Source: a virus. From it: DNA of 33,446 nucleotides. The notes below the pieces were generated by a model, which was not told the DNA's origin, did not search any database, and was given only the letters and a program-made list of their open reading frames with translations. The position numbers and the translations under genes were made by a program. This document shows positions 1 to 33,446 of the stretch, piece by piece; within the stretch, counting starts at the first letter, position 1; every line of letters starts with the position of its first letter. The stretch is taken from the IMG/VR virus record IMGVR_UViG_3300006802_000058, positions 1 through 33,446 of that record; one strand, given 5' to 3'.

Positions 1-65
1 GGGATCAGCCGACACCTAGTCAGATTTCTAAGAACAGACACGAACGCCGAATCGGGAAACGATAA
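1..65 (+). CDS. Tail assembly chaperone extension, C-terminal fragment
   Basis: This is the last 21 codons of the gene that is complete at 33080-33388, duplicated by the contig overlap. Reading from base 3, the frame gives a basic tail ending in RHERRIGKR and a TAA at 63-65 that overlaps the tape-measure ATG by one base. It is not a separate gene; see the complete copy for the annotation. Confidence 0.9.
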   Translation, partial: DQPTPSQISKNRHERRIGKR

Positions 66-123
66 TGGCAGTTTTTAAGAATGAGTTGCAACTGGACACA
101 AGCAGCTTTTCTTCATCGTTGAA
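1..123. repeat. Terminal direct repeat, left copy (circular contig overlap)
   Basis: These 123 bases are identical to 33324-33446 at the other end of the window. The overlap cuts through two genes, the end of the tail-chaperone extension and the start of the tape measure, and both are completed by joining the ends. This is what a circular or circularly permuted genome gives when assembled. It could also be a real short terminal repeat, but a biological terminus inside an uninterrupted tail operon would be odd. Confidence 0.95.
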
Positions 124-3100
124 GAAGGCCGCTAGTGATTCCAAGACCTCCGCAGATCAGATAGCTAAGTCGCTGAATATCGACGCTGTAGTCGATACAG
201 ATGGTGCTAAGCAAAGCCTCAAGAGCCTCGAGAATGTAGCCGAAACAACAGGCAAGAACGCGGCCTCGTCGCTGTCGGATTCTTTCAAGGGCGCGTTTTC
301 TGGTGGTCTTGTCGGAGGTATTGCTGCCCAATTAGGTGGCGTTCTTCAACAGGGACTATCTGATGCCATAGCCGCAGGCTCCAATTTTGAGACTGCCCTG
401 CAGTCCGTCTCAGCTGTCACAGGTGTAACTGGTGACGGCTTGAACGACCTCGGAGAGCGCGCTAAGAACTTGGCCTCTCAATTTGGAGGCAGTGCAACGA
501 CACAACTGGAATCTTTCCAGACTATCCTTTCGAAGTTCGGCCCTGATCTTGCCAAGACTCCCGAAGCTCTTGGTAGTGTTTCAGAGTCTGTAAATTTGCT
601 CGCCAAAGCCGCGGGCCTAGATGCCAAACAGTCCGTAGATGCCCTGTCTAATGCCATGCTACAGTTTGGTGTCGATGCCAGTGATCCAGCACGACTTGCG
701 CAGGAATCTGGACGCTTTATTAACGTCCTCGCTGCATCTGCGAAGGTGGGTGCCGCTGAAGTGCCACAGGTTGCAGAGGCTATCCTGCAGGCAGGTGTCG
801 CTGCTAAGGGTGCGAATCTATCCTTTGAAGAAACAAATGCTGCTATTCAGGCACTCGCCGTGGGTGGTAAGGTAGGATCAGAGGCTGGCATCTCCTTGCG
901 AAACGTCATAGGTCTACTTATTAAGCAGGGTGGGCCTGGTGAGGAGGCACTTAAAAAAGTCGGACTATCTGCACAGGAACTGGGGAAGACACTTACAACA
1001 CAGGGCCTGTCTGCAGCACTTGAAAAACTACAGAGTGGTGTCAATAAGCTAGGAAGTGATGCCGAAAAGGCCGCGTTCAAGGCGACGCTCTTCGGTACTG
1101 AAAACGCCTCGGCAGCTGGTATTCTCCTCAATAGCGTCGATACAATCAAGGAATACACTGCAGGCGTTACGGGAACTTCGGAAGCTCTTACACAGGCTGC
1201 CACAAATAGCGACACCATAGCCGCACGTTTTGATAAGTTCAAGGCTGCCATCGAGGTGGGTCTTATAAATGCGTTCCAGACACTTGCACCTATTGTGAAG
1301 GCTGTATTCGATAACTTCGATGTTATAGGCCCAATCTTACTTACGGCTGCTGCCGCTGTCGGTGCTTATGTGCTTGCTACAAATGCCGCCGCAATAGGTC
1401 AGGGGATAGCCTCGGCAGCTACTGCTGCATGGAATGCAGTTCTTGCGTTGAATCCAATTGGTTTAATTGCTGTTGGTGTTGTCGCAGCTACAGCTGGTAT
1501 CATAGCCCTTGCTGATGCGATGAGCATATCGGCAGAAGAGGCTCGTGATAATGCCGAGGCTGAAAAGAAACTTGTCGAACAACAGATCCAAGGCAACAAA
1601 GAACGGCAGACGACGGTAAAACAGACGAAATCACTTGCTGAGCAGTTCAAGGAATTAGCGAGCAAGACGCAACGGACTGCAGAAGAGGACAAGAAACTTC
1701 AGCAAATACAGGGCAAACTTGATGAGCAATACCCTGAACTTATCGATCAGACCAAGACATTTTCAGAGAACCTCGATGGTGTCCAGAAAATATCTAAACT
1801 GACCACCAACGAACTGAACAAATTAGGTGATGAAGCTATTGGTCTGCAGGAAAAACTAAAAAATGCAAATAGGATTTTGCTTGCTACGCAACGCGATGTT
1901 GCTTTAGAAGATTTCAAAGATGTTTTTGAGGATTTATTAGGAAATGTCGATGAATTCGCTATTGATTTCGCGAACCGTTTATATGGTGTAAAGACTCAAA
2001 AGCAAGCCCAGGAATTACAAAGCGCTTTCGCTGATTATGCCAATCTCAACATTAAAAATCAACGTGACCGACTAGATGGTATTACGAAGTTTAACGCGGC
2101 ACTTCAGGCACAACTGAAGGCCTTGGGTAAAATCGAGGAAACACAAACTGCGATCAACAACCCACCACCAGTGAAGCCACCACCTGTTGTGCCACCACCC
2201 GATGGTAAAGAAACCTCACAATACAAAGCAGCCAAGAAAGCACTTGATGCCTACATCGACAGCCAGAAGACAGCACGCAAAGAGTTTGAGCTAACGCTGG
2301 CACGACGTGAGGCAGCTGGTGAGGCTGTTAATATCAAGTTTGAACTTGAAAAGTTCGACATCGGGCAGCTACAGGATCGCATAGCAAAAGCTCAGGATTT
2401 GCTTAGAATTGAACTTGGCAAAGATGGGCTTCCTATTGATACAAAACTTCGGCTGTTGAAGGATGAGTCAAAACAGGCGATTCTCGATGACTTTAGAGAT
2501 CTTCAAATTGACGCCGAACTCAAGGGCCTAAAACTCAAGGGCCCTGCACAGGTTGAGATTAGTGAGGTCAATCTTGTACGCAAGGGGCCTGTTGATCTTA
2601 CCAAGGCTCTCGGCCGTCAGGCTGCCCTGCTGCAGCTTACAGCGCAAGAGTTAGCGATCAAACCCACACTAGATGAGACAGCGTTCAAAACATTTGGTGA
2701 GAATGCTACTCAAGCCATCACCAAAATCGATTGGAATAAAGTCTTCTCACGTCCTGCCAAGGCCAGTGAGGAAGCAACGAAGAAAATCGTCGACAGTATA
2801 TCTGAAGGGACGCTATCATACCAAGATGGCGTAGATAAATTGTCGGAGTCTATCGAGAAGGTCCCGACGATTTTTGAAGCTGTGAGGATGCAGCTCAATG
2901 AAACATTTAAGGCCTTGACTCAAGAGACTACAAACGCACTCGGAACAGCAGCAGCGGGGGCAAAATCTTTCGGCGATGTATACGACGAGCTTGCAAATGT
3001 CGCAGGTGCTGCATTTGCACAGCTAATAACAGAACAGAGTGAATTTGGCAAGTCGTTTCTGTTAATTGCACTCGATACTTTGGACGCACTCGTGCCTATC

Positions 3101-3589
3101 TTAGTGGCTCAAATTACTGGTTTCTCGCTCGCATCTGCTGAGTCGGTAGCTTCTGCTGGAACGCTTGGTCTTATCAAGGCCGCAGCACTCACAGCATTAC
3201 TCAAGGCCATCGTCGCTGCAGCACGTGCAGGCGTTCAGGGCTTCTCTGAAGGTGGTTATACTGGCAACGGTGGCAAGTACCAACCTGCAGGTGTCGTTCA
3301 CAAGGGTGAGTTCGTCATCAACAAGGAAAACACCAGCAAGTTCAGAGGCATCCTTGAACAGATGAATCAAGGCAAGCTGCCACTGACGATGAACGCAAGC
3401 ATAGCCAACCCAGAGATTCAGAGTGAGATGTACGGCATGAGGCAGGAACTGGCTGCAATACGTCAGCGCCTCGACAGGATGCCGGACGGAATTCAGGGAC
3501 GCATGAACGTCGGTCTCGACGTAGGTCTTGATACCTATCTTTTCAGACGTGATAACTACAGGGCCGCAGTCGCCGGCCTGAGAGGATAA
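65..3589 (+). CDS. Tail tape measure protein
   Basis: This 1174-aa protein sets tail length and is expected to leave the tail tube during DNA injection. It has an alanine/serine-rich helical N-terminal half, hydrophobic stretches around residues 415-475 that could insert into membrane, a charged coiled-coil-like middle, a proline-rich linker near residues 700-715 (PPPVKPPPVVPPP), and a C-terminus with the GGYTGNGG...GEFVINKE signature common in TP901-type tape measures. At roughly 1.5 angstrom per residue the tail would be about 175 nm. It is the longest ORF and lies directly downstream of the two-part chaperone, the classic position. The ATG shares a base with the upstream stop (TAATG), implying coupled translation. 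Family assignment is very secure. Confidence 0.96.
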   Translation: MAVFKNELQLDTSSFSSSLKKAASDSKTSADQIAKSLNIDAVVDTDGAKQSLKSLENVAETTGKNAASSLSDSFKGAFSGGLVGGIAAQLGGVLQQGLSDAIAAGSNFETALQSVSAVTGVTGDGLNDLGERAKNLASQFGGSATTQLESFQTILSKFGPDLAKTPEALGSVSESVNLLAKAAGLDAKQSVDALSNAMLQFGVDASDPARLAQESGRFINVLAASAKVGAAEVPQVAEAILQAGVAAKGANLSFEETNAAIQALAVGGKVGSEAGISLRNVIGLLIKQGGPGEEALKKVGLSAQELGKTLTTQGLSAALEKLQSGVNKLGSDAEKAAFKATLFGTENASAAGILLNSVDTIKEYTAGVTGTSEALTQAATNSDTIAARFDKFKAAIEVGLINAFQTLAPIVKAVFDNFDVIGPILLTAAAAVGAYVLATNAAAIGQGIASAATAAWNAVLALNPIGLIAVGVVAATAGIIALADAMSISAEEARDNAEAEKKLVEQQIQGNKERQTTVKQTKSLAEQFKELASKTQRTAEEDKKLQQIQGKLDEQYPELIDQTKTFSENLDGVQKISKLTTNELNKLGDEAIGLQEKLKNANRILLATQRDVALEDFKDVFEDLLGNVDEFAIDFANRLYGVKTQKQAQELQSAFADYANLNIKNQRDRLDGITKFNAALQAQLKALGKIEETQTAINNPPPVKPPPVVPPPDGKETSQYKAAKKALDAYIDSQKTARKEFELTLARREAAGEAVNIKFELEKFDIGQLQDRIAKAQDLLRIELGKDGLPIDTKLRLLKDESKQAILDDFRDLQIDAELKGLKLKGPAQVEISEVNLVRKGPVDLTKALGRQAALLQLTAQELAIKPTLDETAFKTFGENATQAITKIDWNKVFSRPAKASEEATKKIVDSISEGTLSYQDGVDKLSESIEKVPTIFEAVRMQLNETFKALTQETTNALGTAAAGAKSFGDVYDELANVAGAAFAQLITEQSEFGKSFLLIALDTLDALVPILVAQITGFSLASAESVASAGTLGLIKAAALTALLKAIVAAARAGVQGFSEGGYTGNGGKYQPAGVVHKGEFVINKENTSKFRGILEQMNQGKLPLTMNASIANPEIQSEMYGMRQELAAIRQRLDRMPDGIQGRMNVGLDVGLDTYLFRRDNYRAAVAGLRG

Positions 3590-3590
3590 C

Positions 3591-4103
3591 ATGGCAGGCA
3601 ATAGTTCATGGCAAATGCATTTATATGCTGCTAATGCAGATACGTCATCGACAGCTTACGACACGGTGGCAGCATCTTCGCTGACGTCGTTGTCGGGGTA
3701 TAGTGCTATCACTTCGACCTTCCCAGGTGGCTCGTGTCCTATCCTTGCACCCTACGAAGATGCCGAGTTTGAGACGTCACAACTCGTGGACATCGGTGGC
3801 GGCTCGATAGGGACAGCATTGCGGAGGACGATATGGACAGTCGAGTGCTGGCCGTTCGTATTCGATGCGTCATCAACTGACGTAGATCTTGACGACTACT
3901 TCGCAATCAGCGACGGTATTCACAACAAGAAATATCTCTGGGTAAAATTTACAGCAGGATCAAGGACAAGCCCGACAACATCAGGCCATGTCTACCCTGT
4001 GTATTTAGATAGTTTCGAGTCGCAACTACGCAAGGAGTACGGCACACGCGGCCTGACGTTGACACTTAAGCACCGATTCCGTCAAGCATCGAGTCTGATA
4101 TAA
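3591..4103 (+). CDS. Distal tail / minor tail protein
   Basis: This 170-aa protein follows the tape measure after one base and starts behind a GAGAGGATAAC ribosome site. It is rich in beta-prone residues (runs of Ser, Thr, Val, Gly), has a WTVECWPFVF segment near residue 82, and ends in a short basic tail. It has no signal peptide or membrane segment. Position immediately after the tape measure is where siphoviruses place the distal tail protein that joins the tube to the tip. I recognise the position and overall look rather than a specific motif, so the exact role is inferred. Its stop overlaps the next start (TAATG). Confidence 0.6.
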   Translation: MAGNSSWQMHLYAANADTSSTAYDTVAASSLTSLSGYSAITSTFPGGSCPILAPYEDAEFETSQLVDIGGGSIGTALRRTIWTVECWPFVFDASSTDVDLDDYFAISDGIHNKKYLWVKFTAGSRTSPTTSGHVYPVYLDSFESQLRKEYGTRGLTLTLKHRFRQASSLI

Positions 4104-5863
4104 TGCCACATTACAGAATACAGCGTACACTCCCGAACGGCTGGAACATACGCCTCGAAATGCTGCCCTACGACACCAACCTCGGTGGCACTGTCACCAC
4201 ACTCGGTGATGTGTGCCTGCTGGAGCTTGGCGATCAGGTTGCGGAGTTTGACGGCCTTCCCTACGGCATGGTCAAACCGCAGACACTGCAGTTCAAACTG
4301 GCTTGGGATATGCTCCCCAGTGCAGTTCAGTACTACATAGAAACCTCCGTCGACGGGGATAAGTGCAATCTGTGGATGTTATTCTCAGATCGTGGCACTG
4401 GTGGCGCTACCTACTCTCTCGAGTTCACAGGCGTCGAGGATAACGTCGAAGCTGTAAACCTTGAGCCACTCGATGACGGAACCTATGCCTACAATGTCCA
4501 GCTTGTCGACATGCTGTTCCATGCAATGAAGACAAAGACAGGCTACTCTATATTCAACGGCAAGGAAGGCCTGACCAAACAGCCTAGCAGCAACGTGTTT
4601 CAAGTGCGCATGAAGAACGACCCTGCAAGGCAGCAGTTCCAGACTGCCATAGCAGACACTCGTGCAGACAGCTTCAGCGATATAGTCGGCCATATCAGAA
4701 CAGGCATGGCCACCCACATCAAGACAAACTACGCACGGACAGCATCAGCAGCCACTGACATCTTCGACTGGTCGCAGGTTGTCGACGATTTCCTGACGAC
4801 AGCCCTAGAGCTTTACAAGATCAGCAACCTGAATATCACCCCTCGCCAGATAGGCACTGCCGTAACATCGACGACAGCGTATCTTCTGACCAATGCCTAC
4901 GAGCCAAAGTATAACGGCAAGACAATAGGTGGCATCTACTCTATGGGTGACAACTTCGGATGGGGTCGTAAGGATGTCACCGTATACGACATCATGCGAG
5001 ACATCTGTGAGGCCTTCGGTATAAAGGCCAGCTACGAGTTTACCTTCCGCACGACATCCGGTGTCGACAGGATCACAGCTACGTGGTTTCCGAAGCGCAT
5101 CTGCGGCAGCCGTGACGATACGACGAACACCACAGACACGGCAGATGTGACGCTGTCGATTGAGAATGCGCTCGCGCTGCCGTCCATAGTCAAGCGTGGC
5201 GATAATATAGGCAAGGCTGAAGTTCGTTATGAGACCACAAACCAAGACGATCTCACAGAAGTTGTAAGGCTCAAGAAAGGTGCTCGTTCTTCACGGTCTA
5301 TGAACATTGAGCCTATCGTTCACAACGTGCCTGTAGTGCTGATGAAGGACTACCATAAGAACAGCGGACGCAGTGACGTGCTCAAGCAGACGAATCACAT
5401 CATGTATGTCGATACAACGAACGACCTTATCAAGGTGCACGAAACTACGAAGTATTACTACGGACCCAAGGCTAACCAATGGATAAAGGTATCTTCGACG
5501 GCATCAGAGGAGCCTGCAGCCTTCAAAGCAGACTTCTCAAATGAGCCGTTGTTTCAGGTACAGATGGCAGCCATGCAGACACAGACAAGCATGACGGCAG
5601 CCTTGTGCCTGCTGCACCTGCACGTATTCGCTGACGACAACAACGCCACTGCCGAGATGGAGTGGAACTATACAGCTTCGCAGTACGTCAGACCGCAGGG
5701 CCTTGCCGGTAGGCATAACCTTACGGATAACGTAGCTAATACCTTCACGGCCTTGAACTGGTCACAGGCACTGCCCACGTCTATAACGATGAACTGGTTT
5801 GAGGGCACGACGAAAGTCAAATACTACCTGCTCGCACAAACAACACAGAACGAGGTGAGCTGA
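4103..5863 (+). CDS. Tail tip / minor tail structural protein
   Basis: This 586-aa protein opens with an RIQRTLPNGWNIRLEMLPYD segment and is beta-rich with mixed alpha/beta throughout, as expected for a tail hub or tip component. No catalytic motif, transmembrane segment or signal peptide is visible. It sits second after the tape measure and is coupled at both ends (TAATG at 4103, ATG at 5863 overlapping its TGA). In siphoviruses this slot usually holds the tail-associated hub (Tal-like) protein, sometimes with a protease or lysozyme domain, but I see no such active site. Calling it the tip hub is inference from gene order. Confidence 0.55.
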   Translation: MPHYRIQRTLPNGWNIRLEMLPYDTNLGGTVTTLGDVCLLELGDQVAEFDGLPYGMVKPQTLQFKLAWDMLPSAVQYYIETSVDGDKCNLWMLFSDRGTGGATYSLEFTGVEDNVEAVNLEPLDDGTYAYNVQLVDMLFHAMKTKTGYSIFNGKEGLTKQPSSNVFQVRMKNDPARQQFQTAIADTRADSFSDIVGHIRTGMATHIKTNYARTASAATDIFDWSQVVDDFLTTALELYKISNLNITPRQIGTAVTSTTAYLLTNAYEPKYNGKTIGGIYSMGDNFGWGRKDVTVYDIMRDICEAFGIKASYEFTFRTTSGVDRITATWFPKRICGSRDDTTNTTDTADVTLSIENALALPSIVKRGDNIGKAEVRYETTNQDDLTEVVRLKKGARSSRSMNIEPIVHNVPVVLMKDYHKNSGRSDVLKQTNHIMYVDTTNDLIKVHETTKYYYGPKANQWIKVSSTASEEPAAFKADFSNEPLFQVQMAAMQTQTSMTAALCLLHLHVFADDNNATAEMEWNYTASQYVRPQGLAGRHNLTDNVANTFTALNWSQALPTSITMNWFEGTTKVKYYLLAQTTQNEVS

Positions 5864-6669
5864 TGCCTATAAATGACCCAATACAGAACCGTAAGGTAGC
5901 ACCAGGATCGCTGGCGTTCGAGCGCCGCAGGCTGTCACCGTTCGGGCAGGCATACGCTATAGACGACCCTGATGGTGATGTCTACAATTACCAGTACTAC
6001 ATGGACATCAACTATCGTATAACGATCAACAACTTCGTAACGAATCAAACATACTACAGCAACCAAGCCAAGACAACCAAGGCCATAGCAGACAGCGAGC
6101 ACAGATCGAAGCACTACGTCGGTGATTATAAACGCACGTTCTTGTGGGAAATGAAAAGCTCCATAGACTACACTATGGACACTTTTAATACTATCCCTTA
6201 CGATACAGAAATACTCAAGGCGATGGGTACGATGGCCACCGGCTCGTATGGTAACAGTCCTGACTGGAGGTATGTGTGCCCGACCGACGGAGAAGGTACG
6301 TGGTGGGTCTATGCTTACCATGCGATCAGGTTTTCACAGCAGAAGCAAGTCATCGAAACACGGCTCGCTGTGTTCATAAACGGTACGCAATACAAGACCA
6401 TCGACATGGTCGACAACAATATGATGGGCGAGAACCACATAAGAGACTGTAGGCTGCAGGGTGGTATTCACGTACCGCTGGTGGCTGGCGATGTCCTGCA
6501 GATCAAGTTCAAGCCAGTACAGGGACAAGCACCGGACACAGGGACGTCGCTGTTCCCTACGTCGCTCTATAGTTACATCTCAGCGCATCGTGAGAACTGC
6601 TATGAGAACGTCAGCCTGAACTCACCAGATAACGGAAATAACTATTCTTTTGACCATTCAACACCATAA
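5863..6669 (+). CDS. Tail tip protein with C1q-like jelly-roll C-terminus (receptor-binding candidate)
   Basis: This 268-aa protein has a tyrosine/asparagine-rich N-terminal half (YNYQYYMDINYRITINNF). Its C-terminal third has the alternation typical of C1q/TNF-like jelly rolls in phage fibres: a strand with AVFINGTQYKTI, then GGIHVPLVAGDVLQIKF, then a final SLYSYISAHRE strand. Such domains usually trimerise and bind surface carbohydrate. Its place at the end of the tail module fits a peripheral tip or receptor-binding role. The match is by pattern only; it could be a purely structural tip protein. The ATG overlaps the upstream stop by one base. Confidence 0.5.
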   Translation: MPINDPIQNRKVAPGSLAFERRRLSPFGQAYAIDDPDGDVYNYQYYMDINYRITINNFVTNQTYYSNQAKTTKAIADSEHRSKHYVGDYKRTFLWEMKSSIDYTMDTFNTIPYDTEILKAMGTMATGSYGNSPDWRYVCPTDGEGTWWVYAYHAIRFSQQKQVIETRLAVFINGTQYKTIDMVDNNMMGENHIRDCRLQGGIHVPLVAGDVLQIKFKPVQGQAPDTGTSLFPTSLYSYISAHRENCYENVSLNSPDNGNNYSFDHSTP

Positions 6670-6672
6670 TCT

Positions 6673-7212
6673 ATGAGCTGCCTACCTAACACACCGACAG
6701 CGAGTAACGTGCTGTCTTACGACGAATCCACAGATCACGGCTGGTATTCACTCGGAGCACTGATAACGACGGCTTTGAGTCAATACTACCCACTAACGAC
6801 GACGGTGGCCTCGCTATCTGGCCTTGCTCAGACAACAGAGCAGCACTGCATCGTCAAGCAGATAGAGTTCGAGGAGACGGCTGCAACATCTGGCGACGTC
6901 AAAAAGTGCCCTCTCCTGGTGCTGCTGTATAACACGACAGCGCCGACGACACCAACGTCAGGGGCTGTCTACAACGGAGCCAAGACAAACCTTCTGGGCA
7001 TCTTCACGATTGCAGACACCGACTACAAGCGTCTCAGTGACACGGTCTGGATTGCATCGATCAATCCAAACAAGTATGTCCGCACTGGGACGCAGTCATC
7101 GTCCTCGACATTCTACGCTGTGGTGTTGTCTAACTCGGGCACGTCTGTAACCTATGCCGCTACTGCTGCAGGGCGTCTGCGAGTATTTACGGAGGCAGCC
7201 ACGGCACTATGA
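6673..7212 (+). CDS. Virion structural protein, tail module (unknown function)
   Basis: This 179-aa protein is rich in Thr, Ser, Ala and Val, with predicted beta strands and no signal peptide, membrane helix or catalytic motif. It is the last sizeable gene of the tail operon, four bases after the jelly-roll protein, and its TGA overlaps the ATG of a 41-aa ORF. Composition and position suggest a surface-exposed virion protein, perhaps a tail decoration protein. I do not recognise the family. Confidence 0.5.
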   Translation: MSCLPNTPTASNVLSYDESTDHGWYSLGALITTALSQYYPLTTTVASLSGLAQTTEQHCIVKQIEFEETAATSGDVKKCPLLVLLYNTTAPTTPTSGAVYNGAKTNLLGIFTIADTDYKRLSDTVWIASINPNKYVRTGTQSSSSTFYAVVLSNSGTSVTYAATAAGRLRVFTEAATAL

Positions 7213-7334
7213 GAGACCAGATAATAGCGTTCTTGGCTACGATCGAGCGTATGCTGCAGCTTGAAATGCCACCGGTGCGCAGGGCAGAGCTGCTGAACTT
7301 GCAGAGGATTTGGCGAAGCAAGCTAAAAATCTAG
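7209..7334 (+). CDS. Small hypothetical protein, 41 aa
   Basis: An ATGA overlap with the preceding stop opens a 41-codon frame reading MRDQIIAFLATIERMLQLE and ending ...IWRSKLKI before TAG. It is amphipathic, mostly helical and basic at the C-terminus. Translational coupling and the tidy stop just before the intergenic region support expression. It closes the tail operon. Function is unknown, and a chance frame cannot be excluded at this size. Confidence 0.4.
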   Translation: MRDQIIAFLATIERMLQLEMPPVRRAELLNLQRIWRSKLKI

Positions 7335-7395
7335 GTTTGTAAGTACCTGTATTTACTAGACTTAAAAAATAATTTCAAGAATTTGAAAAAAGTTC

Positions 7396-7427
7396 TTGAC
7401 TGGTATAGTATTGCCTCTGTAGTTTTG
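7396..7427 (+). promoter_or_regulatory. Candidate early promoter
   Basis: This is the one clear gap between the tail operon and the early genes, and it is AT-rich. TTGACT lies at 7396-7401. At 7420-7427 the sequence TAGTTTTG fits the Bacteroidota -7 element TAnnTTTG, with 21 bases between TTG and TA, inside the 17-23 range described for Flavobacterium. Read as a sigma-70 promoter, the -35 is good (5 of 6) but the -10 at proper spacing is poor. Confidence 0.4.
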
Positions 7428-7438
7428 CACTATAAATT

Positions 7439-7469
7439 ACAACCACAAACAACCACACGGGAGACGGAG
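7439..7469 (+). promoter_or_regulatory. ACAACCACA leader with ribosome site, copy 1
   Basis: Two ACAACCACA motifs at 7439-7447 and 7449-7457 run into ACACGG at 7455-7460 and GGAG at 7466-7469, just before the ATG at 7470. Near-identical leaders precede the genes starting at 7821 and 8858. The A/C-rich composition suggests an unstructured 5' leader that may promote ribosome loading, or a binding site for a regulator. Confidence 0.55.
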
Positions 7470-7676
7470 ATGATGACTGTCGATAAGAACGCAAAGACAC
7501 AGTATACGATTGCAAACGCATCAGGAACGAAGGCCGTGAATATCAGCAAATGCGGTACGAGCCGCGTGCGTGCTGCCTATGTTCAAATTTACAAGGGAGA
7601 AGAACAGGTACTCATGTTTAGAGCATTTGCAACTTTCAAACTGGCCGAACGTTGGGCCGCTAAAGTTCTAGCGTAA
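7470..7676 (+). CDS. Small early hypothetical protein, 68 aa
   Basis: First gene of the early region, preceded by the candidate promoter and the ACAACCACA leader. It starts at one of two adjacent ATGs (7470 or 7473) behind GGGAGACGGAG. The frame is open upstream to 7383 from a TTG, but that part has no ribosome site. The protein is small and basic, with a C-terminal helix AFATFKLAERWAAKVLA and no cysteine pair or membrane segment. As a highly expressed first early gene it could act on the host, but nothing in the sequence shows a function. Confidence 0.6.
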   Translation: MMTVDKNAKTQYTIANASGTKAVNISKCGTSRVRAAYVQIYKGEEQVLMFRAFATFKLAERWAAKVLA

Positions 7677-7717
7677 AAAATAAGGGGTGCAGCATCCTAC
7701 ACTGCAAACCACACACA

Positions 7718-7777
7718 GCCGGTCGGCGCCTCCTGCGCAAGCTCCATAGGACCCCAATCATCCCTTTGCCGACCGGC
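7718..7777 (+). ncRNA. Stable long-loop hairpin between early genes (candidate regulatory RNA or terminator)
   Basis: GCCGGTCGGC at 7718-7727 pairs perfectly with GCCGACCGGC at 7768-7777 (10 bp, GC-rich) around a 40-nt loop. The loop contains CCTCC at 7729-7733, complementary to the GGAGG ribosome site at 7812-7816 of the next gene. A GTTATTT stretch follows the stem, so it may be a weak terminator. A shorter inverted repeat, TGCAG/CTGCA at 7688-7692 and 7702-7706, lies just upstream. No reading frame fills this 144-base gap. Confidence 0.45.
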
Positions 7778-7789
7778 CGTGTTATTTAA

Positions 7790-7816
7790 ACAACCACAAC
7801 CACATTCACACGGAGG
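7790..7816 (+). promoter_or_regulatory. ACAACCACA leader with ribosome site, copy 2
   Basis: Two overlapping ACAACCACA motifs (7790-7798, 7796-7804) are followed by ACACGGAGG at 7808-7816 and the ATG at 7821. Layout matches the leaders at 7439 and 8831. Confidence 0.55.
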
Positions 7817-7820
7817 ACAC

Positions 7821-7973
7821 ATGTCCACAGAACGCACGACATACGGTGCTTACGCCATCGTCGACGGCAAGCGCGTCGAGATCAAGGACGCGAAAACATA
7901 CCCAGAAGCGCTGAAGCTACTGCAGGTCAAGATCGACGCAATCAAGGCAGCCAAGAACGGAGGCAAGCGATGA
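7821..7973 (+). CDS. Small early hypothetical protein, 50 aa
   Basis: The ATG at 7821 has a strong ACGGAGG ribosome site with good spacing, so the longer frame from 7779 is not needed. The product begins MSTERTTYGAYAIVDGKRVE, then has a helical, lysine-rich end (LLQVKIDAIKAAKNGGKR). The first half reads like a short beta hairpin. Its stop overlaps the next ATG (ATGA), so the two are coupled. Function unknown. Confidence 0.6.
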   Translation: MSTERTTYGAYAIVDGKRVEIKDAKTYPEALKLLQVKIDAIKAAKNGGKR

Positions 7974-8143
7974 CGAAGTCCTGCGAAAACTGCAAACATT
8001 ACACCTGCTTTGAAGGTGACGACTACCATCAGGGCATTTACCAGGCCGTATTCCGTAACGGCTGTGAAATACATGAGGAAGCACGATACCGTTACTGGGA
8101 AGACAAGTGCGATCAATGGGAGGGCCAAGACGATGCAGAATAA
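7970..8143 (+). CDS. Small cysteine-rich, probably zinc-binding protein, 57 aa
   Basis: A frame from the ATG at 7970 (overlapping the previous TGA) to TAA at 8143 encodes 57 aa with cysteines at residues 5, 8, 13, 32 and 47: a CENCKHYTC start, an NGCE in the middle and a DKCDQW near the end. This CxxC...C...C spacing is typical of small zinc-stabilised phage proteins. It is acidic overall. Its end overlaps the glycosyltransferase start by 11 bases. Binding of zinc is inferred from the cysteines; the role is unknown. Confidence 0.65.
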   Translation: MTKSCENCKHYTCFEGDDYHQGIYQAVFRNGCEIHEEARYRYWEDKCDQWEGQDDAE

Positions 8144-8816
8144 GATCACAGCCCTGGGCTGGTGCACTGTAGGCACACCGATTCACGAGCACGTATTTCG
8201 TGCCAGTGTCGCTGAATACGTACCTGATGAGGTCACGCGATACGTGAAGTACAATCAGCCTAGTTTCGGTGCTGGTTACAATGCTCTTGTCAAGTCCATG
8301 CTCGAGGAAGGGCATAAGACATTCGCTATCTGCAACGACGACATCGTGCTGCGGCCTGATACCTGGTCGAACCTGCAGAATGACTGGGAACTACTGATGA
8401 CGTCAGACAGGGTAGAACATCAGGCTGCTGGCATCCTCGCAGCTAGGCACGATTACGTGCGTATGAGCCCGCAGAACATACGCTTTGACTATGGCCGTGT
8501 AAACCTGCAGACGATTAGCTACCCAGAAGAGCAGCAAATGGTCAACGTCGGTGTGATCTCTCCTATCCTGGCAGTCTACACTGCCGAGTCATGGATAGAC
8601 TTCCCAGAGATCAACTGGTTTTCTGATGACGTCCAATGTTGGGACGTACGCCAGGCTGGCCATACGATATGGGTTTCACGGGCTTACTGTCACCACATCG
8701 GCTCGATGACCATGGGACACGATTACAGCGACGAAGAAACCAAGGCCCTAACCTGGCTGAAAAATAATCGTCACGATTTTTACGAAAGACTTGCACAGCA
8801 TCAAAACGCAATGTAG
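8133..8816 (+). CDS. Glycosyltransferase, GT-A / family 2-like
   Basis: This 227-aa protein starts at ATG 8133, eight bases after a GGGAGGG site; the in-frame extension to 8010 overlaps the upstream gene and is unlikely. The hallmark is residues 45-72, GAGYNALVKSMLEEG followed by FAICNDDIVL, where a nucleotide-sugar fold helix leads into a DxD-like metal site (D69-D70). A second acidic pair follows near residue 165 (WFSDD) and a CHHIGS segment near 186, as in rhamnosyltransferase-like GT2 enzymes. It would transfer a sugar from an activated donor. The target is not evident: phage DNA, a virion protein or a host glycan are all possible. The early location favours DNA or host modification. Confidence 0.65.
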   Translation: MQNKITALGWCTVGTPIHEHVFRASVAEYVPDEVTRYVKYNQPSFGAGYNALVKSMLEEGHKTFAICNDDIVLRPDTWSNLQNDWELLMTSDRVEHQAAGILAARHDYVRMSPQNIRFDYGRVNLQTISYPEEQQMVNVGVISPILAVYTAESWIDFPEINWFSDDVQCWDVRQAGHTIWVSRAYCHHIGSMTMGHDYSDEETKALTWLKNNRHDFYERLAQHQNAM

Positions 8817-8830
8817 ATTGCACACAACTA

Positions 8831-8852
8831 ACAACCACATTTTTACACGGAG
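8831..8852 (+). promoter_or_regulatory. ACAACCACA leader with ribosome site, copy 3
   Basis: ACAACCACA at 8831-8839 is followed by ACACGGAG at 8845-8852 and ATG at 8858. The preceding TGTAGATTGCAC (8813-8824) resembles the TGTAGTTTTGCAC around the promoter candidate at 7418-7430, so this gene may have its own weak promoter. Confidence 0.5.
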
Positions 8853-8857
8853 TTTAT

Positions 8858-9076
8858 ATGCTACTCGGAATCGAGTTTAAGCGCGCCAAGATGGAAGGCC
8901 GCACATGGTACATGGTCGCCCCTGTTGTTGAGGGCACACAACGCCAGAAGAACACCACAGGGGCGCTGATCGTTATCGCACTGTTCACCCTGCTGACCTT
9001 CACCGTCGCAGGCATGGTCTTGCCTGATCCACTTATCAAGCCGGACAACACTGCAGTCGTGTGGGGTGGCAAATGA
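8858..9076 (+). CDS. Small single-pass membrane protein, 72 aa
   Basis: The product has a basic N-terminal part (FKRAKMEGRTWYMVAP), a clear hydrophobic helix at about residues 36-55 (ALIVIALFTLLTFTVAGMVL), and a short tail. The positive-inside rule predicts a cytoplasmic N-terminus. It is translated from the third ACACGGAG leader and ends in an ATGA overlap with the next gene. An early membrane protein could act in superinfection exclusion or as an antirestriction or host-takeover factor, but that is only a guess. Confidence 0.6.
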   Translation: MLLGIEFKRAKMEGRTWYMVAPVVEGTQRQKNTTGALIVIALFTLLTFTVAGMVLPDPLIKPDNTAVVWGGK

Positions 9077-9303
9077 GTGCCCCACTACAACACCACCTCG
9101 GCAACCTGCAGGTCCTCATCGAGGGCAACAGATACCCAGAAGAATCCTGGTCATACAAGAACTACTGGAACACTTACGACTGGTTTGATAATACGATTGA
9201 GGACATGCGTCTGTCAATGCGTGAACTGCTGCAGCACTGCAACAACGCCGAGGTAGCTGAGAAGGCTTGGAAGGTACTCGACATGCTGGAGGTGGGAGAA
9301 TGA
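9073..9303 (+). CDS. Hypothetical protein, 76 aa
   Basis: Starts at ATG 9073 overlapping the upstream TGA; the GTG four codons earlier lacks support. The product is acidic and aromatic-rich (ESWSYKNYWNTYDWFDN), then helical with HCNNAEVAEKAWKVLDML. It ends in an ATGA overlap with the exonuclease gene, so it is co-translated with DNA metabolism genes. No family recognised. Confidence 0.6.
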   Translation: MSAPLQHHLGNLQVLIEGNRYPEESWSYKNYWNTYDWFDNTIEDMRLSMRELLQHCNNAEVAEKAWKVLDMLEVGE

Positions 9304-10145
9304 TCTGGAACCTACAGCAACCGCGCCCCGATGCCCTGTTCCGCTACGACGATGCTGGTGAGCGTTTCTACGGCCGTGTTGTCGATGGGAATGTCTGGTG
9401 GTATCCTAGTGTCACCAAGATCATCAAGGCCACCTCACCGACGCCACCAGGCCTGATGCAGTGGTATGCAAAGCATGGTTTTGAGGAAGCCAACAAACTG
9501 CGAGACGATGCTGCAGAGCGTGGGACAGAGATGCACGTACTGTTCGAGCGTTACATGTCAGGCCAGCACGTTGACATGAGCTCACTCAGTGAGTTCCACG
9601 CCAAGGCCCTCATGAGCTTTGACCAGTGGTATCGTGATTACGAGGTCGAGCCCCTGGCCGTTGAGGTGCTGCTGCACTCTGATACTTATGGCTATGCCGG
9701 CACGGCTGACCTCGTGTGCAGGATCAAGGGCGGCAAGGTCGTGCTTGTGGATTTCAAATCCGGCTCATCGGTATACGTCGACTATGCCGTCCAGCTTGAG
9801 ATGTATCGGCTGGCATGGAACGAACATGCTGACATGCACGACATCCCACAGGTGACCGAGACGTTCAACTGGCTACCAAAGGACTGGCGCAAAGGCCCCA
9901 CGTACACCTTCAAAGACCAGACAGGTGAGTGCACATCGCAGGCAATAGAATACCGCTGCAAACTCTACAACGAAACACAGAAGACATCGCCAAGGATCAA
10001 GACGATATACGGAGGAACCTTGCCAGGTGAGGCCACCATCGAGGTGGTCGACCCTGCACAGGTAATACTAGATGCACACGCTAGGCTCAACAGGAACGAG
10101 ACAGACATAGACGACGAGACGGCTTTCTCCGTGGGCCACTCGTAA
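9300..10145 (+). CDS. PD-(D/E)XK exonuclease, RecB/Cas4-like
   Basis: This 281-aa protein carries the motif series of RecB/Cas4-like phage exonucleases: RGTEMH with H79, E122, GTAD with D137, then VDFKSG with D151 and K153, and QLEMYRLA with Q165 and Y169. These residues bind the metal and DNA in PD-(D/E)XK nucleases. It probably resects double-stranded DNA ends for recombination or helps degrade host DNA. It precedes an SSB-like gene, a pairing typical of phage recombination modules. The iron-sulphur cysteines of true Cas4 are not visible. The start at 9300 is set by the ATGA overlap. A terminator follows. Confidence 0.85.
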   Translation: MIWNLQQPRPDALFRYDDAGERFYGRVVDGNVWWYPSVTKIIKATSPTPPGLMQWYAKHGFEEANKLRDDAAERGTEMHVLFERYMSGQHVDMSSLSEFHAKALMSFDQWYRDYEVEPLAVEVLLHSDTYGYAGTADLVCRIKGGKVVLVDFKSGSSVYVDYAVQLEMYRLAWNEHADMHDIPQVTETFNWLPKDWRKGPTYTFKDQTGECTSQAIEYRCKLYNETQKTSPRIKTIYGGTLPGEATIEVVDPAQVILDAHARLNRNETDIDDETAFSVGHS

Positions 10146-10151
10146 ACCGTG

Positions 10152-10195
10152 GGCGGGAATTGGTTGTGGTTGACCGTCCCGCCTGCGTATTTTTT
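10152..10195 (+). terminator. Rho-independent terminator after exonuclease gene
   Basis: GGCGGGA at 10152-10158 pairs with TCCCGCC at 10177-10183, with an inner GGT/ACC pairing, followed by ATTTTTT at 10189-10195. The loop contains TGGTTGTGGTTG (10161-10172), the exact complement of 7791-7802 in the second ACAACCACA leader. Confidence 0.75.
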
Positions 10196-10240
10196 CAGCC
10201 ACAAGTAACCCGTTTTATTTACCTATTTAGGAGCCCCATC

Positions 10241-10897
10241 ATGGGTTTTCAATCATCAGCACCGATTATCAGTGCTACCTATTTCACCCTCAGCGACGGC
10301 AAATGCCGCATTCGCCTGAAGGAGCCGACAAGCGAGTCGGTGTCTAGAGTCACCAAGGACGGAAACACTGTCCATGAGCTTATCTACGACCAGTTTACTG
10401 GCATCATTCGAGATATCGCAATTGCAGATACCGACTACGGTATGCAGTGGCGTCTTACCTTCCTCGAGGCCCCGACGTTCTATGTATGCACTCTCAAGTA
10501 CACCAGCAACTATGCCAAGACAATCATCCAAGCGCTCTGCAATCCCTCATGGGATGCAAGTCTGGAAACAACTATCAAGCCGTATTCATTTAACCCCAAG
10601 GACGACGCCAGCAGGCTCATCACAGGAGCAACAGTGCTGCAGAAGGGGCAGAAGATCGAGCGACCATACTGCTCCCCACTTAATCCAGTCGAAGGTAAGA
10701 TTACCTTACCAGAGCTGGAGAAGGTGAAAATTCGAGGCGTCGAGCAGTGGGACGACACCAAGCAGATGGATTTCCTCGTCGCTGAGTTCAAGCAGAAGGT
10801 CCTCACCAAGCTTCAGAAGCCGTCAATCATGCCGTCGAACACACCACCGCAACACCAACCACTTCAGGAGGACGACAATGGCGCACTCCCCTTCTGA
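10241..10897 (+). CDS. Single-stranded DNA-binding protein-like
   Basis: The start is ATG 10241 behind TAGGAGCC; an in-frame upstream extension runs through the terminator and is rejected. The 218-aa product has a beta-rich N-terminal 120 residues consistent with an OB fold, a Pro/Gln linker (NTPPQHQPLQ), and the acidic tip EDDNGALPF. An acidic tail ending in a proline-phenylalanine is the protein-interaction hallmark of bacterial SSBs, and T7 gp2.5 has a comparable acidic tail. It should coat ssDNA and recruit replication and recombination partners, fitting its place between the exonuclease and the primase-helicase. The body is not classic SSB sequence, so the OB fold is inferred. Confidence 0.7.
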   Translation: MGFQSSAPIISATYFTLSDGKCRIRLKEPTSESVSRVTKDGNTVHELIYDQFTGIIRDIAIADTDYGMQWRLTFLEAPTFYVCTLKYTSNYAKTIIQALCNPSWDASLETTIKPYSFNPKDDASRLITGATVLQKGQKIERPYCSPLNPVEGKITLPELEKVKIRGVEQWDDTKQMDFLVAEFKQKVLTKLQKPSIMPSNTPPQHQPLQEDDNGALPF

Positions 10898-11345
10898 TCT
10901 CTGGAGACTTGTTGAGAGTTTTGGTTTCATGACCGTCGAAGAATGCATCTCGATAAGACTGCACAACGGAACACGACGTGTCCTGTTGCAGCTCAGTATC
11001 GATGGAGAACGTCACCATCAGGAGGTGGCTGTGGCCAATCCTTTGACGATGTTGGCAGTGATTGACAAGTTCCGCCAGCAGCGGGACAGCCTGCGAGCCG
11101 ACCAGGTACGCCGTCACCTTGCTGAGGAACAGGCCAAGATCATGGAGAACTTCCTACAGAAGCAACGCGATGAGATCGCACGGCTGCATCGTGAGAAGCT
11201 GCAGAAGGAAACCGATCAGATTGAGAGAGCTGTAAAGTACGTTCGAGGTCCCATACAGGCAATCCTCAAGCGGTGCAAACCAGTCGTCGATCAGTTCAGT
11301 TATACGAACGTTTACGGCAAACCAGCCGAGGTCTCTTTTCACTAA
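10878..11345 (+). CDS. Coiled-coil protein, 155 aa (unknown function)
   Basis: It begins 20 bases inside the SSB-like gene with a strong AGGAGG site (GGAGG at 10867-10871), so its ribosome site is embedded in the SSB acidic-tail codons. Residues 1-65 look globular; residues 65-125 are a long charged coiled coil (LRADQVRRHLAEEQAKIMEN and on). The C-terminal part, ending YGKPAEVSFH, is less charged. Co-translation with SSB suggests a replication or recombination accessory role. No family recognised. Confidence 0.6.
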   Translation: MAHSPSDLWRLVESFGFMTVEECISIRLHNGTRRVLLQLSIDGERHHQEVAVANPLTMLAVIDKFRQQRDSLRADQVRRHLAEEQAKIMENFLQKQRDEIARLHREKLQKETDQIERAVKYVRGPIQAILKRCKPVVDQFSYTNVYGKPAEVSFH

Positions 11346-11354
11346 CTATACAAA

Positions 11355-11470
11355 GCAGGGTAAGCCCCTGCGATGTATTGGTTAGCGGAAGCCATAACCC
11401 TGGACAAAGCTCAGGGAAGTGGAAATTGGAACAGGGGCCGTGGTTGTGGAAGGCCGCGGCCCTATTTTTT
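11355..11470 (+). ncRNA. Candidate small structured RNA ending in a terminator
   Basis: The 149-base gap between coding regions holds consecutive hairpins on the + strand: GCAGGG/CCCTGC (11355-11360 with 11366-11371), GGTTA/TAACC (11380-11384 with 11395-11399) with an internal GC pairing, CCTG/CAGG (11399-11402 with 11412-11415, competing by one base with the previous stem), then the GC-rich terminator stem at 11435-11462. No convincing reading frame lies here. It may be a phage small RNA or a structured 5' leader or attenuator for the gene at 11495. Confidence 0.4.
11434..11470 (+). terminator. Rho-independent terminator
   Basis: GGGCCGTGG (11435-11443) pairs with CCGCGGCCC (11454-11462) with one G-U pair and a 10-nt loop, followed by TATTTTTT (11463-11470). 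It has the same build as the hairpins near 10152 and 32475: a GC-rich stem, then a short spacer and a T run. Confidence 0.8.
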
Positions 11471-11494
11471 ATAACACACAACAGGACAACAGTG

Positions 11495-11710
11495 ATGAAC
11501 CTAAACCTCGACATTGCCCTTTGCATTGGTGGGCCTTGTCCAAAGAAAGAACAATGCGCCAGGTGGGTGGTGTATGATAGTATGCAGCGTGCAGAGCAGC
11601 GCGGTGAGATTGAGTTCAATCCGAGCGTGGTCATCACAACGCCACCATTTAACTACAATGATGAGTGTTATTTCTACATGCCGTCAGAGCTGCAGAAGGA
11701 ACAGTCATGA
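11495..11710 (+). CDS. Small cysteine-containing protein, 71 aa
   Basis: Starts at ATG 11495 after AGGA; the longer frame back to 11273 crosses the terminator. The N-terminal CIGGPCPKKEQCARW places three cysteines at spacing C-x4-C-x4-C, with a fourth further on (NDECYFYMP), suggesting a small zinc site. Its end overlaps the next start (ATGA). Function unknown. It is the first gene after the structured RNA region, so it may be controlled by read-through of the terminator. Confidence 0.6.
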   Translation: MNLNLDIALCIGGPCPKKEQCARWVVYDSMQRAEQRGEIEFNPSVVITTPPFNYNDECYFYMPSELQKEQS

Positions 11711-11898
11711 GATCGAAAGAAAACACACCACCGATTGAAACGCTCAAGTACGTTTCAACACTCGAGGACCACACACTCGCAATGCACCTCAAGGCCTACA
11801 AAGTCAGCGCTGACCTGTACGGCCTTCCGCCATATTTAGTGGCACTCTTACACGAAGCTATTCACCGTATCAAGGACAAAGAATATGAACAGGGATGA
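11707..11898 (+). CDS. Hypothetical protein, 63 aa
   Basis: ATG 11707 overlaps the upstream TGA. The product is mainly helical with a histidine-containing segment (LLHEAIHRIKDKEYEQG) at the end. HEAIH matches the HExxH zincin pattern in form, but the protein is too short and lacks a downstream third ligand, so I do not call it a protease. It overlaps the next gene by 14 bases. Confidence 0.55.
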   Translation: MRSKENTPPIETLKYVSTLEDHTLAMHLKAYKVSADLYGLPPYLVALLHEAIHRIKDKEYEQG

Positions 11899-12079
11899 CT
11901 TCCGCAGAGCCATCGACAAAGAGCGCGAACTGTACAGATCACCACTACCGCCGTGGGCACGTAAAGCCGTGACGCACGCCACCATCATCAGCTTTGTCGC
12001 TGCCGTTGCTGCCATAGGTATGGTGGCGTTTGGCATAGCATATATGGCACTTCGTATACTATGGTATATTATCCAGTAA
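11885..12079 (+). CDS. Small membrane protein, 64 aa
   Basis: A charged N-terminal part (MNRDDFRRAIDKERELYRSP) is followed by one long hydrophobic segment at about residues 33-62 (ATIISFVAAVAAIGMVAFGI and beyond). This could be one long helix or a tight hairpin. The start follows AAGGACAAAGAAT. The gene is in the early region away from the lysis genes, so a holin role is less likely than an inner-membrane exclusion or host-interaction function. Unknown family. Confidence 0.55.
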   Translation: MNRDDFRRAIDKERELYRSPLPPWARKAVTHATIISFVAAVAAIGMVAFGIAYMALRILWYIIQ

Positions 12080-12103
12080 CTGACAACACACGGAGAACAC
12101 AAA

Positions 12104-12601
12104 ATGATTTACGCAAAGCCAACCACATACAACGGCATTACTTTCCGTTCAAGATTAGAAGCAAGGTGGGCCGTATATTTTGATAGCATTGGTATCGAAT
12201 ATGAATACGAGATGGAAAGATTTGATTTTAAGGATGGTACGGATTATCTCCCTGATTTCTATCTACCACAAGTAGAAATGTGGGCAGAGGTTAAACCATC
12301 GGAGTTCGATGAGACTGCTGCAGATTTGGTAAATAAACTAGTGTGGCAAACCGAAAGTGAATGTTTAAAGTTAATTGGAAGCCCACAACCAAAATCTTAT
12401 GAATCAGTTTGTTATGATCCAATGCCATACAAAGAATTTTGTTCTCCTCACTTAGTACACCGATACTACATATTGACTAATTATTATTTGTTTGATGAAT
12501 TCAGATTTTATTCAACACCTGGGTATGATGATGAGGCAGAAAATTTTGATGATGTCGTCAAATCTGTAAATAAAGCAAAAAACGCCTTTAAATTTATCTA
12601 A
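12104..12601 (+). CDS. PD-(D/E)XK nuclease-like protein, AT-rich insert
   Basis: The 165-aa product has the signature FRSRLEARWAVYFD (E19), then YLPDFYLP (D51) and WAEVKP (E62, K64). This is the E...D...ExK arrangement of small PD-(D/E)XK nucleases of Vsr or homing-associated type found in phages. Metal-dependent DNA cleavage is inferred. The C-terminal 80 residues are aromatic and acidic with no motif. Codons are visibly more AT-rich than in neighbouring genes (many TTT, AAA, TAT, GAT), and it sits alone between two ACACGGAG leaders, which suggests a recently acquired gene. It could be a homing or interference nuclease or a replication nuclease. Confidence 0.7.
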   Translation: MIYAKPTTYNGITFRSRLEARWAVYFDSIGIEYEYEMERFDFKDGTDYLPDFYLPQVEMWAEVKPSEFDETAADLVNKLVWQTESECLKLIGSPQPKSYESVCYDPMPYKEFCSPHLVHRYYILTNYYLFDEFRFYSTPGYDDEAENFDDVVKSVNKAKNAFKFI

Positions 12602-12617
12602 CACGGAGAACCAAACC

Positions 12618-14756
12618 ATGCAAATAGTAAAACTCTGTATCAACAGAACGGTCGTAAACAAAGCCGCGACACGACAGGACTGGGTGGCACTCAGTGCTCA
12701 GTTGTCGCCTGTGGAGATGGTGACGGATGACATCATCAATCACCTAACAGTTCACGGCTATCCTATTTGCTGTGCTGATCTGCACGTCGATCAGAAGACA
12801 GGCTATGCCAAGCGTAACGGCGACGCTTTCAAATCAGCACAGATCGTGGGTGTGGATGTCGATAGTGGCAAGCGTAGCTTCGAAGAGATTGCAGACGATG
12901 CTTACTTCCGAAAGTACGCCTCTTTTGCATACACAACAGCCTCACACACGGCAGCTAATCCTCGTTATCGTGTTATGTTCATCACTGAGGAACCCATACG
13001 CAACGCTAAGGACTACAAAGCCATCACTACAGCCCTTGCCGAACGGTTCGAAGGTGACACCAACGCACGTGATGCTGTAAGAATATGGTTTGGGGCTAAG
13101 AACGCGCAAGTCCATGCCTGGGGGAATATCCTGACCATGGATCAGATAGCCGATATGATCGACGGCCATGAGGAAGCACGTGATCTTGAGATAGCCTTCA
13201 ACGCCTTCGGTGGCACAAAGCCGAATGTCGATCAGATCAGGGCTATGCTACGAGTAATACCTAAGCATCAAGATCACATCCAGTGGAAAAAGGTATGTGC
13301 TGCCGTTGCACATGCTCTTGGAGATGATAAGATGGCAGCACAAATCCTCGAGGAGTGGTCACCTTGTGCTGGTGGGCTTACTTATTCTGAGGTGCTTCGT
13401 AATAAGCTAACCAGAGTTACGACAGCCACCTTGTACTATTACGCCAAACTGCATGGCTACGAAGTACCTAAGGACATCATCCGTCTTGAGACGAAAGATC
13501 CCACCGAAATCCTCGATAAGGTCGAAAGCTACTTAGCCAGTGGTTATGAGTTCCGCAAGAACGTCATCACCAATAAAATCGAGCTCCGAGGCGAGGCTGA
13601 CGTCAAACATGAAGCCCTGACAGACTACTGGGTTCACTCGCAACTACGGAAGATGCGGAAGATAGGCATCAAGATCACGAAGGAACGCTTGAACGAGGTT
13701 TTGGATTCGGATTTTGTGCCTAAACACGACCCTATCAAGTCCTATTTCGAAGGTTTGCCAGAGTGGAAGGCTGGAGATCGCAATTTCATCCGTGATTATG
13801 TGCAACTTTTGCCACACGATGAAGATCTGGATGATGGGAAGCACAATTCAGCCGAAGTGCAGCACGCCATATTCGAAATGATTATTGAGAAGTGGCTTAT
13901 CGGTGCCGTTGCAGGCGCTCTCGATCACAAGCCGAACCACATTATGCTCATTCTGCAGGGGGGACAGGGTATTGGTAAGACCACATATCTACGTCACCTC
14001 TGCCCTGTAGAACTTCGGCAGGATTACTACCATGAAGGTAGTATATCAGACGACAAAGACGTCAAACTGATAATAGCACGCTCGTTCATGGTCGTAGATG
14101 ACGAACTCGAAAGCATGACCAAGAAACAGCATGAGTCCATCAAAGCCATCATAACATCTGACACCATGCGACTGCGATCGCCATACGATAAGTATGAGAC
14201 CACATACGCCAGACGCTGCTCCTTTGCTGGATCTGTCAATAGACGCACCTTCTTGAACGACGAGACGGGATCACGTCGCTTTCCTGTTATCCCAGTGGGT
14301 GGCAATATCGACATTACTGGGATTCGGCAGTTTGACATCGACGGTCTGTGGTCTCAGGTTGTGGCTTACTATCGAGAAGGCAAACGCTACTGGTTCGACG
14401 ATCGAGAGATCCAGAAGATCAACGACTGGAATAAGCACTTCGAGGTTCTGAGTCAGTATGACGACCTTGTGACTAAGTACGTCACCCATAAGCCTGCATC
14501 TCTGGGGGCACACGTGCCGTTCCTGACGACATCAGAGGTGGCCAGTCAATTAGCTAACCGTGTATATGACGAGGAGAAGGTCTCCCTCAACATCAACGAC
14601 AAGTTCATCTACGGGCTCGGAAGGGCCTTAGCCAAGGCAAACATACCCCGCGTGGCTAAAAAGACCACCACGGGCACGCGAAGGGGCTATAACGTCATTA
14701 TACAGGCAAAGAACACACAGCACAATCCATTTACACCTCATGAGGAGGAGTTCTGA
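12618..14756 (+). CDS. Replicative primase-helicase (PrimPol-like N-terminus, VapE/D5-like helicase)
   Basis: This 712-aa protein is the main replication enzyme. The N-terminal third has archaeo-eukaryotic-primase-like motifs: GVDVDSG (D80, D82), a TASHTA with H110, and a PRYRVMF strand near 115-121. The C-terminal half is an SF3/VapE-type helicase: Walker A GGQGIGKTT at 448-456, Walker B FMVVDDE at 490-496, and an arginine-finger region SVNRRTFLNDETGSRRFPVI at 539-558. Such proteins prime and unwind phage or plasmid DNA. It is followed immediately by the repeat cluster at 14803-15094, a natural place for its origin. The helicase call is firm; the primase activity is inferred from motif order. 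Confidence 0.88.
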   Translation: MQIVKLCINRTVVNKAATRQDWVALSAQLSPVEMVTDDIINHLTVHGYPICCADLHVDQKTGYAKRNGDAFKSAQIVGVDVDSGKRSFEEIADDAYFRKYASFAYTTASHTAANPRYRVMFITEEPIRNAKDYKAITTALAERFEGDTNARDAVRIWFGAKNAQVHAWGNILTMDQIADMIDGHEEARDLEIAFNAFGGTKPNVDQIRAMLRVIPKHQDHIQWKKVCAAVAHALGDDKMAAQILEEWSPCAGGLTYSEVLRNKLTRVTTATLYYYAKLHGYEVPKDIIRLETKDPTEILDKVESYLASGYEFRKNVITNKIELRGEADVKHEALTDYWVHSQLRKMRKIGIKITKERLNEVLDSDFVPKHDPIKSYFEGLPEWKAGDRNFIRDYVQLLPHDEDLDDGKHNSAEVQHAIFEMIIEKWLIGAVAGALDHKPNHIMLILQGGQGIGKTTYLRHLCPVELRQDYYHEGSISDDKDVKLIIARSFMVVDDELESMTKKQHESIKAIITSDTMRLRSPYDKYETTYARRCSFAGSVNRRTFLNDETGSRRFPVIPVGGNIDITGIRQFDIDGLWSQVVAYYREGKRYWFDDREIQKINDWNKHFEVLSQYDDLVTKYVTHKPASLGAHVPFLTTSEVASQLANRVYDEEKVSLNINDKFIYGLGRALAKANIPRVAKKTTTGTRRGYNVIIQAKNTQHNPFTPHEEEF

Positions 14757-15427
14757 TGCTATTCACACGTGAAGAACTGGTCGAGATGGGACTTTTGCAG
14801 GAGGTTGCCAGTCCTAGGTTGTCAGGTTGCAACGTTGTTGCCAGTTCAAAATTGCAAGTGGCAACCGACTTATCTCTTTATATTATATATACTTACTTCT
14901 CTAGGTTGCTAGGTTGTAAGATAATATATAATCTAGTGGAAATAAATGTAAAAGGTAAATGTGAAACTGCAATTTTACCATGCAACCCTGACAACCTGAC
15001 CCCCTCGGAAGTGCTGTTAAGTATTTGGGAGAAATACGACTTAGCGAGATTCTGCTCGGTTGCCACGGTTTCGGCAACCTTGCAACCTGACAACGTAGAA
15101 ATAGCCGTTCAAGCCACAAAGAACAGCAACCTGTACGAACTTATACGGATGGACTGGGAGTTCTATAAACGCTTCGGTCACACTCCAGGCGATGCCTGGG
15201 ATGGTGTGCTACCTGACGACGCCCCACCTATCCCACAATTTGAGACCACGGAAGCTAGGATAATACCAACACAGGAAGTGCTGGAATCCGCTGTAGTCGA
15301 ACGCCAAAGAGTCAGGGCAGGGAAGACCATGCTGTCCCTGATGTATGAGAGCAACGTGCACGACTACACGTGGTTCGAAGGACACGATGGACAATGGCAT
15401 TGTTTTAACCATAGGGGGCTGGTATGA
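14756..15427 (+). CDS. Hypothetical protein, 223 aa, spanning the iteron cluster
   Basis: The ATG overlaps the helicase stop and has a strong GAGGAGGAG site, so translation is likely. The first 120 codons run through the GGTTGC repeats and AT-rich tract and read as low-complexity, poorly conserved-looking sequence (LSLYIIYTYFSRLLG). The last 100 residues look more ordinary, with YELIRMDWEFYKRFGHTPGD and a final HDGQWHCFNHRGLV. It may be an origin-overlapping replication accessory protein, or an older gene into which the origin repeats expanded. No family recognised. It overlaps the VRR-NUC gene start (ATGA). Confidence 0.5.
   Translation: MLFTREELVEMGLLQEVASPRLSGCNVVASSKLQVATDLSLYIIYTYFSRLLGCKIIYNLVEINVKGKCETAILPCNPDNLTPSEVLLSIWEKYDLARFCSVATVSATLQPDNVEIAVQATKNSNLYELIRMDWEFYKRFGHTPGDAWDGVLPDDAPPIPQFETTEARIIPTQEVLESAVVERQRVRAGKTMLSLMYESNVHDYTWFEGHDGQWHCFNHRGLV
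14803..15094. repeat. GGTTGC iteron cluster with AT-rich tract: candidate replication origin
   Basis: GGTTGC occurs at 14803, 14825, 14904 and 15058, and its complement GCAACC at 14861, 14982, 15074 and 15082, with near copies (GGTTGT/ACAACC or GTTGCC) at 14817, 14837, 14912 and 14991. Outer copies form a 15-bp perfect inverted repeat: GTTGTCAGGTTGCAA at 14818-14832 and its complement at 15080-15094. Between them lie AT-rich stretches, 14876-14891 and 14918-14934, consistent with a DNA-unwinding element. About 0.14 copies of a 6-mer on both strands would be expected in 280 bp. Position beside the primase-helicase supports an origin role, which is inferred. Confidence 0.65.
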
Positions 15428-15864
15428 GTGAAGAAAGGTACTTAGACGATCTCGACTGGGATGCTAAGGAACACGAGATGTTGGATAAGATAAGAGCCGA
15501 GAAGGCTGCTAAGTTGGCAAAACGCAAGGCTGGCAAGATTCCCGAGCGTGAAGTACAGAAGGCCATAGCATCACAACTCGAGATGCTAGGCTACATGGTC
15601 ATAAGAGTGAATAGCAGCGTGCAGAACCTTGAACACGGCACGAGGCTGGCATCATACCGCGTGGTCAATATAAACGCGACCAGCGGCCATGCTGACCTTG
15701 CTGTCTATCGTGATGGCAGGGCGTGGATGTTGGAAGTCAAGACAGCGACAGGTCGCACCTCACCAAGCCAGCATAAGTTTAGTGACTGCTGCCTGCGTTA
15801 TGGTGTCCCTTACGCTGTGGTGAGGTCGGTAGGTGAAGCCGTCGAATTTGTGAGAGATAACTAA
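15424..15864 (+). CDS. VRR-NUC domain nuclease
   Basis: After a basic, helical N-terminus, the 146-aa protein shows the VRR-NUC form of the PD-(D/E)XK fold: EREVQKAIASQLEMLGY (E43), GHADLAVY (D91), WMLEVKTATG (E104, K106) and SQHKF with Q116, followed by GVPYAVVRSVGEAVEF. Stand-alone VRR-NUC proteins in phages are thought to resolve or cleave branched DNA such as Holliday junctions, usually as dimers. That would clear replication intermediates before packaging, in keeping with the replication neighbours. Coupled to the preceding gene by ATGA. Confidence 0.88.
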   Translation: MSEERYLDDLDWDAKEHEMLDKIRAEKAAKLAKRKAGKIPEREVQKAIASQLEMLGYMVIRVNSSVQNLEHGTRLASYRVVNINATSGHADLAVYRDGRAWMLEVKTATGRTSPSQHKFSDCCLRYGVPYAVVRSVGEAVEFVRDN

Positions 15865-15877
15865 CAAAGGGGAAAGT

Positions 15878-16177
15878 ATGTTATACGACCTTATACTAGC
15901 CGATGCCTGCAGTCTTCTCGGAGTTACTCCCGAAGAGGTATATGCCAACAACAGGAAAGCAGGGGCAGTGCGTGCTCGTTCGATCACATGGTATGTGCTG
16001 AGTAAGCACTACGGATGGAGTCTTACAACGATAGCACAGCACTCACGTAAACACCACAGCACTGTCTTGCATGGCATCCGTTCTATCGAGGATGGGATCT
16101 TGATGTACACGGACATCAGGTCAGTGGTCAGTCAGTTGCGTGGTGTGAACTATGCCCAGCTAGTGCATGGCCTGTGA
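15878..16177 (+). CDS. DnaA domain IV-like DNA-binding protein, 99 aa
   Basis: The start has a strong AAAGGGGAAAG site. The 99-aa protein aligns by eye with the C-terminal DNA-binding domain of DnaA: VRARSITWYVLSKHYGWSL matches the R-x-I-A-M-Y-L helix before the basic loop, and RKHHSTVLHGIRSIED matches the signature (x-R-D-H-S-T-V-x-x-A-x-x-x-I). The AAA+ ATPase part is absent. A free domain IV could bind DnaA boxes to recruit, compete with or block host DnaA. A perfect DnaA box (TGTGGATAA on this strand) starts three bases after the stop codon. The first 30 residues have no counterpart I recognise. Confidence 0.75.
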   Translation: MLYDLILADACSLLGVTPEEVYANNRKAGAVRARSITWYVLSKHYGWSLTTIAQHSRKHHSTVLHGIRSIEDGILMYTDIRSVVSQLRGVNYAQLVHGL

Positions 16178-16179
16178 AT

Positions 16180-16188
16180 TGTGGATAA
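16180..16188 (+). promoter_or_regulatory. DnaA box, intergenic
   Basis: TGTGGATAA is the exact complement of the consensus DnaA box TTATCCACA. It lies in the 42-base gap between the DnaA-domain protein and the small terminase gene and sits in an AATTGT/ACAATT inverted repeat (16177-16199). It may be an operator for the DnaA-like protein, or part of replication control. Confidence 0.6.
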
Positions 16189-16219
16189 GTAAACAATTGT
16201 CAAGGATATCTTTACAACT

Positions 16220-16600
16220 GTGAATCTTACACCATCACAAGAGGCAGAACTAAAACGTCGCGCCCGTGCTATGCTAGGCTGGACAGCTCTGTCCAGGTGG
16301 TGCTCTGTTCTTCTCGGTCGTGACGTGCCAGTGTCTGAACTAAAGTCCGACTATGGTCTTATGATTGAGAACGAACGTAACGACGTAAGGTTCAACCTAG
16401 CACAGACACAGATCGAGAAGGCGCTATCAGGGGACAACACGATGCTGATCTGGTTAGGCAAGCAACACCTTGCACAGACGGACAAGGCAGCCACGGAAGT
16501 GTCAGGCAAGACCGATATACGGATCGTGCTGGCTCCAACACATGAAGAACCAAAGCAGATCGAGGACGCAGAGATTATAGCCATCGGGCCTAAACAATGA
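16220..16600 (+). CDS. Terminase small subunit-like protein
   Basis: A GTG start at 16220 gives 126 aa. The N-terminal 55 residues are helical and basic, as for a DNA-recognition domain (AELKRRARAMLGWTALSRWC). The C-terminal part has DNTMLIWLGKQHLAQTDKA, a segment frequent in phage small terminases, and then GKTDIRIVLAP. The protein would recognise packaging sites and hand DNA to the large subunit, whose gene starts within its stop codon (ATGA). The ribosome site is weak (AAGGA well upstream), and the adjacent DnaA box might influence expression. Assignment rests on the segment pattern and position. Confidence 0.75.
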   Translation: MNLTPSQEAELKRRARAMLGWTALSRWCSVLLGRDVPVSELKSDYGLMIENERNDVRFNLAQTQIEKALSGDNTMLIWLGKQHLAQTDKAATEVSGKTDIRIVLAPTHEEPKQIEDAEIIAIGPKQ

Positions 16601-17769
16601 TAACTATTGACGCACAACTACATGACGGCCAGAAGCTCATCCTGCGGAACAGGCGACGCTTCAACACCGTGGCATGTGGTCGTCGCTTTGGTAAGACTGT
16701 TATGGCAGAAGCCCTGCTCATTGAGTCTGCTATCATGGGCAGGCCGTGTGCTTACTTCGCACCAACGTATAAGATGCTATCGGATGTTTGGAAAGCGCTG
16801 AAGACAACGCTGCAGCCTATCATTACAAGTGTAAGTGAACAGGAGAAGAGGCTTACCATCGAGACGGGTGGTGTGATCGACTGCTGGTCATTAGATGCCT
16901 ATGACAGCGTGCGAGGTCGTAAGTACGCACGGGTGGTATGTGATGAGGTGGCGATGGTTAGGAACTTCATGGACGCCTGGAACGAGGCGATCCGACCAAC
17001 GCTAACAGATTACAAGGGCGACGGCTATTTCTTCTCGACACCGAAGGGCCGTAATGATTTCCACGCTATCTACGAACGTGCTAGGTTAGACGAGACTTAT
17101 GCGTCCTTTCGGATGCCTACCAGTGTGAATCCTTATATAGCACAAGACGAGATCGAGGCGGCACGTCGCGAACCGCCGACGGTTGTGTTTAATCAGGAAT
17201 ACCTAGCCGAGTTCGTGGACGTGCAGGGCGCTTTGGTGAAACGTGAGATGATAACGTATGTAAACAGCGACCAGGTGCCTAGGGATCTCAAGATCGGGAT
17301 GGGTGTAGACTTAGCGATCTCCAAATCAGACACGGCAGACTACACTGCCATCGCTGTTGTGGGCTATGACAAGGATTCAGGCCGTAGGTATGTGCTAGAC
17401 ATGTGGCGTGGTAAGGTGGGATTCCATGAGGTAGTCCAAGGCGTGCAGAGCCTAGCGAGCAAGTGGAACCCGTCACGGATCAACATCGAGGCCGTCCAAT
17501 ATCAGGTCGCTGTCGTGCAGGAACTACTCCGCAAGACATCCTTACCTGTCAAGGCTGTCAAGCCAGACCGTGATAAGGTAACACGCTTCCACGGCTTACT
17601 GGCAAGGTATGAGCAGCTGCTGGTCACACACGTGCGCGGGCTGGATCCATCATTCGAACAGGAACTACTTTCTTTCCCTGAGGGCAACCACGACGATATG
17701 GTGGATGCTCTCGTATACGCTGAGATGGCGGCTGTAAAGTCGCAAGGTGCTGGGGTGGTATTTTTATGA
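16597..17769 (+). CDS. terL: Terminase large subunit
   Basis: This 390-aa packaging motor has an N-terminal ATPase with Walker A GRRFGKT (28-34), Walker B VVCDE (113-117) and coupling motif FFSTPKG (145-151). The C-terminal RNase H-like nuclease has VDLA with D238, INIEAV with E298, and HDDMVDA with D366, D367 and D370. It pumps DNA through the portal and cuts concatemers. The protein is somewhat shorter than the usual 420-550 aa but complete in motifs. It overlaps both neighbours by ATGA. The cutting mode (headful versus cos) is not evident; the circular assembly fits either circular permutation or cohesive ends. Confidence 0.96.
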   Translation: MITIDAQLHDGQKLILRNRRRFNTVACGRRFGKTVMAEALLIESAIMGRPCAYFAPTYKMLSDVWKALKTTLQPIITSVSEQEKRLTIETGGVIDCWSLDAYDSVRGRKYARVVCDEVAMVRNFMDAWNEAIRPTLTDYKGDGYFFSTPKGRNDFHAIYERARLDETYASFRMPTSVNPYIAQDEIEAARREPPTVVFNQEYLAEFVDVQGALVKREMITYVNSDQVPRDLKIGMGVDLAISKSDTADYTAIAVVGYDKDSGRRYVLDMWRGKVGFHEVVQGVQSLASKWNPSRINIEAVQYQVAVVQELLRKTSLPVKAVKPDRDKVTRFHGLLARYEQLLVTHVRGLDPSFEQELLSFPEGNHDDMVDALVYAEMAAVKSQGAGVVFL

Positions 17770-18821
17770 GACACGGAAGTTTATTTTCAGGCATAGGTGG
17801 TTTCGACCTTGCTGCGGAGTGGATGGGATGGAGTAATGTATTCCATTGTGAATGGGCAGAATTCCCACGTAAGATATTGCACCATTACTGGCCGAATGCG
17901 ATAAGTTACCACGATGTTACACAAACGGAGTTCACAGCACATGCCGACCAAATCGACATCCTTACAGGCGGGTTCCCTTGTCAGCCGTACAGCGCGGCAG
18001 GCAAGCGCAAAGGGAAAGACGATGATCGTCACCTCTGGCCCCACATGCTACGAGCTATTCGAGAAATCAGACCTCGCTGCGTCGTGGGCGAAAATGTTTT
18101 CGGGCTTACTACTTGGAACGGGGGCGTGGTACTCGAAGAGGTGTCTGCTGAGCTGGAAGCTGAAGGTTACGCCGTACAACCGTTTATTATTCCAGCTGCA
18201 GCCGTCGGGGCTCCCCACAGAAGAGACAGGATCTGGATTGTTGCGTACTCCGTCAGCACAGGAACCAGGCATCAAGAACACCCGTCTTGTAACCAAGACT
18301 GGGGAACCTGCGGAAATAGGGAAAAGAGCTTACGACAAACACACGGGACGCCTAGCGCAAGTGGGGCTAACGCAACAAGTGCAAATGATGCGTTTGCTCC
18401 CTACTCCGAAAGCCTCGGATTTGGAAAGGGGCAACAGGAAGCTGGACGAGAACGGGCTGAACGTCAACAGCAAGGGAGTCAGGTACGGTGCAGCTCTGCC
18501 ACAACTAGCCAAGAGTGGATTGCTACCGACACCGACATGCATGGATGCAACGAATGCAACGGCAACGATGAAGTCTACACAGGTCAAGGAAGGCAGCATG
18601 CACAGCGTGACGCTAAGCAGGCAGATAAGCAGGACTTCTGGTACAACTTCCCAACTCAACCCCCTGTTTGTGGCGGAGATGATGGGATTCCCACCGAACT
18701 GGACGGTATTACCATTCCAAAGTGGCGAAGAGAAAGCATAAAGGGCTACGGGAACGCAATCGTTCCACAGGTAGCATTTCAAATTTTCCAAGCAATAGAA
18801 CAATATGAGCTTACTAACTAG
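17766..18821 (+). CDS. DNA (cytosine-5) methyltransferase
   Basis: This 351-aa enzyme transfers a methyl group from S-adenosylmethionine to cytosine C5. Motif I is LFSGIGGFD (6-14), motif IV GGFPCQPYSAAGK with catalytic C72, motif VI GENV (108-111), motif VIII GAPHRRDRIWIVA (148-160), and motifs IX-X end in GYGNAIVPQVA near 327-337. The target-recognition region (about 160-300) has repeated A-Y/D-S/T-x...G units (VAYSVSTG, APYSESLG, ATDTDMHG). It probably protects phage DNA from host restriction. No partner restriction enzyme is visible. A second ORF (18022-18741) lies entirely inside it in another frame. It overlaps terL (ATGA) and the portal gene start. Confidence 0.95.
   Translation: MRHGSLFSGIGGFDLAAEWMGWSNVFHCEWAEFPRKILHHYWPNAISYHDVTQTEFTAHADQIDILTGGFPCQPYSAAGKRKGKDDDRHLWPHMLRAIREIRPRCVVGENVFGLTTWNGGVVLEEVSAELEAEGYAVQPFIIPAAAVGAPHRRDRIWIVAYSVSTGTRHQEHPSCNQDWGTCGNREKSLRQTHGTPSASGANATSANDAFAPYSESLGFGKGQQEAGRERAERQQQGSQVRCSSATTSQEWIATDTDMHGCNECNGNDEVYTGQGRQHAQRDAKQADKQDFWYNFPTQPPVCGGDDGIPTELDGITIPKWRRESIKGYGNAIVPQVAFQIFQAIEQYELTN
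18022..18741 (+). CDS. Out-of-frame ORF nested in the methyltransferase gene (probable dual coding)
   Basis: A 239-codon frame runs from ATG 18022, six bases after AGGGAAAGACG, to TAA 18741, wholly inside the C5 methyltransferase gene in a different frame. The product is not shadow-like: it has CYELFEKSDLAASWAKMFSG, then WYSKRCLLSWKLK and NRLLFQLQPS. Three spaced units follow, LLRTPSAQ (73), LLPTPKASD (125) and LLPTPTCMD (167). The end is LNPLFVAEMMGFPPNWT. I recall very similar database proteins next to phage methyltransferases. Each LLxTP unit is encoded by the same DNA as an A-Y/D-S/T unit in the methyltransferase. An in-frame extension to 17914 lacks a ribosome site. Function unknown; possibly a partner in target recognition. 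Confidence 0.6.
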   Translation: MIVTSGPTCYELFEKSDLAASWAKMFSGLLLGTGAWYSKRCLLSWKLKVTPYNRLLFQLQPSGLPTEETGSGLLRTPSAQEPGIKNTRLVTKTGEPAEIGKRAYDKHTGRLAQVGLTQQVQMMRLLPTPKASDLERGNRKLDENGLNVNSKGVRYGAALPQLAKSGLLPTPTCMDATNATATMKSTQVKEGSMHSVTLSRQISRTSGTTSQLNPLFVAEMMGFPPNWTVLPFQSGEEKA

Positions 18822-21432
18822 AATAAAACAGTATATCTCACCATCGGGCGAGGTTGCACAGAACGACCTTCCTATGCCGCTCGAGGAGGTATGGACAAAG
18901 CACAGCTTCACACCAATAGTCAACTGGTCTGGAGCTTACAAGATGTGGAAGGCTAATCCTGTAGCACAGGCCTGCACTATCACGTACTCACTCATGATGC
19001 CCGAGGCACAGCTCGGTGTGGTCACTCCATCAGGTTACAGCTATGACGACCCTATCGTCACCATGCTCACACGTAACCAGTGGCGAGTGACTATGTCAGA
19101 GATCATGACCATCCTGTGCATCGGTGGCAATGCCTACGGCTACAAGCTGCGCAATGCCTCGGGTGCTGTGATAGGTATCAGGTGGTATTCAGATAAGCAT
19201 TTCGCGCCTGTGAATGATGGATGGGGTGATGTCGATTATTATCACTACTACAACGGTGCTGTAACCTACTCCGTACCGAAGGAAGACGTCGTGCACATCG
19301 TGGGCTTCTGGTACGACCCCGAGAAGCCACTTGGTGGCGGCTCGCCTGTCGAGCTTGCTGCGCAGTCTATTGAGGGCTACAACGAAGCCAGTGCCACGGT
19401 GTTCAACATCCACAAGAACGACGCCATGCCCAAGACCATCGTGGTCTACGATGAGGAGCTGACACCAGAGCAGGTAAGCCTTGCCGAGCGTTCGTTCAAG
19501 CGCAAATATGGTGGAGACCGTCGCGGTTCCGTTGGTATCATGTGGGGCGTGAAGGACGTCAAGCGCCTAGCCCTCGACTGGAACGAGCTCGGTCTATCTG
19601 ACACGTTCGGTCAGTACGAGACCCGTATCTGCGGTGCTTACAAGGTGCACCCTATTATCGCAGGGACTCATATGGGTCTGTCACAGAGTACCTACAGCAA
19701 TTTCGAGCAGGCCTCTAAAGACTACACAAACATGGTGCGTGTTCCATTCTGGAATATGCTCGCTGACCAGATCAATGCACAGCTCGCCATCCCTGACTAT
19801 GGTGTCGAGATCGGTTTCGACCTGTCCACAGTTCAGGCACTTGCTGGTGATGCTATTGCGACCGAGGCCGTGTCGACTCAAGATGCAAATGTGAACGGTG
19901 ACAACTCCAGCGACGGAGGCGCTGTGCCTGTTGAGGCGCGTGGCTTTCGTGGTATCTCAACAAAAATCAGGAGTGGAGAGGAAGCCGTAATCGTAGACAT
20001 CGACGATACACTGCTTACGAGCACAGGCAACCCAAAGCAGAACGTCATCGACTACGTCAATGCCAAGCACGCTGAGTACATGATACACATCGTGACCGGT
20101 CGCATGATTGACGACCGTGACCGCACTGTACGAGAGCTCGAGGATGCTGGCGTCAAATACGACGAGCTGCACCTTAACGACACAACAGCGCCCACGATAG
20201 TCTGGAAAGAATACAAAGCCAAGAAAATACAGGAGATGCATCCTGTAGATTTGGCTATTGACAATGACGAAGAGACCCGTGCCATGTACCGCAGCCTTGG
20301 TATTGATACGCTGAATCCATCAGACATACCAGAGATCGATAGCAAGCAATATGAAGGCATAGACTTTCTACCACCCAAGGGCGTCCGTGATGAGGCAGCC
20401 AAGGGCCTCGAGTGGCGTCGTGAGTATAACAGAGGCGGCACGGCTGTAGGTGTTGCCAGAGCTCGAGACCTCAGCAATGGACGTGCTATCTCGCCAGATA
20501 CGGCGAGGCGCATGAACAGTTACTTTGCACGGCACGAGGTCGACAAGCAGGGCGAAGGGTGGTCACCAGGTCAGGAGGGATTTCCTTCTGCTGGTCGCAT
20601 TGCATGGGCTCTGTGGGGTGGTGATGCTGGTCAGCGCTGGAGTGCCAAGCTAGTCGAGCAGATGAATGCTGAAGACGAGCAGAAGGCGCTGTTCAAGAGC
20701 GACGTGAAGTCATGGCTGCAACATCCAGACTCGCATGTTTATAGCAAGCAGTACGACGAGGCACTGAAGCCTTACGATGACCGCATAGCAAAATCATGGT
20801 CGATGGTAGCGATGGAGCTCGCCACCTACCTACGTGATACCAAATCGGCATGGGCTGTAGAAACAAAAGCCGAGGACTTCAGCGAGGACTTTTGGACTGA
20901 GAAGTTCCTGCGGGAAACCGAGACGGACAGGGAGGAGCTTGTCGAGCTGGTCATCAAGTTAGCCCAGGAGGAAGTGGACGCAGAGCCTGGAGACTTTGCC
21001 AAAGCTCGTGAGGCTGGAATCATTGAGTCATCTAACAAGATATCCGACAGCGTCCCAACACTCCGTGCGGACGTGCAAAAGGTTGTTCTCGAGAACCCTG
21101 GTATATCAGATGAGGAACTGAGCAAACTGCTATTCGACAAGGTCAAGGGCATCAGTCAGGCCCGAGCCAACATGATCGCACGCACGACGGTAACAGCTAC
21201 AACAGGTGCAACACAAAAATCGGTCTGGGATGAATTGGGTGGAATCCGCAGGTCATGGGCAGCCTTGGCAGGGGCACGGGCTGCGCACGCTGCAGCACAT
21301 GACAGTTTAGAGGACGACAACGGGCTATTCACAGTAGGCGGTGAACAGACACCATACCCTGCAGGCGATGGCCTCAGCGCTGCAAACTCCGTCAACTGCC
21401 GATGTTTCGCACGTGCTCGCAGGGCCGTGTGA
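18805..21432 (+). CDS. Portal protein fused to HAD phosphatase, GGTAVGVARAR module and MuF-like domain
   Basis: This 875-aa protein is about twice normal portal length. Residues 1-350 are an HK97-type portal (YKMWKANPVAQACTITYS, then LCIGGNAYGYKLR, and GLSQSTYSNFEQA near 291). Residues 394-505 are a complete HAD phosphatase: DIDDT 398-402, TGR 431-433, a lysine-rich motif III near 464-474 and DNDEET 486-491. Residues 528-615 carry the phage module RREYNRGGTAVGVARARDL...ARRMNSYFARHE...GRIAWALWGGDAG. Residues 765-875 are MuF-like (QARANMIARTTVTATTGATQ...NSVNCRCFAR). The portal ring would display 12 copies of each domain at the capsid vertex. The frame is continuous with no weak stop. The start overlaps the methyltransferase end by 17 bases. 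Confidence 0.85.
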   Translation: MSLLTRIKQYISPSGEVAQNDLPMPLEEVWTKHSFTPIVNWSGAYKMWKANPVAQACTITYSLMMPEAQLGVVTPSGYSYDDPIVTMLTRNQWRVTMSEIMTILCIGGNAYGYKLRNASGAVIGIRWYSDKHFAPVNDGWGDVDYYHYYNGAVTYSVPKEDVVHIVGFWYDPEKPLGGGSPVELAAQSIEGYNEASATVFNIHKNDAMPKTIVVYDEELTPEQVSLAERSFKRKYGGDRRGSVGIMWGVKDVKRLALDWNELGLSDTFGQYETRICGAYKVHPIIAGTHMGLSQSTYSNFEQASKDYTNMVRVPFWNMLADQINAQLAIPDYGVEIGFDLSTVQALAGDAIATEAVSTQDANVNGDNSSDGGAVPVEARGFRGISTKIRSGEEAVIVDIDDTLLTSTGNPKQNVIDYVNAKHAEYMIHIVTGRMIDDRDRTVRELEDAGVKYDELHLNDTTAPTIVWKEYKAKKIQEMHPVDLAIDNDEETRAMYRSLGIDTLNPSDIPEIDSKQYEGIDFLPPKGVRDEAAKGLEWRREYNRGGTAVGVARARDLSNGRAISPDTARRMNSYFARHEVDKQGEGWSPGQEGFPSAGRIAWALWGGDAGQRWSAKLVEQMNAEDEQKALFKSDVKSWLQHPDSHVYSKQYDEALKPYDDRIAKSWSMVAMELATYLRDTKSAWAVETKAEDFSEDFWTEKFLRETETDREELVELVIKLAQEEVDAEPGDFAKAREAGIIESSNKISDSVPTLRADVQKVVLENPGISDEELSKLLFDKVKGISQARANMIARTTVTATTGATQKSVWDELGGIRRSWAALAGARAAHAAAHDSLEDDNGLFTVGGEQTPYPAGDGLSAANSVNCRCFARARRAV

Positions 21433-21470
21433 GAAGTTTCAAGGTGAAACACCGAGAAGTTTCAAGGTGA
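21431..21470 (+). repeat. 17-bp tandem direct repeat with hairpin potential
   Basis: GAGAAGTTTCAAGGTGA occurs at 21431-21447 and 21454-21470 just after the portal stop codon. The first copy also forms a GTTTCA-agg-TGAAAC hairpin (21436-21450). A further inverted repeat GCGAAC/GTTCGC follows at 21498-21503 and 21513-21518. It could be a protein-binding operator or processing signal before the protease gene. Confidence 0.6.
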
Positions 21471-21482
21471 GCCCCTGCAAAT

Positions 21483-21491
21483 TGTGGATAA
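21483..21491 (+). promoter_or_regulatory. DnaA box, intergenic
   Basis: A second exact TGTGGATAA lies between the portal and protease genes, in the same orientation as the box at 16180 and sharing flanking AT before it (ATTGTGGATAA). A third exact copy, at 27381-27389, is inside the holin-candidate gene. Confidence 0.5.
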
Positions 21492-21540
21492 TTACACGCG
21501 AACACTATGCAAGTTCGCATCATTACGGGGAACGTAAACA

Positions 21541-22290
21541 ATGAAGATAGAACGCAAATCATTTGATATTGAAACCAAGGCCGAAGGCGACAACGGTGTC
21601 ATCGAGGCTATTGTATCGGTATTTAATAACGTCGACAGCTATGGCGACCGTGTGAAGTTTGGATTCTTTGACGAATCCCTTCGCACGAAGCTACCCAAAG
21701 GCGTATGGGCACACGACTGGAAAACACCAGTGGCCAAAACTCTCGAGGCTCGTGAGCTTATGCCAGGTGATGCCCTGCTGCCTGAGAAGCTCAAGGACCT
21801 TGGCGGCCTGTATATCAAGGGCCAGTTCAACATGAACACCCAGCGAGGCCGTGAGACTTACAGCGACATCAAGGAAGGCATCATCGACGAGTTCTCGATC
21901 GGTTACTCTGTGATGGAGGAAGGCTATTCCCCAGACGGAGCCCGTGAACTTGTCAAGGGACGACTCTATGAGTGGTCTCCTGTGCTCTTTGGAGCTAACT
22001 CAGAAACTGCTTTAATCAGTGCCAAGGGACTCAATGACGACCTTGCTGACGTCGGAGCCGACGTCGAGCGTGTTGTCACGAGGTTGAACGAACGTGCTGA
22101 GATCAGACTCAAGGAAGGGCGAACGTTATCGTCGGCAAACGTAACACGCCTGACCGAACTCATGGACACGCTGGCCTCTGCGGTGCAAAGCATCAAGGGC
22201 CTCATCGAGTCCGCACAACCAGTGAACGCAAAGGCAGCTATGGAAATGGAAGCCTTGCGTCAATTAGTAAACAAAAGGAACAAACAATGA
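21541..22290 (+). CDS. Prohead (head maturation) protease, HK97 family
   Basis: The 249-aa protein matches the HK97 prohead protease layout: N-terminal FDIETKAEGDNGVIEAIVSV and VDSYGDRV, catalytic histidine in VWAHDW (H58), and catalytic serine in DEFSIGYSV (S119), followed by GRLYEWSPVLFGAN around 140-153. The C-terminal 90 residues are a charged helix of the kind that acts as scaffold or tether. It cleaves the capsid N-terminal delta domain and itself during head maturation. The start follows a GGGGAACG site and its stop overlaps the capsid gene ATG (ATGA). Confidence 0.92.
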   Translation: MKIERKSFDIETKAEGDNGVIEAIVSVFNNVDSYGDRVKFGFFDESLRTKLPKGVWAHDWKTPVAKTLEARELMPGDALLPEKLKDLGGLYIKGQFNMNTQRGRETYSDIKEGIIDEFSIGYSVMEEGYSPDGARELVKGRLYEWSPVLFGANSETALISAKGLNDDLADVGADVERVVTRLNERAEIRLKEGRTLSSANVTRLTELMDTLASAVQSIKGLIESAQPVNAKAAMEMEALRQLVNKRNKQ

Positions 22291-23636
22291 ACTTGCAACA
22301 GATCAACGACACCATCGTTGCGAAGTCTGCCGAGCTTGAAACACTGCTCGCAAAGACAGAGCCGTCGATGGATGAAGTGAAGGCTGCCAAGACTCTCAAT
22401 GAAGAGATCGACGGCCTGACGGCACAAGCCGAAGAGATCAAGTCGTTCGACGCTATCAAGGCCAAGAACGCACAGCGTGCTGCTGAAGTTAAGACAGCAG
22501 TGAACAAGCTCCCACAGACATCAGACATCAAGGTTGGTGAGTCATCAGCAAAGGCAAACATGCCAGAAGCTGAATACAAGGCTTACGTGACAGGCCTCTT
22601 TGTTGGCGGTCTCCAGAACGAAGCTGCTCGTCAGAAGTACGCTGAAGTCACTGGCGTAGATTACAAGACACACACACAAGGCAACGACGCCACAGGTGGA
22701 ATCTTTGTACCAACGGAGACATCAAGCCTCATCATCAATCTCAAGGACACCTACGGCGCTTTCCGTCGCAATGTCCGTGTAGAGCCTATGGGCTCGGAGT
22801 CGATCCGCATCTTCCGCACAGGTGATGACGTGACGGCTTACTGGGGCTCAGAGACGGGAACACTGTCATCATCTGACATGTCATTCGATGCAGTAACACT
22901 GAACGCTAAGAAGATGTATGCTCTCGCAGTTCTCTCTGAAGAACTCGTGATGAACAGCACACAGAACCTCGGCCTTCGCTTTGCCGAGTCAGTAGCCCGT
23001 CAGTTCGCGAAGAAGGAAGACCAAGCTGGTTTCTTGGGTGATGCAACATCTACCTACGGCGGCGTCCTCGGTCTCTACGGCAAGCTCCAGAAGGTCCTCA
23101 CAGACGGTGGTGGAACTTGGACAAACGACACGCACAAGGGCTACCTCGGTTCGGCCCAGGTATGTGCTGGCAATACGTTCGCAGAAGTAACAATGGGCAA
23201 CCTCATCGCAGGTATGCGCAAGGTTCCAACATACGCACTCACAGGTGCAAAGTGGTACTTCAACAAGGTTGCCTTCGGTGAGACAGCAGAGCGCCTGGCA
23301 TACGCACAAGGCGGCAGCACAGCAGCTGAACTCGCAGGTTCTTTCGGCCAGCGTCTGTTCGGCTATCCTGTTGAGTTCGTCGATGTAATGCCTGGAACAG
23401 ACGGAAACTCACAAGTCTTCGCATGGTTCGGCAACCTGTCACAAGCTGCAACGCTTGGCGATCGCATGACGACAGCCATCAAGCAGGATGCAAGCAAGGG
23501 CTTTGATACAGACACGATCTATGTCAAGGCAACGCAATATCTCGACATCAAGGTGCACGAGATGGGCAACTACAACGCAACGGCAGCAAGCCGTGAGACA
23601 GGTCCTATCGTTGGTTTCGTAACTATTAACTCATAA
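22287..23636 (+). CDS. Major capsid protein, HK97 fold
   Basis: This 449-aa protein has a helical N-terminal delta domain (residues 1 to about 105; coiled coil with ELETLLAKTEPSMDEVKAAK) that acts as scaffold and is presumably removed by the adjacent protease. The body starts near TGVDYKTHTQGNDATGGIFVPTE and shows capsid-fold features such as FRRNVRVEPMGSESIRI, EELVMNSTQNLGLRF and KVHEMGNYNATAASRETGPI near the C-terminus. It forms the icosahedral shell. The ribosome site is AAAGGA. Codon use is markedly regular with many AAG, CTC and GCA codons, as expected for a highly expressed gene. Confidence 0.93.
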   Translation: MNLQQINDTIVAKSAELETLLAKTEPSMDEVKAAKTLNEEIDGLTAQAEEIKSFDAIKAKNAQRAAEVKTAVNKLPQTSDIKVGESSAKANMPEAEYKAYVTGLFVGGLQNEAARQKYAEVTGVDYKTHTQGNDATGGIFVPTETSSLIINLKDTYGAFRRNVRVEPMGSESIRIFRTGDDVTAYWGSETGTLSSSDMSFDAVTLNAKKMYALAVLSEELVMNSTQNLGLRFAESVARQFAKKEDQAGFLGDATSTYGGVLGLYGKLQKVLTDGGGTWTNDTHKGYLGSAQVCAGNTFAEVTMGNLIAGMRKVPTYALTGAKWYFNKVAFGETAERLAYAQGGSTAAELAGSFGQRLFGYPVEFVDVMPGTDGNSQVFAWFGNLSQAATLGDRMTTAIKQDASKGFDTDTIYVKATQYLDIKVHEMGNYNATAASRETGPIVGFVTINS

Positions 23637-23645
23637 GGTGACAAC

Positions 23646-24083
23646 ATGAACGCACTACAAAACGTCAAGGTTGTCAACGTTACGCCACCGGCGGCTATCG
23701 TAGACAACGCATCATTTACAACTAACAGCATCGACACGGCTGGCTACGGCAAGCTCGCAGTTTACTTCAGCCTCGGTGCAACTGACATTGCAATGGCAGC
23801 CCTCAAGCTGCAGGAAGCTGATGACGATTCAGCTTACGGAGACATTACAGGTTGCGTCTATGGCGCTTCAGGTGCTCCGTCACTGCCATCAGCAACGGAC
23901 GACAACAAGGTTTTCGGTTTCTTCGTAAACCTCGCAGGTCGCAAGCGTTATATTGACGTAGTTGCTACGGCTGGCGACGGTTCTACAGGAACGTTCGGTT
24001 CTTGCATCGCTGTACTTTACAACGGTGAAGGAATCAACAGCGCAACAGAGCGCGGCCTTGCTGCAAACATCATCAAGGACTAA
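23646..24083 (+). CDS. Probable head accessory or decoration protein, 145 aa
   Basis: It follows the capsid gene by nine bases, with AAGGTG before the ATG, and shares the capsid gene's regular codon choice, suggesting similar expression. The product is beta-rich (SIDTAGYGKLAVYFSLGATD, then GFFVNLAGRKRYIDVVATAG) and without cysteine clusters or membrane segments. Small proteins at this position often decorate or cement the capsid. The role is inferred from position and expression; I do not recognise the family with certainty. Confidence 0.6.
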   Translation: MNALQNVKVVNVTPPAAIVDNASFTTNSIDTAGYGKLAVYFSLGATDIAMAALKLQEADDDSAYGDITGCVYGASGAPSLPSATDDNKVFGFFVNLAGRKRYIDVVATAGDGSTGTFGSCIAVLYNGEGINSATERGLAANIIKD

Positions 24084-24090
24084 GTGTCTT

Positions 24091-24118
24091 GACTTCAGGG
24101 GCTTCGGCCTCTGAGGTC
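24091..24118 (+). terminator. UUCG-capped intercistronic hairpin
   Basis: GACTTCAGGGGC (24091-24102) pairs along all 12 positions, with two G-U pairs, to GCCTCTGAGGTC (24107-24118), capped by TTCG. There is no T run after it, so it is more likely a mRNA-stabilising or processing hairpin protecting the 3' end of the capsid messages than a classical terminator. Confidence 0.65.
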
Positions 24119-24135
24119 AGCACACAGGAATCAAG

Positions 24136-24480
24136 ATGGTCACGTTATCCAGTTCAGGTGCAAGGGTAGATTTAGAACTTCGTAAGGGCGCTGCCTTTGC
24201 GAGGACGATCACGTATAAGGTGAACGGAGCCACGACAAATATCTCTGGTTACACCTTCGCTGGTCAGATACGAGAGGTCGACGGAACACTTGCCGCTTCG
24301 CTGACGATCACGACTGTGAATGCTGCTGCTGGTACGTTCTCGATTTCACTGACATCAGCAACGACGGCAGGCTTAACGATCGGCAAGGTTTACAATTGGG
24401 ACCTTGAGGTAACGATCTCTGGAACTACAACAGAGCTATTGCGTGGTTTGGTTACGGTACTCTCGGAGCAAACATCTTGA
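24136..24480 (+). CDS. Virion structural protein, beta-sandwich-like, 114 aa
   Basis: The sequence (LELRKGAAFARTITYKVNG, SGYTFAGQIREVDG, then GTFSISLTSATTAGL, and KVYNWDLEVTISG near the end) follows the pattern of small phage beta-sandwich proteins related to the N-terminal domains of baseplate upper proteins and fibres. It has no catalytic motif. It opens the cassette of surface proteins after the hairpin and is coupled to the next gene, which starts in its stop codon. A fibre-anchoring role is inferred. Confidence 0.5.
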   Translation: MVTLSSSGARVDLELRKGAAFARTITYKVNGATTNISGYTFAGQIREVDGTLAASLTITTVNAAAGTFSISLTSATTAGLTIGKVYNWDLEVTISGTTTELLRGLVTVLSEQTS

Positions 24481-24950
24481 GCACGACGGTCAATGTTTTA
24501 GACAACGACCTGATTGTGGACATCGTCGAGAACAAGCCGACGGTGAACATAGTCACGCAAGCCCTGACTCTCGATATTGAGTCGGGTGGTATTGTCGCGG
24601 CTAACATTGACACCAGCCTCGTTGCTGGTGAGTCTATCTCTGCACTGCGCTGCATAACAACAGACGGGAATGGTCAGGCTGTATATGCTACGCCTGACAC
24701 GCTGGCAAACGCTGTGGTCATTGGCATAAGCACAACAGCGGGCAGCTCTGGCGATACGATAACAGTCAAGACTACCGGCGAACTCTCCGACGCATCTTGG
24801 AACTGGACAAAGGGCGCTATCTATTTGGGCGCTAACGGAGTGCTCACACAGACAGCACCGAGCGGTGGCTCTATAGTCGTGCATGTAGCAAAAGCAATAA
24901 CAGCAACAAAGATTTTAATCGACATCGACACAATTATACAAACGGTGTAA
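24477..24950 (+). CDS. Virion surface protein, TTG start, 157 aa
   Basis: The frame starts at TTG 24477, eight bases after GGAG (24465-24468), overlapping the previous TGA. Residues 1-38 are a repetitive beta segment (TVNVLDNDLIVDIVENKPTV). The rest has VAGESISALRCITTDGNGQA and GAIYLGANGVLTQTAPSGGS, a pattern seen in phage head or fibre decoration proteins. The next gene has related wording (ENLSAGDLVNIFDDAG), suggesting that the two share a domain. Function on the virion surface is inferred. Confidence 0.5.
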   Translation: MSTTVNVLDNDLIVDIVENKPTVNIVTQALTLDIESGGIVAANIDTSLVAGESISALRCITTDGNGQAVYATPDTLANAVVIGISTTAGSSGDTITVKTTGELSDASWNWTKGAIYLGANGVLTQTAPSGGSIVVHVAKAITATKILIDIDTIIQTV

Positions 24951-24951
24951 C

Positions 24952-25461
24952 ATGGCAGCAAAGTATATAAAGAACAACAGCGGACAACTCGCTGAAGTCG
25001 AAGCAACAACAACGTCGGCAGGCGCTGGCGATGCCGGCAAAATTATCGGTCTGGATTCGTCTGGTAAGATCGACACGTCGATGATGCCGTCAGGAATCGG
25101 AGCCGATACGGAAGTTATGGCAACATCCGAGAACCTGAGCGCAGGCGATCTTGTAAATATCTTCGATGATGCCGGAACACGCAAGGCACGCAAGGCAGAC
25201 GCAAGTAACGGACGCCGCGCACATGGTTACGTATTGGACGCGGTGACAAGCCCTGCAAATGCGACGGTATATTTGAGCGGAGATATCACTGGCCTTACGT
25301 CAATCACTCCGGGCGTTCCTCGCTATCTCAGCGGATCAACTGCGGGCGCATCAACTGCAACGGCTCCAACAACTGCGGGGTACTTGTCACAGGAAATCGG
25401 CATCGGGGTTTCTAGTACAGCCGTAGTATTTAAGCCAATGATGCCTATAACGCTTGCGTAA
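24952..25461 (+). CDS. Virion surface / fibre-associated protein, 169 aa
   Basis: It has KIIGLDSSGKIDTSMMPSGI, a motif frequent in phage tail fibre and capsid-spike proteins, followed by SENLSAGDLVNIFDDAG and ANGRRAHGYVLDAV-like text and an end resembling other decoration proteins (GYLSQEIGIGVSSTAVVFKP). It is beta-rich, small and non-catalytic. Placed directly upstream of the adhesin genes and coupled by TAATG, it probably belongs to the same fibre or spike assembly. Confidence 0.55.
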   Translation: MAAKYIKNNSGQLAEVEATTTSAGAGDAGKIIGLDSSGKIDTSMMPSGIGADTEVMATSENLSAGDLVNIFDDAGTRKARKADASNGRRAHGYVLDAVTSPANATVYLSGDITGLTSITPGVPRYLSGSTAGASTATAPTTAGYLSQEIGIGVSSTAVVFKPMMPITLA

Positions 25462-25667
25462 TGGCAGACAAAAGACCGATAGTATCGCCTTCGTCACTAG
25501 CAGAGTTAAGCAATTCCGACTCGCTAGTGTTCGGCGTTTCTATTGTGCTCAGTGAGCAGGCATCGACACCTTCGACGCCTGCGAGTGGCTACGGGATTCT
25601 ATACTGCAAATCCAATGGTAATTTATACTTTCGCAATGATGCCGGAACCGAAACACAGCTAACGTAA
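25461..25667 (+). CDS. 68-aa fibre module, duplicate of the adhesin N-terminus
   Basis: This small protein, MADKRPIVSPSSLAELSNSD and on to NLYFRNDAGTETQLT, is a clear paralogue of the first 68 residues of the adjacent adhesin. The duplication is tandem: both genes begin with the same 20 or so bases after a TAATG overlap. The shared GYGI-[L/V]-Y-[C/A]-K...L-Y-F-[R/K]-N-D-A-G-T-E-T sequence is a widespread phage fibre motif. It may be a free attachment or capping domain, or a leftover from swapping the receptor-binding end. Confidence 0.75.
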   Translation: MADKRPIVSPSSLAELSNSDSLVFGVSIVLSEQASTPSTPASGYGILYCKSNGNLYFRNDAGTETQLT

Positions 25668-26785
25668 TGGCAGACAAAAGACCGATAACAACACCTAGCG
25701 CACTTGCAGAGCTACCGAATAGCGATAGCTTAATTGCAGGCGCATCGGCTGTATTGAGTGAGCAAAGCACTAGCCCTGCAACGCCTGCTTCCGGCTATGG
25801 TATTGTGTATGCCAAAACAGATGGAAAGCTATACTTCAAAAACGATGCCGGGACAGAAACGGATTTGACAGCTACAGGCGGTGGAGGTACTAATCCAGTT
25901 ATAAATGAATACACAGCAAACGCCACTTGGACAAAACCAACGGCCGCGAATTTTTGGGGCGTGTTGGTGTTCTGCGTCGGAGCAGGCGGCGGCGGTGGAA
26001 GTGGAAGGGTGGACGCCGCAAGTACCGCTCGCTATGGCGGCGGTGGCGGTGGTGGAGGTTCTTATGCGTGCAGAATAATTAGGGCGGCAACACTAACATC
26101 GGCAACATACTCTATAACGGTCGGAAGTGGTGGGGCTGGCGGTGCGGCTAATGCTACAAATACGACAAATGGCAATAATGGCGCTCTGGGCGGCACAACA
26201 ACCTTCGGAAGTTTAGTTAGCGCACATCGCGGAACTAATGGACTCGCTGGCAGTGCGGCGAACGGTGTCGGAGGCAACGGCGGCTCAATAGATAGCTGCA
26301 CACCTCGTTATAGTCCGTACGCCGCAAATGGTGGCAGCGGTGGCTTTAGTCAAATCACTGTGACTTCCAATTCGGGCGGGACAGGGTTGCTACTTTCCGG
26401 CGGTGCGGGAGGTGGTGGCGGCGGTGGTATCTCAGTAGGGAACCAAACACGCAACGGTGGGGCCGGCGGGCAATTACGTGATATGGCTGTCCAAGTAAAT
26501 GGACCCGCAGGGGGTACGACACTAAGCCCAGACGGCGGGTCTGGAACTAACGACATTGCAACGAATCTACTATTCGATATTGACAATTCGACAACCAACG
26601 GCATGGGCACGGGCGGGGCTGGTGGCGCTGGTGGCACTACTAGCCAAGATGGCGGCTTAGGTGGCAATGGTGGCAAGGGCGCTGGTGGCGGTGGTGGTGG
26701 CGCTGCATATAATGGGTTTACTGCGCGAGCAGGTGGCAATGGTGGCGACGGCCTTTGTTTTGTTGTAGAGTATTACGGAGCGTGA
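25667..26785 (+). CDS. Glycine-rich tail adhesin
   Basis: Residues 1-70 are the fibre attachment module duplicated in the upstream 68-aa gene. A strand-rich part follows (NEYTANATWTKPTAANFWGVLVFC), then about 240 residues with at least ten glycine runs such as GAGGGGGSG, GGGGGGGS, GGAGGGGGGGIS and GKGAGGGGGGAA separated by variable loops. This is the pattern of polyglycine-sandwich adhesins such as T-even phage gp38 (for example phage S16), where packed PGII helices carry variable receptor-contact loops. It ends in a beta strand LCFVVEYYGA. It likely determines host range. The DNA codes these runs with mixed Gly codons, so this is not simple triplet slippage. Confidence 0.8.
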   Translation: MADKRPITTPSALAELPNSDSLIAGASAVLSEQSTSPATPASGYGIVYAKTDGKLYFKNDAGTETDLTATGGGGTNPVINEYTANATWTKPTAANFWGVLVFCVGAGGGGGSGRVDAASTARYGGGGGGGGSYACRIIRAATLTSATYSITVGSGGAGGAANATNTTNGNNGALGGTTTFGSLVSAHRGTNGLAGSAANGVGGNGGSIDSCTPRYSPYAANGGSGGFSQITVTSNSGGTGLLLSGGAGGGGGGGISVGNQTRNGGAGGQLRDMAVQVNGPAGGTTLSPDGGSGTNDIATNLLFDIDNSTTNGMGTGGAGGAGGTTSQDGGLGGNGGKGAGGGGGGAAYNGFTARAGGNGGDGLCFVVEYYGA

Positions 26786-26787
26786 TA

Positions 26788-26988
26788 ATGGAAGCGAAAC
26801 GATACGCAATAGTAAAGGACAATGTTGTCTATAATACCTGCCTATGGAATGGCGACGTAAACACATGGCAGCCGCCTGACGATGGGGCTATCATGATCGA
26901 AAACGACTGGGCTGGTATTGGTGACTGGTGGGAAGAAAGCGAATCCCGCTTCTATCGCGCAATACCAAATAACGGAGAGCAGGCATGA
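26788..26988 (+). CDS. Small protein downstream of adhesin, 66 aa
   Basis: Starts at ATG 26788 with GGAG seven bases upstream, just after the adhesin stop. It reads MEAKRYAIVKDNVVYNTCLW, then tryptophan-rich text (NTWQPPDDGAIMIENDWAGIGDWW). Short proteins with the pattern YA-[IV]-V-x-[DN]-N-V-V-x-N and a G-[DW]-x-[YW] end commonly follow tail fibres and may be fibre assembly or tip accessory proteins. It is coupled to the next gene by ATGA. Confidence 0.55.
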   Translation: MEAKRYAIVKDNVVYNTCLWNGDVNTWQPPDDGAIMIENDWAGIGDWWEESESRFYRAIPNNGEQA

Positions 26989-27269
26989 CGATAGAATCAG
27001 TCATCGGGCTGGTGCTGACCAGCATCGTTTCGGTTATCGCGTTTTTGCTCAAGACGCTAGTCAGTGAGCACAAGAGCACACGCGATACTGTCATCAGTCT
27101 GACGGAGTCGCTGAAGTACACTAGTGAGGACTTGATTCAGCTTAAGCGCAGCGAGGAAGCACTGCAGAGCAAGGTCGTCGAGATTCTGCAGCGGCTGGTC
27201 GTCCTCGAGGAGCGCACGAATCCTGCTAATACGGCACAAAAGAAAGCCTATAAGCGTGTCAAATCATGA
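26985..27269 (+). CDS. Membrane-anchored coiled-coil protein (lysis accessory or spanin-like candidate)
   Basis: An N-terminal hydrophobic helix (about residues 5-25, VIGLVLTSIVSVIAFLLKTL) is followed by a long charged coiled coil (residues 26-80) and a basic tail (KKAYKRVKS). This is the layout of inner-membrane spanins and of some phage lysis accessory proteins, but no outer-membrane partner with a lipobox is visible. It starts the lysis cluster and overlaps the holin candidate. The spanin reading is only one option. Confidence 0.5.
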   Translation: MTIESVIGLVLTSIVSVIAFLLKTLVSEHKSTRDTVISLTESLKYTSEDLIQLKRSEEALQSKVVEILQRLVVLEERTNPANTAQKKAYKRVKS

Positions 27270-27621
27270 CGAGCCACTTATCACCAGAGTCGAGCTGCGG
27301 TATAAGATAGAGAGGCCGCACGAGTTCGGCACGATGATACCAGTGAACAGGCTGCCCTTCAACATGGAACAGCCCGAGGTTGTGGATAATTCAAAAGCGA
27401 AGCCAAGTATATTCGGAATAGTTAGACACCTGTATTCAATCATTAAGGGTCTTCTCATGAAGGACTGGAAAACAACCGTTTCGGGAATCGTCGCTGCTGT
27501 TGCCTATGGCGTTCATGCCATCTGGGGCTTCTACATTCCTGAGATCGTTACAAACTCTGTTATTTCTTTGGCGCTATTCGCCATCGGCTATTTCTCTGCT
27601 GATAAGCCATCTAATAAGTAA
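27256..27621 (+). CDS. Holin candidate with N-terminal extension
   Basis: The frame opens at GTG 27256 and encodes 121 aa. Residues 68-121, from ATG 27457, look like a compact phage holin: MKDWKTTVSGIVAAVAYGVH, a second hydrophobic stretch (ITNSVISLALFAIGYF-like), and a charged end SADKPSNK. AAGGGT precedes the internal ATG by six bases, so a 54-aa product is likely. Two starts are common in holins, but a 67-residue extension is long. The upstream part (RPHEFGTMIPVNRLPFNMEQ) may be a separate soluble domain or a regulatory form. A DnaA box sequence lies at 27381-27389. Confidence 0.6.
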   Translation: MSNHDEPLITRVELRYKIERPHEFGTMIPVNRLPFNMEQPEVVDNSKAKPSIFGIVRHLYSIIKGLLMKDWKTTVSGIVAAVAYGVHAIWGFYIPEIVTNSVISLALFAIGYFSADKPSNK

Positions 27622-27632
27622 GGCCGCACGAC

Positions 27633-28697
27633 ATGCCGCGTCCACGCCTTACATCCGAAGAGTGGGAGATTGCACAGGAAGCCATCTCACAGGCCCGCAA
27701 AGGCCGTATAGACGACGCAAAGCGTCGAGGCGGGGAAACTACAGGGGCCAGGACAAGAAACGCTCACAGCTACGCAAACTCGCAGGAACACCTCGAGCAC
27801 ATTGGTCGCAAGGTTAGAGGGTTCAAGGGCATCCGCGAACGTCAGGCACAAGCCGACGAAGAACTCATCGCGATAGAATCACCAGTGATTCCTCGCGGTG
27901 CTGTCCCTGATTTTGAACCTATCAAGGGCGAGCTCAGGGAAGACAAGGTCTGCGAACTGCAGACTGGTCGTATTGGCATTATCTCAGATGCGCACTGGCC
28001 GTTCCACGATCTCAAGCGTGATGGCGATGGCAATTTCTACGGCGCTTACATGACTGCCATCGAGACGCTCAAGAACAGCCAGTGCGACGTCATCGTCTTG
28101 AACGGTGACATGCTGGATGTCTACAACCTGAGCGACCATGAGAAGGTAGAGGCACGTCGTTCATGGAAGTGGGAGCTCGACGTTGCAAAGGCAATGCTGC
28201 AGCACCTACGTCGGTTCTTCGGTGACAAGCAGCGCATCGTGTACCGTGAAGGAAACCACGAGGAGAGGTATGGACGGTACATAGCACGCAAGGCCAAGGA
28301 ACTCGAGGGCACGGTGCATCTCGAGGAGTTCCTCGGACTGCGGGCTCTGAACATCGAATGGGTGGACAAGAGAGCCAAGATGACAGCAGGCAAGCTGTGG
28401 ATAGACCACGGCCATGAGTGGTTTGGTGGTGGTGGAGTAACACCGGCACGAAACTACCGCATGAAGGCCATCGAGAACATCCTCGTCGGGCACGTACACA
28501 GAACATCGACGGACGTCATTAGAAAGCCGCTAGACGGCTCGTATATCGGTGGGTGGTCTGTGGGTTGCCTCTGCGACCTCAACACGCACTACGCAGCCCG
28601 TAACGGCTGGAATCATGGCTTTGCTATTGTAGACGTTGACAGCTCTGGTGATTTTACAGTCCACAACAAGATGATAATCGGAGGCAACATCCGATGA
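27633..28697 (+). CDS. Calcineurin-like metallophosphoesterase
   Basis: The 354-aa protein has the full metallophosphatase set: SDAHWPFH (D119, H121), NGDMLD (158-162), GNHEE (207-210), DHGHEW (H259, H261) and VGHVHR (286-290). These bind two metal ions and cleave phosphoester bonds. The N-terminal 105 residues are basic and helical with TSEEWEIAQEAISQARKG, perhaps a DNA-binding or docking region. Phage members may act on nucleotides, DNA or proteins; the substrate is not shown. Its place between holin and endolysin genes is unusual. The stop overlaps the next ATG (ATGA). Confidence 0.88.
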   Translation: MPRPRLTSEEWEIAQEAISQARKGRIDDAKRRGGETTGARTRNAHSYANSQEHLEHIGRKVRGFKGIRERQAQADEELIAIESPVIPRGAVPDFEPIKGELREDKVCELQTGRIGIISDAHWPFHDLKRDGDGNFYGAYMTAIETLKNSQCDVIVLNGDMLDVYNLSDHEKVEARRSWKWELDVAKAMLQHLRRFFGDKQRIVYREGNHEERYGRYIARKAKELEGTVHLEEFLGLRALNIEWVDKRAKMTAGKLWIDHGHEWFGGGGVTPARNYRMKAIENILVGHVHRTSTDVIRKPLDGSYIGGWSVGCLCDLNTHYAARNGWNHGFAIVDVDSSGDFTVHNKMIIGGNIR

Positions 28698-28984
28698 TCC
28701 CCACCTCGTTCAAACTCGGAGGTCACACCTGGCGTGTTAGACTGTGTAAGATGCGCGGTGCTTACGGCGAGTGTGATTCTGACAAGCACACGATTCGCAT
28801 CGCCACACACATCGACGGCAAACTGACGACATACGAGACGCAAATAAAGACGTTTCTCCATGAGTGGTTTCACGCCTTCGAAGCTGCAACAGGTCAGGAG
28901 CACAACGAGGAACGGACAAGGTTGTTTGAGGAAATGGCATGGCAGACCTACAAGACTTGGAAGGGCAACCAGCTTGACACCTAA
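28694..28984 (+). CDS. Small HExxH zinc metalloprotease-like protein, 96 aa
   Basis: The sequence has FLHEWFHAFE with the zincin motif H56-E57-x-x-H60, and acidic residues E79/E80 in a later helix that could be the third zinc ligand. An N-terminal beta sheet (FKLGGHTWRVRL, then SDKHTIRIATHIDG) is as expected for minimal zincins of the IrrE or SprT-like type seen in phages. It may process a phage or host protein. The gene is coupled to the metallophosphatase (ATGA) and overlaps the endolysin start. Activity is inferred from the motif alone. Confidence 0.65.
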   Translation: MIPTSFKLGGHTWRVRLCKMRGAYGECDSDKHTIRIATHIDGKLTTYETQIKTFLHEWFHAFEAATGQEHNEERTRLFEEMAWQTYKTWKGNQLDT

Positions 28985-29435
28985 ATATACATGGCTTAAG
29001 ATTGCCGAGGGTGAGAAGGGTGTAAAAGAGATCACAGGCATCTCCTCACATACCCCTCGCATCCTCGAGTACCATGCCATGACGACGCTCAAGGCTAAGC
29101 AGGACGAAGTGCCCTGGTGTTCTTCGTTCGTGAATTGGGTGATGGCTCGTGCTGGTTATCCGATTACCAAGTCTGCAGCAGCAAAGTCATGGATGAAGTG
29201 GGGCAACGAAGTACCACTGCAGTATGGTGCTGTCATAATACTCAAGCGCAAAGGTGGCCACCACGTCGGATTCTACACTGGTGAAACGACGAATAGTATC
29301 TATTTGCTTGGTGGCAACCAAACCGATGCGGTAAATGTCAAGACATTCTCAAAAGACCTTGTCTTGTCTGCTCGCCTGCCTAAAGAACTAAACACAACAG
29401 ACCAAGCAATTTTCGATGTCGTAGGGGTAAAATAA
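28974..29435 (+). CDS. Endolysin, TIGR02594-type cysteine peptidase/amidase
   Basis: The domain runs nearly the full length: TWLKIAEGEKGVKEITG, then VPWCSSFVNWVMARAGY with catalytic C49, KSWMKWG, GAVIILKRKGGHHVGFYTG with H97, and LLGGNQTDAVNV (N115/Q116). This is the NlpC/P60-like TIGR02594 family, which cuts peptidoglycan. The start is taken as TTG 28974 after GGAAGGGCAACC, giving 153 aa; the ATG at 28860 would add residues encoded within the upstream gene that do not resemble the family. There is no signal peptide, so release needs the holin. Confidence 0.85.
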   Translation: MTPKYTWLKIAEGEKGVKEITGISSHTPRILEYHAMTTLKAKQDEVPWCSSFVNWVMARAGYPITKSAAAKSWMKWGNEVPLQYGAVIILKRKGGHHVGFYTGETTNSIYLLGGNQTDAVNVKTFSKDLVLSARLPKELNTTDQAIFDVVGVK

Positions 29436-30013
29436 TGGCACTCATTACAGTAACAGAGCTCAAGTCTAACCATCTAAATATAGGTGACAGCTCACAGGAC
29501 ACACGCCTGCAGGCACTGATAAACCAGGCCGGCGCTATGATCGATGGCATTTGCAAGCAGCCTATTGTGCAGGCGACAGGCCCTTACGATTTTTTAGGTT
29601 CGCATCACCAGACACAGATACTGCCATATTCTGTGACGACTTCGCTGTCATCATTGCAGTATAAGGAAGACGTCCTTGACGCTGCATGGACAACAGCCAC
29701 GGGTGCTATCATCGTCAAGGCTGACGGGATATATCAAGTATATTATGAGGACGGCCTAACCTATCCAGTATGGAGAGCCAATGTTACTGTAGGCTACACC
29801 GATGCAACATGTCCGCAGGACATCAAGAGCGTCTGTGGTGAGATGGTCGTCGAGCTGTTCAAGAACACAGACTTCTCAGGCCGTGAGAACAGGCTCGGTC
29901 TGCAGTCGGTAGCAAGCGCCGAGGGTGGCACAACGACGACGACAATCTATAAAGACTTGACCAGTCGGTTCCGTTCACGCCTTGCACCGTATATCGTCAG
30001 GGCCTGGATATGA
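29435..30013 (+). CDS. Head-tail connector (gp6-like)
   Basis: The 192-aa protein begins ALITVTELKSNHLNIGDSSQ, followed by RLQALINQAGAMIDGICKQ. This is the helical start typical of the gp6-like family of HK97-type phages that attaches below the portal. A beta section follows and then DIKSVCGEMVVELFKNTDFSGREN and a final RFRSRLAPYIVRAW. It begins the connector module, coupled by TAATG to the endolysin and by ATGA to the next gene. Confidence 0.85.
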   Translation: MALITVTELKSNHLNIGDSSQDTRLQALINQAGAMIDGICKQPIVQATGPYDFLGSHHQTQILPYSVTTSLSSLQYKEDVLDAAWTTATGAIIVKADGIYQVYYEDGLTYPVWRANVTVGYTDATCPQDIKSVCGEMVVELFKNTDFSGRENRLGLQSVASAEGGTTTTTIYKDLTSRFRSRLAPYIVRAWI

Positions 30014-30465
30014 TAACGGTCGACGAATACGTTCGTAAGGTTCTGGGCTTGCTGCCTACTCTGGCAAAGGATGCTTTCGATCCGCAGCGTATACAGACGG
30101 CTCTGGGTGCTAACGTGTCAGACCATTATGGCGAAACAAACAGAGCACCTAAATACCCAAGCAATAGCCCTAAACTCAATCTTGTCACAGGTAATCTGTT
30201 CAAGGCTGCAACGGTCTACAAAGCCCGTGGTAATGCCTCGCAGTTCAAACAGGCTGGAGATACATATTCTTTTGTCTGGGGCATAGACCTCGATGTTATC
30301 CCATACGCTCGCATTCATGAGTATGGTGGACAAGCAGGTCGAAACCTTATGTCTACAATACCAGCGAGGCCGTACATAACTCCAGCCATTAAGGATTTCG
30401 AGCAGGAAACACTGCCGAAGATTATCGAGATCATGCTCCGCAAATTATCACAGGCCGCATCATGA
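30010..30465 (+). CDS. Head closure / virion morphogenesis protein (gp10- or Mu gpG-like)
   Basis: The 151-aa protein has LNLVTGNLFKA, then VIPYARIHEYGGQAG and IPARPYITPAIKDFEQETLP. The Y-A-x-I-H-E-x-G-G...A-R-P-[YF] pattern is the hallmark of the HK97 gp10 / phage virion morphogenesis group, small neck proteins made between connector and tail terminator genes. A C-terminal helix follows. It overlaps both neighbours by ATGA. Confidence 0.8.
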   Translation: MITVDEYVRKVLGLLPTLAKDAFDPQRIQTALGANVSDHYGETNRAPKYPSNSPKLNLVTGNLFKAATVYKARGNASQFKQAGDTYSFVWGIDLDVIPYARIHEYGGQAGRNLMSTIPARPYITPAIKDFEQETLPKIIEIMLRKLSQAAS

Positions 30466-30932
30466 GCAAAACTTCCAAATACGAAATAGCACTTGACCTC
30501 GTGCGTGACAAGATCAACGACGACGTGACACTCAAGTCTGTCAATGTGTTCACAAAGGAAACGGTGCTGTCTAACACGAAGGCGAACGTGTACACGAACA
30601 TCATCAGTGATGACGTAGCTCAGGACCTTGTCGAGTCTAGATACACGCCAGGACTCCGCAAGATGCGCATCGGCTGCTATGCCATCCAGAAAAACCCACT
30701 CGACTCGCAGGAACTGGGCACGGCTGCATTGGCACACGGTGTGCTTGCTGAGAAGCTGGACGTCGTCATGGACAACGTCGCGGCTGCTCTGCCCTATTCA
30801 GATACTACGAATCAAGGTTACACCATAACCCTGCACGCTATCGAAACCAACTCCGTCACTGGTTACGTCGATGACAAGAGCGACAAGGTGGCACTATTGT
30901 ACGAAGCAACATTCACGTATATCCAGAAATGA
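30462..30932 (+). CDS. Tail completion / terminator protein
   Basis: This 156-aa protein sits fourth after the lysis genes, between the neck protein and tail tube genes, where the tail terminator belongs. It starts with a helix (SKYEIALDLVRDKINDDV), then ESRYTPGLRKMRIGCYAIQK, LDVVMDNVAAALPYS, and ends in a beta strand VALLYEATFTYIQK. That alpha/beta order matches terminator proteins of the lambda gpU type. Identification is mainly by position and secondary-structure pattern. Confidence 0.6.
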   Translation: MSKTSKYEIALDLVRDKINDDVTLKSVNVFTKETVLSNTKANVYTNIISDDVAQDLVESRYTPGLRKMRIGCYAIQKNPLDSQELGTAALAHGVLAEKLDVVMDNVAAALPYSDTTNQGYTITLHAIETNSVTGYVDDKSDKVALLYEATFTYIQK

Positions 30933-31168
30933 GAATCTCAGAACTGATAGCGCACTTGCGCCAGATACACGCTGCCTACGGTGACATCGATGTTCGCGTT
31001 GATTCTGACCTGTTCAGCGATCACCAGCCTCGTGACGTTACTAGTGTGACCGTGCTGGAGTTCTTCGTTCGTGATATACAGCAGATAATCATCGGGCAGT
31101 TTCCTAGCGAGCCTTCACAAACTAAAGTAGTTCTTTATGTCGGAAACGAGCCAAAGCTCAAGCTCTAA
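30929..31168 (+). CDS. Hypothetical protein, 79 aa
   Basis: It begins MRISELIAHLRQIHAAYGDI, with DVRVDSDLFSD after it. The form LI-x-x-L-x(6)-GD-x-x-V is common in small phage proteins of unknown role. It overlaps the terminator-protein stop and then overlaps the glycosyltransferase start by 32 bases. Possibly a tail accessory factor or a partner of the transferase. No function is evident. Confidence 0.55.
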   Translation: MRISELIAHLRQIHAAYGDIDVRVDSDLFSDHQPRDVTSVTVLEFFVRDIQQIIIGQFPSEPSQTKVVLYVGNEPKLKL

Positions 31169-31895
31169 ACAGCTTGACATTTCTTTCGCCTGCATCGCTC
31201 ACAAGAGCGAAGCACACCACGTCATGCAGATGATCGCAACACTTCCGAGTGGTTGCGAGGTGGTCGTGCTATGGAATGAGCAGGGTGACAATCCAGAGGT
31301 TGTAGAGCGTAAGACAATCACGTTGAAAAACGGGACAGTGGTGCGGTACTACGCAACGCAATGGCAAGAGCTCCACTTCGCCAATCTTCGCAACCTCTGC
31401 ATTGGTCTCTGCTCTCGTGAATGGGTCATGTGGATAGACGCCGACGACCGTCTGCTGCTCCATCAACACAAATGGTTTTCCGAGCTGGATATTTACCCAC
31501 CAGGTGTTGGTGGGCTCGTGTGTGGTTGCGTGGGAGTGCAGCCAAAGCATCAACAAGGAAGTAACGACGTAATGCGATACCACACGCCAACGGCGAGGGT
31601 ATTTCGTAACTACAAAGGCTTCATATTTCAAGGTGCAGCTCACGAACAAATCGGCTGGTCAATCGAAAAACAGGGATTCATAATAGGTCAGTGCTCTCTA
31701 ATCATTCACCATGTGGGCTACGAAGTCGACGCCGACGCGATGACTAGCAAACTGAAGCGCAATGTACGAGGCCTGGCACGAGAGATCGCGAACTGCACAG
31801 ACGATGAGAAGCTAATCTTCTGGACGCAAATGATTCACCGCGATTCTCAAAGTTTCATGTATTACATAACCAAGGACAACCAACATGTCAGTTAA
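31137..31895 (+). CDS. Glycosyltransferase family 2, in the tail operon
   Basis: The 252-aa enzyme shows DISFACIAHKSEAHHVMQMI, a FANLRNLCIGLCSREWVMWI segment leading to the metal-binding DAD (101-103), TPTARVFRNYKG with R154, then GAAHEQIGW (H169, E170) and IIHHVGY (H191-H192). This order (RN...W-x-D-A-D; R-x-F; HE; H-x-GY) is that of WaaE-like GT2 transferases using UDP- or dTDP-sugars. It overlaps the major tail protein gene by 11 bases, so the two are co-translated. A likely job is to add sugar to the tail tube or another virion protein, as described for some mycobacteriophages. That target is inference. Confidence 0.82.
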   Translation: MSETSQSSSSKQLDISFACIAHKSEAHHVMQMIATLPSGCEVVVLWNEQGDNPEVVERKTITLKNGTVVRYYATQWQELHFANLRNLCIGLCSREWVMWIDADDRLLLHQHKWFSELDIYPPGVGGLVCGCVGVQPKHQQGSNDVMRYHTPTARVFRNYKGFIFQGAAHEQIGWSIEKQGFIIGQCSLIIHHVGYEVDADAMTSKLKRNVRGLAREIANCTDDEKLIFWTQMIHRDSQSFMYYITKDNQHVS

Positions 31896-32454
31896 TAATC
31901 GCGTCGTGGCAGGTGGTAACCTGTTCGCCGCATGGACTGTCGACGATTCGGTAACAACGCCGACCGTGGGAACAACACATCTCTACAAACTGCAGAGCAA
32001 TATCATCTCAACAGACGTCACTCGCGATGCCGGCTCTGGAGCTTATTCAATCACTATCGAGCACGTTGAGGACAACGCGGCCCTGCAGGCTTTCGTCGAG
32101 GCAGCTATCAACACAGGTGCTGGAGCTATCGAGGACTTGCTTCTTGAGAACGGCACGAATGAGACAGGTGCTGCTCAAAATCAGAAGCTCATCTGTGCTA
32201 CTCGCGGCGGTCTCATCGGCAATACAGTCGGTGGCAAGCGCAAGGTCGGTGTATTCCCACAGCGCATGAACAACGAGTCAGGTGGATGGACTCAAGCAGG
32301 TGAAACCTACAACCGAGTAACTCTGTCATTCGAAGGGTTCAAGCTGTCAACACCAGTGACACTCGCAGCAACATACTTCTCTGAGTTCTTCACAACAGCT
32401 ACGCCTGTTGTACTCAGTTCATCGCTCCCTTACGGAACGGTAGTCTATAACTAA
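31885..32454 (+). CDS. Major tail (tube) protein
   Basis: This 189-aa beta-rich protein has GGNLFAAWTVDDS, TDVTRDAGSGAYSITIEHVEDN, RGGLIGNTVGGKRKVGVFPQ, and a C-terminal GETYNRVTLSFEGFKL. It has the size and fold-like pattern of siphovirus tube proteins and precedes a terminator-like hairpin and the chaperone and tape-measure genes, as tube genes do. Codons are regular, like those of the capsid gene. Ser, Thr and Asn residues in surface-like segments (ENGTNETGAAQ) could be sugar acceptors for the neighbouring glycosyltransferase. Confidence 0.82.
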   Translation: MSVNNRVVAGGNLFAAWTVDDSVTTPTVGTTHLYKLQSNIISTDVTRDAGSGAYSITIEHVEDNAALQAFVEAAINTGAGAIEDLLLENGTNETGAAQNQKLICATRGGLIGNTVGGKRKVGVFPQRMNNESGGWTQAGETYNRVTLSFEGFKLSTPVTLAATYFSEFFTTATPVVLSSSLPYGTVVYN

Positions 32455-32474
32455 GCCCTCTGGGCTATGTGGTG

Positions 32475-32512
32475 GGGGCCGTTCTGCGGCATGGCGGCCC
32501 CTGCCTATTTTT
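32475..32512 (+). terminator. Terminator between tail tube and chaperone genes
   Basis: GGGGCCG (32475-32481) pairs with CGGCCCC (32495-32501), followed by TGCC and ATTTTT at 32507-32512. A small GCCC/GGGC hairpin (32456-32466) precedes it. Partial termination here would explain high tube and low tape-measure expression. Confidence 0.8.
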
Positions 32513-32544
32513 AACACATGCCGTCTAACTATTCGAGGTCTGAC

Positions 32545-33081
32545 ATGCCGTCGATCAAACTATATTTTGCCGGTGAGCCCAAGGACGTGGCTCTCAAGTC
32601 TATCGTTTCACGTAAGATTATCAAGGCCGTCGAGAAGACTATTGCAACACTGCGAGGCCTTGGCCAGAACGCTGCCTTCCAGAAGGCCCTGCAGGAGTCT
32701 CCGAATGCTTCCAAAATCGTGAGCCTATCTGGTGGCGCAAATAGCCAGCACGCTGCCAAGCTATCGGCTGAAATACGTGCTGAGATTCCACAGATTACCG
32801 ACAGCGACCTGCAGTCGATGGTCACACAGCGCATCCAGTCGGAACTGCTGGAGTCATTCCCGAATATCTGGGAAGCCCTGAACAACCCTGTCACCGAGTT
32901 CCCTCTCGACAACGACGAAGCTATCGAGGCCTGTATTGAGATAGTCAAGATCATCATGGACGACAGCCAGCTCACAGAGGAACAGAAGACACTCATCACC
33001 GTCTCTGAGTTCTGGGACGTGCAAGATTTGACGGAGGTGACCAACGCGGTCAAGAACTTTCGAGGCGTCGCTAAACTCTGA
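32545..33081 (+). CDS. Tail assembly chaperone, N-terminal (gpG-like) product
   Basis: The start is taken as ATG 32545, seven bases after GAGG; an earlier in-frame ATG at 32518 lies right at the terminator and has no ribosome site. The 178-aa helical product (SIVSRKIIKAVEKTIATLRG, then DSQLTEEQKTLITVSEFWDV near the end) is the short chaperone that binds the tape measure during assembly. It stops at TGA 33079-33081, and the +1 frame is open from 33041 on to the tape-measure start. That is the two-product layout of lambda gpG/gpGT and relatives. Confidence 0.8.
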   Translation: MPSIKLYFAGEPKDVALKSIVSRKIIKAVEKTIATLRGLGQNAAFQKALQESPNASKIVSLSGGANSQHAAKLSAEIRAEIPQITDSDLQSMVTQRIQSELLESFPNIWEALNNPVTEFPLDNDEAIEACIEIVKIIMDDSQLTEEQKTLITVSEFWDVQDLTEVTNAVKNFRGVAKL

Positions 33082-33082
33082 G
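33076..33082 (+). other. Candidate +1 programmed frameshift site (CTC TGA G)
   Basis: At the gpG-like stop the codons are AAA CTC TGA G. Slipping the leucine tRNA from CTC to TCT resumes reading at GAG (33080-33082) in the frame of the downstream ORF. Similar stop-associated +1 slips are known at CUU UGA in bacterial prfB and CCC UGA in Listeria phage PSA. A -1 slip does not reach the downstream ORF, because that frame has a TAA at 33072-33074; only +1 or -2 fits. Confidence 0.55.
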
Positions 33083-33388
33083 GTCACGCGCCTGACGGAG
33101 GTATACGAAGACTACGAAGTTCTCAAGGCCAAGCCTGTGGATGAGCAGGGCAACCCATACCCCAAGCGTATAACCGGCACAGACGTGCTGCCCTCGTGGG
33201 AGCATGACGTTCTCATGGCCATCGACGTTGCGAAGTTGTGGAAAATTACCCCAGATGAAGCCGTAGATTCCCTCAGTGCGTCTGAATTCATGCGTAGGGT
33301 TGCTATCGTTCGTGCGGCCTCGTGGGATCAGCCGACACCTAGTCAGATTTCTAAGAACAGACACGAACGCCGAATCGGGAAACGATAA
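33080..33388 (+). CDS. Tail assembly chaperone, C-terminal (gpT-like) extension, made by frameshift
   Basis: This frame, open from 33041, gives about 102 residues after the shift (EVTRLTEVYEDYEVLKAKPV) and ends RHERRIGKR. Fused to the 178-aa N-terminal part it makes about 280 aa. It has no good ribosome site of its own; the first plausible independent start is GTG 33137. ITPDEAVDSLSASEFMRRVA is a helix typical of gpT-like extensions that bind the tail tube protein. It ends at the TAATG overlap with the tape measure. Confidence 0.7.
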   Translation, partial: EVTRLTEVYEDYEVLKAKPVDEQGNPYPKRITGTDVLPSWEHDVLMAIDVAKLWKITPDEAVDSLSASEFMRRVAIVRAASWDQPTPSQISKNRHERRIGKR

Positions 33389-33446
33389 TGGCAGTTTTTA
33401 AGAATGAGTTGCAACTGGACACAAGCAGCTTTTCTTCATCGTTGAA
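33324..33446. repeat. Terminal direct repeat, right copy
   Basis: This is the exact second copy of 1-123, showing that the contig closes into a circle. Confidence 0.95.
33388..33446 (+). CDS. Tape measure protein, N-terminal fragment
   Basis: The first 19 codons of the tape measure gene, duplicated by the contig overlap and identical to 65-123. It continues at base 124 once the circle is closed. The overlap with the preceding stop (TAATG) is the same in both copies. Confidence 0.95.
   Translation, partial: MAVFKNELQLDTSSFSSSL

Follow-up and report, generated by a model that had tools for sequence, protein, structure and literature searches.

A predicted SaPI/PICI-type replication origin overlaid by an open reading frame behind the primase-helicase gene of a phage family

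Results

Genes and features of the locus

The window, by which we mean the whole stretch of 33,446 nucleotides analysed here (IMG/VR record IMGVR_UViG_3300006802_000058), has identical 123-base ends (1-123 and 33324-33446). Although classed as linear, the record therefore probably represents a whole genome, about 33.3 kb long and closed into a circle. The region of interest holds a primase-helicase gene, an ORF of 223 codons, a nuclease gene and the gene of a small DnaA-like protein:

12618-14756, plus strand: VapE/D5-type primase-helicase, 712 aa, PriRep-like; proposed initiator that would recognise the origin and load itself
14529-14702, plus strand: C-terminal winged helix, residues about 638-695; proposed iteron reader
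14649-14702, plus strand: wing, residues about 678-695, placed from the structure model
14754-14758, plus strand: TGATG overlap of primase-helicase stop and ORF ATG, read from the sequence
14756-15427, plus strand: 223-aa ORF without family match, running through the proposed origin
14803-15131, no strand: proposed replication origin (iterons and AT-rich block), predicted
14803-14866: left iteron set, at 14803 (+), 14817 (+, GGTTGT), 14825 (+) and 14861 (-)
14866-14907: AT-rich segment I, candidate melting site (30-bp windows, AT at least 80%)
14904-14917, plus strand: central tandem iterons GGTTGC-TA-GGTTGT, the most conserved piece
14914-14954: AT-rich segment II, candidate melting site
14982-15131: right iteron set, at 14982 (-), 14991 (-, GGTTGT), 15058 (+), 15074 (-), 15082 (-) and 15126 (-)
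14818-14832 and 15080-15094: arms of a 15-bp inverted repeat, exact in the window; by-product of opposed iterons
15424-15864, plus strand: VRR-NUC-like nuclease gene, next after the 223-aa ORF (PHROG 93, E=1.2e-14)
15878-16177: gene of a 99-aa DnaA-domain-IV-like protein (Bac_DnaA_C, E=3.6e-14)

The primase-helicase belongs to the VapE/D5 family, its match to PF05272 (E=2.9e-43) scoring 148.3 bits against a curated cut-off of 25, and it also matches PHROG helicase/primase families. The VRR-NUC-like gene lies just below the family cut-off of PF08774 (E=1.7e-4). No family match was found for the 223-aa ORF in profile searches of PHROG and Pfam. An AGGAGGA at 14743-14749 stands ahead of the TGATG overlap.

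Several further features were seen along the genome. Perfect DnaA boxes (TTGTGGATAA) occur in the window at 16179-16188, at 21482-21491 in the gap that follows the portal gene, and at 27380-27389. The first, 3 bp behind the 99-aa gene, is kept in all seven loci examined, window included, and each of the four L009-type loci has a box once more. Boxes of relatives lie at 4316 (L007), 4696 (L008) and 9266 and 13894 (L009). These boxes may be sites of the 99-aa protein, for example as a late-gene regulator. Positions 18805-21432 encode an 875-aa chain with PHROG matches to portal (100-357), polynucleotide-kinase-like (386-516) and head-morphogenesis (644-870) proteins, to judge by these matches an unusual fusion. 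The second densest hexamer cluster, GCCACC/CCACCA on the opposite strand of a Gly-rich protein gene at 25877-26785, is explained by glycine codons.

A dense iteron cluster behind the primase-helicase gene

Exact copies of GGTTGC/GCAACC are found eight times in 14803-15094 and nine times in 14803-15131, on both strands. The whole window contains 31 (17.9 expected), and GGTTGC is the densest strand-merged hexamer per 330 bp anywhere in it; across 150 dinucleotide-shuffled versions of the full sequence, the top cluster of any hexamer was 7 per 330 bp. Synonymous recoding of the ORF with the phage's codon usage never reached nine copies (0/20,000; mean 1.7, maximum 7), nor did shuffling of the ORF's own synonymous codons (0/20,000; maximum 8). 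Three GGTTGT variants (14817, 14912 and 14991) pair with neighbouring iterons at 8-9 bp spacing. The order is left set, AT-rich segment, central tandem pair, AT-rich segment, right set.

An earlier note on this DNA had described at least eight iterons on both strands directly after the primase-helicase gene, and these points are borne out: the gene ends at 14756 and the first iteron, 47 bp into the 223-aa ORF, lies at 14803. The AT-rich segments it mentioned were found as well, at 14866-14907 and 14914-14954. It had further bracketed the cluster with a 15-bp inverted repeat. This repeat is exact but not conserved, being a by-product of oppositely oriented iteron pairs, since the longest inverted repeats in the six relatives tested (10-15 bp) come from other iteron pairs at other places. 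Moreover, the GC-skew minimum that it expected near 14.8-15.1 kb does not lie there. The skew has no turn in that interval, with its minimum at 10,901 and the best slope change at 11,700.

Conservation of the iterons among relatives

The primase-helicase was found, at 91-100% identity, on 33 viral contigs. Two of these loci have the window's same protein (L004, L005) and three are cut by contig ends (L015, L028, L034); the remaining 28, together with the window, gave 18 distinct ORF versions. Iteron positions were counted in 17 of these, the partial L006 being excluded. The iterons at 14861, 14904 and 15058 are kept in 17/17, that at 14982 in 16/17 and that at 15082 in 15/17, and the remaining iterons are lost and regained nearby. 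The absence of the repeats from close relatives, which would have spoken against an origin, was thus not observed in any of the 17.

The 16-mer CTAGGTTGCTAGGTTG, which covers the central pair, was found on 37 viral stretches, of which 32 belong to the window's family. The core was considered as a mobile module and this was rejected, the five lone matches outside the family having only one or two GGTTGC within 300 bp. In the phage collection no match was found to the DNA of 12600-16600 or to the 223-aa protein, and searches of bacterial genomes with the ORF or the primase profile found no relatives.

An open reading frame runs through the cluster

The frame of the 223-aa ORF has no in-frame stop in any of the 18 distinct family sequences, the other two forward frames having 6-13 stops each, and indels in the displayed alignment are multiples of three. 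Both ends of the protein are conserved. The earlier note had regarded its N-terminal sequence as unconstrained, which holds from the iterons onward, where drift begins, but not for residues 1-14 (MLFTR[ED]ELVEMGLL), which are conserved.

Synonymous codons at conserved residues were compared in three divergent representatives. They are identical in 27 of 31 cases within 14801-14995, with control values of 191/592 in the primase gene and 17/52 in the 3' part of the ORF. The VRR gene was dropped as a third control because it gave only 17 comparable codons, with one representative probably read out of frame. The frozen codons indicate that the DNA of the origin block is constrained beyond the needs of the protein; the 3' part of the ORF, its codons drifting, appears constrained at the protein level. 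As the origin block would also serve as codons, the DNA between the two conserved protein ends is probably shaped by both iterons and open frame. These comparisons support the earlier proposal that an iteron origin lies within a coding frame, and what is new in this window is the apparent overprinting of the origin by a translated ORF.

The primase-helicase resembles SaPI PriRep1

A structure model of residues 400-712, built on 20 relatives, reached a pLDDT of 79.7; the full-length model (pLDDT 33) was set aside. The best match to the model is 7pds, SaPI PriRep1 with double-stranded DNA (Foldseek E=1.1e-15; VIA Z=22.0, rmsd 5.1, 266 aligned residues). The next best VIA scores, Z 13-14, were those of the ASFV primpol, NrS-1 and the SaPI5 primase-helicase (7ola, Z=13.0). 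In the model the match to 7pds spans model residues 15-295 and takes in a predicted winged helix, a helix-helix-hairpin formed by the final 60 or so ordered residues (helices 239-254 and 262-274, strands 279-284 and 287-296; add 399 for residue numbers in the protein).

Iterons behind vapE in other phages

We read 14 VapE phage loci, hand-picked from 60 records spread over a total of 489. A clear both-strand iteron block lies in the gap of about 290 bp behind the gene in five (lotta8-1, Staphylococcus phi2, OlisA3, Rosalind and IPP31), and a weak one is seen in Javan21 and P12024S. No clear block was found behind the gene in the other seven (SJC25, 1358, phi38:2, phi12:3, PPpW-3, Mica and a faecal contig). 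The Streptococcus phage OlisA3 has the GGTTGC core itself, in 11 copies and in an order like that of the window: left set, AT-rich DNA, central pair, AT-rich DNA, right pair. As in the window, a nuclease gene follows the gap in lotta8-1 and Rosalind (annotated VRR-NUC) and in phi2 (endonuclease).

The search was extended to IMG/VR loci around three of the VapE proteins read. Within 380 bp of the stop, some 7-mer reaches at least five copies in 76 of 82 distinct loci outside the window's family (34/35, 38/43 and 4/4 in the three sets). This count sets aside 46 duplicates (13, 12 and 21 in the P0002, P0005 and P0007 sets), three short stretches and loci whose match falls short of the protein end; locus L196 was counted under P0005. 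With six loci below five copies, and seven of the 14 hand-picked ones lacking a clear block, the arrangement is not universal. The window's own family reaches five copies in only 12/18 by this measure because the bases flanking its 6-bp core vary. A single stop-free stretch of at least 300 of 330 nt occurs in 18/18 sequences of the window's family versus 0/82 of the comparators, whose stop-free stretches span at most 237 of 330 nt. A literature search with most subscription journals outside its scope found nothing on iterons or replication origins of VapE phages.

Iterons covary with the helicase wing in Streptococcus phages

In Streptococcus VapE phages, differences in iteron sequence follow the wing, the final 20 or so residues of the helicase, and not the remainder. 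This pattern is a by-product of the analysis of the window. Across nine types, iteron distance is correlated with wing distance (r=0.66; 0.67 as a partial correlation controlling for the rest of the helicase; permutation p=0.0009); for the rest of the helicase itself the correlation is r=0.13. The nine are those of the ten rows of set A4 that have an iteron in the same register, which excludes L124; L129 lies outside A4. For instance, L116 and L119 share 98.6% identity over the rest of the protein but have different wings, and their iterons are CGGTTGCA and CGGTAACA.

Moreover, the pair of residues that follows W-x-K matches two adjacent iteron bases in 18 of 19 wing types, Gly or Ser going with G and Lys with A at one, Gln with T and Val, Thr or Pro with A at the other. 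The nineteenth, L124, has a different register and is not comparable. This pairing was read in a fixed register with only A/T and G/A allowed at the two bases; unrestricted 7-mer counts give the same wing/iteron pattern. The covariation could come in part from linked exchange of one DNA block, since the types are related and the end of the gene adjoins the iterons.

Two series of loci also stood out in the DNA up to 380 bp behind vapE. Among the Streptococcus prophages L083-L129, near-identical helicases differ in both iterons and C-terminal wings, which makes them a natural set in which to study origin specificity. Among the Staphylococcus phage loci L130-L200, a change of this kind is seen by eye, which pairs NKSGK...YGVQ with TGTTGCAT, QGK...YGLQ with GTTAC and EGK...YGKQ with GTCCC.

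When the C-terminal domain of the window protein was compared by hhalign with that of the Streptococcus set, the alignment stopped at residue 611 and covered the helicase part only. As the C-terminal domains do not align by profile, the pattern of wing residues and iteron bases is not transferable to the window protein. Its wing cannot be safely aligned to the Streptococcus wings, so that the proposed role of its winged helix as iteron reader is inferred by analogy with the Streptococcus covariation.

Discussion

A candidate origin and its possible initiators

On comparative sequence grounds, 14803-15131 is very probably the phage's replication origin, of the SaPI/PICI type with a self-loading helicase. 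The C-terminal winged helix of the primase-helicase would bind the GGTTGC iterons, and the left and right sets, partly opposed, would assemble helicase rings at either side. The AT-rich segments flanking the central tandem pair would then melt, and the helicase would load itself, unwind in both directions and prime. The block, presumably the sole origin, would double as codons of the 223-aa protein in this phage family.

A different protein might bind the iterons. The 99-aa DnaA-domain-IV-like protein, encoded 750 bp downstream and carrying the Bac_DnaA_C match, could act as initiator or as operator-binding regulator, with the primase-helicase following. The earlier note had named it as a possible binder. 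It is the weaker candidate, because 14803-15131 holds no TTATNCACA, and hence no cluster of such boxes as in an oriC-type origin, and the TTGTGGATAA boxes lie elsewhere, one directly behind the protein's own gene (in the window TTATNCACA is found only at 16180, 21483 and 27381). Moreover, in the L009 group the protein is down to 65% identity whereas the GGTTGC iterons are unchanged. We consider this reading improbable.

Somewhat less probable still is that the 223-aa protein is itself a lambda-O-like initiator binding iterons inside its own gene. The repeats do lie within its frame, as ori-lambda does in gene O according to the accessible part of PMC6022878, and both ends of the protein are conserved. 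However, it is without a family match and drops to 56-66% identity while the iterons stay unchanged, and none of the 82 other VapE loci, with the same kind of iterons, has an open frame through the block.

Short repeats on two strands also mark operator, partition and packaging sites, and the terminase gene starts only 1.5 kb downstream (16597). Against such a function in place of an origin, the position 3' of a VapE helicase gene, the AT-rich layout and the iteron/wing covariation in relatives all point to the helicase, and no partition protein was matched among the 16 window proteins scanned against PHROGs (many more ORFs exist); we rate it a shade lower again, as very unlikely. That the repeats merely reflect protein sequence (VAT, LLGC and CN codons) or chance can practically be dismissed: they do encode recurrent VAT, GC and CN residues of the 223-aa protein, but synonymous recoding refutes this reading, the GGTTGC core recurs in the non-coding DNA of OlisA3, and the synonymous sites are frozen.

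A replication origin served by the primase-helicase is thus the reading that we prefer. The broader proposition, a self-loading primase-helicase origin fully overprinted in a whole phage group together with a wing-to-iteron reading rule across VapE phages, seems to us evenly poised between holding and failing. If the rule is true, origin specificity of this helicase class could become predictable from sequence.

Comparison with known systems

The closest parallel is the rep-ori arrangement of SaPIs and PICIs. In the accessible part of PMC6092414, the origin of PICIs follows directly on the 3' side of rep; two sets of iterons surround its AT-rich region, and it drives the maintenance of a plasmid. 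The window likewise has, by its model, an upstream gene of the same fold, with iterons flanking AT-rich DNA directly 3' of it, and a Rep of the D5/VapE class with a predicted C-terminal DNA-binding domain. SaPI Rep recognises its origin by the C-terminal domain, as far as the available text of PMC7581432 describes it. Relative to the published PICI description the central iteron pair is additional, and unlike the SaPI/PICI origin the proposed one sits inside an ORF that appears to be translated. The window is also not a PICI satellite: such elements have no capsid or tail genes of their own, whereas it carries its own terminase, portal, major head/capsid and tape measure genes.

The vapE blocks of Streptococcus, Staphylococcus, Paenibacillus and Flavobacterium phages share position, both-strand iterons and AT-rich DNA with the window, and that of OlisA3 also GGTTGC, but they are non-coding. 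Ori-lambda, as portrayed in the accessible part of PMC6022878, likewise combines iterons and AT-rich DNA within a coding frame; it differs in having 18-bp iterons in the initiator's own gene, whereas the window has a 6-bp core in the gene after the proposed initiator. Finally, the Cch2 protein of SCCmec is a D5-family helicase whose isolated C-terminal domain binds its iteron DNA, repeats just downstream, in the portion of PMC7581432 available; unlike the window's cluster, these are three 5-nt intergenic iterons in a chromosomal cassette.

Follow-up and report, generated by a model that had tools for sequence, protein, structure and literature searches.

The window, the whole stretch of DNA analysed here, is a 33.4-kb phage contig. 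It carries an open reading frame (ORF) for a DNA methyltransferase (MTase) at 17766-18821, with the gene for the terminase large subunit (16597-17769) before it and the portal protein gene (18805-21432) after it. The portal ORF displays an unusual fusion of its own, with an internal match to a polynucleotide kinase profile (residues 386-516, phrog_415) and a C-terminal head-morphogenesis domain. No restriction enzyme was found among the ten window proteins that were scanned. The MTase chain, here called alpha, is a C5-cytosine methyltransferase of 351 residues; it matches PF00145 (E 5e-42), phrog_363 (E 4e-72) and also, by profile, M.HhaI and M.HaeIII, and its frame is under selection (see below). 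Motifs I-VIII, including PCQ and ENV, are present with their invariant residues in alignment A2. The catalytic PCQ (motif IV, 17976-17984) is invariant in that alignment, and motif X (GNAIVPQ, 18750-18770) is kept. Motif IX is absent from the alpha chain, which reads GIPTELDG at the corresponding place. These features, like those of the second frame described next, lie on the plus strand.

A second frame, +1 relative to the MTase and wholly within 17766-18821, is open from 17914 (its first ATG) to 18741. The protein proposed to be translated from it, beta, would comprise 239 residues (18022-18741); this assignment draws on a match to phrog_1008, on the openness of the frame and on purifying selection. 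A preliminary description of the window had already pointed to a 239-codon ORF inside the MTase gene, and it is indeed found there, with a possible ribosome site (AGGGA, 18011-18015) located 6 nt before the ATG at 18022. Beta can be subdivided into an N-terminal domain of about 70 residues (18022-18237), which lies over alpha motifs V-VIII where both frames are constrained, three predicted target-recognition cassettes and a putative motif IX. Cassette 1 (LLRTPSAQEP..., 18238-18393) was assigned from cassette families and selection, cassette 2 (LLPTPKASDLERGN..., 18394-18519) has relatives of the same family in first and middle slots, and cassette 3 (LLPTPTCMDATNATATMKSTQVKEGSMHSVTL..., 18520-18654) was recognized from its sequence. 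The LLxTP units at 18238, 18394 and 18520 overlie the MTase codons for AYSVS, PYSES and TDTDM; the coincidence of three repeat units in the two frames, as first described, is thus borne out by the coordinates. The same applies to the end of the nested frame, LNPLFVAEMMGFPPNWT (18655-18705), which starts at 18655 over the MTase-frame PPVCGGDDGIPTELDG and covers the GIPTELDG stretch.

The nested arrangement is widespread. A scan of viral contigs yielded 488 relatives of the nested protein, and a set of 245 loci was compiled from viral contigs and further scans, including genomes that are mostly from Bacteroidota. The arrangement recurs in hundreds of loci from phages or genomes of Bacteroidota, Bacillota, Pseudomonadota and Actinomycetota. 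In 243 of the 245 loci the nested frame is open and lies +1 inside an MTase ORF. The two exceptions are L145, where the cassettes are fused to alpha, and L151, where the cassettes, motif IX and motif X form one ORF and alpha was not found on the contig piece. A beta gene clearly separate from methyltransferase motifs was found in none of the 245 loci. The third frame is never open: each of the 70 non-identical loci checked has 10-35 stops in it. When the MTase codons over the overlap were permuted synonymously, the nested frame acquired 4.5 stops per locus and stayed open in only 0.35% of permutations, by which chance openness is rejected. The phrog_1008 profile matches the nested ORF (E 2e-22) and all 69 homologues tested. 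It is labelled 'DNA methyltransferase' in PHROGs; the nested ORF is a member of this family, and the label is silent on the missing catalytic domain and on the overlap with phrog_363.

The constraint on each frame was estimated with an OLGenie-like count, in which substitutions are sorted by their effect per frame, over 31 disjoint locus pairs of 71-96% identity. First-pass figures from all pairs, which are non-independent, agree with those from the disjoint pairs. Upstream of 18022, the nested dNN/dNS is 0.97 (CI 0.74-1.32) and the MTase dNN/dSN is 0.10. The two ratios are 0.47 and 0.15 in the beta N-terminal domain, 0.28 (CI 0.23-0.33) and 1.14 (CI 1.00-1.33) in the cassettes, and 0.12 and 0.24 in the motif IX tail, which is the most constrained part of beta. 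The alpha frame is accordingly constrained outside the cassettes (0.10-0.24) and unconstrained inside them. From these ratios, the upstream stretch codes for the MTase only and the cassettes for the nested protein only, while both pieces that flank the cassettes code for two proteins. In the N-terminal domain and the motif IX tail, purifying selection acts on both frames, so that these stretches are truly dual-coded; for these two parts the earlier proposal of conserved dual coding holds, and for the cassettes, conserved in the nested frame only, it does not.

The same ratios bear on the start of beta. As the nested frame is unconstrained upstream of 18022, an internal start at this ATG fits the comparison, and the in-frame extension at 17914-18021, which overlaps the PCQ motif of alpha, probably lies outside beta. 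From 18022 on, selection in the nested frame is at first weak and becomes firm after about 24 codons. In most loci an ATG is found at the internal start position; in many loci with ACG there, an in-frame TTG is located a few codons upstream, and some loci contain neither an ATG nor an obvious alternative at the presumed site.

The tandem units between motifs VIII and IX, three here and one to six per protein in relatives, have a median length of 39 residues. A total of 618 units was cut from 211 loci, and 410 of them fall into 29 families of five or more, the largest of which joins related units by single linkage. Families were found in first, middle and last slots. The 964 same-family pairs share 69% of their nucleotides; identity of the encoded residues is 76% in the cassette frame, 37% in the MTase frame and 41% in the third frame. 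With random substitutions, 42-43% would be expected, so the MTase frame even falls below this level, and 57% of the changes occur at third positions of the cassette frame. A similarity of the nested frame that is merely forced by the MTase is rejected by these identities and by the selection ratios in the cassettes (0.28 versus 1.14). Since identity is kept in the cassette frame only, the cassettes behave as modules of the nested protein. This argues against the earlier suggestion that the repeats evolve in two proteins at once, which the identities and the ratios refute.

The nested frame carries a motif of the form LNPxFVxEMMGFPxxW in the register and spacing of motif IX of M.HhaI (RKLHPRECARVMGYPDSY). 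In L145 and L330-L338 a motif of this nested type is located in one chain, before motif X. A comparison of motifs IX and X with canonical phage enzymes by hhalign gave nominally significant P values of 0.018 and 0.041 on subsets and 6e-4 when pooled. The conserved tail of beta may thus be read as motif IX, mainly from its position and register, with weak support from hhalign. An AlphaFold model of beta alone reached a pLDDT of 65 and had no match in the PDB; a search of the PDB sequences with a beta profile found nothing either, and neither a solved structure nor a named domain is available for beta. For the single-chain L145, on the other hand, the AlphaFold model aligns with M.HhaI from end to end (E 8e-15, TM 0.62 on the target). 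In this model the catalytic core, the motif IX helix and motif X are confident, and the cassette region is of low confidence. The specific DNA contacts of M.HhaI and M.HaeIII are made by their small domain, which includes motif IX and the variable region lying between it and motif VIII (PMC3404938). By this comparison beta is read as the target-recognition subunit, and its cassettes as putative target-recognition units. For the nested protein, whose function was left blank in the preliminary description, the evidence therefore points to a target-recognition/motif IX subunit of the same enzyme.

Three arrangements can be distinguished among the relatives. Most loci are nested as in the window, including those of the phages K1ind2, PhiXhv-18, XFactor and Diva. 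In L099, L149, L156 and mycobacteriophage Rebeuca (gp80/gp79), the enzyme is split after motif VIII, and the second chain consists of the N-terminal domain, cassettes, motif IX and motif X; in split loci of the L099, L149 and L156 type, the alpha frame contains stops through the cassette region. In L145, MelBins gp5, Silvy gp53 and L330-L338, which include actinophages, everything is found in one chain with the cassettes read in the frame of beta. The order of this chain (catalytic motifs I-VIII, LLPTP cassettes, an LNxxFxEWMMxxP motif IX and a GNGV motif X) is the canonical C5 order. In the PHROG library, MelBins gp5 matches the alpha family over residues 1-492 and the nested family over 258-493 (E 1e-55). 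In some single-chain actinophage enzymes (L321:2141-2575; L330-L334 around 2341-3141), the beta N-terminal domain and one or two cassettes are still found as a separate +1 ORF, from which it follows that the N-terminal domain may act in trans.

Several other loci deviate in ways of their own. In L124 (2213-3145), alpha motifs I-IV continue in one frame into the beta frame and the remaining alpha lies in another frame, which a small indel or a sequencing error would explain. In L325 (1786-2512, Lactococcus phage CHPC974), the annotation divides a C5 methyltransferase with a canonical motif IX into two ORFs that overlap in part; motifs IX and X are on the second (frame +1), in which a clear motif VIII was not seen. 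L049 (2190-2270) and L065 (2980-3060) contain 6-bp insertions (AACTAT and GACCAT) at the same point of the alpha FP^CQ, each creating an in-frame stop while beta is open; repeated inactivation and a recoding signal are both possible. In the Bacteroides loci L221, L223, L234 and L235, a TGA is located at a conserved tryptophan of alpha and beta is intact. The contexts are AAE-TGA-MGW and FSR-TGA-RQAS (e.g. L223, 3799 and 4870), and the TGA is either read as Trp in these prophages or a sign that alpha has decayed.

Two-chain C5 methyltransferases have been described before. The small subunit of M.EcoHK31I, like beta, is reportedly read in a second frame inside the gene for the large one; the overlapping-frame two-subunit layout is therefore probably already known, in principle from one bacterial enzyme. 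M.EcoHK31I (YGGCCR) consists of a large polypeptide with motifs I-VIII, X and a predicted target-recognition domain, and a small one with only motif IX (PMC3404938). In the window, too, the large subunit holds I-VIII and X and the small one motif IX, a likeness in motif content. However, the target-recognition domain of M.EcoHK31I was assigned to the large subunit, whereas the cassettes here, one to six in number, are constrained in the small-subunit frame only. Another two-polypeptide C5 methyltransferase, M.AquI (CYCGRG), is split after motif VIII. It is resembled by L099, L149, L156 and Rebeuca, with motifs IX and X on the second chain, but not by the window, where alpha retains motif X and beta lies entirely within the alpha ORF. 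Tandem units are also known from the multispecific C5 methyltransferases of Bacillus phages (SPR and relatives), which contain several tandem target-recognition domains per enzyme (PMC8936443). The units in beta, if they serve recognition, would be alike in this respect. The SPR-type enzymes differ in being one chain with a canonical motif IX (RRLTPLECFRLQAF), in their other domain sequences and in lacking an overlapping frame. The same nested pair as in the window is present in Paenibacillus phage Diva (gp49/gp50, KP296791), where it has already been annotated ('g49 internal gene') with no function given.

Taken together, the two overlapping frames of the locus very likely specify the two subunits of one phage C5-cytosine DNA methyltransferase, with beta as the predicted DNA-reading subunit. 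Alpha (17766-18821) would contribute the AdoMet-binding and catalytic motifs I-VIII plus motif X. Beta (18022-18741), provided that it is translated, would contribute the N-terminal domain, a row of cassettes of about 40 residues (three here) and motif IX. The two chains would assemble into one enzyme, a heterodimer, in which beta supplies the DNA-reading small domain, and the phage DNA would be methylated at the site or sites read by the cassettes. The beta frame gains, loses and moves its cassettes as modules, and for alpha the same stretch would be no more than a passive linker. Phage methyltransferases usually serve to protect phage DNA from restriction, and the methylation proposed here probably counters host restriction as well. 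Against this reading stand the poor model of beta alone, the low confidence of the cassettes in the single-chain model, the target-recognition domain placed on the large subunit in the M.EcoHK31I literature, the loci with no obvious start for beta and the few with stops in alpha and an open beta.

Other readings of the pair have been considered. As was proposed for M.EcoHK31I, the variable region of alpha could hold the target-recognition domain, with beta a folding partner that gives only motif IX. The assignment in the M.EcoHK31I literature would favor this, as would the strong constraint on motif IX within beta. It is nevertheless improbable. Selection acts on the nested cassettes (0.28) but not on the variable region of alpha (dNN/dSN 1.14), the alpha frame of loci split after motif VIII has stops across the cassettes, and single-chain relatives read the cassettes in the frame of beta.

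Beta might instead act on its own, as a regulator or an anti-restriction protein, and only happen to share DNA with the methyltransferase. Its lack of a solved structure or named domain would allow for this, and so would the N-terminal domain that is still its own +1 ORF in single-chain actinophages. Against it, the cassettes and motif IX are fused in relatives to the catalytic domain at the canonical place between VIII and X, and no beta gene was seen clearly away from methyltransferase motifs in the 245 loci; this reading is regarded as even less probable. Least credible of all is a nested frame that is untranslated, open and similar only through the MTase protein and its codon use. Such forcing does account for the nested similarity upstream of 18022 (dNN/dNS 0.97). 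In the cassettes, on the contrary, the MTase frame is free and varies while the nested protein is kept, and so few of the synonymous permutations remain open that the hypothesis is hardly tenable.

The features that look new are the VIII-IX region being functional in the nested frame, the shuffled multi-cassette build and the wide, mostly unannotated occurrence. No description of this arrangement was found in the literature searched, which is weak evidence of novelty as many journals lie outside its coverage. Long same-strand nested gene pairs are regarded as rare among phages and bacteria. Pipelines often annotate the catalytic half alone: the MTase of five enterobacterial (pro)phage and plasmid loci is annotated as one gene, and the open +1 frame bearing motif IX is omitted. 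An annotated MTase gene expressed by itself may fail, and a prediction of specificity from its variable region would use the wrong frame.

On balance, the loci seem to form an extensive and for the most part unannotated family of C5 methyltransferases in phages and prophages, whose specificity would reside in shuffled, interchangeable cassettes of ~40 residues encoded in the overlapping frame only. Each cassette would read its own site, and recombination would re-target the enzyme while leaving the catalytic chain untouched, with the out-of-frame linker being disposable. The same cassettes occur in same-frame and in overlapping-frame versions, which makes the family a natural experiment on the origin and loss of overlapping genes.

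Follow-up and report, generated by a model that had tools for sequence, protein, structure and literature searches.

Why should a phage portal protein carry what appears to be a complete phosphatase between its portal domain and its C-terminal head-morphogenesis region? The question is raised by one open reading frame in the IMG/VR virus record IMGVR_UViG_3300006802_000058, the 33,446 nucleotides of which are referred to here as the window. The frame (18805..21432, + strand) is translated without interruption from an ATG into 875 residues, and the other five frames across the same interval contain 25 to 46 stops each. Its surroundings are those expected for a portal gene. A large terminase (16597..17769, +; PF17289, PF03237) and a C5-methylase precede it, and it is followed by an S78 prohead protease of 249 residues, which carries no HAD domain here (21541..22290, +; Pfam PF04586, 2.4e-18), and a major capsid protein of HK97 fold (22287..23636, +; PF05065, 2.2e-29).

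Pfam and PHROGs together recover every domain of the portal-HAD-module-MuF chain which the earlier note had described from the sequence. The HK97-type portal domain (residues 97-348; 19093..19848, +) matches Phage_portal (PF04860) with an E-value of 1.6e-29 and 103.6 bits, above the curated cut-off of 39.1, as well as the PHROGs portal family phrog_2662 (1.6e-32). A low-complexity linker (residues 349-385; 19849..19959, +), with borders taken from relatives in which nothing is inserted, leads into a HAD phosphatase domain of the PNKP-phosphatase-like type without a large cap (residues 386-505; 19960..20319, +). Pfam HAD families match within residues 393-503, and phrog_415, a polynucleotide kinase family, matches the 387-516 region. 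Next is a helical, apparently mobile module (residues 519-626; 20359..20682, +) recognised through phrog_2859, a family without assigned function, at 516-625. The remainder of the chain (residues 641-875; 20725..21429, +; AF2 pLDDT mostly 70-89) is named MuF-like only, because Phage_Mu_F (PF04233) at 766-868 scores 15.9 and 19.2 bits, below its cut-off of 29.6, while the head-morphogenesis family phrog_2468 matches well at 644-870 (8.2e-14); the name leans on the PHROG match and on the alignment of the family more than on Pfam. In the full-length AF2 model the portal part has a mean pLDDT of 52.8, too low for the HAD domain to be placed on the ring, and a weak structural match to the HK97 portal 8cez falls in this poorly modelled part.

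An immediate concern with such an arrangement is that it may be an assembly chimera or a misread frame. We found no point in support of either, and their likelihood is negligible. Contigs from other assemblies (L003, L005, L010, L011, L043, and L056) carry the same fusion, with a divergence that differs per domain, and the frame itself is open. Since these contigs are independent, the chimera foreseen by the earlier note as a possible refutation is itself refuted, and the domain order it proposed searching for does occur elsewhere. A scan of genome contigs with the family alignment returned no relatives.

The relatives that do exist differ chiefly in what lies between portal and MuF. A whole-protein scan gave 55 of them. 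Among non-identical sequences of one portal family, in a census that includes L056 and L060, whose portals are only 29% and 37% identical, this position is empty in 35, and holds the module in seven, module-HAD in five, HAD-module in three, and the HAD alone in three. Portal DNA is 100% identical over 1065 bp, and MuF 95% identical, between a locus with an empty position (L233) and one with module-HAD (L261); a third locus, with portal DNA 90% identical to this group, has the module alone (L264). Across about 1 kb of portal DNA, L006 and L007 are near 100% identical to the window yet lack the HAD, and L005 shares HAD DNA that is 100% identical over about 540 bp, beside a diverged portal. An in-frame scar (VIVDID-TEEP) marks the deletion of a HAD in L045, L046, and L047 that is still present in L011. 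On the portal tree, HAD presence changes seven times, close to the mean of 8.2 obtained by shuffling. To judge from these sequences, optional domains are exchanged in the linker between portal and MuF, a slot with the low-complexity stretch as its upstream border. The HAD is evidently dispensable for packaging, because it is missing from most members of the portal family, near-isogenic ones included, and any benefit it confers would therefore be conditional.

This distribution bears directly on one of two roles suggested by the earlier note, namely that the HAD acts on DNA ends at the portal during packaging, trimming or cleaning them. The fusion would indeed put the enzyme next to the DNA channel, but packaging evidently proceeds in near-isogenic and most other family members which lack it. 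Furthermore, HAD phosphatases with this fold are not known to cut DNA, and the ends left by terminase are already 3'-OH. End trimming is thus very improbable, and we do not retain the suggestion.

The companion of the HAD in the slot is a widespread head-protein domain with neither a solved relative nor an assigned function: the phrog_2859 module has at least 600 relatives, which occur on portals and proteases and in capsid-protein fusions. AF2 predicts a five-helix fold (pLDDT 95.9), for which the best Foldseek match in the PDB has an E-value of 1.1 and no PDB sequence matches at E 1, a result that does not prove the fold to be new. That the module matches no known enzymatic fold, and that gain and loss are frequent, would suit a reading in which HAD and module alike are structural spacers or DNA-binding ornaments, spread by recombination in linker DNA and with no need for catalysis. 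The HAD sequences speak against it. All of the motifs listed by the earlier note are intact, with DIDDT at 398-402, VTGR at 430-433, WKEYKAKK at 467-474, and AIDNDEE at 484-490, which supply HAD superfamily motifs I (D-I-D-x-T), II (VTGR), III (K468), and IV (D486-N487-D488), the last being D-N-D and not the D-D of T4 Pnkp. In a seven-member alignment reaching down to 34% identity, D398, D400, T402, G432, R433, K468, N487, and D488 are invariant. Chance resemblance is ruled out, as a HAD profile from which the window sequence had been left out gives the region 193 bits, against 11.8 for the best of 2000 shuffles. The dN/dS of the HAD is about 0.03-0.06 (window and L003: dN 0.009, dS 0.32; L010 and L043: dN 0.025, dS 0.42), from which we conclude that the domain is under purifying selection where it is kept. 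Both the invariance of the motif residues and the low dN/dS argue against a purely structural part, which we regard as improbable.

The fold, upon which the earlier note had made its proposal depend, bears out the motifs. AF2 models residues 391-510 as a Rossmannoid HAD with pLDDT of about 80-92, the best PDB match being the T4 Pnkp 3'-phosphatase (5uj0; VIA Z 17.7, rmsd 2.0 A over 118 residues), with numerous further HADs at Z above 11; the sequence profile also ranks the Pnkp phosphatase family first. The fold is common to the T4 enzyme (5uj0, 1ltq) and bacterial Pnkp1 (4xrp), at Z 16.6-17.7, and the DxDxT, S/T-G-R, and first motif-IV Asp of T4 Pnkp align with the window HAD. Unlike T4 Pnkp, however, the window HAD has no kinase domain, is fused into a portal protein, and differs at two positions which are important in the T4 enzyme: that of Arg176 has no Arg in the window and is not conserved, and Asp278 is replaced in the alignment by Asn487. 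An Asp-Asn motif IV also occurs in active HADs of the FCP1/SCP group, and for this reason the active site is read as complete by motif. With T4 Pnkp residues partly replaced, the substrate may not be a polynucleotide 3'-phosphate. In named phages the HAD matches only polynucleotide kinases and their relatives at about 30% identity, none of them fused to a portal.

The earlier note had also considered a complete HAD between portal and MuF to be unusual. The arrangement is not unique, and most close relatives of the HAD among the matches listed sit on another head protein, the prohead protease. S78 protease fusions account for 47 of the 86 HAD ORFs among the matches listed (39 of them with the module), stand-alone genes for 20, portal-MuF fusions for 11, and other contexts for eight; as they derive largely from the 80 top matches of a single, longer scan, these counts are not frequencies in nature. 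In the HAD tree those on portals group together as one clade (95/90; 96% of bootstrap trees), with the protease-fused HADs as its sister, and the closest relatives among the matches listed are either fused to an S78 prohead protease or stand alone. When members were scanned with Pfam and PHROGs, the protease was confirmed, and a Dps/ferritin, DUF5824, or TUDOR-like domain appeared in some. The S78 fusions that contain both HAD and phrog_2859 (L145-L217, IMG/VR) thus present the same pairing as the window on a different carrier, a head maturation protease as opposed to a portal; no description of them was found in the open-access literature, nor was any relevant report of HAD-portal or PNK-protease fusions. 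In Pontimonas phage phiPsal1 the prohead protease is not a HAD carrier, the profile search giving module and S78 only. In the portal-HAD loci whose sequence extends to the protease gene, these loci being short, no protease carries a HAD. At one locus (L172) there are two stand-alone HADs.

Several known systems help to interpret these carriers. The crown of the portal points into the capsid, towards the packaged DNA (PMC10359639), and the MuF protein gp7 of SPP1 enters the procapsid by binding the portal gp6 and is dispensable for assembly (PMC6316719). It is, like the region studied here, a portal-targeted accessory of the head interior, but it stands as a protein of its own, with no enzymatic domain inserted. 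In MuF polymorphic toxins the portal-associated MuF carries a toxin for which delivery has been proposed (PMC5576092). MuF is a carrier in both cases; however, the cargo of those proteins is a C-terminal toxin, and that of the window a phosphatase of repair-type fold, located N-terminal to MuF within a portal fusion. For polyvalent proteins and fusions of PBECR, 2H, and InPase domains to portal and MuF, packaging and delivery have been proposed (Iyer et al. 2017, PMC5512222), and these likewise place an enzymatic domain on portal or MuF, whereas the present case adds near-isogenic phages in which the slot is both empty and filled. Enzymatic or toxin domains on such proteins are considered likely to be delivered effectors (PMC5512222, PMC5576092). 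While enzymes fused to portal or MuF are therefore already known, a HAD among them was not found in the literature searched, and the main text of PMC5512222 contains neither the term "HAD superfamily" nor the word "phosphatase".

Our preferred reading, to which we assign a probability of roughly two in three, is that the HAD is an optional phosphatase cargo of the head interior, carried by whichever interior head protein bears it. It rests on the main carriers, portal-MuF and prohead protease, both being interior head proteins. Close relatives swap HAD and module at the same spot and also carry them on the head protease, so that both are probably cargo built inside the virus head and not parts of the DNA gate. 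From known head biology, including portal stoichiometry, we infer an interior location and up to 12 copies.

Under this cargo reading, a slot at the portal-MuF junction would accept optional, inward-facing domains, in the window a HAD phosphatase of the polynucleotide-kinase-phosphatase type with the phrog_2859 module, and the portal would package DNA without needing either. The portal ring would bring up to 12 phosphatase copies into the prohead, on the crown side, beside DNA and MuF. The enzyme may then remain with the packaged DNA, or be released and ejected with it, removing phosphates early in infection, with nucleic-acid ends or nucleotides as the likeliest substrates. Other phages would arrive at the same result with a HAD that is joined to the interior prohead protease or has a gene of its own. 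Ejection with the DNA to act in the host, the second role suggested by the earlier note, is plausible and the better half of its guess.

Two narrower forms of the cargo reading are possible, though each is rather improbable taken singly. Firstly, the HAD might protect DNA in the virion or early in infection by stripping 3'-phosphates left by oxidative or nuclease damage, beside the Dps-like cargo of related phages. This would agree with a nearest fold that is a 3'-phosphatase and with the Dps/ferritin domains present in three protease fusions, in one chain with HAD, module, and S78 in L120 and L148, and joined to HAD and protease in L212; the cases are only three, however, L120 and L148 are the same contig, and the substrate residues of T4 Pnkp are partly replaced. 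Secondly, its role might be counter-defence, the enzyme being ejected and then acting on signalling nucleotides or the ends of host RNA, in the manner of the polyvalent and MuF enzymatic domains. PBECR, 2H phosphoesterase, and InPase domains joined to portal or MuF (PMC5512222) and the delivery proposed for MuF toxins (PMC5576092, PMC6316719) lend this some precedent, and patchy gain and loss of the HAD would suit an arms race. A partner kinase or ligase would count in its favour, but neither domain appears among the window ORFs scanned with Pfam, which are part of the ORF set.

Viewed more broadly, tailed phages may share a recombining set of head-interior cargo domains, comprising the PNKP-like HAD, the phrog_2859 module, and sometimes Dps or DUF5824, that moves between portal-MuF linkers, prohead proteases, and stand-alone genes, usually with one HAD per head gene cluster. 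Such a set would amount to a general route for bringing enzymes into the capsid, and we hold the odds for and against it to be even. The portal ring, among the most constrained machines of tailed phages, evidently tolerates and exchanges whole enzyme domains at a single defined linker, and the natural near-isogenic pairs, with the slot empty or holding module or module-HAD, would allow the benefit of head-interior cargo to be tested directly.

A separate HAD gene beside the gene for the S78 prohead protease constitutes a third route by which this PNKP-phosphatase-like domain is encoded. In seven of the relative loci recovered by our searches (L192, L194, L200, L203, L204, L213 and L215), a solo HAD gene of 186 aa lies immediately 3' of the S78 protease gene. 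Fusions to the protease itself may carry further domains: positions 3794-5902 of L120 (one and the same contig as L148) form a single 702-aa frame in which the helical phrog_2859 module and the HAD are joined to a Ferritin/Dps domain and to the S78 prohead protease; a Hva1_TUDOR domain stands ahead of the HAD and module in the prohead protease fusion of L145 (3557-5491). At L162 (3974-6934), a HAD of the same family as that of the window occupies the N-terminus of a 987-aa protein, the rest of which gave no match in a Pfam scan; the module is there encoded apart, in a separate frame downstream.

In the window, a C5 cytosine methylase gene (17766-18821) is situated between the terminase and the portal, its last 17 bases running into the beginning of the portal frame, and a calcineurin-like metallophosphoesterase gene (27633-28697) is found downstream of the portal fusion in the same phage.

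The linker slot between portal and MuF is also filled, in a different portal lineage, with other domains of unknown function: in the 1172-aa portal-MuF chain of L117 (1859-5377) it holds DUF5824 and DUF3721 together with the module.
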